Shown: in pieces, positions 1 to 45,183 of the stretch | How positions within the stretch are numbered: the stretch's first letter is position 1 | Layout of the letters: each line of letters starts with the position of its first letter | Origin: a virus | IMG/VR virus record: IMGVR_UViG_3300047476_000961 | Coordinates: 1 to 45,183 of that record | Length of the DNA stretch: 45,183 nt | Direction: 5' to 3' (one strand) | Made by a program: the position numbers and the translations under genes | Notes under the pieces: generated by a model | Database searches by the model: none | The model's input: only the letters and a program-made list of their open reading frames with translations | What the model was told of the DNA's origin: nothing

Positions 1-2299
1 TCTGCATCTTCTGGGCGTCCACCTGCGCATCCATCTGCGCCTTCTGGGCGGCCTGCTGCGCCTTCTGCCCTTCGAGCTGCAGCTTCTGCGTCTCAAGGGC
101 CATGCGCGGATCCTGCATCGGCTGCTGTTGGAACTGCTGCATGATCTGCTGCGCCTGCTGGATGATCTGCGGTATCTGCTGGAAGATCTGCGAGCCCTCG
201 GTCAGGGCGGCCGTGCTGGCCTCGGAGAGCATGCGGTCAAGGGCCTTGCGACCCTGCACGTCCTTCTTGTCCATCTCGCGCATGGCGTCGCCCAGATCCT
301 TGCCGCCCATGGCCTCGGTCGACACGTCGAAGACGGTCGAGGCGTACCACAGGGCGACGTGCTCCTTGATGTGGTTGAGGATGTTGGGGATGTACACCGG
401 CGCGAAGATCGGGTTCGATCCGAACGTCGGGCTCATCAGGTAGGAGATGTGCGTCTGCAGGTGCGCGAGGTGGTCCTGCTCGGGGAAGGCTGTGACCGGC
501 CGGCCCAGTGACGCCGCGACGTTCTCGTTGACGGCGTTCTGCTCGGTCGGCTCCACCGGCGGGTTGAGCAGGTCTTTGGCGTTCGGGATCTTGAGCGTCT
601 CGAGGATACGCTCCTCGACCTTGCGCATGTTGTACAGCTGCGGCATCGCGGCCGCGCGCTGGGCCACGGCCTGCACCTGCGCATAGCGCTGCGCCTCGCT
701 GAAGATGTTCGGGTCGGACACCGGAACGACGTCGAGGACGCCGTCGAAGTCAGCGCGCGAGGCCAGCTCCTCGCCCGCGTCCTGCTCGAGGCGGTCGTCG
801 TCGAGGTTGTGGCCGTTGAGGCGGTCGAGGATCCGCAGCATGCGCGCCATGGCGTCGTGCAGGCGTGCGTGGATGGCCGAGTAGACGACCGCGCCCTGCT
901 CGAGCTTGGCCAGCGTCGTGCCTACCGGCGCGTTGGGGTTGCCGTCGGCGATGTCGTCCATGGACGTGCGCACGACGCCCTTGCCCGCCTCGACGAGGAA
1001 GCCCAGCAGCTGGAACAGGACCGGCGAAGGCGGGTTGTACGGCAACGGCATGGCCAGCTTGCGCACGTCGTCGACGTTCAGGCCGCCCTCGATCTCCTCG
1101 GTCTGGCCGGGCTGGATCGACAGGCTCTGCCCGCCGGCCGTGCCGCCCTTGAGCTTGAGCATGGTCTGACTGTTTTGGATGTGCGCGCTGTCGAGCAGGG
1201 CGCGCAGTGCGCCCGTCGCCGCGCCGGACAGGCCGCCGATCATGTGCGGCAGGCCGATCGGGTACGCGCCCCGCCACGGGATGAAGGGCCACTCGACGAA
1301 CCACTGCATCTCCTCGGGGTATTCGTCCTCCTCGATCCAGTTGCGGTAGATCGAGAGCACCTTGCCGCTCGGCTTGTCGATGCTGATGATGTAGGGGTAG
1401 GCCTCCTCGTCTTCGCCGATCCGCGTCATGGCGTAGATCTCGTAGACGATGCGCAGGCCGTCCTCGTTGTAGCTGGTCGGGTCGCGGCCCTCGATCTTGT
1501 CGTTGGCCACACCGGCGACGGACTGCTCGGGCTCCATGCCCGACAGCGTCAGCTCGACGTCGCGGTACATGCCCTCGGCCACGCGCTCCTCATAGTCGAG
1601 CTGCGTCAGGTACTGGACGTGCGTGCGGCGCTGCGCCGTGTAGAAGTTGGTGGCGGCGTAGGGCAGGTAGATGTCGTCAATCGGCACGAACAGGAACGTC
1701 GGCCGGTTGCGCCGCTCGTCCCAGCCCAGCTTGAGGTACTGTGCGCCGCCCAGCGGCACCTGCGTCATTAGCTGCTCGAGTTCGGCACGCACCTCGGGGC
1801 ACTGCACCGTCATCTGCCAGTTGAGCAGGGAACTCTTGCGCTTGGCCTTGTTGACCTTCTCCTGCGTCGCCTCGCCGGGGATGTAGTCCTTGGCCGGGCC
1901 CTGCGGCGGGAAGATCTCCTTCATGGCGCGTGCCGCGAAGTCGACGCAGGCCTCGGTCATGAGCGGGTGGACGACCTTGTTCGCGCCTTGGAAGGACGCG
2001 CCGCCGGGCGCGTCGTCGCCCAGACCGGTGCGGCGTAGGCCCTCTTCGTACTGCTCGTCGCGCTTCTTGCGCGCCTCCTTGTCGCGTGAGATCAGGTCGA
2101 GGTAGGTGGTCGACAGGTGAGACAGCTCGGTCTCGGACATGTCCTCGGCGAGGTTGGCGTAGAACTCACTGTCGGCTGGGCGAGGCTCGTCCTCGTCATC
2201 GAGGCGGACGATCGCCCCGCCGTCGGGCGTGTCTTCGACATCGTCCCCGACTTCGGGCAGTTCCTGATACTCGCCCTCGGGCATTTCGTCTTCGTCCAT
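1..2299 (-). CDS. Portal protein (C-terminus cut by window edge)
   Basis: The portal forms the dodecameric ring at the capsid vertex through which DNA is packaged and ejected. The frame is open from an ATG at 2299 to the left edge (766 codons, no stop), so the 3' end is missing. The N-terminus is very acidic (about residues 1-50). A middle section reads like short-tailed phage portals (for example FQGANKVVHPLMTEAC near residue 90 and GLPHMIGGLSGAATGALRAL further on). The visible C-terminus is Gln/Met/Ala-rich and probably a coiled coil. It starts 11 bases after the large terminase stop, the usual terminase-portal order. The assignment rests on length, position and residue pattern. Confidence 0.82.
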   Translation of the reverse strand, partial: MDEDEMPEGEYQELPEVGDDVEDTPDGGAIVRLDDEDEPRPADSEFYANLAEDMSETELSHLSTTYLDLISRDKEARKKRDEQYEEGLRRTGLGDDAPGGASFQGANKVVHPLMTEACVDFAARAMKEIFPPQGPAKDYIPGEATQEKVNKAKRKSSLLNWQMTVQCPEVRAELEQLMTQVPLGGAQYLKLGWDERRNRPTFLFVPIDDIYLPYAATNFYTAQRRTHVQYLTQLDYEERVAEGMYRDVELTLSGMEPEQSVAGVANDKIEGRDPTSYNEDGLRIVYEIYAMTRIGEDEEAYPYIISIDKPSGKVLSIYRNWIEEDEYPEEMQWFVEWPFIPWRGAYPIGLPHMIGGLSGAATGALRALLDSAHIQNSQTMLKLKGGTAGGQSLSIQPGQTEEIEGGLNVDDVRKLAMPLPYNPPSPVLFQLLGFLVEAGKGVVRTSMDDIADGNPNAPVGTTLAKLEQGAVVYSAIHARLHDAMARMLRILDRLNGHNLDDDRLEQDAGEELASRADFDGVLDVVPVSDPNIFSEAQRYAQVQAVAQRAAAMPQLYNMRKVEERILETLKIPNAKDLLNPPVEPTEQNAVNENVAASLGRPVTAFPEQDHLAHLQTHISYLMSPTFGSNPIFAPVYIPNILNHIKEHVALWYASTVFDVSTEAMGGKDLGDAMREMDKKDVQGRKALDRMLSEASTAALTEGSQIFQQIPQIIQQAQQIMQQFQQQPMQDPRMALETQKLQLEGQKAQQAAQKAQMDAQVDAQKMQ

Positions 2300-2310
2300 C
2301 GTGCTCGATC

Positions 2311-3837
2311 CTACTGGCTGTACGGATTTACCGCCGCGCTGGGCGGGGGCCGCTGCTGCTCGTCTTTCTTAGTCTTTAGCACGGAGACCAGCCCCTTGTC
2401 GATGCAGAGCCTGACGACCTGCGTCAGGGCGTCGACGTAGTCGTCGTGCTTGATGCTGCCCGGGCCGGTGAAGGCGCACACCTGCGCCAGCATCGGCTCG
2501 ATCCAGTTGCGCGGTCGGCCGGGGTGCGCGTCGCTCTCAGGCAGCCAGACGCGCTTGCGTGCGAAGATGTGGCTGACCATGTGCAGACGCGCCAGCTTGT
2601 CGGCGCGGCCGGGGTTGTAGGCGTAGGCGAGGATCCCCTCGCGCTCGAGCATCTGCCGCAGGCTGATGCCGCTGCCCTTGTCCTCGATCAGCAGCATGTC
2701 CGGCTTGCGCCCCGACGTGCGGGGCTTGTCGCTGCCGAAGAGCGGCTTGACCAGCGCCGCGTCCTCGTCGCCGCCATAGGCCGTGTTCAGCTCGCGCTTC
2801 ACGCGCTTGATCAGGTCGGGCATGCCGAGCTGCTCCGACCAGCAGTCGAGCACGATGAGGTGGCTGTTGCCCTCCTTGTCGTGGAAGCTGCCCATCACGA
2901 CGCAGGCCGTGCTGTCGGGGTCGCCCTTCTTCTTGTCGTACGTCGCCTCGGTGAAGGCGGTGTCGAGGCTCATGATGATGTAGTCGAAGGCGGGCAGCGG
3001 CTGCTTGGACGGCCACAGGCGGAAGTCGCTGCGCTTGACGATGCCGCTCTCTTCGGGGTCGATCAGCTCGCCGAGCGCTTCTTGGCGAAATATCTGCGTG
3101 CCTTCCATCGACATGATCTGGTCGCGGAAGGTTGGCGCGAGGTTGGCCATGTTCGACATGCTTGTGGCGCGTGTGACGATAACGTCTTTGCCGTCGCGGC
3201 CCACCAGTTCCCGGATCAAATGTTTTGGCTTCGGCGTTGTGGTCGCGACGATGCGCGGATGGTCGCCGAGGCGCAGAGCAAACATGATCATCTGCCACGC
3301 GTCTTCGTCGTACGTCCACGCTGCCAACTCGTCGGCCCAGACGCGGTGCCACTGGCCTCCGCGAAAGCGCTCAGGCTCCGAGGCGGGGATACCTTTAATC
3401 AGCGACCCGTTGATGAGGATTATCTCAGACAGGGAGCGGTTGTGGTCTTTAATCAGCTTCGAAGGGATGCAGTTGAGCAACCCGCTATCACCTTCGATAC
3501 ATGTGTCACGAATGTCGCCTAACGTCGGGGCGGTGATGAGTGATCTCGAGCCGGGATCACGCCACGCCTCCCACCATATCCACTCGGCCGCGCACCGCGT
3601 CTTACCTGCCCCGCGCCCCGCGAGTAACAACCACGTGCGCCAGTCACCTTCGGGCTCGATCTGGTGTGGGTGCGCGCCAGCGAACCACGCCATACGCGCG
3701 TCGAACGCGATACGGTCGACTGTCGGTAGTTCGGCGCGGGCGACACGCGCGGCGGAGAAAGTAGCATCGATATCAGGAACGGCGAGCAAGTTCACGCTCC
3801 TCGCGTTTACGGGCCAGCGTGGCAGCTCGCTTGGCAA
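2311..3837 (-). CDS. terL: Terminase large subunit (ATPase and nuclease)
   Basis: This is the DNA-packaging motor: it drives DNA into the prohead through the portal and cuts the concatemer. Visible motifs are Walker A GRGAGKT (residues 74-80), Walker B VWADE (166-170), a coupling motif ATTTPKP (about 198-204), and nuclease acidic positions in SLDTAF (about 290), LLIEDKGSG (about 385) and a C-terminal HDDYVDAL. The length (508 aa) is normal for the family. The start is uncertain: a TTG at 3837 has GGAG five bases upstream, but it lies inside the end of the GIY-YIG gene (65-base overlap). A GTG at 3795 and an ATG at 3693 are in frame; the latter leaves only about 25 residues before Walker A. 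Confidence 0.93.
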   Translation of the reverse strand: MPSELPRWPVNARSVNLLAVPDIDATFSAARVARAELPTVDRIAFDARMAWFAGAHPHQIEPEGDWRTWLLLAGRGAGKTRCAAEWIWWEAWRDPGSRSLITAPTLGDIRDTCIEGDSGLLNCIPSKLIKDHNRSLSEIILINGSLIKGIPASEPERFRGGQWHRVWADELAAWTYDEDAWQMIMFALRLGDHPRIVATTTPKPKHLIRELVGRDGKDVIVTRATSMSNMANLAPTFRDQIMSMEGTQIFRQEALGELIDPEESGIVKRSDFRLWPSKQPLPAFDYIIMSLDTAFTEATYDKKKGDPDSTACVVMGSFHDKEGNSHLIVLDCWSEQLGMPDLIKRVKRELNTAYGGDEDAALVKPLFGSDKPRTSGRKPDMLLIEDKGSGISLRQMLEREGILAYAYNPGRADKLARLHMVSHIFARKRVWLPESDAHPGRPRNWIEPMLAQVCAFTGPGSIKHDDYVDALTQVVRLCIDKGLVSVLKTKKDEQQRPPPSAAVNPYSQ

Positions 3838-4522
3838 GCGTCTCCGGCGACAATTTACGCCCCCTTAGCGCCTCGCTTAGTTTGCGCCGCTGTTCGTCCG
3901 TTTTCGGCTTGCCGCGCCAACGATCGCCGAGAGCGTCGCACACCGCCTTGGACCTTTTCTGGCCGCGCATCTTTTCGGCGCGCTTGGCGACAGTCTCGGC
4001 GGGCTGCTTCTTGCCGAGGTTGGCCGCGCGCAACTTAGCTCTAGTCTCTTCGCTCACCGTCTTTCCGGTTAGCGCCGCCGAGACCTTGGCCACATGCTCG
4101 GGGGTTTTCTTGCGGCCTGTCAGAGCCGCTGATGTCTTAGCGCGAAGCGCTGGGTCGGCCTGACGCCGCGTATGCGTCTCGGACATGCGCGCCTTGGTCT
4201 CAGGCGAGGCGACGTACCCGACGAGGCCGCTCTCGCCACCGATCGCAAGATTGTAACCGTGCGGCGATCGGGTGTTCAATTCGGCGATCAACGCGATCTC
4301 ACGTTCGCAAGCCTGTTCGAGGGCGAGGCCGTCTTCGAGCACGCAGACGCTGAAGGCCTCGACACCGTATTTGCGGATCGCTGCGTACAGCGCGCCGCCA
4401 CGACCTGTAAGCGCGTTGTATTTGTGCGTCGCGAAACGCTTGGCGACGCCGGCCTTGGTCAGGCCGATGTACGCCTTACCGGTGGCCGCACAGTCGATGC
4501 GATAGACGCAATGATTAAACAC
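3773..4522 (-). CDS. GIY-YIG homing endonuclease with NUMOD3 repeats
   Basis: A free-standing homing endonuclease, predicted to nick or cut related phage DNA lacking the gene. The N-terminal GIY-YIG domain has VYRID (residues 6-10, GIY equivalent), AYIGLT (17-22, YIG), the conserved Arg near residue 29, and a Glu-rich helix around 70-80. From about residue 105 the protein consists of short basic repeats of the type SPETKARMSE / TPEHVAKVSAAL / SEETRAKLRAANLGKK, the DNA-binding NUMOD3 pattern. It uses a GTG start at 4522, overlaps the terS end by 8 bases and runs 65 bases into the terL reading frame. It is therefore inserted between two genes that are normally adjacent, without breaking either. 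Confidence 0.9.
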   Translation of the reverse strand: MFNHCVYRIDCAATGKAYIGLTKAGVAKRFATHKYNALTGRGGALYAAIRKYGVEAFSVCVLEDGLALEQACEREIALIAELNTRSPHGYNLAIGGESGLVGYVASPETKARMSETHTRRQADPALRAKTSAALTGRKKTPEHVAKVSAALTGKTVSEETRAKLRAANLGKKQPAETVAKRAEKMRGQKRSKAVCDALGDRWRGKPKTDEQRRKLSEALRGRKLSPETLAKRAATLARKREERELARRS

Positions 4523-4943
4523 CGGGCGTCTTCGCGCGCGCTGCTTGCTTCGCCAGTTCCAACGCCCGATCGAGCGGATCCGTCTGCACGACTAGCGGAT
4601 TGTCGCTGTCGCCGACCGACGCCTTCTCGCTCCAACGGCCCCGCGTCTTCAGGTAAAAGATCATCGACGTGACATCACCGGACATGGCCTTGGCGTAAAG
4701 GTTGCTGGCGACGTTTGCCACGCCCCGAGCCGAAGCCTCGTCCAGCTCCTCTCGGTAATACTTAACCAACGTGTCGACTGTGATGTGCAGCTCGGAGGCT
4801 ATGACCTCCTGCGTCGTCCCTACGGCAGCCCACGTGCGTACTTTGGCGCGAAGGTCATCCGTCGGCGTGTGCGAGGGCCATCCACCGCCATTGTTGCCCT
4901 TGCGGGCTTTTCTATCTCCGACGAGATCTGAGGTATCGGCCAT
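4515..4943 (-). CDS. terS: Terminase small subunit
   Basis: Probable DNA-recognition subunit of terminase. The protein has 142 residues. About residues 28-75 contain a helix-turn-helix of the type DLRAKVRTWAAVGTTQEVIA followed by ITVDTLVKYYREELDEA, as in small terminases that bind pac or cos sites. The rest is helical (DVTSMIFYLKTRGRW), and RGRWSEK resembles oligomerisation segments of several TerS families. It is the first minus-strand gene after the divergent control region and lies upstream of terL, separated only by a homing endonuclease. A candidate promoter lies 45 bases upstream. Confidence 0.85.
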   Translation of the reverse strand: MADTSDLVGDRKARKGNNGGGWPSHTPTDDLRAKVRTWAAVGTTQEVIASELHITVDTLVKYYREELDEASARGVANVASNLYAKAMSGDVTSMIFYLKTRGRWSEKASVGDSDNPLVVQTDPLDRALELAKQAARAKTPGV

Positions 4944-4987
4944 CGTCTGCTTGCTCCGTAATCGCGACAGTGCTTCCAGTTGTTCGA

Positions 4988-5016
4988 CATATACGACTGA
5001 TACGGCCGACGTGCAA
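4988..5016 (-). promoter_or_regulatory. Candidate sigma70-type promoter for the terminase/late unit
   Basis: Read on the minus strand, TTGCAC (5016-5011) and TATATG (4993-4988) are separated by exactly 17 bases, close to TTGACA-N17-TATAAT. The -10 box lies 45 bases before the terS ATG. It is the best minus-strand promoter I can see in the divergent region. No transcript data support it. Confidence 0.45.
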
Positions 5017-5052
5017 GCCCGTCACATACGAGGGGCTCGACAGCCGGACACG

Positions 5053-5096
5053 GACACCACCTCCATCCCTCTAAAGGGGATGGGTGGTTGTCTGTC
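5053..5096. promoter_or_regulatory. Long interrupted hairpin in the divergent control region
   Basis: CCATCCC (5063-5069) pairs perfectly with GGGATGG (5077-5083) around a 7-base loop. The arms extend outward through a T-G pair and small bulges to GACA (5053-5056) against TGTC (5089-5092). No U-tract follows in either direction, so a simple intrinsic terminator is unlikely. It could be an operator, an origin element or an RNA structure in the 5' part of a transcript. Confidence 0.45.
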
Positions 5097-5149
5097 CACC
5101 TCATCCGAAGGCGCATCACCGCAGCGCTGCAGCGCGTGCAGCACGACGG

Positions 5150-5171
5150 GGGGTTAGCTGTAGCTAACCCC
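5150..5171. promoter_or_regulatory. 22-base perfect palindrome (operator-like)
   Basis: GGGGTTAGCT (5150-5159) is followed after two bases by its exact reverse complement AGCTAACCCC (5162-5171). The near-zero spacer favours a dimeric protein-binding site over an RNA hairpin. It lies between two of the 9-base repeats. Confidence 0.55.
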
Positions 5172-5260
5172 ACCCCGGCTCATGCTGCATTGCACCGCGC
5201 AGCACGTAACTGCAGCGTGCAGTGTTTTTCGTGCTGCAAATTGCCAAAAAACGGCGGAAA

Positions 5261-5280
5261 TCTGCGGAATGTACCGCAGA
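5261..5280. promoter_or_regulatory. 20-base inverted repeat (operator-like)
   Basis: TCTGCGG (5261-5267) and CCGCAGA (5274-5280) are perfect reverse complements with a 6-base spacer. This is typical spacing for a helix-turn-helix dimer site. It lies between iteron-like copies at 5230 and 5286. Confidence 0.45.
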
Positions 5281-5415
5281 CACCCCGTGCTGCACGACCC
5301 TCCCATTGCATCACCGCATCACGCCTTTTCGCCCCTCAGCATGCGTTTGCAGCACGACTTTACATCACGCAATAAAATTACGTGCTGCATTTTTTCACCC
5401 CTGTGCATTTTGTGT

Positions 5416-5472
5416 ATTGCAACCCTGCATTGCAGCGTCTAGGAGGGATCATCAACACGAACAAGGAGTACC
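5416..5472 (+). promoter_or_regulatory. TTGCA-N8-TTGCA element plus leader, copy A
   Basis: TTGCA occurs at 5417 and again at 5430 (13 bases apart). It is followed by ATCATCAACACGAA (from 5449) and the extended ribosome-binding site GGAGTACC (5465-5472), five bases before the ATG at 5478. Four other sites share this arrangement. It probably starts the main early transcript. Confidence 0.55.
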
Positions 5473-5477
5473 ATCCA

Positions 5478-5885
5478 ATGACCTTCACCACCGACATCGC
5501 CGCCGTCGCCCCTGACTGCCTCTTCACTCCGAGCTACGCCGACGCTGGCTACACCCCCAGCCACGTCCGTGTGTCGATCGCCCGCGAAATCGTCAGCACC
5601 GATGTCCGCGACTTCGACGCTGTCGACACTAAGGGCCGCCGCTTCGGCGCTCGCATCCGCATCTCGCTGGAGCGCCGCGACGGTAAGGTTGACGGCCACA
5701 GCCTCTCGACGTGGCTCGGGCAGAAGTATCGCCTCGAAGTGCAGGCCCTGCGCGGCGGCGTCAGCTACGGCGGCGGTTGCAACGATACGTACCACGCCAC
5801 GCTGGCCGACGCGCAGGCTGCTGCCGAGAAATACTTCATCGGTGCCGAGAAGCGCGCCCTAAAGAACAAGGCGCGCGTCGCCTAA
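5478..5885 (+). CDS. Hypothetical protein, first early gene
   Basis: A 135-residue protein I do not recognise. The start at 5478 is chosen because GGAGTACC lies five bases upstream; the frame stays open further left but without such a site. The protein has no signal peptide or membrane segment. A Gly-rich stretch (GGVSYGGGCNDTYH, about 97-110) sits before a helical, basic C-terminus (EKRALKNKARVA). As the first gene after the control region it is probably made early and strongly. A very stable hairpin follows its stop codon. Confidence 0.8.
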   Translation: MTFTTDIAAVAPDCLFTPSYADAGYTPSHVRVSIAREIVSTDVRDFDAVDTKGRRFGARIRISLERRDGKVDGHSLSTWLGQKYRLEVQALRGGVSYGGGCNDTYHATLADAQAAAEKYFIGAEKRALKNKARVA

Positions 5886-5892
5886 CCCAACC

Positions 5893-5908
5893 GGGGGCTT
5901 CGGCCCCC
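5893..5908 (+). terminator. UUCG-tetraloop hairpin between early genes
   Basis: GGGGGC and GCCCCC enclose TTCG: a six-pair GC stem capped by the unusually stable cUUCGg tetraloop. There is no U-run, so it may be a 3'-end stabiliser or attenuator rather than a full terminator. It lies 7 bases after the stop codon at 5885 and 10 bases before the next GGAGTACC. Confidence 0.5.
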
Positions 5909-5930
5909 ACCCTCTCAGGAGTACCATCCC

Positions 5931-6113
5931 ATGGACTACCGCAACTGGACGATCGACTGGTGCCCCTACCAGCAGGCCTACGAGGCCGTGTCGCCTGACT
6001 ACGAGCCGATCTGGCTGGGCGAGGAAGGCGGCTGGCTGGACGGCGAGCGCTTCACCGCGCCGACGCTGCAGGAGGCGCAGATCGAGATCGACGCGCGCCT
6101 TTTTTCAAATTAG
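5931..6113 (+). CDS. Hypothetical small acidic protein
   Basis: A 60-residue protein rich in Trp, Tyr and acidic residues (WTIDWCPYQQAYEA, then PIWLGEEGGWLDGERF). GGAGTACC at 5918-5925 lies five bases before the ATG. The layout of short beta-like segments with a final helix (TLQEAQIEIDARL) is common in small phage early proteins. Function unknown. Confidence 0.8.
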   Translation: MDYRNWTIDWCPYQQAYEAVSPDYEPIWLGEEGGWLDGERFTAPTLQEAQIEIDARLFSN

Positions 6114-6115
6114 CT

Positions 6116-6170
6116 ATTGCAATGCTTCGTGGCATCGTCCATAGACTGTGCAACACCAACACGGAGTACC
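6116..6170 (+). promoter_or_regulatory. TTGCA-N8-TGGCA element plus leader, copy B
   Basis: TTGCA at 6117 is followed 13 bases later by TGGCA (6130; one mismatch to TTGCA), then CAACACCAACACGGAGTACC up to 6170, five bases before the ATG at 6176. This is the only copy with a mismatch in the second half-site. It starts inside the stop region of the preceding gene. Confidence 0.5.
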
Positions 6171-6175
6171 ATCCA

Positions 6176-6409
6176 ATGCCCTACCACTACGACGACGCAA
6201 TCGAGATCGCCACGAACAACGAGAGCGGCGCTGCGCGCTGCCGCCTCGCCGACAAGGTGGAGCTGCTGGTCTCGGATCGCGGCGAGAGCTTCACGATCTG
6301 GGATTACCGCCCGAACGCCAAGCGCGTCGAAAAGCCCGTCACCGCAGCGTGGGCCCACAAGTTCCTTGACGTCGCCTTCGGCGTCACCGTCACCAGCTAC
6401 GAATGGTAA
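6176..6409 (+). CDS. Hypothetical early protein
   Basis: A 77-residue protein of unknown function. The ATG at 6176 is supported by GGAGTACC at 6163-6170. The sequence alternates short beta-like and polar stretches (CRLADKVELLVSDRGESFTI, then WDYRPNAKR), with no motif I can name. It is preceded by its own TTGCA element and leader, so it may begin a transcript. Confidence 0.78.
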   Translation: MPYHYDDAIEIATNNESGAARCRLADKVELLVSDRGESFTIWDYRPNAKRVEKPVTAAWAHKFLDVAFGVTVTSYEW

Positions 6410-6422
6410 GGAGTACCGCCTA

Positions 6423-6683
6423 ATGATCACCCCCCAGCTCAACATCAACGGATCCAGTGCCGCCGACCTGATCGAGCCGCGCCTCAAGGCCCTCGACCAC
6501 CTGATCGACGCCATGGAGGCCCTGCGGCAGGTCATGCCGAACGGCCGCGACTACCCGACCGAGCCCAGCAAGTGCACTTACGATCGCGGCATCATGACCA
6601 GCCGCCTCAACCTACTGACCGTCATCCGCGACGACATCTACGCCGAGGCGATCGCCATCAAGAAACAGCAGAAGGAGAATTGA
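6423..6683 (+). CDS. Hypothetical helical early protein
   Basis: An 86-residue, mostly helical protein. The ATG at 6423 has GGAGTACC (6410-6417) five bases upstream, overlapping the preceding stop. Helices include DLIEPRLKALDHLIDAMEAL and SRLNLLTVIRDDIYAEAIAI, with a Lys-rich end. It may oligomerise. Function unknown. Confidence 0.78.
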   Translation: MITPQLNINGSSAADLIEPRLKALDHLIDAMEALRQVMPNGRDYPTEPSKCTYDRGIMTSRLNLLTVIRDDIYAEAIAIKKQQKEN

Positions 6684-6686
6684 GCC

Positions 6687-7076
6687 ATGACCCATCATAC
6701 CCCATACCGCGACGCCGTTTTACAATATTGCGATGTGCGCAACAGTGAATTGTGCGAGGCAATCTCCGATAACGAAGAGTATAGCCGCGTTATGAGCGAC
6801 GCGGCCTATGATGTCTTTGGGCAGGTCGTCTCGAAGTGGTTCACGCGCCCGGGCGTGGTGTGCTGTAAATTAGACATCGAGGATAGAGTGATAAATATTT
6901 ACGTCAGTTCACCGACCTCCGACGACCACCTCGCCAACTTCCGCTTACCCTTGGCTGAATTGGTGCTCTCCGCAGCGCATACGGCCAAAGAGTATGTGGG
7001 CCTCCCTCCCTCTGACGTGTCAGCCATGCTGCGTGAGCTGGCCGACGAAATCGACAAAGGGAGTACCGACCAATGA
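6687..7076 (+). CDS. Hypothetical early protein
   Basis: A 129-residue protein of unknown function. GGAG precedes the ATG at 6687 (AAGGAGAATTGAGCC). It has an amphipathic N-terminal half, a beta-like centre (VVCCKLDIEDRVINIYVSS) and a helical C-terminus (VSAMLRELADEIDKG). Base composition looks less GC-rich than that of its neighbours. The last four bases overlap the next start (ATGA-type coupling). Confidence 0.75.
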   Translation: MTHHTPYRDAVLQYCDVRNSELCEAISDNEEYSRVMSDAAYDVFGQVVSKWFTRPGVVCCKLDIEDRVINIYVSSPTSDDHLANFRLPLAELVLSAAHTAKEYVGLPPSDVSAMLRELADEIDKGSTDQ

Positions 7077-7339
7077 TCATGACCGAAGACACGCCTGAAG
7101 GCGGCCCAGAGGAGCTGCAGTGGAAGATCGACCGGCTCACCGAGAAAGTCGAACAGCAATCTGCAAGTCTGGAGCGTGAGTACCAGAAACGCGCCGCTAA
7201 AGTAGAGGAACTGCACGCGCTGCAAGCCCGCTACGACACCCTGACATCGCGCCTGACCGTCGGCGTCCTGCGCGCGGCGGGCTTCACTGTCGAGATTGGG
7301 CTGCCGGAGTTCTGCGAAACCTGTGGAGAGGAGTACTGA
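7073..7339 (+). CDS. Hypothetical coiled-coil protein with CxxC end
   Basis: An 88-residue protein. Residues about 12-60 form a heptad-like coiled coil (ELQWKIDRLTEKVEQQSASL and following). The C-terminus ends in FCETCGEEY, a lone CxxC. GGAGTACC (7060-7067) lies five bases before the ATG at 7073; a second ATG at 7079 is possible. The gene overlaps the previous one by four bases and is followed directly by the alpha-CTD-like gene. Confidence 0.72.
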   Translation: MIMTEDTPEGGPEELQWKIDRLTEKVEQQSASLEREYQKRAAKVEELHALQARYDTLTSRLTVGVLRAAGFTVEIGLPEFCETCGEEY

Positions 7340-7342
7340 GAC

Positions 7343-7804
7343 ATGACCACAGACGTCCGACTGCAGGCGATGATCCGCGCCCTCGACGAGCGACTGAAGA
7401 CAGTCAGCATCGACGATGTCGAACTGAGCGTACGCACCCTGAAGGCGCTTAAGGATTGCGGCGTGCGCACCCTACACGAAGCCCAGATGGCGCTGATCAA
7501 CCGCCAACTTGGTAAGCAGCCCGGCATCGGCCCCAAGGCGATCCGTGAGGTCGAGGAGATCATCTTCAACGTCACTGCCGCCCTGCCGCCACCAGCGGAG
7601 GTCGCAAGGCAGCAGCGCCGCCTTGAGCTTAACAGCCTGCTGCTGGCCTACGAGATGCATGTGCTCGCACTGTATACCTACCAGAACGCCGATGCGCGCC
7701 CCGAGGACTTTCTGGGTATCGACGTCGGGGGTTCGATCGCCAAGCGCAAGGCCTCTATCAACAAGGTACGCGAGCTGATCCTCGCCTTCGCAGACCGCCC
7801 ATAA
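7343..7804 (+). CDS. RNA polymerase alpha C-terminal-domain-like protein
   Basis: Residues about 23-76 of this 153-residue protein read like the C-terminal domain of bacterial RpoA: IDDVELSVRTLKALKDCGVR then GIGPKAIREVEEII. Aligned by eye with E. coli, DNA-contact residues Arg265 (here R31), Gly296 (G63) and Lys298 (K65) are kept, while Asn268 and Ser299 become Lys and Ala. In RpoA this domain binds UP-element DNA and activators. The N-terminal assembly domain is absent. The remaining residues 80-153 are helical and unfamiliar. It could bait host activators, bind phage promoters or be a generic helix-hairpin-helix DNA binder. It sits in the early cluster after GAGGAGTACTGAGAC. Confidence 0.7.
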   Translation: MTTDVRLQAMIRALDERLKTVSIDDVELSVRTLKALKDCGVRTLHEAQMALINRQLGKQPGIGPKAIREVEEIIFNVTAALPPPAEVARQQRRLELNSLLLAYEMHVLALYTYQNADARPEDFLGIDVGGSIAKRKASINKVRELILAFADRP

Positions 7805-7821
7805 ACAAGGAGTACCGACCA

Positions 7822-8061
7822 ATGACCAACAACCCACCATCCGCCGACGACATCCTCCGCCTGCCACTGGCAGAGGGTGCACGCTACCAACTCGACCAGC
7901 TCGACATCATCCGCGTCCGGGCACGCGTCTACGCCCTGAACAAGGACAACGCCGCAGGCTGGAAGTGGCGCACGACGATGGTCCGCGCCAAGACCAAGAG
8001 CAGGAAAAAGACGGTCATCAATAATCTTGTCCACACCTTAATTGTGTGGCGGATCAAATAG
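7822..8061 (+). CDS. Hypothetical basic early protein
   Basis: A 79-residue protein with a basic C-terminal half (WRTTMVRAKTKSRKKTVINN), possibly binding nucleic acid. GGAGTACC (7809-7816) lies five bases before the ATG. No family recognised. A small inverted repeat CCACAC-N7-GTGTGG lies within its last codons (8031-8049). Confidence 0.72.
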   Translation: MTNNPPSADDILRLPLAEGARYQLDQLDIIRVRARVYALNKDNAAGWKWRTTMVRAKTKSRKKTVINNLVHTLIVWRIK

Positions 8062-8154
8062 CAGACGTCGCTAGACGACACTGGACAAAACCCACCGTCT
8101 TGCGGCCGGCCACCGTCTGTGCCACACAGGCGCATCAGCAACAACGAAAGTACC
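8062..8154 (+). promoter_or_regulatory. Intergenic leader, copy C (without a clear TTGCA pair)
   Basis: This gap carries the leader CATCAGCAACAACGAAAGTACC (8133-8154) ahead of a microprotein, and a direct repeat CCACCGTCT about 26 bases apart (near 8091 and 8110). No TTGCA-N8-TTGCA pair is visible here, and GGAG is degraded to AAAG. Confidence 0.4.
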
Positions 8155-8157
8155 GCC

Positions 8158-8235
8158 ATGCCCCTTGAAGCATTCATACTAATCGGGATCATCCTGTGCA
8201 TGCTCCCTGTAGCGATCGACGAACTGCGTCGGTGA
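8158..8235 (+). CDS. 25-residue membrane microprotein
   Basis: ATG at 8158 after GAAAGTACCGCC, stop at 8235. The protein reads MPLEAFILIGIILCMLPVAI followed by DELRR: one hydrophobic segment with a charged C-terminal tail. The shared leader in front and the tight fit before the next gene argue that it is translated. It would sit in the inner membrane. Function unknown. Confidence 0.55.
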   Translation: MPLEAFILIGIILCMLPVAIDELRR

Positions 8236-8246
8236 GGAGACACGAC

Positions 8247-8525
8247 ATGAAGGAAGGTTTGAGAGCATTGATGGACGCGGGCATGCCCGAGGACCACGCC
8301 CGCACGCTGCTGGCATCGCTGGAGAAGAGGGGCTACACCGTCTACCGCAAGAAGCAGCGCAAGAACGCACGCAGGCCCAACGCCAGCGAGCCTATGACGC
8401 CGGAGCTGGCGACCGAGATCCGCACCTTCTTCGCGTGGCAGCGGCACTTCACGCAGCAGGAGATCGCGCATATCTTCAACGTGAACATCGGCCGCGTCAA
8501 CGAGGCGCTGGCCGGGCTGATATGA
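8247..8525 (+). CDS. Small helix-turn-helix protein
   Basis: A 92-residue basic protein. The start at 8247 is chosen for GAGGAG seven bases upstream. The N-terminal half contains helices and a Lys/Arg-rich stretch (YRKKQRKNARR). The C-terminal part (about 50-92) fits a helix-turn-helix: TPELATEIRTFFAWQRHFTQ then QEIAHIFNVNIGRVNEAL. It may regulate early transcription. The target is unknown; the palindromes in the control region are candidates. Confidence 0.72.
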   Translation: MKEGLRALMDAGMPEDHARTLLASLEKRGYTVYRKKQRKNARRPNASEPMTPELATEIRTFFAWQRHFTQQEIAHIFNVNIGRVNEALAGLI

Positions 8526-8551
8526 CCACCAACTGAAAGAGGAGTACCCCA

Positions 8552-9151
8552 ATGACTAGAACAGCTGTAACCACAGACCAGATCCGCCAGCACTTGGCGG
8601 CTCGCGGCACCTGCTCCGTCACGGAGATTGCCAACCACTTTAAGTGCAGTGAGACGCAGATACACGCCAAGTGTCGCAGCATGCATGACGCGGGCCTACT
8701 CGAACTCATCAAGCGTCCGGTGAAGGTCACGAAGAGCAACGGGGAGACCTACATGAGGGACGCCGTCAAGGTCTACCGCATCCGCGTAAAGCCGCCTGTT
8801 GCGACGCCTGAGACCAAGCTGACGGTCCAAGTGACGCCTGAGACCAAGTCGGATGCCGAAGGGACGTTGATCACCGCGCCGACTTCTGGGGAGCTGCGCT
8901 TCACCTTCCCCAAGCCTGTGCAGAAGGACACCTCGATCAATACCGCGATCGCCGCAATCGCCACCCTGCGTCGCACCCTGACACCTGACCAGCTGTCGGC
9001 GCTTGGCGTGACGCTGGCCGACCCACTGGCGGATGCCCTAGAGGAGATCTCGGGCGAGGGCGGCTTCGACAACTTCAACCATCAGGCATACCGCCTGCGC
9101 TCCGCGCTGGCTGATAAGGGCCTTAAGATCGTGAGTTGCAGCGATGACTGA
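8552..9151 (+). CDS. Winged-helix DNA-binding protein
   Basis: A 199-residue protein. Residues about 6-75 match a winged helix: TDQIRQHLAARGTCSVTEIA, NHFKCSETQIHAKCRSM, then a basic wing. A linker with two PETK segments follows, then a helical C-terminal domain of unknown type. GGAGTACC (8541-8548) lies three bases before the ATG. Its C-terminus overlaps the next gene by eight bases. A regulatory role is inferred from the fold alone. Confidence 0.75.
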   Translation: MTRTAVTTDQIRQHLAARGTCSVTEIANHFKCSETQIHAKCRSMHDAGLLELIKRPVKVTKSNGETYMRDAVKVYRIRVKPPVATPETKLTVQVTPETKSDAEGTLITAPTSGELRFTFPKPVQKDTSINTAIAAIATLRRTLTPDQLSALGVTLADPLADALEEISGEGGFDNFNHQAYRLRSALADKGLKIVSCSDD

Positions 9152-9443
9152 CAGCCTTAGCCAGTACTGCCTCAACTGCGAGACGCAAGCCAATACCATT
9201 GAAGAGCTGCGAGCCGCAAATGAAAGATGGGTTATCGCCTTCAATCAAGCAGAAGAACGCGCCAACGGTCGCATCAAAGCCCTGCAAGCCAACAAGGTGA
9301 AGCTGCGTAAGGCTTTGGCCGAGAATGCGCGGCTGCATAACAGGCTGCGTAATATCCGCGCCCTTGCCACCAGACATCTATATGAACGTGGGCCGAACGG
9401 AACTATTGCAGACATAGAACTGTTCGCCACCGTAGCACTATAG
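9144..9443 (+). CDS. Hypothetical coiled-coil protein
   Basis: A 99-residue protein with CLNCETQ near the N-terminus and a long basic coiled coil (about 18-72: EELRAANERWVIAFNQAEER onward). It overlaps the winged-helix gene by eight bases. Together with the next three genes it forms a block that looks less GC-rich than the rest of the early region, suggesting later acquisition. Function unknown. Confidence 0.72.
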   Translation: MTDSLSQYCLNCETQANTIEELRAANERWVIAFNQAEERANGRIKALQANKVKLRKALAENARLHNRLRNIRALATRHLYERGPNGTIADIELFATVAL

Positions 9444-9454
9444 GAGACAGGACA

Positions 9455-9835
9455 ATGACCGAGATTGAAAAGAAAGCCCTTGCGCTGGTGAATGAGATAC
9501 GCGTCAACCAAGGCTATCCGCCAAACAACCTGTTTATTCGGACTCTCGGCCCTACCACGCAAGCCCTCTGCCGAGCCATCGAGCAACACGAAGCCTACAA
9601 GCAGGAGGTGAGTGATGCGGTGGAGATGATAAACAACACGTCGGTTTCTGATGATGTTTGGCGCACTTGGGCCACGGATTGTTTGAAACGCTTCATCATC
9701 CCCAAGCCAAAGCCTGACCCGCTGGTGGAGGCGATGGCCGATTGCGGCGTTGACCGCTTTGAAAGTTGGGCTGACCAACTCCGCGCCGCACTGGAAGCCC
9801 GTGGGCTGGAGATAAGGGAGAAGAGCGATGACTGA
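9455..9835 (+). CDS. Hypothetical protein (MTEI block, gene 1)
   Basis: A 126-residue helical protein that begins MTEIEKKALALVNEIRVNQG and ends in a helical segment (ESWADQLRAALEARGLEI). I know similar N-termini from small proteins of rhizobial and related phages, without a function. The ribosome-binding site is TAGGAGACAGGAC. It overlaps the next gene by eight bases. Three consecutive genes here start with MTEI. Confidence 0.75.
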   Translation: MTEIEKKALALVNEIRVNQGYPPNNLFIRTLGPTTQALCRAIEQHEAYKQEVSDAVEMINNTSVSDDVWRTWATDCLKRFIIPKPKPDPLVEAMADCGVDRFESWADQLRAALEARGLEIREKSDD

Positions 9836-10169
9836 AATCAGCAAGGAATGGTGCATCAACATGGCGAAGCAAGAGGAAGGCGACATAGGTGCAGGTAAGC
9901 TGGCTATTGACCCGACAGCCGACAATTTCCACAACCTTCCATTAAGTGAAAGTTTCGAGCGCGTTGCGAAGGCCGACAATGCGAAGCTGCGTGAGGCGGT
10001 GAAGGAGATAGAGGCCTCAACGTATCCGCGACCGCTTGGGAAGTCGTGGCGCATGGATTTGTCCTCCAGCAAGCATGACCGCTGCATCCATGATGAGTGG
10101 ATGTATGATACCTGCGAAGGTTGCCTTGATGATTTTATCCGCAAAGCACTACAGGAGACAGAACGATGA
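9828..10169 (+). CDS. Hypothetical protein (MTEI block, gene 2)
   Basis: A 113-residue protein starting MTEISKEWCIN. The C-terminal third carries paired Cys and His residues (KHDRCIHDEWMYDTCEGCLD, about 82-101) that could bind a metal ion. The ribosome-binding site is AAGGGAGAAGAGCG. It overlaps both neighbours by a few bases. No family recognised. Confidence 0.72.
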   Translation: MTEISKEWCINMAKQEEGDIGAGKLAIDPTADNFHNLPLSESFERVAKADNAKLREAVKEIEASTYPRPLGKSWRMDLSSSKHDRCIHDEWMYDTCEGCLDDFIRKALQETER

Positions 10170-10420
10170 CCGAGATCACACAGGCTGATCGGGACGCGGC
10201 GAATGAATGGCAAGCAGGATATAACGCTGGCGTTAAGGCTTGCGCTGATGCTCTAGAAGCCGATGCAAGACTATGCGACTGCTTTGCGCGAGAGGAAAGC
10301 GAATGCGGTTGCGGGGCATGGTGTGAATGGAAGTCAATAACGTCAGCAAGGGCGGTCGAGATAGTCCGCGCACTCATTGAGAAGACCGGCAAAACCTTTA
10401 CACGTTCCAGCGACACGTAA
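10166..10420 (+). CDS. Hypothetical Cys-rich protein (MTEI block, gene 3)
   Basis: An 84-residue protein starting MTEITQADRDAANEW. It contains a Cys cluster (CDCFAREESECGCGAWCEW, residues about 37-55) suitable for zinc binding. The ribosome-binding site CAGGAGACAGAACG is nearly the same as that of gene 1 of this block. Four-base overlap with the previous gene. Function unknown. Confidence 0.7.
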   Translation: MTEITQADRDAANEWQAGYNAGVKACADALEADARLCDCFAREESECGCGAWCEWKSITSARAVEIVRALIEKTGKTFTRSSDT

Positions 10421-10441
10421 AGAAAACGGAAGGTTTTTGAC

Positions 10442-10621
10442 ATGACCCTAATGGAACTCACCTTTATTATTTGCGTCCCCATTTTTATCGCTAGCATCTG
10501 CCTTGCCCTAGCCGGAGAAGTCCCCCCGTATTACATCGTCCTGTGGCCCGTAGTGCTGGCAAAGTATCTGCTGCGGAGCCTGTATTTCGAACTGTTCACA
10601 GGGTGGAGCGAGAAGCCATGA
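10442..10621 (+). CDS. Small two-segment membrane protein
   Basis: ATG at 10442, stop TGA at 10621, 59 residues. Two hydrophobic segments (about 6-25 and 30-46, LTFIICVPIFIASICLALAG and YYIVLWPVVLAKYLL) are separated by a short loop and end in a polar tail. It would span the inner membrane twice. A plausible ribosome-binding site is GGAAGG upstream. ATGA overlap with the next microgene. Function unknown; roles such as superinfection exclusion are only guesses. Confidence 0.6.
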   Translation: MTLMELTFIICVPIFIASICLALAGEVPPYYIVLWPVVLAKYLLRSLYFELFTGWSEKP

Positions 10622-10695
10622 CCCTGCGCCGCTTCCTGCAAGAGAACTTCGGCTGGGACATATACGACTGGGATCCCGCCGACATAATTTTCTAA
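10618..10695 (+). CDS. 25-residue acidic microprotein
   Basis: ATG at 10618 overlapping the previous stop (ATGA), stop TAA at 10695. The protein MTLRRFLQENFGWDIYDWDP then ADIIF is aromatic and acidic. Coupling to the membrane protein supports translation, but the small size leaves doubt. Confidence 0.45.
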   Translation: MTLRRFLQENFGWDIYDWDPADIIF

Positions 10696-10743
10696 TCCCA
10701 CCCCCGTCTCCTTTTGACCCCGACAGCCACGGCGGGGTAAATG

Positions 10744-10814
10744 GCTAGGCAGCGGAAGTATCAAGCACCAAGGGGGAGAGATGGGCACCACATGGTATGG
10801 TGCGAATGCCTAGC
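10744..10814 (+). ncRNA. Candidate structured RNA in an intergenic gap
   Basis: The outer arms GCTAGGCA (10744-10751) and TGCCTAGC (10807-10814) are perfect complements. Inside lies a second hairpin, GCACCA (10785-10790) with TGGTGC (10798-10803) and a 7-base loop, plus a purine-rich strand (AAGGGGGAGAG). The nested arrangement ends 27 bases before the next start codon. It may be a regulatory leader or a small RNA. Confidence 0.4.
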
Positions 10815-10841
10815 AACGTGGCGACAACATAGGAGATAATC

Positions 10842-11132
10842 ATGACTTGGAAATCAGCAACAGACGAAGACATCATCCGCGCCTGCGGGTACATCAGCGA
10901 CGACACCTACCTCGCCTCGATCTTCGGCGTGAAGCGCAGCTACATCATCGACATGCGCAAGAAGATCAAGAACGCGGCAGAGGCCGAGGAGAAGCGCGCC
11001 AAGCGTGCCAAACGCAACCCGCCGATCTCAACTGACAACTACGAGCGCACGGCCCGCACCAGCGCCGCCAACGGGTCCGCAGCCCTGCTCAAGGCGATCA
11101 AACTGCACCACCCCAACCGGTTTGCAATTTAG
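10842..11132 (+). CDS. Small putative DNA-binding protein
   Basis: A 96-residue basic protein. The N-terminal half (ATDEDIIRACGYISDDTYLA then SIFGVKRSYIIDMRKKI, residues 5-43) fits a helix-turn-helix that ends in a basic helix. A Lys/Arg/Ala-rich stretch follows (EAEEKRAKRAKRNPP). Ribosome-binding site AGGAG nine bases upstream. Function inferred as DNA binding only. Confidence 0.68.
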   Translation: MTWKSATDEDIIRACGYISDDTYLASIFGVKRSYIIDMRKKIKNAAEAEEKRAKRAKRNPPISTDNYERTARTSAANGSAALLKAIKLHHPNRFAI

Positions 11133-11183
11133 GCTTGCAAAGCCTTTCCCCATTGATTACAGGTCGCCTATCAGCAACACCGG
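11122..11183 (+). promoter_or_regulatory. TTGCA-N8-TTGCA element plus leader, copy D
   Basis: TTGCA at 11122 and 11135, 13 bases apart. It is followed by ATCAGCAACACCGGAG (from about 11169) and the ATG at 11193. The first half-site overlaps the last codons of the upstream gene. GGAGTACC is replaced by GGAGAGTAATC. Confidence 0.5.
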
Positions 11184-11192
11184 AGAGTAATC

Positions 11193-11468
11193 ATGTGCCA
11201 CGAAGAATACACCGCAGAGCTTCTCAACAGCGCCGCCCGCGACCTTGACGCCGACATCTACGTGCGTTGGGATGGGGACGACGAGCGCACCACCTTCGAA
11301 GTGTTCTTCGAAGAGGAGCTGACGCCCTACACCATCCACGACATTGGCCGCGAGTTCGAGATCTGGCACTCCGTGCCCGGCAGCCGCGTCTACACCCAAG
11401 AGGTGTCGGCCCCGCGCCCCAAGGACGTCATCGCGGAACTCATTGACCTTTTGAGGGAGAAGGACTGA
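11193..11468 (+). CDS. Hypothetical acidic early protein
   Basis: A 91-residue, strongly acidic protein (ADIYVRWDGDDERTTFEVFF, EEELTPYTIHDIGREFEIW). It starts at 11193 after a TTGCA element and leader. Small, acidic, beta-rich proteins of phages are often DNA mimics or inhibitors of host enzymes, but nothing specific supports that here. Its stop overlaps the next ATG by one base. Confidence 0.73.
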   Translation: MCHEEYTAELLNSAARDLDADIYVRWDGDDERTTFEVFFEEELTPYTIHDIGREFEIWHSVPGSRVYTQEVSAPRPKDVIAELIDLLREKD

Positions 11469-11671
11469 TGCTCGACATATTTCTACCATGGCTGGCGCTG
11501 CGCAATCTCAAGCGCACGCTGGCCCGACGCGATCGCGAGATCGACAACCTGACGCGCGAGTACTTCAAGCGCGTCGCCACCATCAAGCAGCTGGAGGAGC
11601 GCCTCAGCAAGGCGCACTTCCGCAACCCAGAGACCGGCCGCATAGGCAAGAAAGGCGTCAGCTATGAGTGA
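11468..11671 (+). CDS. Hypothetical coiled-coil protein
   Basis: A 67-residue basic protein: a short hydrophobic N-terminus (MLDIFLPWLALRNL) followed by a coiled coil (RRDREIDNLTREYFKRVATI onward). The start overlaps the upstream stop by one base (TGATG), and its end overlaps the next start by eight bases. Function unknown. Confidence 0.68.
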   Translation: MLDIFLPWLALRNLKRTLARRDREIDNLTREYFKRVATIKQLEERLSKAHFRNPETGRIGKKGVSYE

Positions 11672-11840
11672 CATTACCAAGGAGGCCCAGCGCCTATTCA
11701 ACGAGCGCGACAAGCTCGAACGGCGCAAGCACGAACTCGACAACAGCCTGCGCACCCTGCGCGCCCGCTTCATGGCCGAGGAACGCGTCTGGGGCATCAG
11801 CGAGGAACGCTTCCGCCAAGAAGTGAGGGCGGCGCAGTGA
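11664..11840 (+). CDS. Hypothetical small coiled-coil protein
   Basis: ATG at 11664, stop at 11840, 58 residues: MSDITKEAQRLFNERDKLER then helical and highly charged to the end. It overlaps both neighbours, so it is almost certainly translated by coupling. It resembles the preceding gene product in being a short basic helix, and the two may pair. Function unknown. Confidence 0.62.
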   Translation: MSDITKEAQRLFNERDKLERRKHELDNSLRTLRARFMAEERVWGISEERFRQEVRAAQ

Positions 11841-12067
11841 CACCGCAGATCGAGATCCTGAACGCCGCCATCCGCGATAACGGAGGCATCATCGCCTTCG
11901 CGCAGGACATGGGCGTGTCGCACCAAGTCATCTACCAGTGGAAGAAGCGCGGCTACGTGCCGATGGACCGCGCCCTCATCATTCAGAACAAGTACGGCGT
12001 CGACCACAAGACCATGGTCCGGTCTGACATCGCCCAGCTGCTGACCGCCATGCACAGCGCAGGCTAG
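11837..12067 (+). CDS. Cro/YdaS-type helix-turn-helix regulator
   Basis: A 76-residue protein with a GTG start overlapping the previous stop. It matches the Cro-like YdaS pattern: GGIIAFAQDMGVSHQVIYQW (residues 14-33) forms the helix-turn-helix, followed by KKRGYVPMDRALII. Such proteins repress early promoters as dimers. The palindromes at 5150 and 5261 are candidate targets. No partner CI-type repressor or integrase is visible, so a lysogeny switch is not supported. Confidence 0.8.
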   Translation: MTPQIEILNAAIRDNGGIIAFAQDMGVSHQVIYQWKKRGYVPMDRALIIQNKYGVDHKTMVRSDIAQLLTAMHSAG

Positions 12068-12078
12068 TGGAGGACGAT

Positions 12079-12897
12079 ATGCCGCAACACTTCTACGTCT
12101 ACGAACACTGGCGTACGGATAAAAACACTTGTTTTTACGTCGGCAAAGGTTGCCGGCGACGGGCTTGGGTCATGGCCCACCGGCCGAAACATCACGTCAA
12201 CTTGCAGCATAAGCTGCGCAGGAACGGCGCGGCAGTTGTTGTTCAGATATTTGCTGAAGACCTTTCGGAGGAGCAGGCATTCACTTTAGAAAGACAACGC
12301 ATCGCGTATTACCGTGGCTTGGGGGCGGACCTTTTGAACCGCACAGATGGCGGCGAGGGTCCGAGTGGTTTACGGCTGTCTGAAGAGGCAAAAGCTAAAA
12401 TATCGGCCGCACGTAAAGGTAAGGCTTTAAGCGCGGAACACCGCGACAAATTGTCAGAGGGGCAGAGACGGCGTTTTTCGCGTCCCGAAGAGTTGCAGAA
12501 GCTGAAAGAGCGTAACAGGGGTCGGAAAGCCAGCCCAGAGAGTATAGAAAAACGAGCGGCCAAATTGCGCGGGCGAAAAATGTCTGAAGAGTTTTGCCGA
12601 GCGATAGGCGATCGTATGCGCGGGCGTAAGACCAGTGAGGAAACGCGAGCCAAGCTCCGCGAGGCCAATCTCGGTAAAAAGATGCCTGAAGATAGCAAAC
12701 TCCGGCGCAGGGCTACAAATCCACATAACAAGGCCGTGCGGTGCCTGCAAAACGGTTGCGTTTACATAAGTGCCTCAGAAGCCGCCAGACAGCTTGGCGT
12801 CTTACGATCGCACGTCGCGGAAATATGCCGAGGCGCGTCCACGCGTAAAAGCACAAATGGCTACACATTCGAATACGTAAGGGAGGACCATGGCTAA
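12079..12897 (+). CDS. GIY-YIG homing endonuclease with NUMOD3 and C-terminal helix-turn-helix
   Basis: A 272-residue free-standing homing endonuclease. The N-terminal GIY-YIG domain shows HFYVYEH (GIY equivalent) and CFYVGKG (YIG), then a basic surface. Residues about 95-215 hold several NUMOD3-type repeats (SEEAKAKISAARKGK, SEETRAKLREANLGKK). The C-terminus (ISASEAARQLGVLRSHVAEI) is a NUMOD1-like helix-turn-helix. The ATG at 12079 has GGAGG five bases upstream. The end overlaps the primase start by eight bases. It appears less GC-rich than its neighbours, a sign of transfer. Confidence 0.9.
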   Translation: MPQHFYVYEHWRTDKNTCFYVGKGCRRRAWVMAHRPKHHVNLQHKLRRNGAAVVVQIFAEDLSEEQAFTLERQRIAYYRGLGADLLNRTDGGEGPSGLRLSEEAKAKISAARKGKALSAEHRDKLSEGQRRRFSRPEELQKLKERNRGRKASPESIEKRAAKLRGRKMSEEFCRAIGDRMRGRKTSEETRAKLREANLGKKMPEDSKLRRRATNPHNKAVRCLQNGCVYISASEAARQLGVLRSHVAEICRGASTRKSTNGYTFEYVREDHG

Positions 12898-14917
12898 CGT
12901 GGCAAAAATGGCACCAGAGGTAAGGGACATACACGTCCCAGCGCCGCTGCGCGACCTGCCGCTGTGGTGCGTGTGGGCGTACGAGCAGCACCCCGGCGAG
13001 GCGAAAGCGAGGAAAGTCCCGCAATACACTGCAGGCGGCCGCAGGCACGGCAAGCAGGGCTCACCCGAGGATCTGGCGAAGCTGACCACATTCGCTCTGG
13101 CCCGCGACGCTGCGGCGCGTAGGGGCATGGACGGCGTCGGCTTCGCCCTGACGCAGGAGGCGGGGATCGTCGCCTTGGACTTCGACAATTGCGTCGCCGA
13201 CGGCGTGGTCGATCCGATCGTCGCGAACCTTGTGCGAAATACTTACGCAGAATATTCGCCTAGCGGCAAAGGCGTACGCGCCTTCTTCTGGGGCGATCTG
13301 GGCAACCGCAAATGTTTCAGCAAGGATCACGCCTTCGCCGTAGAGACGTTCACGTCCAGCGGCTTCGTAACGGTGACAGGCAACATGCTGCCGATCGTCG
13401 ACCTGCTGGGCAATGAAGACCGCGTCGCCACACTACCGAACGAGGTTGAGGCGTACTGCCTGCAGCGCTTCGGCAGCGCCAAGCCGCAAGTGTCTTCAGA
13501 CCCAGCCGACGTCCTTGATACATTCGCACCGAAGATAGGCTTGACCCTCGACGAGAGTTACGACCTTCTCCAGCAACTCGACCCCGACATGCCCCGCCAC
13601 GATTGGGTGCGCGTGGCGATGGCCCTGTCTCATGAATATTCGCACAGCGAGGAGGCCTTCGACCTCTGGAACGACTGGTCGAGCTACGGCAGCAGCTACT
13701 CCAGCTATGAGAACACCCGTTACCAGTGGAACTCGCTGGAAGGTCGCCGAGGCTTCAGGCCAACGACCATGGCGTCCGTGATCAAGATGGCCAAGGATGT
13801 CGGAGCCCGCCCTTCCGAGGCAGGTAGCCGCAAAGAAGTGCTCGCCAAGGCCGAGGCGATCATGGCTGACCTGCCGAAAAAGAGTTTAGGCCGCTTCGGC
13901 CCGGTGCCGATATACGACCTCACCCAGCGCCCACCCATGTCATGGCTCATCAAGGGCGTGCTGCCCAAGGCGCGTCTGGGCGTCCTGTTCGGCGCGTCGG
14001 GCAGCGGCAAGACCTTCGTGGCTCTGGATCTGGCCTTCTCAATCGCGCGCGGCGTCGCGTGGCGTGAGAGACGCACGGGCAAGGGCAACGTCGTGATCAT
14101 CGCCGCAGAGGGTGGCAGCGGGATCGGCAAGCGCGCCGAGGCCTATGCGCAGCACTACGGCTTCGACCTGCGCGAGGTGGCCAATCTGCACGTCATCACG
14201 GCCGCGCCTAACTTCCTCGACGCGGACGACATTTCCGAAGTGCTGGCCGAGATCAAGAACCTCGGCGTGGACATCGATCTGATTATCATCGACACGCTGG
14301 CGCAGGTCACGCCCGGCGCGAACGAGAACACGTCCGAGGACATGGGCCGCGCGCTCGGCAACATCAACCTGCTGCACGACGCGACGGAGGCCATGAACCT
14401 TGTCGTCCACCACGCGGGCAAGGATCTCAGTAAGGGCTCGCGCGGCTGGTCCGGCCTGAAGGCCGCCGCCGACGTCCAGATCGAAGTGCTGCGTCACGAG
14501 AGCGGCGAGCGCGAGATCGTCATCGAGAAGATGAAGGACGGCGAGGACGGCCTGCGATGGGGCCTGAAGCTCGAAGTCATCGATCTGGGCATCGACCTAG
14601 ACGGCGACCCCGTGACCAGCTGCGTCGCAGTCCCAGCCGAGGGCGTGAAGCGCAAAGAGGACGCGGATGATCGCAAGGGCGTCAAGAAGCGCGGGCGCAT
14701 GGAGAACCACGTCCTCGAGGTCATGACCCTGTTCGACGACCGCAGCGTCGTCCCGGCGCACGAGCTTATCGACAAGGCCGTCGCCGATCTGCCAGAGCCC
14801 GAACCGGGCAAGCGCGACATCCGGCGGCAGTCGCTGGTGCGGGCGATACACAGCCTCAGCCGCGAGAAGGATGGCCCCCTTAAAATGGAGAACGGAAAAA
14901 TTTTCTTCTTTGAGTAA
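12890..14917 (+). CDS. Primase-polymerase / RepA-like helicase fusion
   Basis: A 675-residue replication protein predicted to make primers and unwind DNA. Residues about 20-190 look like a PrimPol domain, with metal-binding LDFDN (96-100) and SPSGKGVR (123-130). About 220-300 resembles PriCT-2 (PDMPRHDWVRVAMAL). About 345-560 is a RecA-like ATPase of the RepA/AAA_25 type: Walker A GASGSGKT (368-375), Walker B LIIIDTLA (464-471) and LVVHHAGKD (504-512). The C-terminal tail is probably a winged helix. No separate primase or helicase loader is seen nearby. Confidence 0.85.
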   Translation: MANVAKMAPEVRDIHVPAPLRDLPLWCVWAYEQHPGEAKARKVPQYTAGGRRHGKQGSPEDLAKLTTFALARDAAARRGMDGVGFALTQEAGIVALDFDNCVADGVVDPIVANLVRNTYAEYSPSGKGVRAFFWGDLGNRKCFSKDHAFAVETFTSSGFVTVTGNMLPIVDLLGNEDRVATLPNEVEAYCLQRFGSAKPQVSSDPADVLDTFAPKIGLTLDESYDLLQQLDPDMPRHDWVRVAMALSHEYSHSEEAFDLWNDWSSYGSSYSSYENTRYQWNSLEGRRGFRPTTMASVIKMAKDVGARPSEAGSRKEVLAKAEAIMADLPKKSLGRFGPVPIYDLTQRPPMSWLIKGVLPKARLGVLFGASGSGKTFVALDLAFSIARGVAWRERRTGKGNVVIIAAEGGSGIGKRAEAYAQHYGFDLREVANLHVITAAPNFLDADDISEVLAEIKNLGVDIDLIIIDTLAQVTPGANENTSEDMGRALGNINLLHDATEAMNLVVHHAGKDLSKGSRGWSGLKAAADVQIEVLRHESGEREIVIEKMKDGEDGLRWGLKLEVIDLGIDLDGDPVTSCVAVPAEGVKRKEDADDRKGVKKRGRMENHVLEVMTLFDDRSVVPAHELIDKAVADLPEPEPGKRDIRRQSLVRAIHSLSREKDGPLKMENGKIFFFE

Positions 14918-14924
14918 AAAGGGT

Positions 14925-14987
14925 ATTGCAATCTAAAATTGCATCCCCCATATGACGTGTCTCAGCAACACGAAAGACAGGAGTACC
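14925..14987 (+). promoter_or_regulatory. TTGCA-N8-TTGCA element plus leader, copy E
   Basis: TTGCA at 14926 and 14939, 13 bases apart. TCAGCAACACGAAAGACAG leads into GGAGTACC (14980-14987), two bases before the ATG at 14990. It lies directly after the primase stop and probably starts a transcript for the nuclease/SSB/polymerase genes. Confidence 0.55.
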
Positions 14988-14989
14988 AA

Positions 14990-15304
14990 ATGGCTACCAA
15001 CGCAAACACCATCGATCTGGCCGGTTCGGTCGTCGACCGCTTGGGCGACATCAAGGCGCAGATCGCCGAACTCAAGCAGGTCGAGGCCAACCTCGTCGCC
15101 CTGCTCATCAACACCGGTGACAAGGTCATCGAGGGCAGCAACTACCGCGCAGCCGTGTCGACCACGGCCGATCGCCAGTCGCTCGACCCGAAGGCTGCAG
15201 AGGCCAAGCTGCGTGAGCTTGGCGTCGACGGCCGCTGGTTCTCGAAGAACCAGAAGACGACGCGCGGCAGCACGTCGGTCCGCGTTTCGGCGCGCAAGTC
15301 GTAA
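14990..15304 (+). CDS. Hypothetical protein upstream of the nuclease/SSB genes
   Basis: A 104-residue protein with a helical N-terminus (LGDIKAQIAELKQVEANLVA) and a basic C-terminus (SKNQKTTRGSTSVRVSARKS). The start at 14990 is set by GGAGTACC. Homologues of this kind often sit just before DUF2800/DUF2815 genes in phages. It may be a replication accessory or DNA-binding protein; no motif confirms it. Confidence 0.75.
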   Translation: MATNANTIDLAGSVVDRLGDIKAQIAELKQVEANLVALLINTGDKVIEGSNYRAAVSTTADRQSLDPKAAEAKLRELGVDGRWFSKNQKTTRGSTSVRVSARKS

Positions 15305-15316
15305 CAGGGGGGTGCT

Positions 15317-15496
15317 ATGATCTGTAACGTACTTGCCGCCGAATACACACAGGGGAGCGCCAGTCGTTCCCCTGTGCTGGACCTCAACCGCATCGTCGAC
15401 GGGCACCGCACGCACGTCATCTCTTTCAGGGTAACCGGCAAGCGCGAGGCGCGTGCCCTTGCTAAGCAGTATGGAGCGAAAACTTGGAACTTCTGA
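15317..15496 (+). CDS. Hypothetical small protein
   Basis: ATG at 15317 (GGGGGGTGCT upstream), stop at 15496, 59 residues. The C-terminal half (VISFRVTGKREARALAKQYG) looks like a small alpha/beta fold. It fills the gap between two genes and overlaps the next by 13 bases. Function unknown. Confidence 0.6.
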   Translation: MICNVLAAEYTQGSASRSPVLDLNRIVDGHRTHVISFRVTGKREARALAKQYGAKTWNF

Positions 15497-15777
15497 ACGA
15501 CCGCAACTTCCTGCGGCAGCTCGAAGACATCGAGCTGATCCGCCGCGCGTATAACGACCCGACCGTCGAACTGTCCATCGTACTGGCCGAGCGCCTAGAG
15601 GCATCCTCGGCAGAGTATGAGGCGGAGATTGAAGAGCAGCGCGAACGCGCCGCCGAGTTCGAGCGTCAGGCGAACCAGCTCGACGACAAACTTTACCGCG
15701 CCGACAACGACCTCATGAAGCTCGAATGGCAAATTGAAGAACTGACAAAGGAGATAGAAGAATGGCGTACAAAGTAG
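15484..15777 (+). CDS. Hypothetical acidic coiled-coil protein (TTG start)
   Basis: A 97-residue protein. The start is TTG at 15484 with GGAG seven bases upstream, inside the preceding gene. From about residue 35 to the end it is a continuous, strongly charged coiled coil (EYEAEIEEQRERAAEFERQA, then KLEWQIEELTKEIEEW). It overlaps the next gene by 16 bases. Function unknown. Confidence 0.7.
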   Translation: MELLNDRNFLRQLEDIELIRRAYNDPTVELSIVLAERLEASSAEYEAEIEEQRERAAEFERQANQLDDKLYRADNDLMKLEWQIEELTKEIEEWRTK

Positions 15778-16151
15778 AAGTGACGGCCGACAGCCTGTCC
15801 GAACTGGCTGGCAAGGTGCTGGCCCTCGCGGCCCAGTTCCAAACCACGCAGGCCGAGGCACCGGTGGCCAAGGCTCCGGCACGCAAGGCCAAGGCGGCCG
15901 AACCCGCGCCTGAGCCGGTGGCACCAGAACCGGATCCTGAGCCCGAGGCAGTTGCGCCTGAGCCGACACCCGAACCCGAGGCAGCCGCCCTCGACTTCGA
16001 CAAGGACGTCGCCGCCCTCGTCCTCGAAACCTTGGCCGTCAAGGGCAGGGACGTCGTCAGCGGTATCCTAAGCCAGTTCGGCGTGGCCAAGGCCTCACAG
16101 CTTGACGAGAAGCTCTGGCCTGAGCTGATCGCCGCCCTGAAGGACGCGTAA
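15762..16151 (+). CDS. Hypothetical protein with Pro-Glu linker
   Basis: A 129-residue protein of three parts: an N-terminal helix (about 1-30), an Ala/Pro/Glu-rich linker (about 35-72; PEPVAPEPDPEPEA), and a C-terminal helical domain (ALVLETLAVKGRDVVSGILS, QFGVAKASQLDEKLW). The position directly before the DUF2800 nuclease and DUF2815 SSB suggests a replication or recombination accessory. The stop overlaps the next ATG by one base. Confidence 0.75.
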   Translation: MAYKVEVTADSLSELAGKVLALAAQFQTTQAEAPVAKAPARKAKAAEPAPEPVAPEPDPEPEAVAPEPTPEPEAAALDFDKDVAALVLETLAVKGRDVVSGILSQFGVAKASQLDEKLWPELIAALKDA

Positions 16152-17407
16152 TGGGCGACGGTGAGTATCACGCAAAACTGAGCCCCTCGGGCGCACATCG
16201 ATGGATGGCGTGCCCGGGGAGCATCGTCCTTGAGGCTTCCTATCCCGACAAGTCGAGTGTGTACGCGGACGAAGGCTCCGCCGCGCACCTGCTCGCTTCT
16301 TGGGCCCTGCGCGATAGGCTCGACCCCAGCAACTATCTGGGCGAGACTATTCGCGTGGGGGAGAACAGCTTCGTCGTCGACGCAGACATGTGCGACTACG
16401 TGCGTAGCTACACGCTTCTGGTACGAGAGTATGCGGAAGGCGGAGAGCTGCTCGTCGAGCAGGCCGTGCCGATCGATCACCTGACCGGTGAGCATGGCGC
16501 GACGGGTACGTCCGACGCGATCATCATGCACGCCGGCGCACGCCGCCTGACGGTCGTCGACCTGAAGTATGGCATGGGCGTGCGCGTCGACGCCGAGGAC
16601 AACCCGCAGCTGATGATGTACGCCCTCGGCGCGTATGAGTACGCATCGGTGCTGGCTGACTTCGACGAGATCGTCATGGTCATCCACATGCCGCGCCTCA
16701 ACCACGTCAGTGAGCACGTCATCTCGGCGCAAGAACTGCGGGAGTTCGCCGTAGAGGTCCGCACTGCCGCTGGCTTTGTACGTCTGGCGGAGAGCCTCGA
16801 TCTGACCGTAGGGGACGACATGACCGGGCCTTTCTTCAAACCCGGCGAGAAGCAGTGCCGCTTCTGCAAGGCGAAGGCAGACTGCCCAGCCCTACGTGCG
16901 GAGATGGCCGAGGTCGTCGCCAACAGCGGCGCGGCGACGATCGACGACTTCCGTGACCTTGTGCCGGTCGACGTGTCGGATGGCTTCGGCGACAACTACC
17001 TGTCGATCGCCATGAGCAAGGTCGGTCTGGTGGAGGACTGGTGCAAGGCCGTCCGCGCGGAGGTCGAGCGTCGCCTGTTCGAGGGCAAGGACGTGCCGGG
17101 CTACAAGCTCGTGCAGGGCAAGCGCGGCAACCGCAAGTGGGCCGACGAAGAAGACGCCGCCAAGGCGTTGAAGGCGGCTAGACTTAAGGACGCCGACATG
17201 TACAAGAAGATGTTGATCTCGCCGACCGAGGCGGAGAAGCGTCTGAAGGGATCCCCGCAGCAATGGGCGAAGGTGCTTGCGCACGTCACCCAGAGCGAGG
17301 GCAAGCCGTCTGTGGCTCCGGCCACTGACAAGCGGCCAGCATTGGCCGTAAGTTCGGTCGCGGATGATTTCCGTGACCTTGTGAAAACTGGTAAACTGGA
17401 GAACTGA
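16151..17407 (+). CDS. DUF2800 PD-(D/E)XK nuclease, Fe-S type
   Basis: A 418-residue Cas4/RecB-like nuclease. Motifs: SPSGAHRWMACPGS (11-24), GTSDA (119-123, Asp122), VVDLKYG (135-141, Asp137 and Lys139) and Gln153. Cys236, Cys239 and Cys245 together with Cys21 can hold a 4Fe-4S cluster, as in AddB/Cas4-like enzymes. It likely processes DNA ends during recombination-dependent replication. The DUF2800-DUF2815-PolA order is a known phage cassette. Length is normal for the family. Confidence 0.9.
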   Translation: MGDGEYHAKLSPSGAHRWMACPGSIVLEASYPDKSSVYADEGSAAHLLASWALRDRLDPSNYLGETIRVGENSFVVDADMCDYVRSYTLLVREYAEGGELLVEQAVPIDHLTGEHGATGTSDAIIMHAGARRLTVVDLKYGMGVRVDAEDNPQLMMYALGAYEYASVLADFDEIVMVIHMPRLNHVSEHVISAQELREFAVEVRTAAGFVRLAESLDLTVGDDMTGPFFKPGEKQCRFCKAKADCPALRAEMAEVVANSGAATIDDFRDLVPVDVSDGFGDNYLSIAMSKVGLVEDWCKAVRAEVERRLFEGKDVPGYKLVQGKRGNRKWADEEDAAKALKAARLKDADMYKKMLISPTEAEKRLKGSPQQWAKVLAHVTQSEGKPSVAPATDKRPALAVSSVADDFRDLVKTGKLEN

Positions 17408-17410
17408 GAA

Positions 17411-18022
17411 ATGTCAAATGAACCACGCCGCGCGATTACGCTCATGTTGAAAGACAAGCGTATCGGTTTCCCCGATCTGGCTGCACCGCGCTCTGTGCAA
17501 GGTGGCAAGCCGTCCTACGGGGCTCGTGTCATCCTCGAACAGAACGACCCTGACGTGAAGCTCATCGAAGCTGCCATGGAAGAAGTCGCCCGCTGGAAAT
17601 GGAAGGACAGCGCCGCCGACGTCGTCGAGATGTGCCGTGAAAAGGGCCGTCTTGCGCTGGACAAAAAGCCGTACCGCAACAAGGAAGGCAAGCCTTACGC
17701 TGGCTTCGAGGGTAAGTACTCGCTCGGTGTCAGCGCGCCGGAAAACAAAGCGCCCAGCCTGTTCGATGAACATGGCAAGGAGTACGGCAAAGACCTGCCG
17801 CGCGAGGCTGCTGCGAGCAAGTTCTACGCTGGCTGCTACGGCCACCTGAAGGTGGAGATATATCCGCTGCCGCGTGACGACGGCAACCGGATTTCCTGCG
17901 CCATTCTGGGCGTGATGTTCGCCAACGACGGGGAGCCGCTGTCTGGTGGTACGGGTCCGGCCACGGCGGATGATTTCGCAGGCATGGCTAAGGCCAAGCC
18001 GGACGCAGAGGACTTCCTCTGA
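17411..18022 (+). CDS. DUF2815 (Enc34-like) single-strand DNA-binding protein
   Basis: A 203-residue protein of the DUF2815 family, of which phage Enc34 SSB is the known example with an OB fold. Visible family features are AITLMLKDKRIGFPDL (9-24), YGARVIL, a Lys-rich centre and YAGCYGHLKVEIYP. The acidic tail ending DAEDFL resembles the C-terminal tip with which SSBs recruit partners. It sits between the nuclease and GapR genes and overlaps the next start by one base. Confidence 0.9.
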   Translation: MSNEPRRAITLMLKDKRIGFPDLAAPRSVQGGKPSYGARVILEQNDPDVKLIEAAMEEVARWKWKDSAADVVEMCREKGRLALDKKPYRNKEGKPYAGFEGKYSLGVSAPENKAPSLFDEHGKEYGKDLPREAAASKFYAGCYGHLKVEIYPLPRDDGNRISCAILGVMFANDGEPLSGGTGPATADDFAGMAKAKPDAEDFL

Positions 18023-18261
18023 TGCTGACAGCCAACGATCAGTTCCGCCTCTTCATCGAGCGCCTTGAGCGCCTTGCGGAAGAGAAGGCGGGCGTCGCCG
18101 AGGACATCAAGTGCGTCTTCAGCGAGATGAAGAGCAACGGCTATGACGTCAAGATCACCCGCGAAGTCTTGCGCCTGCGCAAGATGAGCAAGGACGATCT
18201 CGACCACCGTAACGCCCTGCTTCGCCTCTACGGCGAGCAGATTGGCCTAGACTTAATCTAA
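18022..18261 (+). CDS. gapR: GapR-like DNA-binding protein (DUF2312)
   Basis: A 79-residue protein matching alphaproteobacterial GapR: FRLFIERLERLAEEKAGVAE (8-27), DIKCVFSEMKSNGYDV, LRLRKMSKDDLDHRNALLRL and YGEQIGLDL. Caulobacter GapR forms tetramers that encircle overtwisted DNA and stimulate topoisomerases ahead of replication forks. Encoding it between SSB and DNA polymerase suggests that it helps phage replication or displaces host GapR. It is also the strongest clue to the host class. Confidence 0.92.
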   Translation: MLTANDQFRLFIERLERLAEEKAGVAEDIKCVFSEMKSNGYDVKITREVLRLRKMSKDDLDHRNALLRLYGEQIGLDLI

Positions 18262-18279
18262 GCCCACTACTATACACGT

Positions 18280-18323
18280 GTACCGCTGCGAACCCACGTG
18301 AACCCACGCGGACGCAGCGGTAC
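18280..18323 (+). promoter_or_regulatory. Hairpin with repeat-bearing loop before polA
   Basis: GTACCGCTGCG (18280-18290) and CGCAGCGGTAC (18313-18323) form an 11-pair perfect stem. The 22-base loop contains the direct repeat GAACCCACG twice in a row (18290-18298 and 18300-18308). A palindrome TACACGTGTA (18273-18282) overlaps the left arm. No U-tract follows, so it is not an ordinary terminator. Confidence 0.5.
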
Positions 18324-18367
18324 TACCCTCTCTTCAGGCGAGGGCCGCGAGATTAACGACCTAGGCT

Positions 18368-18393
18368 GGTACTCCTTCGGTTGTTGCTGATCC
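18368..18393 (-). promoter_or_regulatory. Inverted orphan copy of the leader and ribosome-binding site
   Basis: Read on the minus strand, this stretch is ATCAGCAACAAC (18391-18380) followed by CGAA and GGAGTACC (18375-18368), the same leader seen before plus-strand genes. No ATG, GTG or TTG lies at the usual distance, so nothing is translated from it. It may be a relic or part of a regulatory RNA. Confidence 0.55.
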
Positions 18394-18430
18394 TTCTCGC
18401 GGCCTTCACCTAAAGAGAGGAAGGATCAGC
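18386..18430 (+). promoter_or_regulatory. Hairpin covering the polA ribosome-binding site
   Basis: GCTGATCCTTC (18386-18396) pairs perfectly with GAAGGATCAGC (18420-18430) over a 23-base loop. The right arm overlaps GAGAGGAAGG, the only ribosome-binding site for polA (ATG 18435). In the RNA it would hide the site, so polymerase synthesis could be controlled at translation. Confidence 0.55.
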
Positions 18431-18434
18431 CCTC

Positions 18435-20399
18435 ATGAAAATTTTACATCTCGATCTCGAGACCTTTAGCACGACCAGCATAAAGGCGGGCGCGCACCGC
18501 TACGCCGAGGACGCCGAGGTGTTGCTCGTCGCCCTCGCCTTCGACGACCAGCCTGTGACCGTCTGGGAGACCGAGCGCCTGCCGCACTGGCGTGACGCCC
18601 TGCAGGCCGCGATCGACGACGCCGATCGCGTCGTGATCCACAACAGCGCCTTCGACCGCACGGTGCTGCGCCACGTCGGCGTGGACGTGCCCGTGGAGAA
18701 GATTATCGACACAATGGTCCTCGCACTGCTCCACGGCCTGCCCGGCTCTCTGGGGCAGCTCTGTGAGGCTCTGGGCGTGCCGCAGGACAAGGCCAAGGAC
18801 AAAAGGGGTAAGCGCCTCATTAACCGCTTCACAAAGCCCCAGCCGAAGAATATGAAGGTCCGTAGGGCTACCTCGGAGACCCACCCGGATGAATGGCAAG
18901 AGTTCATCGAATACGCCGCACTCGACGTGGACGCGATGCGAGACGTATTGGGGCGTCTGCCTCGATGGAATGATACTCCAAGTGAGCGCGAACTATGGCG
19001 ACACGACCAAAACATTAACGACCGTGGTATCGCCGTCGACGTTGAACTCGCGCAATCTGCTCTCCGAGCTTTCGACCGAGCTTTCGGAACTCTGGCCTCT
19101 CGTATCGAGAGACTGACGGACGGCGCGGTGAAGAGCGCCACGCAGCGCGACCGCATGCTCGAGTATCTGCGCGGGGCGGGCCTCGACCTCGGAGACCTGA
19201 CCAAGGACACGCTGGAGAGCGCCCTGAGAGGCGATCTGGATCCGAAGGTGCGTGAGCTGCTTGAGGTGCGCCAGCAGGCCGCTGCGACCAGCCCAGCGAA
19301 GTACAAGGCCCTGATCGACGCCGTATCGTCTGACGGCCGCCTGCGCGGCACGATCCAGTTCTCGGGCGCGGCGCGTACGGCGCGTGACGCGGGGCGGATC
19401 TTCCAGCCGCAGAACCTGCCACGCACGCCGGACTGGTTCGACGAGAAGGTGCAGGACATCACCGTGCGCGCCTTCAAGGCCGACGCGGACCACCTCATCT
19501 GGGACAATGTCAGCGAGCGCTGCAGCATGGCCGTGCGCGGCTCCCTGATCGCCCCGCGCGGCAAGAAGCTGGTCATCGCCGATCTGTCGAACATCGAGGG
19601 CCGCGTGCTGGCGTGGCTGGCTGGCGAGGAGTGGAAGATTAAGGCCTTCAGGGCGTATGATCACGGCGAGGGGCACGACCTGTATAAGGTGACGGCGGGC
19701 AAGATCCTCGGCAAGGATCCGGCCGACGTGACCAAGGAGGAGCGTCAGCTGCAAGGTAAGACCCCCGAATTGGCTGGAGGCTATCAGGGTGGCGTCGGGG
19801 CGTACCGTGTCATGGGCGGGCCAGTCTTCGAGGCGATGGACGACGAGGCCATCCAAGCGATCGTCTGGGCGTGGCGCAAGGAGCATCCGAAGACCAAGTC
19901 ACTGTGGTACGACATTGAGGCTGCAGCCAAGGGGGCGATAAAGAAGCCCGGCACTGTAACCGAGGTGCGCGGCGGCCTGCTGCGCTTCGACGTAAAGACA
20001 GACGGCTTCGGTCGTGATTGGCTGCGCATGCGCCTGCCCTCGGGCCGGTATCTGTGCTATGTCGACGCGGAGATCGACAGGGAGGGGCGCATCACCTACA
20101 GCGGCGTCAACCAGTACACGCGCAAGTGGCAGACGCTCGACACGTACGGCGGCAAGCTGACCGAGAACGCGGTGCAGGCGATCGCACGCGACGTCTTCAT
20201 GACGGGCATGCGCCGGGCGGAGGAGCACAACTACCTAGTCGTCCTGCGCGTGCATGACGAGCTGGTGTGCGAGGTGCCCGACCACAACGGCTACACGGCC
20301 GAAGTTCTGGCTGGCCTGATGTCGACCAACCCGGGCTGGGCGATCGGCCTGCCCCTGTCGGCCGCAGGCTTCGAGACGCGACGATACCGGAAGGAGTGA
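18435..20399 (+). CDS. polA: DNA polymerase, family A, with 3'-5' exonuclease
   Basis: A 654-residue replicative polymerase. The exonuclease domain has DLET (7-10), HNSAFD (69-74) and YAALD (160-164), so proofreading residues are intact. The polymerase domain has motif A as IADLSNIEGRV (Asp near 384), motif B around RQLQGKTPELAGGYQGG (about 437-453) and motif C VHDE (about 605-608). There is no 5' nuclease domain, as usual for phage polymerases of this group. Translation may be limited by the hairpin over its ribosome-binding site. The polymerase core differs from host Pol I in motif A. Confidence 0.96.
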   Translation: MKILHLDLETFSTTSIKAGAHRYAEDAEVLLVALAFDDQPVTVWETERLPHWRDALQAAIDDADRVVIHNSAFDRTVLRHVGVDVPVEKIIDTMVLALLHGLPGSLGQLCEALGVPQDKAKDKRGKRLINRFTKPQPKNMKVRRATSETHPDEWQEFIEYAALDVDAMRDVLGRLPRWNDTPSERELWRHDQNINDRGIAVDVELAQSALRAFDRAFGTLASRIERLTDGAVKSATQRDRMLEYLRGAGLDLGDLTKDTLESALRGDLDPKVRELLEVRQQAAATSPAKYKALIDAVSSDGRLRGTIQFSGAARTARDAGRIFQPQNLPRTPDWFDEKVQDITVRAFKADADHLIWDNVSERCSMAVRGSLIAPRGKKLVIADLSNIEGRVLAWLAGEEWKIKAFRAYDHGEGHDLYKVTAGKILGKDPADVTKEERQLQGKTPELAGGYQGGVGAYRVMGGPVFEAMDDEAIQAIVWAWRKEHPKTKSLWYDIEAAAKGAIKKPGTVTEVRGGLLRFDVKTDGFGRDWLRMRLPSGRYLCYVDAEIDREGRITYSGVNQYTRKWQTLDTYGGKLTENAVQAIARDVFMTGMRRAEEHNYLVVLRVHDELVCEVPDHNGYTAEVLAGLMSTNPGWAIGLPLSAAGFETRRYRKE

Positions 20400-20400
20400 C

Positions 20401-20661
20401 ATGCTGACCCAGCTCAACCCGACGATACCACTTGAGACGTCGCGCGGGCGGGGCTACGCTCTGGCAGTCATCGACTACGGCATGGAGCACAACCTGCTTT
20501 GGGTCGTGGCGCTGGACGAGGGCGGCGAGATCTGGTGCGTGCCCAACGCCGAGGTGCGGGCGCAGAAGAACTGGACGGCAGGGAGGCGAGATGACACCGG
20601 CGGCCAAGATACAGGAATACATCAAGAAGCGCGTGCAGGGGAGTGGCGGGAGCTACCGTAA
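20401..20661 (+). CDS. Small conserved phage protein between polA and VRR-NUC
   Basis: An 86-residue protein whose first 60 residues (MLTQLNPTIPLETSRGRGYA, then VIDYGMEHNLLWVVALDEGG) match a small protein I know from many phages next to this replication cassette. Its function is unknown. The last 23 residues overlap the VRR-NUC gene in another frame (71 bases) and look random, so the end probably drifted. The start lies 1 base after the polA stop. Confidence 0.78.
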   Translation: MLTQLNPTIPLETSRGRGYALAVIDYGMEHNLLWVVALDEGGEIWCVPNAEVRAQKNWTAGRRDDTGGQDTGIHQEARAGEWRELP

Positions 20662-20884
20662 GGTGCGCTGGGAGGGGCGGCGTGGCTGCCCTGACTGCTT
20701 CGTCTGGTGGCAGTGGCCCATGGCCGCCTTCATCGAGGTCAAGGCTGGCCGCGATCGGCTACACCCCCTGCAGGCGCGTGAGATCGCCCGCATGCGCGAC
20801 TGCGGGATCCCCGTCTACACCGTCTCGACCACCGAGGACGTGGACGTTGTTTTGTCCATGATAAAAAACATGTTGCAATGCTGA
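20591..20884 (+). CDS. VRR-NUC domain nuclease
   Basis: A 97-residue stand-alone VRR-NUC protein, the Holliday-junction or structure-specific nuclease type of the PD-(D/E)XK fold. Motifs: KVRWEGRRGCPDCFVW (Asp in GCPD, about 31-34), FIEVKAG (Glu and Lys, about 45-51) and LHPLQAREIARMRDCGIPVY. The ATG at 20591 is preceded by GGGAGGCGAG. It probably resolves branched DNA before packaging. It lies between polA and a zinc-finger protein, as in related cassettes. Confidence 0.92.
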   Translation: MTPAAKIQEYIKKRVQGSGGSYRKVRWEGRRGCPDCFVWWQWPMAAFIEVKAGRDRLHPLQAREIARMRDCGIPVYTVSTTEDVDVVLSMIKNMLQC

Positions 20885-20930
20885 ATTGCACCCTGTAAGA
20901 GGGGGCATCAACAACGCATACAGGAGTACC
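20872..20930 (+). promoter_or_regulatory. TTGCA-N8-TTGCA element plus leader, copy F
   Basis: TTGCA at 20873 and 20886, 13 bases apart, beginning inside the last codons of the VRR-NUC gene. CATCAACAACGCATACA leads to GGAGTACC (20923-20930), four bases before the ATG at 20935. Confidence 0.55.
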
Positions 20931-20934
20931 AACC

Positions 20935-21846
20935 ATGTGCAATTTGACCAACTGCTCGCACGACCACATCGATGACCAGATCGACGACATCTTCGGCGGT
21001 TTCGACGCGGACACTGTCTTCGATAGCACGCTTGCCGACGCCCAGCAGTACCGCCTGCATGAAGAGAAGTGCCCGTCCTGCAAGGGCAGCGGCCGCTTCC
21101 GCAGCTACGCGGGCCGCGTCGTTGGTGACTGCTTCAAGTGCAAGGGTAAGGGCAGCCTGTTCTTCCGCCAGACGCTGGAGCAGCGCGAGAAGGCCAAGGC
21201 GCAGCGTGATGCCCGCAAGGCGCGCGAACAGCAGACCGCCGCCGAGCAGGCTGACGCATGGCTCGAGGCCAACCCCGTCGAGGCTCAGTGGCTGCGCGAA
21301 CCCGTCAAGGGCGACTTCACCTTCCACGCCGACATGCTCGCCTCGCTGATCAAGTACGGCAGCTTCACCGAGCGCCAAGAGGCCGCCGTCCGCAACGGTG
21401 CTGCCAAGTCAGCCGCGCGCAAGGCTCAGTGGGCCGCCGAGAAGGCCGCCCGCGAAGAAGGCGCAGCTACCTTGACGCTGGTCAAGATCCGCGCGGGCTT
21501 CGACAGCGCGAAGCAGCACCTCAAGCGCCCCAAGCTGCGCATCGCCGACATCCAGTTCTCGCTGGCCCCAGTGACCGGCCGCAACGCTGGCTGCATCTAC
21601 GTCGTGCGCGCGAGCGACGACACCTACCTCGGCAAGATCACGCAGGAGGACAAGTTCATCACCTCACGCGACTGCACCGCAGCCGACAGCGAGACCGTCG
21701 CTCGCGTCGCTGCCGATCCGGCTGCCGCCGCCACGGCGCACGGCCACGAGTACGGCCAGTGCAGCTGCTGCGGTCGCGAGCTGACCAACCCCGAGAGCGT
21801 CGCTCGCGGCATCGGCCCCATCTGCGCAGAGCGGTGGGGCTGGTAA
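20935..21846 (+). CDS. Zinc-finger protein with DUF6011-like C-terminus
   Basis: A 303-residue protein. The N-terminal half has two DnaJ-type repeats, CPSCKGSGR and CFKCKGKG (about residues 45-75), able to bind one zinc. A charged helical section follows. A central part (about 175-240: LVKIRAGFD, CIYVVRASDDTYLGKI) looks like a small beta domain. The C-terminus, CSCCGRELTNPESVARGIGP followed by CAERWG, matches DUF6011, found in phage and plasmid proteins. Role unknown; the neighbours suggest replication or host takeover. It shares one base with the helicase gene start. Confidence 0.82.
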   Translation: MCNLTNCSHDHIDDQIDDIFGGFDADTVFDSTLADAQQYRLHEEKCPSCKGSGRFRSYAGRVVGDCFKCKGKGSLFFRQTLEQREKAKAQRDARKAREQQTAAEQADAWLEANPVEAQWLREPVKGDFTFHADMLASLIKYGSFTERQEAAVRNGAAKSAARKAQWAAEKAAREEGAATLTLVKIRAGFDSAKQHLKRPKLRIADIQFSLAPVTGRNAGCIYVVRASDDTYLGKITQEDKFITSRDCTAADSETVARVAADPAAAATAHGHEYGQCSCCGRELTNPESVARGIGPICAERWGW

Positions 21847-23219
21847 TGACCCAAACCTTCACCCCGCACGACTACCAGCGCGAGGCGATGTCGCACCTGT
21901 TCAAGCTCCAGAGGTCCGCCCTCTGGATGCCCATGGGCGGCGGCAAGACCGTGACGACACTGACGGCCCTCGATCATCTGAGCATGGTCGAGGACGTCTT
22001 CCCTGCGCTCGTCCTCGCCCCGCTGCGCGTCGCCAGATCGACGTGGCCGGACGAGATCGCGAAGTGGGGGCACCTGTCACACCTGCGCGTCAGCGTCGTC
22101 ACCGGCTCGCCTGCGCAGCGTCAAACGGCGCTTGACACCCCGGCGGACATTTACTGCACGAACTATGACAACCTCGTCTGGCTCTGCGACCGCCTCGGCG
22201 ACGCGTGGCCGTTCAAGACCGTCGTGGCCGACGAGTTCACCCGCCTGAAGTCCTTCCGCCTGCGGCAAGGCAGCAAGCGCGCCGGTGCGTTGGGCAGGGT
22301 GGCGCACACCCGGGTCAGCCGCTTCATCGGCCTGACCGGCACGCCTGCGCCAAACGGTGTGAAGGATCTGTGGGGCCAGATCTGGTTCCTCGACAAGGGC
22401 CAGCGCCTCGGGCGCACGTTCAGCGCCTTCGAGCAGCGGTGGTTCCGCAAGGGCTATGACGGCTACAGCCTCGTGCCTTACGAACACACGCAGTCCGAGG
22501 TCGAGGCGCAGCTCAAGGACATCTGCCTGACCGTGCAGGCGCTGGCGGTCGACGAGCCGAACACGTTGCCGATCTATGTCGACTTGCCGCCCAAGGCGCG
22601 CAAGGCGTACGACAGCCTTGAGGAAGAGATGTACGCCATCCTGCAGGAGAATGAGGTCGAGGCGGCCAATGCGGCCGTGCGGACCCAGAAGTGCCTGCAG
22701 ATGGCCAATGGCGCGATCTATGTGGACGAGGACAAGACGTGGGAGGAAGTGCATGACGCGAAGCTCGACGCACTGGAGAGCATCATCGAGGAGGCTAACG
22801 GAGCGCCTGTGCTGGTGGCGTATAACTTCAAGCACGATCTCCAGCGACTACAGGCTCGTTTCCGTAACGCTCGGGTGCTGGACGCTGACCCTGATACGAT
22901 CAGGAAGTGGAACACCGGAAGGATCCCGATATTACTCGCTCACCCTGCGTCGGCGGGGCACGGCCTCAACCTCGCCGACGGGGGCAACATCCTCGCCTTC
23001 TTCGGCGTGAACTGGAACCTTGAAAGCGACATGCAGATCATCGAGCGTATCGGCCCTATGCGGCAGAAGCAGGCCGGCCACAACCGACCTGTTTGTGTTT
23101 ACCGCATATTGGCACGGAACACAGTGGATGATATAGTCATGGAACGTCTACAGTCCAAGAAGTCGGTCCAAGAGGTCTTGCTGGCCGCAATGGAGAGAAG
23201 AAATGGTCACAAAAACTAG
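21846..23219 (+). CDS. SNF2-like DEAD/DEAH helicase
   Basis: A 457-residue superfamily 2 helicase or translocase. The ATG at 21846 follows the upstream stop. Motifs: PHDYQREAM (Q-motif-like), Walker A MGGGKT (30-35), VADEFTRLK (127-135, motif II; DEFT replaces DEAH), LTGTPAPN (motif III, about 163-170), and a C-terminal helicase lobe with GHGLNLADGG and IERIGPMRQ (about 405-413, motif VI). SNF2-type proteins move along double-stranded DNA and may clear host proteins or remodel replication intermediates. Overlaps the next gene by 17 bases. Confidence 0.93.
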   Translation: MTQTFTPHDYQREAMSHLFKLQRSALWMPMGGGKTVTTLTALDHLSMVEDVFPALVLAPLRVARSTWPDEIAKWGHLSHLRVSVVTGSPAQRQTALDTPADIYCTNYDNLVWLCDRLGDAWPFKTVVADEFTRLKSFRLRQGSKRAGALGRVAHTRVSRFIGLTGTPAPNGVKDLWGQIWFLDKGQRLGRTFSAFEQRWFRKGYDGYSLVPYEHTQSEVEAQLKDICLTVQALAVDEPNTLPIYVDLPPKARKAYDSLEEEMYAILQENEVEAANAAVRTQKCLQMANGAIYVDEDKTWEEVHDAKLDALESIIEEANGAPVLVAYNFKHDLQRLQARFRNARVLDADPDTIRKWNTGRIPILLAHPASAGHGLNLADGGNILAFFGVNWNLESDMQIIERIGPMRQKQAGHNRPVCVYRILARNTVDDIVMERLQSKKSVQEVLLAAMERRNGHKN

Positions 23220-23826
23220 GTTGGAAAAAGTGTTTCGGTACGACGAAAAAGCGGGGCATTTTTACTGGCTAAATCCTACGTCCAAATCCGTAAAGCCGGG
23301 CCAAATAGCTGGCCGTAAAGCGAATAACGGCTACCGACAGATCATGATAGACAACACTCGGCACCAAGAACACCGCCTTGTGTGGCTATGGGTGCATGGA
23401 GTTTTCCCTGAAAATGAGATTGATCATATAAACGGTGTTCGAGACGACAACCGAATTGAAAACTTGCGCGAGGCTACGAAGGCTCAGAACCAGCAGAACA
23501 TCGGCGCAGCGCGCCGGCACGGACATACGGGGCTTTTAGGTGTCAGCTATCATGCAGGCAATCGCTGGCGTGCGCAGATCAGGGTGGATGGAGTAAAGTA
23601 CTACCTCGGCTTGTTCCCGACACCAGAAGCCGCGCACGAGGCATATCTTAGCGCGAAAGCCAAAATACATAAGTTCCAACCAACCATGCGCCAGAACCCG
23701 GCGCGCGTGCGCACTGGCCCATGGAAGGATGCAAATCAGATGCCTATCCCTGAGTTTTCTTCTTCACCGCGAACTTCTCGCGATCAACAGGACCACCCTC
23801 GGCGAGAAGAGGCATCTCGCCCTTGA
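23203..23826 (+). CDS. HNH homing endonuclease with AP2 domain
   Basis: A 207-residue HNH endonuclease. The nuclease part has HRLVW (57-61) and EIDHINGVRDDNRIENL (72-88), the HNH signature. An AP2-type DNA-binding domain follows (about 110-156: TGLLGVSYHAGNRWRAQIRV, DGVKYYLGLFPTPEAA). From about residue 180 the frame runs into the opposite-strand gene (83-base convergent overlap), and that tail looks like random translation. It starts inside the helicase end and has GGAGAGAAGAA before the ATG. Probable homing gene, placed at the end of the early unit. Confidence 0.92.
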   Translation: MVTKTRLEKVFRYDEKAGHFYWLNPTSKSVKPGQIAGRKANNGYRQIMIDNTRHQEHRLVWLWVHGVFPENEIDHINGVRDDNRIENLREATKAQNQQNIGAARRHGHTGLLGVSYHAGNRWRAQIRVDGVKYYLGLFPTPEAAHEAYLSAKAKIHKFQPTMRQNPARVRTGPWKDANQMPIPEFSSSPRTSRDQQDHPRREEASRP

Positions 23827-25207
23827 GCATCATGTCGAGTACCGTTTCGGGGTCCATACCAAGGCGGTCTGCCGTGTACCGGACGCGCGCCTCGAAAGTT
23901 CCGAGGAACGGCTCGGCAGCGGATCCGAGGCCTGTCGTCTCGCCGCCGCCAAGCCACATTGAAGCCTGATATTGGGCGGGTGAGATGCCGAGTTTTTTAG
24001 CTTGGTCTTGTTGCCACTGTTCATAGTAGCCGTACTCGTTTTCACGGGGTTTTGAGGCCCACAGCGCCGGATCATTGAGCGCGTCTTCCATGGGTATATA
24101 ACCCTTACCAACCCACTCTTGAGGCCGGTATGTCATGGACACCTCGTCCTCGCCGATTTCGCCTTTTTTGTTAACTTTGCCGGGCTTGATTTTGACGGCA
24201 GACTGTACGACGTCTTCTGGCAGTCCGGGGTATTGACGGCGCAGGGTCTCTAACGCGCTTTCAGGTGTCTTGGCGAGTTCGGCGATTGACGTCTCCAAAA
24301 AGCGCGGATCTCCCGAGAGGATACCCGGCAATCGGAAATTGTGGGTGTCGATCGTTGCGACCTGCTGGTTGCCCTGCAAATTGCTAGAGAAACTTGCGGG
24401 TTTCGGGTTCTTGAAAATATCCCAACCACCGCGCTGTTCCAGACCGCGCACGTTGTCGCGGTGTAATTTCTGCGCGATCGACCCGTAACCAGCGGCGGGG
24501 CTATCAGGTACTGGGATGCCCTGCGACTGGAGGTAGTTGTAATAGGAGCCTGTACGGACGTTGTCAGGAACACGCGCGCGAGGGCTGGTTGCTGCCATCA
24601 AATCCATCAAGCGTGAGTAGCCCGCGCCCGCTTCGCTCTCGGGCATAATACCTTCCATGCGCCGCAATAAGGGCTCGGTGTTGTACCATTCCTTACCGCC
24701 ACCTTCGATACCACGCTGTACCGTCTCGTTAATGCCACGCTCGACCTCGGGGACTGCGAGAGCGCTGACGATACGGGGTGACGGACCTCTAGGCGGGTTT
24801 ACGCGCGGAATTTGAAATTGAGGCACATTCGGAACGTCTGACAGCTTGCTGACATCGAACAGCTTGCCGTAGCCGGGGTTCTCGACACGCCATTCAGCGT
24901 AGGAAGGCGACCCCTTGCTGGGCTTCTTAGCTTCACTCAGCACATCTTGGGCTGCCGCGCCCGAGGTGCCTGAGCGGTTGCGGATGATTGCCGGTGCTGC
25001 TGGCTTCGCTGCTGGCTTCGCTGCTGGCTTCGCTGCTGGCTTCGCTGCTGGCTTTGCCTTGGGCTTGGCGGCTAGAGGTTTTTTCTTCGGCGCGGGCTTG
25101 TCGATGTTAAAAGCCTTGCGCAGAGGCTTCTCGACAACATCTGGGATGTAGTCCGCGCCAGCCTCAATGCCGCTCTCTAGGAATTTACGAAAGGGTGTCT
25201 TCGCCAT
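23744..25207 (-). CDS. Virion-associated protein with HhH-glycosylase-like motif
   Basis: A 487-residue protein, last gene of the late unit. It starts with a helical segment (residues 1-35), then a Lys/Pro/Ala tandem repeat (about 40-73). A central domain (about 155-310) contains LLRRM, LMAATSPRARVPDNV, KPASFSSNLQG and ATIDTHNFR. The last two resemble segments found in helix-hairpin-helix DNA glycosylase-like phage proteins. The C-terminus carries LLAEGGPVDREKFAV, a tail shared in style with other virion proteins here. It could be an internal virion protein with enzymatic ancestry. The assignment is uncertain. Confidence 0.55.
   Translation of the reverse strand: MAKTPFRKFLESGIEAGADYIPDVVEKPLRKAFNIDKPAPKKKPLAAKPKAKPAAKPAAKPAAKPAAKPAAPAIIRNRSGTSGAAAQDVLSEAKKPSKGSPSYAEWRVENPGYGKLFDVSKLSDVPNVPQFQIPRVNPPRGPSPRIVSALAVPEVERGINETVQRGIEGGGKEWYNTEPLLRRMEGIMPESEAGAGYSRLMDLMAATSPRARVPDNVRTGSYYNYLQSQGIPVPDSPAAGYGSIAQKLHRDNVRGLEQRGGWDIFKNPKPASFSSNLQGNQQVATIDTHNFRLPGILSGDPRFLETSIAELAKTPESALETLRRQYPGLPEDVVQSAVKIKPGKVNKKGEIGEDEVSMTYRPQEWVGKGYIPMEDALNDPALWASKPRENEYGYYEQWQQDQAKKLGISPAQYQASMWLGGGETTGLGSAAEPFLGTFEARVRYTADRLGMDPETVLDMMLKGEMPLLAEGGPVDREKFAVKKKTQG
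23801..23821. terminator. Hairpin at the convergent gene junction
   Basis: GGCGAGA (23801-23807) and TCTCGCC (23815-23821) form a 7-pair perfect stem with a 7-base loop, at the meeting point of the plus- and minus-strand units. No run of T follows, so termination is only possible, not shown. Confidence 0.3.
24996..25055 (-). repeat. 12-base tandem repeat, five copies
   Basis: The unit GCTGCTGGCTTC (plus strand) is repeated five times, the last copy with one change (TTT for TTC). It encodes Lys-Pro-Ala-Ala units in the N-terminal linker of the 23744-25207 protein. Such tracts gain or lose copies easily. Confidence 0.9.
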
Positions 25208-25209
25208 GA

Positions 25210-28200
25210 CTATCGGACCTTCTTGACTGCGTAACGAATGGGACGGGCGGCCAGATTTATAGCCGCTTGGCCGGGGCGTGTGCGCGCGAGGCGTCGGCCA
25301 CCTGCGCCGACACCAGACGCCACGCTGTAGGCGAGGGCATTGCCCAGCGCATCTTCGCGGATGTCGCGGGGGATGTCGCGCATTTCTTGCGCCTTTCCAG
25401 CGCCGTACGTGGCCCCCTGTAGTAGGTCGTCCACTGCACCGACACCAAAGCGTGCGGCGCGACCGGCGTTAGCCAGAGCGCGGGCACCACCGAGGCTAGG
25501 GGCGAGCATAGAACCGCCGACCATTCCTGCGCCTTCGAGGGCCATAGCCGTCCCCGGGTTGCGCTCAGCATACCGCTCCTGCAGCATGCGGATGCGGTTG
25601 ACCTCGTTGCGGTAAGCGTTCGGATCCTTGGCAGCGAGCGTGCGGAGCCTAGCCTCGATCTCGTCTCCGAAACCGAATGACAGGCCCTGCCCGAAGGTGC
25701 GAGCCGCGTTGGCGTAATCGTACCCTTGCTTCTTCGGCTGGCCGCCCTTGCGCAGCTTGACCGGGCCGCCACGGGCCATCTCGATCGGTTTGCCGCTACT
25801 GTCCACGCGCGTGCCGTCGGGCAGGATGTAGGTGTCGGTCTGAGGGTCGTAGCGGCCCTCGGACGCGAGGTCGATCGTCGGGTTCACTTCGGCCGCAGCC
25901 TGCTCAATCGGCACCATCTCTTCGGGCGGCGCGGACCGCAGCCCCTCGGCACCGGGGACCGACGGAGCGCCGTAGCGAGCCTGCAGCTCCTCCGCGCCAG
26001 TCTTCTCGAGCATCGTGGCCCCCTGCGTCGCGGCAAGGAACGCGGCGGGGTTATTCTGATACGCGTTAGGCAAACTAGCAATCGCACGCCCTGCGGCGGT
26101 GTCCATGGCCGCCGAGCCAAGGCGCGCACCGGTGCCTGCCAGACGACCAGCTCCGTAGCTCATACCAGCCATGGCTGCAGGCGAGAACAGCGGCGCAGTC
26201 GCGACGGCCATCGGTAGCGATACCGATGTCAGCGCGGGGGCGGCGAACGGCAGTGCAGCGGCAACGCGGTTGATACCGCGCGGGGCGATCGACGAGGCGC
26301 TTTGCCCAGCGAGCAGCGCGGCCAGTTCGCCTGTCGTGTCAGCCTCAGTCAGTCGATTGAATTGACCAGTGCGAGCGCCGTAGCCGGTATTGACGTTGTT
26401 CCGATAGATGCTCTGCAGCTTACGTGAGGCGGTCTCGATACCGGCCCTATTGCCGAGGCTGAGTGAGCGCTCGATCTGCTGCGCCTCATTCGCGGCCTTC
26501 TCGTAGTCGCGCATGATGTCGGCGTATACCGGATCGTGTTTGACCAGCTCCTGCCGCACGGCGTTGTACGTCTGCTTGGCGATGCCGGCGGCTTTGCTGT
26601 CAACCGCGCCGTTGATCTTCGAACCGATGTCGTAGACGTCCCGCTTGAACTGGTCCATTTCCAAAGGCAGCAGCAAGTTTGGATTGGCCTGAGCCTTCGC
26701 GGCGTACTCATCGACGAAAGAGTTCATCTTCTCCCACGCAAGGTGATCGGCAGGCCGGTCGCCTTGACGCGTAGACCAAGTGTCGTAGGATTTAGGCTTC
26801 AGCGACTGCACGCGCTGCTGCACCTTACCGATGTCGAGGGGCGTCGGCGTCGTGCCGAAATTCTGCATGGCTGTGCGATACGCATCAGACGCTGTATCGC
26901 GGATACCCGCGAGTAGGCCCTGCGCAGCACCGACAACTTCCTCAGCGGTCCCCTCGGGGTTCGTAAGGCCGCGCATAAAACCTTCGCTGCGCGGTGTTGG
27001 CGCACCAGTGCGTCCGCGTTCAAAACCCGCACCGGCGGCCTCTGAGATCGTAGCCCCGCCGATACCCGACGGGAAGCCGGCAATCTCCGCAGGCACATTA
27101 GCCAGCGGCGTCCCAGCAAGTTTTTTCCCAGCCGCAGCCGGGGCCTCTGTCGCGAGTGCGACCGCACCCGATAGCGGGTCGATGACACGGCCTGCAGTCG
27201 ACAGGCCCTCACCGAGGCGCGTAGCGCCCGCAGCCTTCAGGCCCGCGCCGCTGCCGCTCAGGAGCAGACTGATGTCGCCCACCGCAGCAGCAGGGTCTTT
27301 GATGAAGTACCGCTTCATGCCTTCGGGGCTGCCGTACTGCTCTTTGAGAACCTCACCGAGAGCCTGCACAGCCGGATCGTCCGTGTCGCCCTGAAGAAGC
27401 GCGCCAGCGATATCCGTCATCGTCTTGATGCTGCCCTGCCGCTCGAGGCTGAAGACACTCGAAAGCGTGTCGGCGGTCAGTTGCCCGAGGCCGGTGGTCA
27501 ACTGGCCCACACTCTCAGGCAGGTTGCGCCCAGCCTGCGCGACAGTCTCAATCAGGCCAGCGTTCTTGGAGGCGGCCTCGTCGATCGCGCGGTAGTCGAT
27601 GCTACTGCCGAGTTGGGCGCGCTGCTCAGGCGTCTGCTTAAAGATGTCGACATTGTCTGCGGCCGTGCGCTTGGCGTAGTCCGCAATTTGGTCTTCGGAT
27701 ATGAAACCCTCGCGGTTCGCGACGTCGGCCAATAGCTGGCCATACCCCTCAGCAGTAGCTTCGGGCATGCGGGTGTATTCGACGAGTTCCGCCTCTGCGC
27801 GAGGCGAGAAGCGGAAGCCGCGAATGTCCTCGCCCGAGATCCGAGCGCCCGGCGGCGGAGCAACCAGACCCGTCGGATTTGCTGCGACGTCCTTCTCTAG
27901 TGTCGCATTCAGCTTGTCCGCGTAATCGCGGATTTTGTCACCGTAAATTTCAGCGGGGTGCGTTTTCAGAATTATCTGGGTGTCAAGCGGCGGCACGCCC
28001 AAAGCCGCAGCCTCTCCGTTGAAGGCCGCGATGTCCGCCTCATAGCTCTTGCGGACGTCATTATAGCCGTCGCGCTGTACGAGGACGCGGTTTTTCAGAA
28101 ACTCGCGGATAGCTCGGCGTGTTCCATCGCTAAACTTACCGCTTTTATTGAACTCGTTTCGGAACTGCTGGGGTATCCGTTCGAGGGCAACTTGGATGGT

Positions 28201-28596
28201 GTTGTAGCGGTCGATGTCGCCCTGCATGACCGCGCCGGTCGGATCCTGTACCTTCGCAGCCAGCGTAACTAGGTCTTGGTCACCCGCCGAGTTTGGGGGC
28301 GTGGAAAGCGCCGTGGTGTAGTACCGCATGCCTTCGCGGTATATTTTGACGTCGTTGTCCGCATCGAAACGCTGGCGCAGATCACCGCCATATGTCTTGG
28401 CCTTGATCATGATATCAAGCCGCTCTTTGCGCAGGTTCTCTTCGGCCTGCGGTCCGGCGAAAGGCAGCGTAGCCGCAGTCTTCTCCACATCCTGCTGGCC
28501 GCGCGTGATGTCGATGTCACTCTTCTGAGCTTTTTGCTGCTGTTCAGAAGTTTTTCTAGGGCCGCCAAAGTCTGCAGGATTGATTGTCGCTTGCAT
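25210..28596 (-). CDS. Large internal virion / DNA-ejection-type protein
   Basis: A 1128-residue protein, mostly helical. Residues 1-330 are charged helices. About 395-580 and 780-920 are Ala/Gly-rich hydrophobic stretches (PAAAVGDISLLLSGSGAGLK, LPMAVATAPLFSPAAMAGMS) that could enter membranes. The segment MARGGPVKLRKGG (about 968-980) resembles motifs in many phage virion proteins. Near the C-terminus further Gly/Ala-rich amphipathic helices follow. Size, composition and position after the fibre and nozzle genes suggest a protein ejected with the DNA, like T7 gp15/gp16. No transglycosylase motif is seen. Confidence 0.6.
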   Translation of the reverse strand: MQATINPADFGGPRKTSEQQQKAQKSDIDITRGQQDVEKTAATLPFAGPQAEENLRKERLDIMIKAKTYGGDLRQRFDADNDVKIYREGMRYYTTALSTPPNSAGDQDLVTLAAKVQDPTGAVMQGDIDRYNTIQVALERIPQQFRNEFNKSGKFSDGTRRAIREFLKNRVLVQRDGYNDVRKSYEADIAAFNGEAAALGVPPLDTQIILKTHPAEIYGDKIRDYADKLNATLEKDVAANPTGLVAPPPGARISGEDIRGFRFSPRAEAELVEYTRMPEATAEGYGQLLADVANREGFISEDQIADYAKRTAADNVDIFKQTPEQRAQLGSSIDYRAIDEAASKNAGLIETVAQAGRNLPESVGQLTTGLGQLTADTLSSVFSLERQGSIKTMTDIAGALLQGDTDDPAVQALGEVLKEQYGSPEGMKRYFIKDPAAAVGDISLLLSGSGAGLKAAGATRLGEGLSTAGRVIDPLSGAVALATEAPAAAGKKLAGTPLANVPAEIAGFPSGIGGATISEAAGAGFERGRTGAPTPRSEGFMRGLTNPEGTAEEVVGAAQGLLAGIRDTASDAYRTAMQNFGTTPTPLDIGKVQQRVQSLKPKSYDTWSTRQGDRPADHLAWEKMNSFVDEYAAKAQANPNLLLPLEMDQFKRDVYDIGSKINGAVDSKAAGIAKQTYNAVRQELVKHDPVYADIMRDYEKAANEAQQIERSLSLGNRAGIETASRKLQSIYRNNVNTGYGARTGQFNRLTEADTTGELAALLAGQSASSIAPRGINRVAAALPFAAPALTSVSLPMAVATAPLFSPAAMAGMSYGAGRLAGTGARLGSAAMDTAAGRAIASLPNAYQNNPAAFLAATQGATMLEKTGAEELQARYGAPSVPGAEGLRSAPPEEMVPIEQAAAEVNPTIDLASEGRYDPQTDTYILPDGTRVDSSGKPIEMARGGPVKLRKGGQPKKQGYDYANAARTFGQGLSFGFGDEIEARLRTLAAKDPNAYRNEVNRIRMLQERYAERNPGTAMALEGAGMVGGSMLAPSLGGARALANAGRAARFGVGAVDDLLQGATYGAGKAQEMRDIPRDIREDALGNALAYSVASGVGAGGRRLARTRPGQAAINLAARPIRYAVKKVR

Positions 28597-28600
28597 CTAA

Positions 28601-29302
28601 TTAATTCCCTTTGCCGAGTTTAGCCAATCCTCGCTGAAAGGCGGCCCGTATTTTTGGTGCATAGCGGGGGTAGAAGTCCAGTAAAGCCTTCAAGTTCGCC
28701 TCGGTAGGAGCACCCTCCAATTGCGCGTAGGCGTTTCTCTCGGCTTCCAGACTGTCGAACACGTTGTTGAAGTTCGGATTTATCGGCGCGTTTGAATATG
28801 GGTCGCGCAATTCACCATTGACCTCAACACCCGCGACAGGTCTCGCAAAAGCGGATCCGGCCCGCACGAGTTCGGCAGCCGTCCTCGCACTGGTGACGCC
28901 GCGATCAGCCACGCCCGACAGATAGCTATTGCGGAAGCGCTCCAGCTCGGTTTCACGGGCCAAGCGCGCTTTGCGGTCAGCTTCTGCGATATCGCCGAAC
29001 GCCCCCGACAGCTTGCCAATCGTGCCGGCGATACCGCGATACTTGCGCGGCGCGAGGAGGGCCTGCGATATGGCGAACAGTTTTTCCGATTGCGACATGC
29101 CGGCGTTGCGCGCCCGTATGTTCTCCTCGCCACGCTCGAATAACTCTCGTTGCGTCTTTTCTCGCGCCGCCTCTGCCGCAAGTTGGCGGTCGTATACGCT
29201 CTGGATAAGGCCCATCGGATCCGACTTTAGTTGCGCAAAGTCGATGCCACCCATGGCGCTCAGGGCACCGACGTCCTCGCCCATCGTCTCTTCTTCGTCC
29301 AT
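28601..29302 (-). CDS. Probable virion structural protein
   Basis: A 233-residue protein. The ATG at 29302 is chosen; an upstream TTG at 29356 would lie inside the previous gene. The N-terminus is acidic (MDEEETMGEDVGALSAMGGI), then long helices (QLAAEAAREKTQRELFERGE), a Gly-rich helix hairpin (GIAGTIGKLSGAFGDIAEAD) and helical segments. It lies between two repetitive virion proteins and is likely an internal or tail-associated component. No family recognised. Confidence 0.62.
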   Translation of the reverse strand: MDEEETMGEDVGALSAMGGIDFAQLKSDPMGLIQSVYDRQLAAEAAREKTQRELFERGEENIRARNAGMSQSEKLFAISQALLAPRKYRGIAGTIGKLSGAFGDIAEADRKARLARETELERFRNSYLSGVADRGVTSARTAAELVRAGSAFARPVAGVEVNGELRDPYSNAPINPNFNNVFDSLEAERNAYAQLEGAPTEANLKALLDFYPRYAPKIRAAFQRGLAKLGKGN

Positions 29303-29306
29303 AGCC

Positions 29307-30917
29307 TTAAACTCCGAGTAGCTTGCCGAGGGCAGTGCCGGCCTGAGCTTGGCCAAGGATGCCAGCGATGCCCGTTAGCGCGCCGCCGACCGTCTCTGCG
29401 GTGCTGGGTTTGTAGGTCTGCTGGTACCCCAGCGGCACGATGCCCTCGTCCTTGGTGGCTGTGGGTACACCTGCCTTGACGCCGCCGAAGGTCTGGAGCA
29501 TCGCGTTGATCTGCTCCTGCGGGTAGCCCTGCTGACGCAGGAAGTCGCCATATGCGAGGTCGAGGTTCTTCTGCGCCTGACCCTGCTGCATGCCGCCGAC
29601 TTGCTGCAGAGCGCCTGCGCCAGTGAGGCCGAGTTGCTGCGCCGTCTCGCCCATGCCTGCCAGCTGCTGCGCCCCAGCGAGGTTGCGCGTGATGTCCTGA
29701 CCGGCAAAGCCGCCTGCAGTCTGGCCAATGCTGGCGAGGAGGCGCTGCTGCTCTTGTGTGAGGCCTGCGCCTGCCGTGCCGAGGCCGCGCGCCGTCTCGG
29801 CGAGACTGCCGAGCTGCTGCGCCCCTGTGAGGTTGCGCGCGATGTCCTGACCGGCGAAGCCGCCTGCAGTCTGGCCGATCTGGGCCAGCATGCGCTGCTG
29901 CTCTTGCGTGAGGTTCGCGCCCGCAGTGCCGAGGCCCTGCAGCTGCTGCGCGGCACTCAGCGTGTTCCGCTGTTGTGCCTCGGCGACGTTGCCCGCCGTG
30001 CTGGCCAACTGGCCCATGCGCGACAGGTCGGTGCCAGCAAGGGCGGCAGCCTCGCCGTAGCCAGCCCGCAGGGCCTCGCTCTGCTTGCCGAGGATGTCGC
30101 TGCTGACGTCGCGGACTGCGCGGGCGGTGTCGGTCATCATTCCCGACGGCGTGCCCGCCCCCGGCTGACGGCCGCCGAAGCCTAGCTGCCCTGCGGCGAT
30201 GTAGCGGCCCTCGATGCCGGGCATGATATTCTCGGACAGGTTGCGCGCACCCAGCTCGCCGATGCGGTTGACGACCGCGTCGGTGTAGGGGTTCATGTAC
30301 TGGCCGATGTTGGCGACACTGGTCTGGCCTGCCTGCGCCAAATAGGGTTCAGCTGCGCCAGAGATGTTCGCGCCTGCGGCCTGCCCTGCAAGGCTGCGAG
30401 CCGTGCCGAAGTCGGCCTCGGCCCTTGCAGTCGGGTCGAGGCCCAACGCCTGCCCGATGTAGGGCTGTGCGGCCGCCAGAGCGCCGGGAGCGGCCATGGC
30501 CCCCTGCGTCGCCTGCGCGGCCTGCCCTGTGAGGCCTCGGGCCGTGCCGAAGTCAGTCGCCGCCTCGGCGATCGGGTTCAGGGCCGTAGCCTGCCCGATG
30601 AAGGGCTGGGCAGTCGCCAGAGCGCCCGGCGCGGCCATGGCACCCTGCGTGGCCTGTGTGGCCTGCGTCAGGGCAGGCTGGTAGGCCGTGGCGGCCTGAC
30701 CGGTCATGCCGAAGGCCTGCTGCTGCGTGGGCGAGAACTCGGCGACGCGTGGGCCTTGATACAGCTGCAGCGGGTTCGCGCTCAGCGCCTGCTGATTGGA
30801 AAGCAGCTGCATCGCGTAGTTGGTGTACCAATCGGGCAGCACCGTCTCGCTGACTTTCGACGTGTAGGTCGAGCCAGCCGGCAGCTCCCCGTTGTTCAAG
30901 AAATCACTCAGCGCCAT
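29307..30917 (-). CDS. Repetitive Gln/Ala/Gly-rich virion protein
   Basis: A 536-residue protein. Residues about 30-85 carry aromatic and polar motifs (LPDWYTNYAMQLL, YQGPRVAEFSP). About 88-180 is a tandem duplication built on QGAMAAPGALA, AAQPYIGQA and DFGTAR. About 330-430 is a second duplication built on LTQEQQRMLAQIGQTAGGFA followed by GQDIARNL. Between them lies a Gly-rich conserved part (EGRYIAAGQLGFGGRQPGAG). Similar DWY...P.VAEFSP proteins occur in aquatic phages near tail genes. It is probably virion-associated. It shares one base with the following gene (TAATG). Confidence 0.65.
   Translation of the reverse strand: MALSDFLNNGELPAGSTYTSKVSETVLPDWYTNYAMQLLSNQQALSANPLQLYQGPRVAEFSPTQQQAFGMTGQAATAYQPALTQATQATQGAMAAPGALATAQPFIGQATALNPIAEAATDFGTARGLTGQAAQATQGAMAAPGALAAAQPYIGQALGLDPTARAEADFGTARSLAGQAAGANISGAAEPYLAQAGQTSVANIGQYMNPYTDAVVNRIGELGARNLSENIMPGIEGRYIAAGQLGFGGRQPGAGTPSGMMTDTARAVRDVSSDILGKQSEALRAGYGEAAALAGTDLSRMGQLASTAGNVAEAQQRNTLSAAQQLQGLGTAGANLTQEQQRMLAQIGQTAGGFAGQDIARNLTGAQQLGSLAETARGLGTAGAGLTQEQQRLLASIGQTAGGFAGQDITRNLAGAQQLAGMGETAQQLGLTGAGALQQVGGMQQGQAQKNLDLAYGDFLRQQGYPQEQINAMLQTFGGVKAGVPTATKDEGIVPLGYQQTYKPSTAETVGGALTGIAGILGQAQAGTALGKLLGV
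29600..30700 (-). repeat. Two internal gene duplications
   Basis: Within the 29307-30917 gene, two approximate tandem duplications are visible. One is around 29650-29950, where the stretches near 29660-29770 and 29780-29890 are near-identical. The other is around 30400-30650, where CTGCCCTGTGAGGC- and GCCATGG-containing blocks recur. The boundaries are approximate. Confidence 0.6.
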
Positions 30918-33900
30918 TATGTTCGCCCTCCGGCCATATAGTGTTCGGGCCGCTTCGCCTTGGCGCTAAATTCGCCTCGCGCCAGCTTCTGGCCCTTTTG
31001 TTTCCTTACGTTCACGCGGAACTTGTCGAGCATCTTCGCCCCCGCCTTGTTCGATCCGTTGCCCAAGAGCGCGACCGTTTCGGCGTCTATAACATATTCG
31101 CCGTCGGAAAGCAGCGCCGGAATTTTATCGTCGCGGCCGTCGCCCGGCCCCTCGACGGCGAAGCCGCCTCGGGCGTATCCGGTGTAGGCTCGGCTCCGGT
31201 TCGGCGCACCCTGCGGCACGTAGTTGAAGAAGCTCTGCTCGGGGCCGTAGCCATAGCGGTAATAGTCCATCGGGTCGCGCAGGCCCTGCACAGCGAGGTC
31301 GGACGCAGTGCGTGCGCCTGTGCCGCCACCACCGACACCGCCCGGCAGATTGGGTGGCGGGAGCTTCGCCGAGAAGACTGAGCTGAACGGGCTCGAGCGT
31401 ACCGGCACGCGGAACTTGCTGCCGCCGCCACCGCCGCCACCCTCGAACAGCGCCCCCAGCGTGCTGGTGGCGAGGCCTGCGAGGCGCAGGTAGTCGATGA
31501 TGTCCTGCAGTCTGTTCCTCTCGGGCGCAACCTCGGGCTTGACGTCCTTGAGCAGGTCGGGCTGTGAGACAGGCGTCGTCTGCACGCCGGGGAGCGCGAG
31601 GGGCACCGGAGGTATGGCAGGCGGCTCGGGTTGGATAACCTTTGGCGCAATGACATCAATACCCTGCTCGTAATCAACAGGAGGTAGACCGCCTGACGGA
31701 GGTAGGGCTACCGGCGCGCTGGGCTGCTGCTCGGGGTATGTCGTCTCCGGCGCGTTGACCACAATGTCAGAGCTGAGCGGCCCGCTCGGCGGGAGCGTTA
31801 CCGGCACCTGCTCTTCGGGATATGTCGTCTCCGGTGCATTGACCACGATATCAGGAGTGCCGAGCAGTTCTGCCACCACAGGAGGCAGCGTTACCGGCAC
31901 CTGCTGTTCGGGGTACGTCGTCTCCGGCGCATTGACCACAATGTCAGAGCTGAGCGGGCCACTCGGCGGCCCGCTCGGGGGCAGTGCTACCGGCACCTGC
32001 TCTTCGGGATATGTCGTCTCCGGCGCGTTGACCACAATGTCAGAGCTGAGCGGCCCGCTTGGTGGGCTGCTCGGGGGCAGCGCTACTGGCGTCGACACCG
32101 TAGGCGTACCAGATACGACGATATCCCGCTCTTCGGGCGGCGTTTCAGGCGCGGGCTGAAGAGGCAATTCCGCCCCAGTAAGGCCCAGCATGTCGGCGGC
32201 TTCAAGCCCCGGAATTGGTACGTAGGTCGACACTGGGGGCGTAGCTGATACGACGATATCGTTGAGGGTGTCTTGGCCGGTATCCCCCCTCGGTGCAGAG
32301 CCGCCGCCATCGCTGATCGATACTGGGGCGCTTACGGGAGGGGTAGCCGCGACAGTTATGGTGCTGCCATCGAAAGTGCCAGAGCCACCGCCCGTCGAGG
32401 AGGACGGGGCGCTGGGCGCTGTGAGGCCCAACTCCTCTGCGACACCGGGTAAAAAGTAGGAAGAAGCGCCTGAAGCCAAACCGCCAAGCAGAGCGTTTTC
32501 GAGAGACTGGCCGGTGGCGAGACCGCCTGCAGTCGCGCCGAGGCCGGTGCCGATCGCGCCAGCCGTCTTCGCGCCGAGGTCTGCAGCCTCGCCGATAGCC
32601 GGGCCGAGAACCGTGCCGCCTGCACTCGTCAGGGCACTCATGACCGCGCCCTTGAGCGGATCTTTATCTGCGAAGGCGTTACCGGCCGCGCCCGCTGCTG
32701 AGGCTGCCGCGATCTGCGCGGGTATGCTGAGGCCCCCGGTGGCGAGTGCCACCATAGCCGGTATCAAGAAGCCCCCGATGTCGCCGATGATGCCCCTGCC
32801 GTCTTTGGCGTCGGACGGGCCTGAGATCCAGCGCATCTCCCCTACGGAGCCGTCTGGGTTGATCGTCCGTTCGCCCTGTTGGATATCCCACGCGGCGTTC
32901 GCGCCCTTGGTGTCGCTCAGGTTCTGTGCGAACTTCACAGCCTCTACGGCAGCCTCCGGTCCCTCACCGCTGAACAGGACTTTGCCATTGCGGTCTGTGA
33001 CGCGGATGGGGCCGCCCCAATACTGGAATGCGTTGGTCTGCCCTCGGTCGCCAAAACCAGTGGCTTCCCCTGTGTTGCTCAACGGGGCGGTGATGAAGGT
33101 GCCTTCTGGCGGGGTGTTCGCCGCGATCCTGCGCGCTTCCCGCTCCTCGTATGTCAACGGCGGTGGCGTTTGCGTAGCCTGTTCGAGGGGCGAAGCGTAA
33201 GGCTCTGCGGCAACCGGCTCTGCGGCAACCGGCGTGCCTGTCTGCTCTGCATAGGTGACGGGTTCCACAGCGGCGGGCGCTCCAACTTGTTCGGGGTAGT
33301 TGACGAGCGAGGAGTAGTCCGGTCCGACGTCGGTGGGCATGCCTGTCTGCTCGGCGTAGCTCAGCGGGCCCGCCTGCTCAACAGCGGCAGGGGGCGAGTA
33401 GTACGGCTCAGCCGCCACCGGCGCACCTGTCTGCTCCGCATAGGTGGCGGGTGTCGAGTAATCAGGCTCGACCGCAACCGGCGCACCTGTCTGTTCGGCA
33501 TAGGTGACGGGTGTCGGATACTCGGCGGGAGGCGTGTAATTCACCAGCGACGAATAGTCAGTCGGCGGGGTGTATACCGGCTCGGCGCTGACAGGCGCAC
33601 CGACTTGCTCGGGATAGGTGACGGGTGTCGAGTAATCGACCGGAGCCGAGTAATCGGACGCACCGTAGTCGAGCGGGGACGTGTACTCGACCGGAGGCGT
33701 GTACGCCGGCTCAGGGAAGTACTCGACCGGCGGCACATACGCAGGCGGGGTGTACTCGACCGGAGGTGTGTACGCCGGCTCTGCGTACGCAGGGGGCGAG
33801 TAGACAGGCTCCGAGTAAGTCGGCTCGGGGTAATATTCGACAGGCGGTGTGTACGCCGGCTCTGGATAGATGGGCGTAGGCTCCGAGTAGTCGGCCGGGG

Positions 33901-34981
33901 GCGTGTACACCGGCTCTGAGTAGTCGGACGTGCCGTAATCAAGCGGGGATGTATACTCGACCGGCGGTGTATAGGCCGCCTGAGCCTGTTCCGCTGCTAT
34001 CCGCTGAGCCTCGGCCTGTGCTGCTGCCACCCGTTGAGCCTCAGCCTGTTGCGCGGCCATCCGCTGGGCTTCAGCCCGCGCCGCCTGAGCTTGCTCTGCC
34101 GCTACCCGTTGGGCCTCTGCCTGTGCTGCCGCTATCCGCTGGGCCTCAGCCTGTTGCGCCGCTATGCGTTGGGCCTCGGCCTGCGCGATCCGCTGGGCTT
34201 CAGCCTGCGCCGCCTGAGCTTGCTCTGCCGCTATCCGCTGGGCCTCAGCCTGTTGCGCTGCCATCCGTTGGGCCTCGGCCTGTGCTGCCGCCACCCGTTG
34301 GGCCTCGGCCTGTGCTTGAGCCTGTTGCGCTGCTATGCGTTGGGCCTCAGCTTGTTGCGCTGCTACCCGTTGGGCCTCTGCCTGTGCTGCCGCTACCCGT
34401 TGGGCCTCGGCCTGTGCTGCTGCCACCCGTTGAGCCTCAGCTTGGGCCTGTGCTTGGGCCTGTGCTGCCGCTATCCGTTGGGCTTCTGCCTGTGCTTGGG
34501 CCTCTGCCTGTGCTTGAGCCTGTGCTGCTGCTACCCGCTGCGCTTCAGCCTGTGCTGCTGCGACACGCTGGGCTTGAGCCTGTGCTGCTGCTACCCGCTG
34601 CGCTTCAGCCTGCGCCGCCGAATACGCAAGATCTGAGTACTCAGTTGGAGGAGGGCTCGCAGGCTCATAGTATACAGGCGGGGGGCTTGCAGGCGGGGGG
34701 CTTGCAAGCGGAGGGCTTGCAGGCGGAGGGCTTGTAGGCGGAGGGCTTGTAGGCGCTGGGTATACAGGCTCAGAGTAGTACGTCGGCTCGGGATAGTACG
34801 TCGGCTCGGGATAGTACGTCGGCTCGGGATAGTACGTCGGCTCGGGATAGTACGTCGGCTCGGTCGGCGATGCACCTACCGGATCGTAGTATCCCGACAT
34901 GCCGTAGTCGTACGCGCCATAGTAAGGCTCGTTCGAGTACAGATAGTTAGTATAGCCGGGGATATAGTAGTCGTCCATCAA
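30917..34981 (-). CDS. Giant repeat-built virion protein (coiled coil and Pro-rich)
   Basis: A 1354-residue protein I do not recognise as a whole. In order: an N-terminal Tyr/Pro/Glu tandem repeat (about 38-67, PTYYPE units); a Pro/Ser stretch (to about 118); about 210 residues of near-perfect [10 protein letters not shown]-type repeats (about 121-335), certainly a long helix resembling TolA domain II; a Pro/Tyr-rich region with YTPPVEY and YAEQTGAPV units (about 336-600); a compact domain (about 630-720); an Ala/Gly-rich hydrophobic region (about 724-860) possibly membrane-inserting; [13 protein letters not shown] repeats (about 950-1100); and a C-terminal part with [20 protein letters not shown], common in phage virion proteins. 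It probably spans or reaches across the envelope during ejection. Confidence 0.6.
33985..34620 (-). repeat. Tandem repeats encoding an Ala-Gln-Glu-Arg coiled coil
   Basis: About 20 imperfect units of about 30 bases, for example GCCTCAGCCTGTGCTGCTGC and variants on the plus strand, encode [10 protein letters not shown]-type blocks of the 30917-34981 protein. Unit length varies between copies, a sign of copy gain and loss. Confidence 0.85.
34779..34863 (-). repeat. 18-base tandem repeat, 4.7 copies
   Basis: TACGTCGGCTCGGGATAG repeats without change from 34779 to 34863. It encodes the Pro-Thr-Tyr-Tyr-Pro-Glu units near the N-terminus of the 1354-residue protein. Perfect copies point to recent expansion. 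Confidence 0.9.
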
Positions 34982-35211
34982 CCTGCACTTTCAAGCATCG
35001 GGTAGGCGCGCATTGCCCAGTCACGCCAGTCCGAGAACTGGTAAGGATCAGGAAGGGTGCGCTGCGTAAAAGGAGACGCGCGTACAAGCCCCGTTGCCCA
35101 ATCGCGCCACGCAGTTTCCTCGGGAGGCCTCCCGAATGACCACGCGTCGCCGACGACCAATATAACCGAAGAAGCCCAGTCTTGCCAAGTCATTCCGAGG
35201 GGGTTGATCAC
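34978..35211 (-). CDS. Small protein with three W-x-D-W-A motifs
   Basis: A 77-residue protein with three similar segments: [24 protein letters not shown] and [12 protein letters not shown]. Each would make a short amphipathic helix with paired tryptophans, suggesting contact with membranes or three equivalent binding sites. Four-base overlaps with both neighbours tie it to the tail genes. Similar tryptophan-rich small proteins occur next to gp10-like genes in aquatic podovirus genomes. The function is unknown. Confidence 0.7.
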
Positions 35212-36989
35212 GCTAATGTCGTGCCATCGCCCGGCTGGACGTGTGCGAGGATCAATCCCATTTGAAAGTCACCCCCGAGCGTGTTGCTTTCGAAGCGGAA
35301 ACGAAGCTCACGCCGCTGGGTTTTGAGGAAGACGACCTGCTCCTGCGGCGTCTGCGCCGTCTCGACTATCGTCATGATCGGCCCGTCGACTTCGGGTGCG
35401 CGGGCATTCGCGCGGCCCGTCACCTGCACGGTCATGTCGCCGCTCTGGACGAAGTCCGGCTCGAGCATAAGCACCTGCAGGGCCTTGTTGACCGAGGCCG
35501 TCACCGGCAGGGAGATGTCCGCCGTCTCGAAGTAGGACTGGATCGGATTGAGCAGCAGGCCGTCAATCTCGTCCGTGCCGATCTCGTGGACCCAGAACTT
35601 GTAGGGCCGCTCGAAGGTGATGTCGAACGTCGCGGACGTGCCGCTGCCGCCGGTGACCGCCACGGGGTTGCTCGGGATCTCGGTGTAGTCGCCCGCGTTG
35701 CTGATCGTGACGCCAGTCACTGCGCCGCCTGCGCCGATCGTGGACACCGTCAGTTCGGCGTCGATCTGGCCGAAGCCGCCAGACAAGGTGAGGATGTTGC
35801 CGACGGCGTAGCCGGTGCCGCCGACGGCCACAGTGGCCTCGAAGGCGGTGAAGTCTTGCGGCTGCACGCCCGACATCAGGGGCTTGCGGAACACTGCGGG
35901 GAAGAGACCCGCGCCGCGCCCGTCATTCGGCAGGGCCGTGTCGTACCAGACATTCTCGCGGACGTTGTAGATGATCGCGTGGTTCGGCTCCTCGCTGTTC
36001 CCGAAGGGGAAGCACCACCAGATTTCGCCGAAGCGCGGCACCTTCAGGGCGAAGACCTTCTGCCGCTGGGCGTAATTCAGGTTGTCGAAGAAGAAGTTCA
36101 GGTTGAGGTTGTTCTCAACCTCGCGCACGACGCCGTTGAACATCAGGAAGCGGTCGGTGCCGATCCAGTAGAAGACGCCGTCATACTCGATGACCGACTG
36201 CGCAGACAGGATCGACGACTGCGAGCTGATCGTGTCGAACTGGAATAGGGCCGAGCCGCCGATGTAGCTGGCGCGGATGAGGCTGTCGGCCGACCAGAAG
36301 AGGCCGGAGGGGCTGTTGCCCGGTCCGCCGCGCAGGGGCATGCCGCGCACGATCTTTTGGCCGGTGACGTGGGCGTTGCCCGCGCCCGAGCCAGTGAAGT
36401 CGTCTGGGCGGTTGGGCACGGACCACGCGACGTAGCCGTCATTGCCGAAGGCGAAGAGGTACGGCGCGAGGCTGACGATGCCGCCGGTGCAGCTGAAGTT
36501 GGCGGGCTTCTTCGCGCCCGCCACGGGGGTCAGGGTCGCCGTGCCGAGGAGGTCGCCCGTGAAGATCTCGCCGCCGGTGCTGTTGCAGATGCAGTTGAGG
36601 TTCGGGGCGACCTGCGCGACGATCTTGTTGCCGGAGGCGGTGTCGTAGGAGACTGCGAACTGCCAGAGATTGGCGTCGCTGGCCGTGAAGCCTGTCGCGG
36701 GCGTGCGGTCGGCGATGACGCTCGTGTTGTACGTGCTGTCGATGTAGAAGCGTTCCACGCGCCGGGCCGAGCCGGCGTGGATGTAGGTTTGAAGATCCTG
36801 CGTGTACTCCAACAGCGTGCGCGGGAGGCCACGCAGGAACTTATTGATTGAGCGGTAGCCGCCCATCTTTCTCGTCAGCCCGCGCTGGAAGCGTACCCAC
36901 TGCCCGTCGACGTAATTGTCGCCGTCGAACTTGGTGCCGTCCCGCTTGATGCCGGGTGTCGATCTGATCTGGACGATTTGCTCAGCCAT
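35208..36989 (-). CDS. Tail nozzle / P22 gp10-like DNA-stabilisation protein
   Basis: A 593-residue beta-rich protein. The N-terminus (STPGIKRDGTKFDGDNYVDG, QWVRFQRGLTRKMGGYRSIN) is typical of P22 gp10-like and tail tubular B-like proteins, which form the lower tail tube that keeps DNA inside the capsid. The centre has propeller-like repeats (AYLFAFGNDGYVAWSVPN). About 380-460 contains a small Gly-rich insert (GYAVGNILTLSGGFG) often inserted in phage structural proteins. The C-terminus has YRPYKFWVHEIG-like segments. It is next to the fibre and adaptor genes, as expected. Confidence 0.8.
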   Translation of the reverse strand: MAEQIVQIRSTPGIKRDGTKFDGDNYVDGQWVRFQRGLTRKMGGYRSINKFLRGLPRTLLEYTQDLQTYIHAGSARRVERFYIDSTYNTSVIADRTPATGFTASDANLWQFAVSYDTASGNKIVAQVAPNLNCICNSTGGEIFTGDLLGTATLTPVAGAKKPANFSCTGGIVSLAPYLFAFGNDGYVAWSVPNRPDDFTGSGAGNAHVTGQKIVRGMPLRGGPGNSPSGLFWSADSLIRASYIGGSALFQFDTISSQSSILSAQSVIEYDGVFYWIGTDRFLMFNGVVREVENNLNLNFFFDNLNYAQRQKVFALKVPRFGEIWWCFPFGNSEEPNHAIIYNVRENVWYDTALPNDGRGAGLFPAVFRKPLMSGVQPQDFTAFEATVAVGGTGYAVGNILTLSGGFGQIDAELTVSTIGAGGAVTGVTISNAGDYTEIPSNPVAVTGGSGTSATFDITFERPYKFWVHEIGTDEIDGLLLNPIQSYFETADISLPVTASVNKALQVLMLEPDFVQSGDMTVQVTGRANARAPEVDGPIMTIVETAQTPQEQVVFLKTQRRELRFRFESNTLGGDFQMGLILAHVQPGDGTTLA

Positions 36990-37000
36990 TGAAAGGACGC

Positions 37001-37165
37001 TTAGCCCCCTTCTACATCATCCTGCGCAGCGGGGGGCACTTGCGCCTCAGCCTGCGACTTGATTTTGACAACGAGGGGCCATGCGCCGCTCGACGTGGGC
37101 AGGTTGCCCAGCGTCTGCAGTACGGCGTTGATCTCGTCGACGGTCAGTTTCAGTTCAATTTCCAT
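37001..37165 (-). CDS. Small protein of the MEIELKLTV type
   Basis: ATG at 37165, stop at 37001, 54 residues: MEIELKLTVDEINAVLQTLG then NLPTSSGAWPLVVKIKSQAE and an acidic end. I recognise this as a small conserved protein found beside fibre genes in many aquatic phages. Its function is unknown. The shape (beta strand plus helix) suggests a small chaperone or assembly factor, which is a guess. Confidence 0.75.
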   Translation of the reverse strand: MEIELKLTVDEINAVLQTLGNLPTSSGAWPLVVKIKSQAEAQVPPAAQDDVEGG

Positions 37166-37506
37166 TATGCGCTCCATGGTAACGGGGGCGTGACTACCGG
37201 CGGATGTACCTGATCGGCAATCTGCTGGGCCACATTCGCCTCATACGCTGTAACTTGGTCTTCGCCAAGAGCGTCTTGCACCCACCCAATGACCTGCGCT
37301 TCGGTCAGATCGGCATATGGCGTGAAGGTCGCGCCTTCATCGAGGGTGACGCCAACCGAGCCATAGACACCGCCATTGTAGGTCGTGCCGGAGACTGTTT
37401 CGGTGCCAGCAAGGGTCCAGTGGACCATGAAGACCACGTCGGTTTCACCGTCGAATTCGGGGTAGGCGTCCATCTGCACTACGCCCCATGTGTTGGTAAC
37501 TGCCAT
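37165..37506 (-). CDS. DUF7936-like phage protein
   Basis: A 113-residue protein recognised by MAVTNTWGVVQMDAYPEFDG, VVFMVHWTLAGTE, GSVGVTLDEGATFTPYADLT and EAQVIGWVQDALGE, ending in PPVVTPPLPW. Such proteins are widespread in phages next to tail fibre genes and may assist fibre assembly or attach to the fibre. The function is not established. The start overlaps the previous gene end by one base. Confidence 0.82.
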   Translation of the reverse strand: MAVTNTWGVVQMDAYPEFDGETDVVFMVHWTLAGTETVSGTTYNGGVYGSVGVTLDEGATFTPYADLTEAQVIGWVQDALGEDQVTAYEANVAQQIADQVHPPVVTPPLPWSA

Positions 37507-37508
37507 AT

Positions 37509-40500
37509 TTACTTCCCTTCAAGTTGTGCCACGCGGGCGCGCAGCGATTGGATTTCCTTAACCAGCATCGGCACCAGTTTGGAATAGTCGACACCCATCA
37601 TGTCGTCAGGATCAGCGGGTACGCTGACTGCCTCCGGTGCAACGGTGAGCAGTTCTTGTGCGACCATACCGTAGGGCTGATGTGAGCCGTCTGCTTTCCA
37701 GTCGAATTTACGAACTTGGATGGCGTCGATCAGATTGGCGGCATCGTCTGCATCAAATACATTTTCCTTTAGTCGGGCATCCGACGAAGTGTTGTACGCA
37801 GTCGAGGTGGTGGTGACGGATATATTTCCGACGTTTGACCCAGAACGGAAGAAAATTATTGCCTGAGTATCCGCCTGCGTCGATACCGCCATCGCGGTAC
37901 CTGTGCCACCATTTGTCACATATAATGTAGAGCCACTACCCGAGGCATTTGGGTAGTATATGAACCCGTCAGTCGTAGTCTCGTTGGCAACACTGCTTTT
38001 TGCAATTAGAAATCTACCGCTGCTGTCGATGCGGGCGCGCTCGGAGCCGTTAACGGCGAAGCCAAGGGGGTTGGCAGTGGCGTTGTCGATATACGCCGTG
38101 CCGTCGCCACGCACATAGAAATATGCAAAGTTCGAACCAGCACGGGCGAGATAGCCTGCTGCACCAGAACCACCAGTAGCTGTGGTGTTGGTTATACCGA
38201 TATAGCTTGCCGTGGACACTCCGTCTGCACGGACTTCCATGGGGTATGAAGGTGCGTTGACATTGAACCCGACGTTGCCCGACGTGTCGATAACCATACG
38301 ATAGAAGGCCGTGACATCATCAAAGATTAGGAACCCGTTGCTGTCGGAGCCGATGGTAAACTGACGGTACGAAGTGGGGTTGAAGTTCATGTAGGCATTT
38401 GCGGTGCCGCCGATACCCAGTTTTCTTTGTGGTGTAGTCGTGCCGATCCCGACATCACCGCCATTCGGTTGGAGAAGAAGGTTGTAGTTTGTGGCAATCG
38501 TGTCCCAACGGGTCGCCTGTAGATAAGCATCACCGTTAGTGATTGCGCCGGTCGCAAGGCCATAGCCGACCGTACCAAATGCAGTGCAATGCCCACCAGC
38601 ACCCGCAGCAGGCACCGAAACCGGGTTAGCGTATGTAACCAGAAATTTGTTATTGGCCGCCGTGGTGCCGATCATCACGTTGCCGCTGCTGTCGATGCGC
38701 ATACGCTCGGCGTTTGCGCCGTTGGCATAGAAAATAAGGCCGCCGGAAGCGCTTCCGATAGCCGCAGAGCTAACCCCGTTAGGGTTAAACGCCAATTTCG
38801 CAGAGGAGGCGGATGAGGACACAAGGACGTTGGCGTTATAAACACCGTCCAGTCCGCCCGATACCTCCAACTTCGCGTCAGGTGTGGCCGTGCCAATCCC
38901 GACACTGCCGTCTTTCATGCTGAATATGTCGAGGTTGTAGTCGGTATTGCCAGCGTTGGGCGTTATAAAGGTCACCCCGTCACGGAATAGCACCTCATTA
39001 CCCAAACCGGTGAATAGTCCCCCCGGGTTACCAATCGGATCGACGTTGACGCAAACCGTAGTGTTACCGCTGGTCGCGCCGACAACAACAGCATTGTAAG
39101 ATACTGAATAGCCGAAACGGCTACCACGAAGGGCGTTAAACGAGGCGTTCGACGCATTGGTGACGTTGATCTGGCTTTTTACATCCAGTTTCTCACCCGG
39201 CGAACTCGTACCGATCCCGACGTTGCCCGTATTAGTAATGCGCATCTGCTCTGACGAGGCCGTCTGGAACGTCAACGTAGTTAAACCGGCAACGGCCAAA
39301 GTGTTGTTTGTGCTGGATATATACCCCGTCTCAGTTCCGCCCCTGAGAAACGCTAGGATACGGCTGTCGACAGTACCACTGCGGTCATCGTTGATTGCCA
39401 TAGGTATGGCTATCGCGCCGCTATCCCCGTTCACCACCATGCGGTAAGCCTGTACGTAGGCAGTAGTGCGACCAACCAAGACGTTACCGTCGGCCAAGAT
39501 GCGCATGCGTTCGGTGTAGAGCGTGCCGAAGGCCAAAGATTGGTTAGCCGCACCCACCGTGATGAGTGCGCGTTTGTCAGTGGCCGCAGTGCCTGTGACG
39601 TAACCAAATAGATTGGCATCGACCCCGTTAGTGAGGGTGAAGCCACTCTCAAAACCACTAGCGCCGGTGTTAACTTGTATTGTTAGTTTTTCCGCTGGGG
39701 AACCCGTCCCTATCCCGACATTTTTGGTGGCGGACACCATTGACAGAACTTGGTCGCCCGCGTTGTTGCGGAACTCGATACCCGTAGCAGATGCGTCTGG
39801 ACGGACAATCGCCCAAGGGAAGCCAGCGTCAAAGCGACCCAAAGTCACAACACCGAAAACATCAGCAGTGGTCGTCAGCGAACCGGATACTTCCAGTCGC
39901 GTGGTAGGCGACCCTGTACCGATCCCGACATTGCCCGCGCTGTTAATACGCACGCGCTCTGCGGACTGCGTGATAATGCGAATATCATCGCCACCGGTAC
40001 CCACCCAAGGAATGTCAGAAGTTGTGCTGTTACGGAAGCCTATGAGGGCCGTGCCGGACGTAGTATTCTGGACCCGAATTTGCCCGGTCGCGCTTTGAAC
40101 ATGCAGGGTTGTATCAGGGGCCGAGGTACCAATCCCAACGTTGCCTGCAGCATCAAGACGCATGCGTTCGGTGCCCGTAATCTGCCAGATATAGTTACCT
40201 GCGGTGGCGCTTGGCAGATTGAAAGTCATCTGCGGTGCGGCGGCTCCGTATCCGCCAGTGATGGTGGCGTATGACGTAGAAGTAGTAGCAAAATTGATCT
40301 GGGCTTGGGTGTTCGCCCCCGCTCCGGGGTTGCTCAGCCGCAAAACTTCTGCCGTAGCCCCAGCCGAGGTAACTGATGTCTCCAGCCTAGCTCCCGGTGT
40401 AGCCGTACCAATACCCAGACGATTATTCGTATCGTCCCAGAAAAAGTTAGTATTGTCCTGCGAATATACGCCCGAGGCACCGGCGAAGACGACCGAGCCA

Positions 40501-42017
40501 GCGGTGAATGCAGTGGTAGTCCCCGTACCACCATTAGCTACGCCGAGCGTGCCTGCGAGGGTGATCGCGCCAGTAGTGGGTGAGGCAGGTGTGAGGCCAG
40601 TGGTCCCGCCGCTGAACGACGTGACGCCAATCCCAGTGAGGGTGGCCCATGAGGGGGCTCCGCCCGTATTGCCGACGAGAACCTGACCGGTGGTGCCTGC
40701 GGCAGTCACCTGCACGGCAGACGTGCCATTGCCGACCACGACGCCATTGGCAGTCAGGGTCGAGGCACCGGTGCCGCCTTGGCCGACAGACAGGGGCGTG
40801 GTGAGGCCCGAAAGCGACGTGATGTCGGAGTTAGCGCCCGAGGACGCCGCCGAGATGGTGCTGCGGGCCGAGGCCGCGCTGGTCGCGGTGAACAGGCTCG
40901 AGCCGATACCCGTCGCGCCGAGGTTGGTGCGCGCGGACGCCGCGTTATTCGCGCCAGTACCGCCCTGCGACACCGGCAGGATCCCCGCAAAGGTGACGGC
41001 CGTGGTGGCGGGAATGATATCGGTGCCGTCGCAGTACAGGATGCTCGTAGACGCCTGCGTGACGGGCGTGGACGTGCCGCTGCCGGACGCCTGCAGGCTC
41101 AGCGTGAATGCCCCCGTGGTGGAGTTATTCACCCAATACTGCTGCACGGTGGCGGGCACGACGACGGTGACGTTGGACACCAGCGTGCCCGTGAACTTGT
41201 AGGCGATGCGGTTCAGTTCCGAGCCGCTGAGCGTGTAGGTGCCGCCGGTGACGGCGATGGACGTGTAGTCGAAGGCGAAGACGGCCTGCTGGCCGAGGCC
41301 GATCGTGAACCACTGCGTGCCGTTGCTGACAATCACGGCACTGTCGCCGGGCTGCAGACGGAGCGTCGAGCCCGCGTTGATCAGCTCGGTGCCCGACGGG
41401 TCGATGGTCAAGTCGCCTTGGCCCGCGTTGCGGACCTGCACGAACCAGCCGTCGCCTGCGGCAGGCGCGGACGGCAGGTTCAGCGTGCCGAGGCCGCCAT
41501 CCCAGACGAAGACCTTCGCGCGGTCGGGCCCGGTCAGGGTGTAGGGCGTGACGGAGAAGTCGATGACTTCGTAATTCTGCGCGAGTTGCGAGCCGTCGGT
41601 GACGAGGCCGGGGCCTGCCAGCGCGGCCGCCTGAGCCTGTGCAGTCGCCGCGCCGTAGCGCAGGGTGCGCCAAGTGCCGCCGACCGTCGTGTTGTCGATG
41701 AGGTAGGCCTGCCACTGCTCGCCGGCCCCGATGCTCAGGATCGCGCTGCCGTTCGCCTTGTTGACGGCGACCGTGGACGGGCCGAGGTTGTTGAACAGGA
41801 CCGTCTGCCCGACGCTAACAGCCGTCGCCTCGGGCATCGTGATGGTGTACGCGCCGCTGGGCGTGATGTCGATGATGCGGGCGACGACAGTGCTGCCCGC
41901 AGTCGCCTCGAGGGGCCACTCAAGACTGATGTTGCCGGTGAGGGCGAGGGGCAGATAGGAGACGTCGGCGGGGTAAATGGTGGTGCCGCCGAAGACCTGT
42001 GTAAACGAGTTCGACAT
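37509..42017 (-). CDS. Long tail fibre with S74 intramolecular chaperone
   Basis: A 1502-residue receptor-binding fibre. The first 150 residues (FGGTTIYPADVSYLPLALTG, VGQTVLFNNLGPSTVAVNKA) are a virion-attachment domain common in phage fibres. The shaft has collagen-like or beta-helical spacers and at least ten NVGIGT(G/S)SP-type repeats. The last about 100 residues match peptidase S74: SDARLKENVFDADDAANLID with the catalytic Ser-Asp and a Lys, GMVAQELLTVAPEAV, and the trimerising coiled coil MLVKEIQSLRARVAQLEG. The chaperone cuts itself off after trimer folding. No DGR or phase-variation sign is seen. Confidence 0.95.
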   Translation of the reverse strand: MSNSFTQVFGGTTIYPADVSYLPLALTGNISLEWPLEATAGSTVVARIIDITPSGAYTITMPEATAVSVGQTVLFNNLGPSTVAVNKANGSAILSIGAGEQWQAYLIDNTTVGGTWRTLRYGAATAQAQAAALAGPGLVTDGSQLAQNYEVIDFSVTPYTLTGPDRAKVFVWDGGLGTLNLPSAPAAGDGWFVQVRNAGQGDLTIDPSGTELINAGSTLRLQPGDSAVIVSNGTQWFTIGLGQQAVFAFDYTSIAVTGGTYTLSGSELNRIAYKFTGTLVSNVTVVVPATVQQYWVNNSTTGAFTLSLQASGSGTSTPVTQASTSILYCDGTDIIPATTAVTFAGILPVSQGGTGANNAASARTNLGATGIGSSLFTATSAASARSTISAASSGANSDITSLSGLTTPLSVGQGGTGASTLTANGVVVGNGTSAVQVTAAGTTGQVLVGNTGGAPSWATLTGIGVTSFSGGTTGLTPASPTTGAITLAGTLGVANGGTGTTTAFTAGSVVFAGASGVYSQDNTNFFWDDTNNRLGIGTATPGARLETSVTSAGATAEVLRLSNPGAGANTQAQINFATTSTSYATITGGYGAAAPQMTFNLPSATAGNYIWQITGTERMRLDAAGNVGIGTSAPDTTLHVQSATGQIRVQNTTSGTALIGFRNSTTSDIPWVGTGGDDIRIITQSAERVRINSAGNVGIGTGSPTTRLEVSGSLTTTADVFGVVTLGRFDAGFPWAIVRPDASATGIEFRNNAGDQVLSMVSATKNVGIGTGSPAEKLTIQVNTGASGFESGFTLTNGVDANLFGYVTGTAATDKRALITVGAANQSLAFGTLYTERMRILADGNVLVGRTTAYVQAYRMVVNGDSGAIAIPMAINDDRSGTVDSRILAFLRGGTETGYISSTNNTLAVAGLTTLTFQTASSEQMRITNTGNVGIGTSSPGEKLDVKSQINVTNASNASFNALRGSRFGYSVSYNAVVVGATSGNTTVCVNVDPIGNPGGLFTGLGNEVLFRDGVTFITPNAGNTDYNLDIFSMKDGSVGIGTATPDAKLEVSGGLDGVYNANVLVSSSASSAKLAFNPNGVSSAAIGSASGGLIFYANGANAERMRIDSSGNVMIGTTAANNKFLVTYANPVSVPAAGAGGHCTAFGTVGYGLATGAITNGDAYLQATRWDTIATNYNLLLQPNGGDVGIGTTTPQRKLGIGGTANAYMNFNPTSYRQFTIGSDSNGFLIFDDVTAFYRMVIDTSGNVGFNVNAPSYPMEVRADGVSTASYIGITNTTATGGSGAAGYLARAGSNFAYFYVRGDGTAYIDNATANPLGFAVNGSERARIDSSGRFLIAKSSVANETTTDGFIYYPNASGSGSTLYVTNGGTGTAMAVSTQADTQAIIFFRSGSNVGNISVTTTSTAYNTSSDARLKENVFDADDAANLIDAIQVRKFDWKADGSHQPYGMVAQELLTVAPEAVSVPADPDDMMGVDYSKLVPMLVKEIQSLRARVAQLEGK

Positions 42018-42022
42018 TATCT

Positions 42023-42676
42023 TTAAGCCTCCTTGCGCGTGGCGCTGCGGTCGAGGATCTTCGCGAGATCCTCTCCGTTGAGCATCGCCGCCGAGCGGTC
42101 ATACATATTTTGCCACACCGGGATGCGCTCGTCATTCTTGAGGAATGGCGTCGCCTCGAGGAGCGTGCCGTAGAGCAGCACTTCCGGTGCGTTTTCGGTC
42201 AGCCAGTTGGTCTGGGCCTCCTCGTCGAGGAGGGCCGGCAACTGGTAGTACAGGATTTCGACGGGGTACTCGATGTCGGCCGTCGGTGCGACCAGCCAGT
42301 GGTTGTAGTCATAGTCCGCGTAGAAGACCGGCTGGCCAGTCTGGGTCGCGTCGGGCCAGTAGCTGCGCAGATAGTCGTAGCTGCGCGTGTACAGCGGCTG
42401 ACGCGTGTCGCCGTTGACGCCGGTGCCGATGAAGACCGACACGGTGTCGCGCCAGCGGTCAGGCTTGGGGATGACCGAGGAGTTGGGCAGTATCGACGTC
42501 GTGACGACGTTGATGAAGCCTTGGATCTTCAGCTCGCGGGCGATGCGACGCTCGGCGAGGTTGATCAGGCGGGGTATCTGTTCGAAGACGATGGGGTCGG
42601 ACGCCAGCGTCGAGCCGCGCTCGAGATAGCGCTGCACGTCCTGTTTCAACGTCGTGAATGTCATCGCAGTGGCCAT
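42023..42676 (-). CDS. Head-tail adaptor protein (SU10-like)
   Basis: A 217-residue adaptor that sits between portal and tail in short-tailed phages of the phiEco32/SU10 type. Recognised by FTTLKQDVQRYLERGS, IVFEQIPRLINLAERRIARE, the polar VSVFIGTGVNG, and ENAPEVLLYGTLLEATPFLK. The length fits the family. It is transcribed before the fibre and after the lysis genes, and its presence supports a podovirus tail. The start at 42676 has GGAGTGGG upstream. Confidence 0.85.
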   Translation of the reverse strand: MATAMTFTTLKQDVQRYLERGSTLASDPIVFEQIPRLINLAERRIARELKIQGFINVVTTSILPNSSVIPKPDRWRDTVSVFIGTGVNGDTRQPLYTRSYDYLRSYWPDATQTGQPVFYADYDYNHWLVAPTADIEYPVEILYYQLPALLDEEAQTNWLTENAPEVLLYGTLLEATPFLKNDERIPVWQNMYDRSAAMLNGEDLAKILDRSATRKEA

Positions 42677-42709
42677 ACCCCACTCCTTACATATTTTTGG
42701 CGGATATTA

Positions 42710-42877
42710 CTACCCGCTGAGATACTGTGACAGTGCCGTCGCGACTGCCGCGACGACGGCCAGACCGCCCGCGATTTTCGCCTTCTTGCCGGTCTGCGGC
42801 TGGGCGTCGGGCATGGGGAGAATTTTCTTCTCCAGCTCGTCCTTGGCGACTTTCTTGATTAGCTTCTTCAGGTTCAT
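42710..42877 (-). CDS. Small protein with one hydrophobic segment
   Basis: ATG at 42877, stop at 42710, 55 residues. A strong ribosome-binding site AGGAGG lies six bases upstream. The N-terminal half is basic and helical (MNLKKLIKKVAKDELEKKIL). The C-terminal half is an Ala/Val-rich segment (GGLAVVAAVATALSQYLSG) that could enter the membrane. It lies between adaptor and lysis genes. A lysis or structural role is possible. Confidence 0.72.
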   Translation of the reverse strand: MNLKKLIKKVAKDELEKKILPMPDAQPQTGKKAKIAGGLAVVAAVATALSQYLSG

Positions 42878-42889
42878 GATAGCCTCCTG

Positions 42890-43153
42890 CTATTTGCGTT
42901 TACTCTCGATGACGCCGACGCGCACCTTCAGCTCGTTGATCTCGCCTGTGAGATGCTCACGCAGCTCCGATCTGTGCCTTGCCGAAATCGGGCTGTCTGT
43001 GGGCGTGCCATCCGGTGTAAGAAGAACGGGCATTCCGGCCTCGATCTTTGTCAGCCGCGTCTCGAAGGCGCTTACCTGCCCCAGCAGCCACGCAATGCAG
43101 GCCACGAGGATCGGAACCGCGCCCTTGAGGATGTCGCCCATGTTGAGGCCCAT
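42890..43153 (-). CDS. Membrane-anchored coiled-coil lysis-cassette protein
   Basis: An 87-residue protein with ATG at 43153 (overlapping the endolysin stop by one base). N-terminal transmembrane helix (GAVPILVACIAWLLGQV, about 10-26), then TRLTKIEAGMPVLLTPDGTP and a C-terminal coiled coil. The pattern resembles DUF7201 proteins of phages and has the topology of an inner-membrane spanin. An outer-membrane lipoprotein two genes away could be its partner, but this is an inference. Confidence 0.7.
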   Translation of the reverse strand: MGLNMGDILKGAVPILVACIAWLLGQVSAFETRLTKIEAGMPVLLTPDGTPTDSPISARHRSELREHLTGEINELKVRVGVIESKRK

Positions 43154-43767
43154 CACAGCCACCCCGCATATTTTTTGGTCTTCAGCCTGCGGTCGTCGAG
43201 GCCGTGGGTGCCGCCGTTGATCCGCTTGGTGAGCGCGAGGATGGCGGTGTCGCCGACACCCTGATCGCAGATCGACCAGAGCTTGTTGTGGTCGAAAAAC
43301 CACAGCGCGCTCTCGAAGCCCAGTTCATTGGCCACGAGGTCTGGGTTGTCCAACACCTCCTGCTCGCGCCCGATGTACCGGCCGAACGCGCGGTAGTTGT
43401 CCTTGCCGGTAAGCTGGAGCGGGCCACGGCCGCGATACTTCCACCCGTCGCCGCTGCTCTCGGGGCCGTTGCCCATGCGGCTGGCATAGACCCGGTTTGC
43501 GATTTTCATCGGCTGGCGGGCGTAGGCGTTGGCGAGGGCGTCCGTCGGGAAATACTTGCGGAAGATGCCGCGCAGGCCCTTCGCGCTGTAGTTCAGATTT
43601 TCGCTGAACGCCTTGAAGCCGCCGCTTTCATGCGCCGTTTGAGCAAAGAAATGCGCAGCCCGATTAGGTGATAGCTTATAGAAAGCCGCAGCTGCCTTAA
43701 ATGTTCCCGGGCCGAACGCGCCATCTGCCGTCACTCCGATCTTTTGCTGTAGATTTACAAGGCTCAT
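43153..43767 (-). CDS. Endolysin, GH19 chitinase-like with peptidoglycan-binding start
   Basis: A 204-residue cell-wall hydrolase. ATG at 43767 overlaps the previous stop (AAATGA). The N-terminus (LVNLQQKIGVTADGAFGPGT, residues 3-22) is a short peptidoglycan-binding motif. The catalytic domain has AHFFAQTAHESGGF (catalytic Glu in HES), NLNYSAKGLRGIFRKYFP, and YRGRGPLQLTGKDNYRAFG, the signature of GH19-type lysozymes. It degrades peptidoglycan at the end of infection. Neighbours are two holin-like membrane proteins. Confidence 0.94.
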   Translation of the reverse strand: MSLVNLQQKIGVTADGAFGPGTFKAAAAFYKLSPNRAAHFFAQTAHESGGFKAFSENLNYSAKGLRGIFRKYFPTDALANAYARQPMKIANRVYASRMGNGPESSGDGWKYRGRGPLQLTGKDNYRAFGRYIGREQEVLDNPDLVANELGFESALWFFDHNKLWSICDQGVGDTAILALTKRINGGTHGLDDRRLKTKKYAGWL

Positions 43768-44243
43768 TTGCCAGCACTCCGCCAATCAGGAAAGTCACTT
43801 TCGTCGACCACGCCGTCGCCGTTGGCGTCGTAGCGCAGGTCGTTACGGTATTTCTCCCACGGTTCCATCTCGTCGTCCTCTTCGGGCGTGTCGATGAAGA
43901 CGGTGCCCTGCGGGTCGCTGTAGGCCTTGGGCGCTTCAGGCTCAGGCGCGGGGGCGTCCGGCTCCTCCGGTGCCTCGGGCGCGGTCTCACGCGCGTTGGC
44001 GTTGAGGCTCAGGCCGCCGAGCAGGCCGACGAATGCGCCGATGATGGTCTGGAAGGCGGGATTGACCACCTCAAGGATAGCCGCGCCGTCGATGACGTCA
44101 TTCGGGACGAACAGGCCGACGGCAAGCGCCAGCACCACCACGAGGATGACGGCCGCCAGCGTGACGATGGCCACGCGGATTACGAACTCGATGGTGTCGT
44201 TGACGCCGTCCTGCCCGCTTTCAAAACTCTTAAGGAAGCTCAT
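43764..44243 (-). CDS. Holin-like membrane protein with EF-hand-like tail
   Basis: A 159-residue protein. ATG at 44243 with AGGAG at good spacing is preferred; ATGs at 44246 and 44261 are also in frame. Two hydrophobic segments (about residues 19-45 and 59-80; RVAIVTLAAVILVVVLALAV, AFQTIIGAFVGLLGGL) are followed by an Ala/Pro/Glu linker and then DANGDGVVDESD, a classic calcium-binding EF-hand loop. It lies directly before the endolysin, so holin or antiholin function is plausible. The calcium-type tail is unusual for a holin. Confidence 0.7.
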   Translation of the reverse strand: MSFLKSFESGQDGVNDTIEFVIRVAIVTLAAVILVVVLALAVGLFVPNDVIDGAAILEVVNPAFQTIIGAFVGLLGGLSLNANARETAPEAPEEPDAPAPEPEAPKAYSDPQGTVFIDTPEEDDEMEPWEKYRNDLRYDANGDGVVDESDFPDWRSAGK

Positions 44244-44517
44244 CATTTTCTCCTTCGTCATCCTTCGACGGGGGTTTCGCGAACCTGCCGCCCTGTCCTG
44301 CCATCAACCCCGCCAGTGCGCCGACTATGAATGTCGCGATCGGGTTGATCAGCTTAAAAAACTCTGCGTCATTAGGTGCCTGCCCGTCCATAGGCTGCGA
44401 CACGAAAATCAGCGAATACAGCACCGTCGCCACGATGAACATGAGCGTGACCGAGAGGACCACGCCCACGATAAATCTCAACAGTTCCTCCGGCGTCCAC
44501 TCATCGAGGGGTTTCAT
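44230..44517 (-). CDS. Holin-like two-segment membrane protein
   Basis: A 95-residue protein with two transmembrane segments (about 15-39, IVGVVLSVTLMFIVATVLYS; and about 57-72, INPIATFIVGALAGLMA) and charged ends, the layout of class II holins. It shares the INP...T(F)IVGA(L)GLL pattern with the following gene product (VNPAFQTIIGAFVGLLGG), so the two look like paralogues. It overlaps both neighbours. Confidence 0.72.
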   Translation of the reverse strand: MKPLDEWTPEELLRFIVGVVLSVTLMFIVATVLYSLIFVSQPMDGQAPNDAEFFKLINPIATFIVGALAGLMAGQGGRFAKPPSKDDEGENDELP

Positions 44518-44704
44518 CTGTAGTCTCTTCAGTCGTAATCAGATACTCAGTGCAGTAGCCAGATGCTACGCACTTGGGCTTCTGACATTCCTCCGCCTCC
44601 CAATTGTCCGGGTCTTGGCAATAGTAGCGATAGCGGTCCTCGCAGCCCAAAAGCAGCAGGGCAGCCGCCACGATGAGGGTGTGCTTGAGAAACCGCGAGC
44701 CCAC
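44501..44704 (-). CDS. Small lipoprotein, possible outer-membrane spanin
   Basis: A 67-residue protein with a GTG start at 44704, overlapping the previous stop. Signal peptide FLKHTLIVAAALLLLGC ends in the lipobox LLLGC (Cys21). The mature part is short and Cys-rich: CEDRYRYYCQDPDNWEAEEC, then CVASGYC. I know similar CEDRYRYPCQDP-type lipoproteins from many aquatic phages. The size and location within the lysis cassette fit an o-spanin, but superinfection exclusion is equally possible. Confidence 0.72.
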   Translation of the reverse strand: MGSRFLKHTLIVAAALLLLGCEDRYRYYCQDPDNWEAEECQKPKCVASGYCTEYLITTEETTDETPR

Positions 44705-44991
44705 TACTCCCTGTCCTCCTTCTGCTCGAGGCGCTTGAAGATGACCCCTAACGTCGTGTCGACTTTGTCGAAGCCCGCCTTCATGTCCGTGCGTAGATCC
44801 TTCATCGTGTCGCGGATCTCGCGCACGGCCTCGCGGAAGTCGTCCTTGCGGACGTAGACCTCGGGCAGGTCGCGCTCGATCTGCTTGACGTCCTGCCGCA
44901 GCTCCTTGAGGGCGTCCCACACGACCTTCAGGATCCAGCCCACGGCCGCGCCAAAGCCGCCGAAAACCCAGTTAATTATCTCCTGCGTCAC
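44704..44991 (-). CDS. Hypothetical coiled-coil protein with N-terminal membrane segment
   Basis: A 95-residue protein with a GTG start at 44991. A hydrophobic N-terminus (IINWVFGGFGAAVGWILKVV) is followed by a long charged coiled coil (ALKELRQDVKQIERDLPEVY, then AVREIRDTMKDLRTDMKAGF). It would be anchored in the inner membrane with the coil exposed. It precedes the lipoprotein gene, and an inner/outer spanin pairing with it is possible. No family recognised. Confidence 0.68.
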   Translation of the reverse strand: MTQEIINWVFGGFGAAVGWILKVVWDALKELRQDVKQIERDLPEVYVRKDDFREAVREIRDTMKDLRTDMKAGFDKVDTTLGVIFKRLEQKEDRE

Positions 44992-45183
44992 TTCAGGTTT
45001 TCCAACTTGTAGATCGTGCGGAGGTATACGTCAGTGACGCCGTCGACGAGATTGCCCACGGCGCGATTACCGCCGCAGATTTCCTCGTGATGCTCTTCGA
45101 TCCACTCGGCGTCGGCCTTCAGGATCTTCAGCACGTCCGAGCCAGTCGAGCTTGGGGACGGGATCGCGCCGACCAGACCGTTC
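44988..45183 (-). CDS. Partial hypothetical protein (N-terminus cut by window edge)
   Basis: The last 64 codons and the stop (44988-44990) of a gene entering from beyond the right edge. The readable part is SDVLKILKADAEWIEEHHEE then ICGGNRAVGNLVDGVTDVYL and RTIYKLENLK. It is helical and of unknown function. The stop overlaps the next GTG start by two bases. It belongs to the late unit and, by position, lies between the missing capsid genes and the lysis cassette. Confidence 0.7.
   Translation of the reverse strand, partial: NGLVGAIPSPSSTGSDVLKILKADAEWIEEHHEEICGGNRAVGNLVDGVTDVYLRTIYKLENLK

Follow-up and report, generated by a model that had tools for sequence, protein, structure and literature searches.

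The C-terminal domain of the RNA polymerase alpha subunit (alpha-CTD) is one of the chief places where activators and upstream DNA dock, and phages that depend on host polymerase must redirect that enzyme. Here we ask whether a small gene of a freshwater phage, carried on a 45,183-base IMG/VR virus record that was analysed at its full length (the window), encodes a version of this domain, as a first-pass annotation had proposed by eye, and what such a protein might do.

Genomic setting of the gene

Among isolates, Caulobacter phages RW, RLK, KcrB and GB2A come closest, with 57% identity in the large terminase and 56% in DNA polymerase. Gene order is similar to that of those phages, with minus-strand terminase genes and then a plus-strand cluster of small genes that runs into helicase-primase, DUF2800, DUF2815 and DNA polymerase. 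The ORF of interest (7343-7804, plus strand, 153 aa, ATG start) precedes the replication genes, which share its strand, and has a good ribosome-binding site, read from the sequence as GGAGAGGAGTA (GGAGAGGAG upstream of the ATG; 7325-7335, plus strand). Both in the window and in L006, the gene is clustered with winged-helix regulator-like genes, one of which (8552-9151, plus strand) matches a PHROG transcription regulator with E 1.6e-5. The label 'early' given to the gene in the first-pass annotation is drawn from gene position only. In line with that annotation, which saw no phage RNA polymerase in the window, no T7-type enzyme turned up there or in the relatives, in a search run without a positive control on records that may be incomplete.

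The ORF holds a true alpha-CTD domain

Profile, fold and residue evidence together confirm that the 7343-7804 ORF holds a true alpha-CTD domain, at residues 17-74 (7391-7564, plus strand), and both sequence strings quoted in support of this likeness by the first-pass annotation are present. Pfam RNA_pol_A_CTD (PF03118) matches residues 17-73 with 30.1 bits (E 4e-7; gathering cut-off 23.8 bits), and all eight family members pass the cut-off, with 27-37 bits. This is the sole PF03118 match over the whole record and the only Pfam match above cut-off in the 153-aa ORF, where the RpoA N-terminal dimerisation/assembly domain is not found. A profile built from 31 unrelated viral alpha-CTDs, leaving out the protein's own family, scored the ORF at 29.1 bits as against 7.2 for the best of 5000 shuffles, and among 614 window ORFs it alone rose above the shuffles. 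Matches among PDB sequences were nearly all alpha-CTDs.

Three other explanations of the match were rejected. The shuffles and the scan of all window ORFs rule out chance resemblance. A generic helix-hairpin-helix protein is ruled out since no such Pfam family scored above its cut-off (HHH_8 reached E 0.084, in one member only) and alpha-CTDs account for every one of the best structural matches. Contamination by host rpoA was likewise ruled out for this ORF.

Structure prediction also supports the assignment. The eight-row family alignment alone gave a low-confidence domain in AlphaFold; a usable AF2 model came from a 37-row alignment to which 31 rows from other viral alpha-CTDs had been added. 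Its mean pLDDT was 85.7, with about 85-93 over the domain, and its pTM was 0.50, so that the arrangement of domains is not fixed by the model. Helices at residues 30-38, 44-52 and 64-79 follow the alpha-CTD order. The top 23 Foldseek matches in the PDB are all alpha-CTDs, superposing at about 2 A for well-aligned cases, and they include the Caulobacter alpha-CTD on A/T-rich DNA (PDB 9zum). Foldseek probabilities reach 1.00 and the best E-value is 0.08, a modest figure because the domain is short. As the alignment itself contained alpha-CTDs, the fold result is supporting rather than independent. The analysis gave neither of the two outcomes named in the first-pass annotation as refuting it, a profile match confined to unrelated helix-hairpin-helix domains or a predicted fold without the helix arrangement of alpha-CTD.

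The first-pass annotation's description of the protein as a stand-alone copy needs amending: about half of the protein lies outside the domain, in one additional helix at the N-terminus and a helical hairpin at the C-terminus. The C-terminal part (residues 81-153; 7583-7801, plus strand), with predicted helices at 84-114 and 128-151, matches no Pfam or PHROG family. In PHROG, a PmgS-like head morphogenesis protein matches the ORF weakly (E 0.0099).

A slowly changing protein in a fast-changing neighbourhood

The family comprises eight IMG/VR contigs with identities of 74-100%. There were no relatives among plasmids and GTDB genomes and none among INPHARED phages, where one insignificant match was seen; neither PF03118 nor the family profile matched phages RW, RLK and ctpbd312. 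The alpha-CTD protein is 84%, 80% and 74% identical to its counterparts in G004, G005 and G008, and in the same comparisons the terminase is 58-61% and the DNA polymerase, where present, 70% identical. Its dN (0.067, 0.113 and 0.142, respectively) is the lowest among nine shared genes, and its dS is 0.52-0.62 compared with about 0.5-1.2 for the others. A dS near that of other genes combined with the lowest dN favours slow protein change; recent transfer alone was rejected as the source of the high identity, dS being only slightly lower. The whole-gene dN/dS of about 0.17 indicates purifying selection, with residues 81-114 the most constrained (about 0.07) and residues 115-153 the least.

The adjoining early genes turn over and are mostly not common to the relatives. 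G005, which is possibly a fragment, has the alpha-CTD gene together with a weak helicase-primase match and no PolA or DUF2800 match. In four relatives a conserved gene of 114-134 aa begins a few bases past the alpha-CTD stop (L014:6460-6864, L016:6430-6774, L013:6447-6848 and L011:5431-5826), and L012 also has it, in a copy 96% identical to one of the four. Its product matches nothing in Pfam and nothing significantly in PHROG, contains an HTH-like segment by eye, and has no full homologue in the window.

DNA-contact residues and the control region

The 265 determinant for DNA binding consists of R265, N268, N294, G296, K298, S299 and E302. The first-pass annotation had seen equivalents of Arg265, Gly296 and Lys298, and these are indeed R31, G63 and K65, present in every family row tabulated, where the equivalents of E302 and E261 are likewise retained. 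The Arg31 codon lies at 7433-7435 (plus strand), and the residue is invariant in 37 of 37 alignment rows; we note that the other viral alpha-CTDs were found with RS(Y/A/F)NCLK or NLG patterns, which by construction inflates the frequencies of R265, N268 and N294. The alignment with RpoA alpha-CTD requires a one-residue insertion in the phage protein. Three of the seven contact positions are altered: at the place of Asn268 the window protein has Lys (Asn in 3/8 family members), at that of Asn294 most members have Gly, and at that of Ser299 all have Ala. In E. coli alpha, R265 and N268 touch DNA and UP-element activation is lost on N268 substitution (PMC11434276). To judge from the aligned residues, the putative DNA-binding surface is thus partly retained and partly changed, and with Asn268, Asn294 and Ser299 mostly replaced, UP-element binding of the ordinary kind cannot be taken for granted.

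The divergent control region before the early cluster contains an array of GTGCTGCA/TGCTGCA words (5137-5389), within which all five window copies of GTGCTGCA fall. The equivalent region of G004 has 13 TGCTGCA words in less than 450 bases, and such arrays are less marked in G008, with none clearly visible in the G001 and G005 control regions. The array was considered as a binding site of the alpha-CTD protein and set aside, as its co-occurrence with the gene fails in these last two. Next to it, TTGCAAC (5417-5423, plus strand) is by eye the probable -35 box of a rightward early promoter; it appears conserved in the G001, G004 and G008 control regions, and by eye reads TTGCAA-N17-TATACG in G001 and TTGCAA-N17-TCTAAC in Caulobacter phage RW. 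The TTGCA elements, on which the first-pass annotation had proposed footprinting, look more like -35 boxes than alpha-CTD binding sites or UP elements.

Other viral alpha-CTD proteins

IMG/VR, searched with an alignment of alpha-CTDs, yielded 41 loci, of which 40 were inspected and 33 proteins chosen, so that viral non-RpoA alpha-CTD proteins number at least 33 in that database; the proteins of phages V16 and Mazun bring the set to 35. PF03118 matched all 35, sigma region 4 was found as well in 14 of them, and some of the remainder carry Cro/C1-type HTH or acetyltransferase domains. The RpoA N-terminal family is absent from all 35. The sigma-70 region 4 fusions, in which the alpha-CTD is C-terminal, include L045, L049, L050, L054, L065 and L067, and some have an extra N-terminal Cro/C1-type HTH. 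In L079 and L080 (ORF 1392-2285), a GNAT acetyltransferase domain is fused to a C-terminal alpha-CTD. Among cultured phages, PF03118 occurs in Ruegeria phage vB_RpoS-V16 gp23, Bacillus phage vB_BmeM-Goe8 gp005 and Microbacterium phage Mazun gp26. V16 gp23 (L017 2926-3789) is annotated as a pyrophosphatase and has its alpha-CTD domain at the N-terminus. An annotated alpha-CTD-type protein is also known from Erythrobacter phage vB_EliS-L02 (ORF40; PMC9127768). Some matches in phage records are host rpoA, among them at least one unannotated gut 'phage' (MT835508) and the Salmonella and Acinetobacter records.

The literature searched contained sporadic annotations of viral alpha-CTD proteins and no functional study. 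Such proteins are therefore already known, if apparently uncharacterised in that literature, and the window family is a distinct variant. It resembles RpoA alpha-CTDs, including that of Caulobacter (9zum), in predicted fold, helix order and the Arg265, Gly296, Lys298, Glu302 and Glu261 equivalents, but differs in the three mostly changed contact positions, in lacking the RpoA N-terminal domain, and in the extra N-terminal helix and C-terminal hairpin that RpoA does not have. With the sigma region 4 fusions (L050, L054, L065) it shares a virus-encoded alpha-CTD outside RpoA; there, however, the domain follows sigma region 4, whereas in the window protein it lies near the N-terminus with no sigma domain. 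Likeness to the V16, Goe8 and Mazun proteins is limited to the PF03118 domain, which in Goe8 and Mazun is C-terminal.

A possible role at promoters served by host polymerase

What, then, might the protein do? Our leading reading, to which we give a little less than an even chance, is that of a phage transcription factor whose alpha-CTD head acts at promoters served by host polymerase. The C-terminal hairpin may make the protein dimeric; paired heads would then bind promoter DNA directly ahead of the -35 box, where they would touch host sigma region 4 or activators, and phage promoters would be favoured. That outcome would go through the host enzyme because the phage appears reliant on it. The PF03118 match in all members, the alpha-CTD fold, the invariant Arg265 equivalent, the lowest dN and the winged-helix regulator-like neighbours argue for this reading, and the sigma region 4 fusions in 14 of the 35 other viral proteins point to a role in transcription. 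Phage T4 shows that phages do act on this domain: its ModA modifies alpha Arg265, abolishing host alpha-CTD contacts (PMC2988021). T4 Alt and ModA thus resemble the window protein in that a phage acts on alpha-CTD function, but differ in being Arg265-modifying enzymes rather than copies of the domain. On the other side, the Lys at the Asn268 equivalent and the changes at those of Asn294 and Ser299 count against a transcription factor, as does the inconsistent co-occurrence of gene and TGCTGCA array; the model's pTM and the low-confidence domain from the eight-row alignment also make for caution.

The same surfaces could serve host takeover, with a free alpha-CTD occupying host upstream elements or titrating activator or sigma contacts, such that host transcription falls and phage promoters are left unaided. 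The retained Glu261 and Arg265 surfaces are compatible with such competition, and phages are known to attack alpha: besides ModA, phiKMV-like Rac is reported to mediate alpha subunit cleavage (PMC7552054). We nevertheless consider it unlikely, as very high conservation despite differing neighbours suits a core function at least equally well, and the three substitutions would weaken competition for UP elements. Those substitutions would also suit a domain that has drifted into binding DNA more generally, perhaps in replication, recombination or genome packaging, with action in transcription lost; the position upstream of same-strand replication genes and the PmgS-like match would also fit. The best structural matches, all of them to alpha-CTDs, the lack of any generic helix-hairpin-helix family above cut-off, and the retention of the gene in G005, possibly a fragment, without PolA and DUF2800 matches make this quite unlikely. 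Finally, the alpha-CTD surface may dock an HTH protein of the phage, for instance the product of the conserved downstream gene in the four relatives and L012, which would confer DNA specificity; we regard this as improbable, given that the partner's HTH was seen by eye, that it has no Pfam or significant PHROG match and that the window has no full homologue.

Returning to the transcription-factor reading, a phage protein that copies this domain and changes less quickly than the terminase or the DNA polymerase hints at a means of retargeting polymerase that leaves the enzyme unmodified. A bolder proposal, possible but on the doubtful side, is that detached alpha-CTD modules, free-standing or joined to sigma region 4 or other domains, are in wide use among phages as mobile pieces of host RNA polymerase that re-specify promoter choice while outside the enzyme; the window protein would then be a dimeric core regulator of this kind, its DNA contacts altered to match phage promoters. 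The viral alpha-CTD proteins, many of them fused to sigma region 4, form a testable class.

Further features of the window

Two homing-endonuclease-like ORFs (3773-4522 and 12079-12897), recognised by eye from motifs repeated near their C-termini, are missing from the compared relatives. A translation leader, GGAGTACCNNCCAATG, is repeated before six early genes (5465, 5918, 6163, 6410, 7060 and 7809), where chance would give 0.27 copies over the window; the leader of the alpha-CTD gene is a different one.
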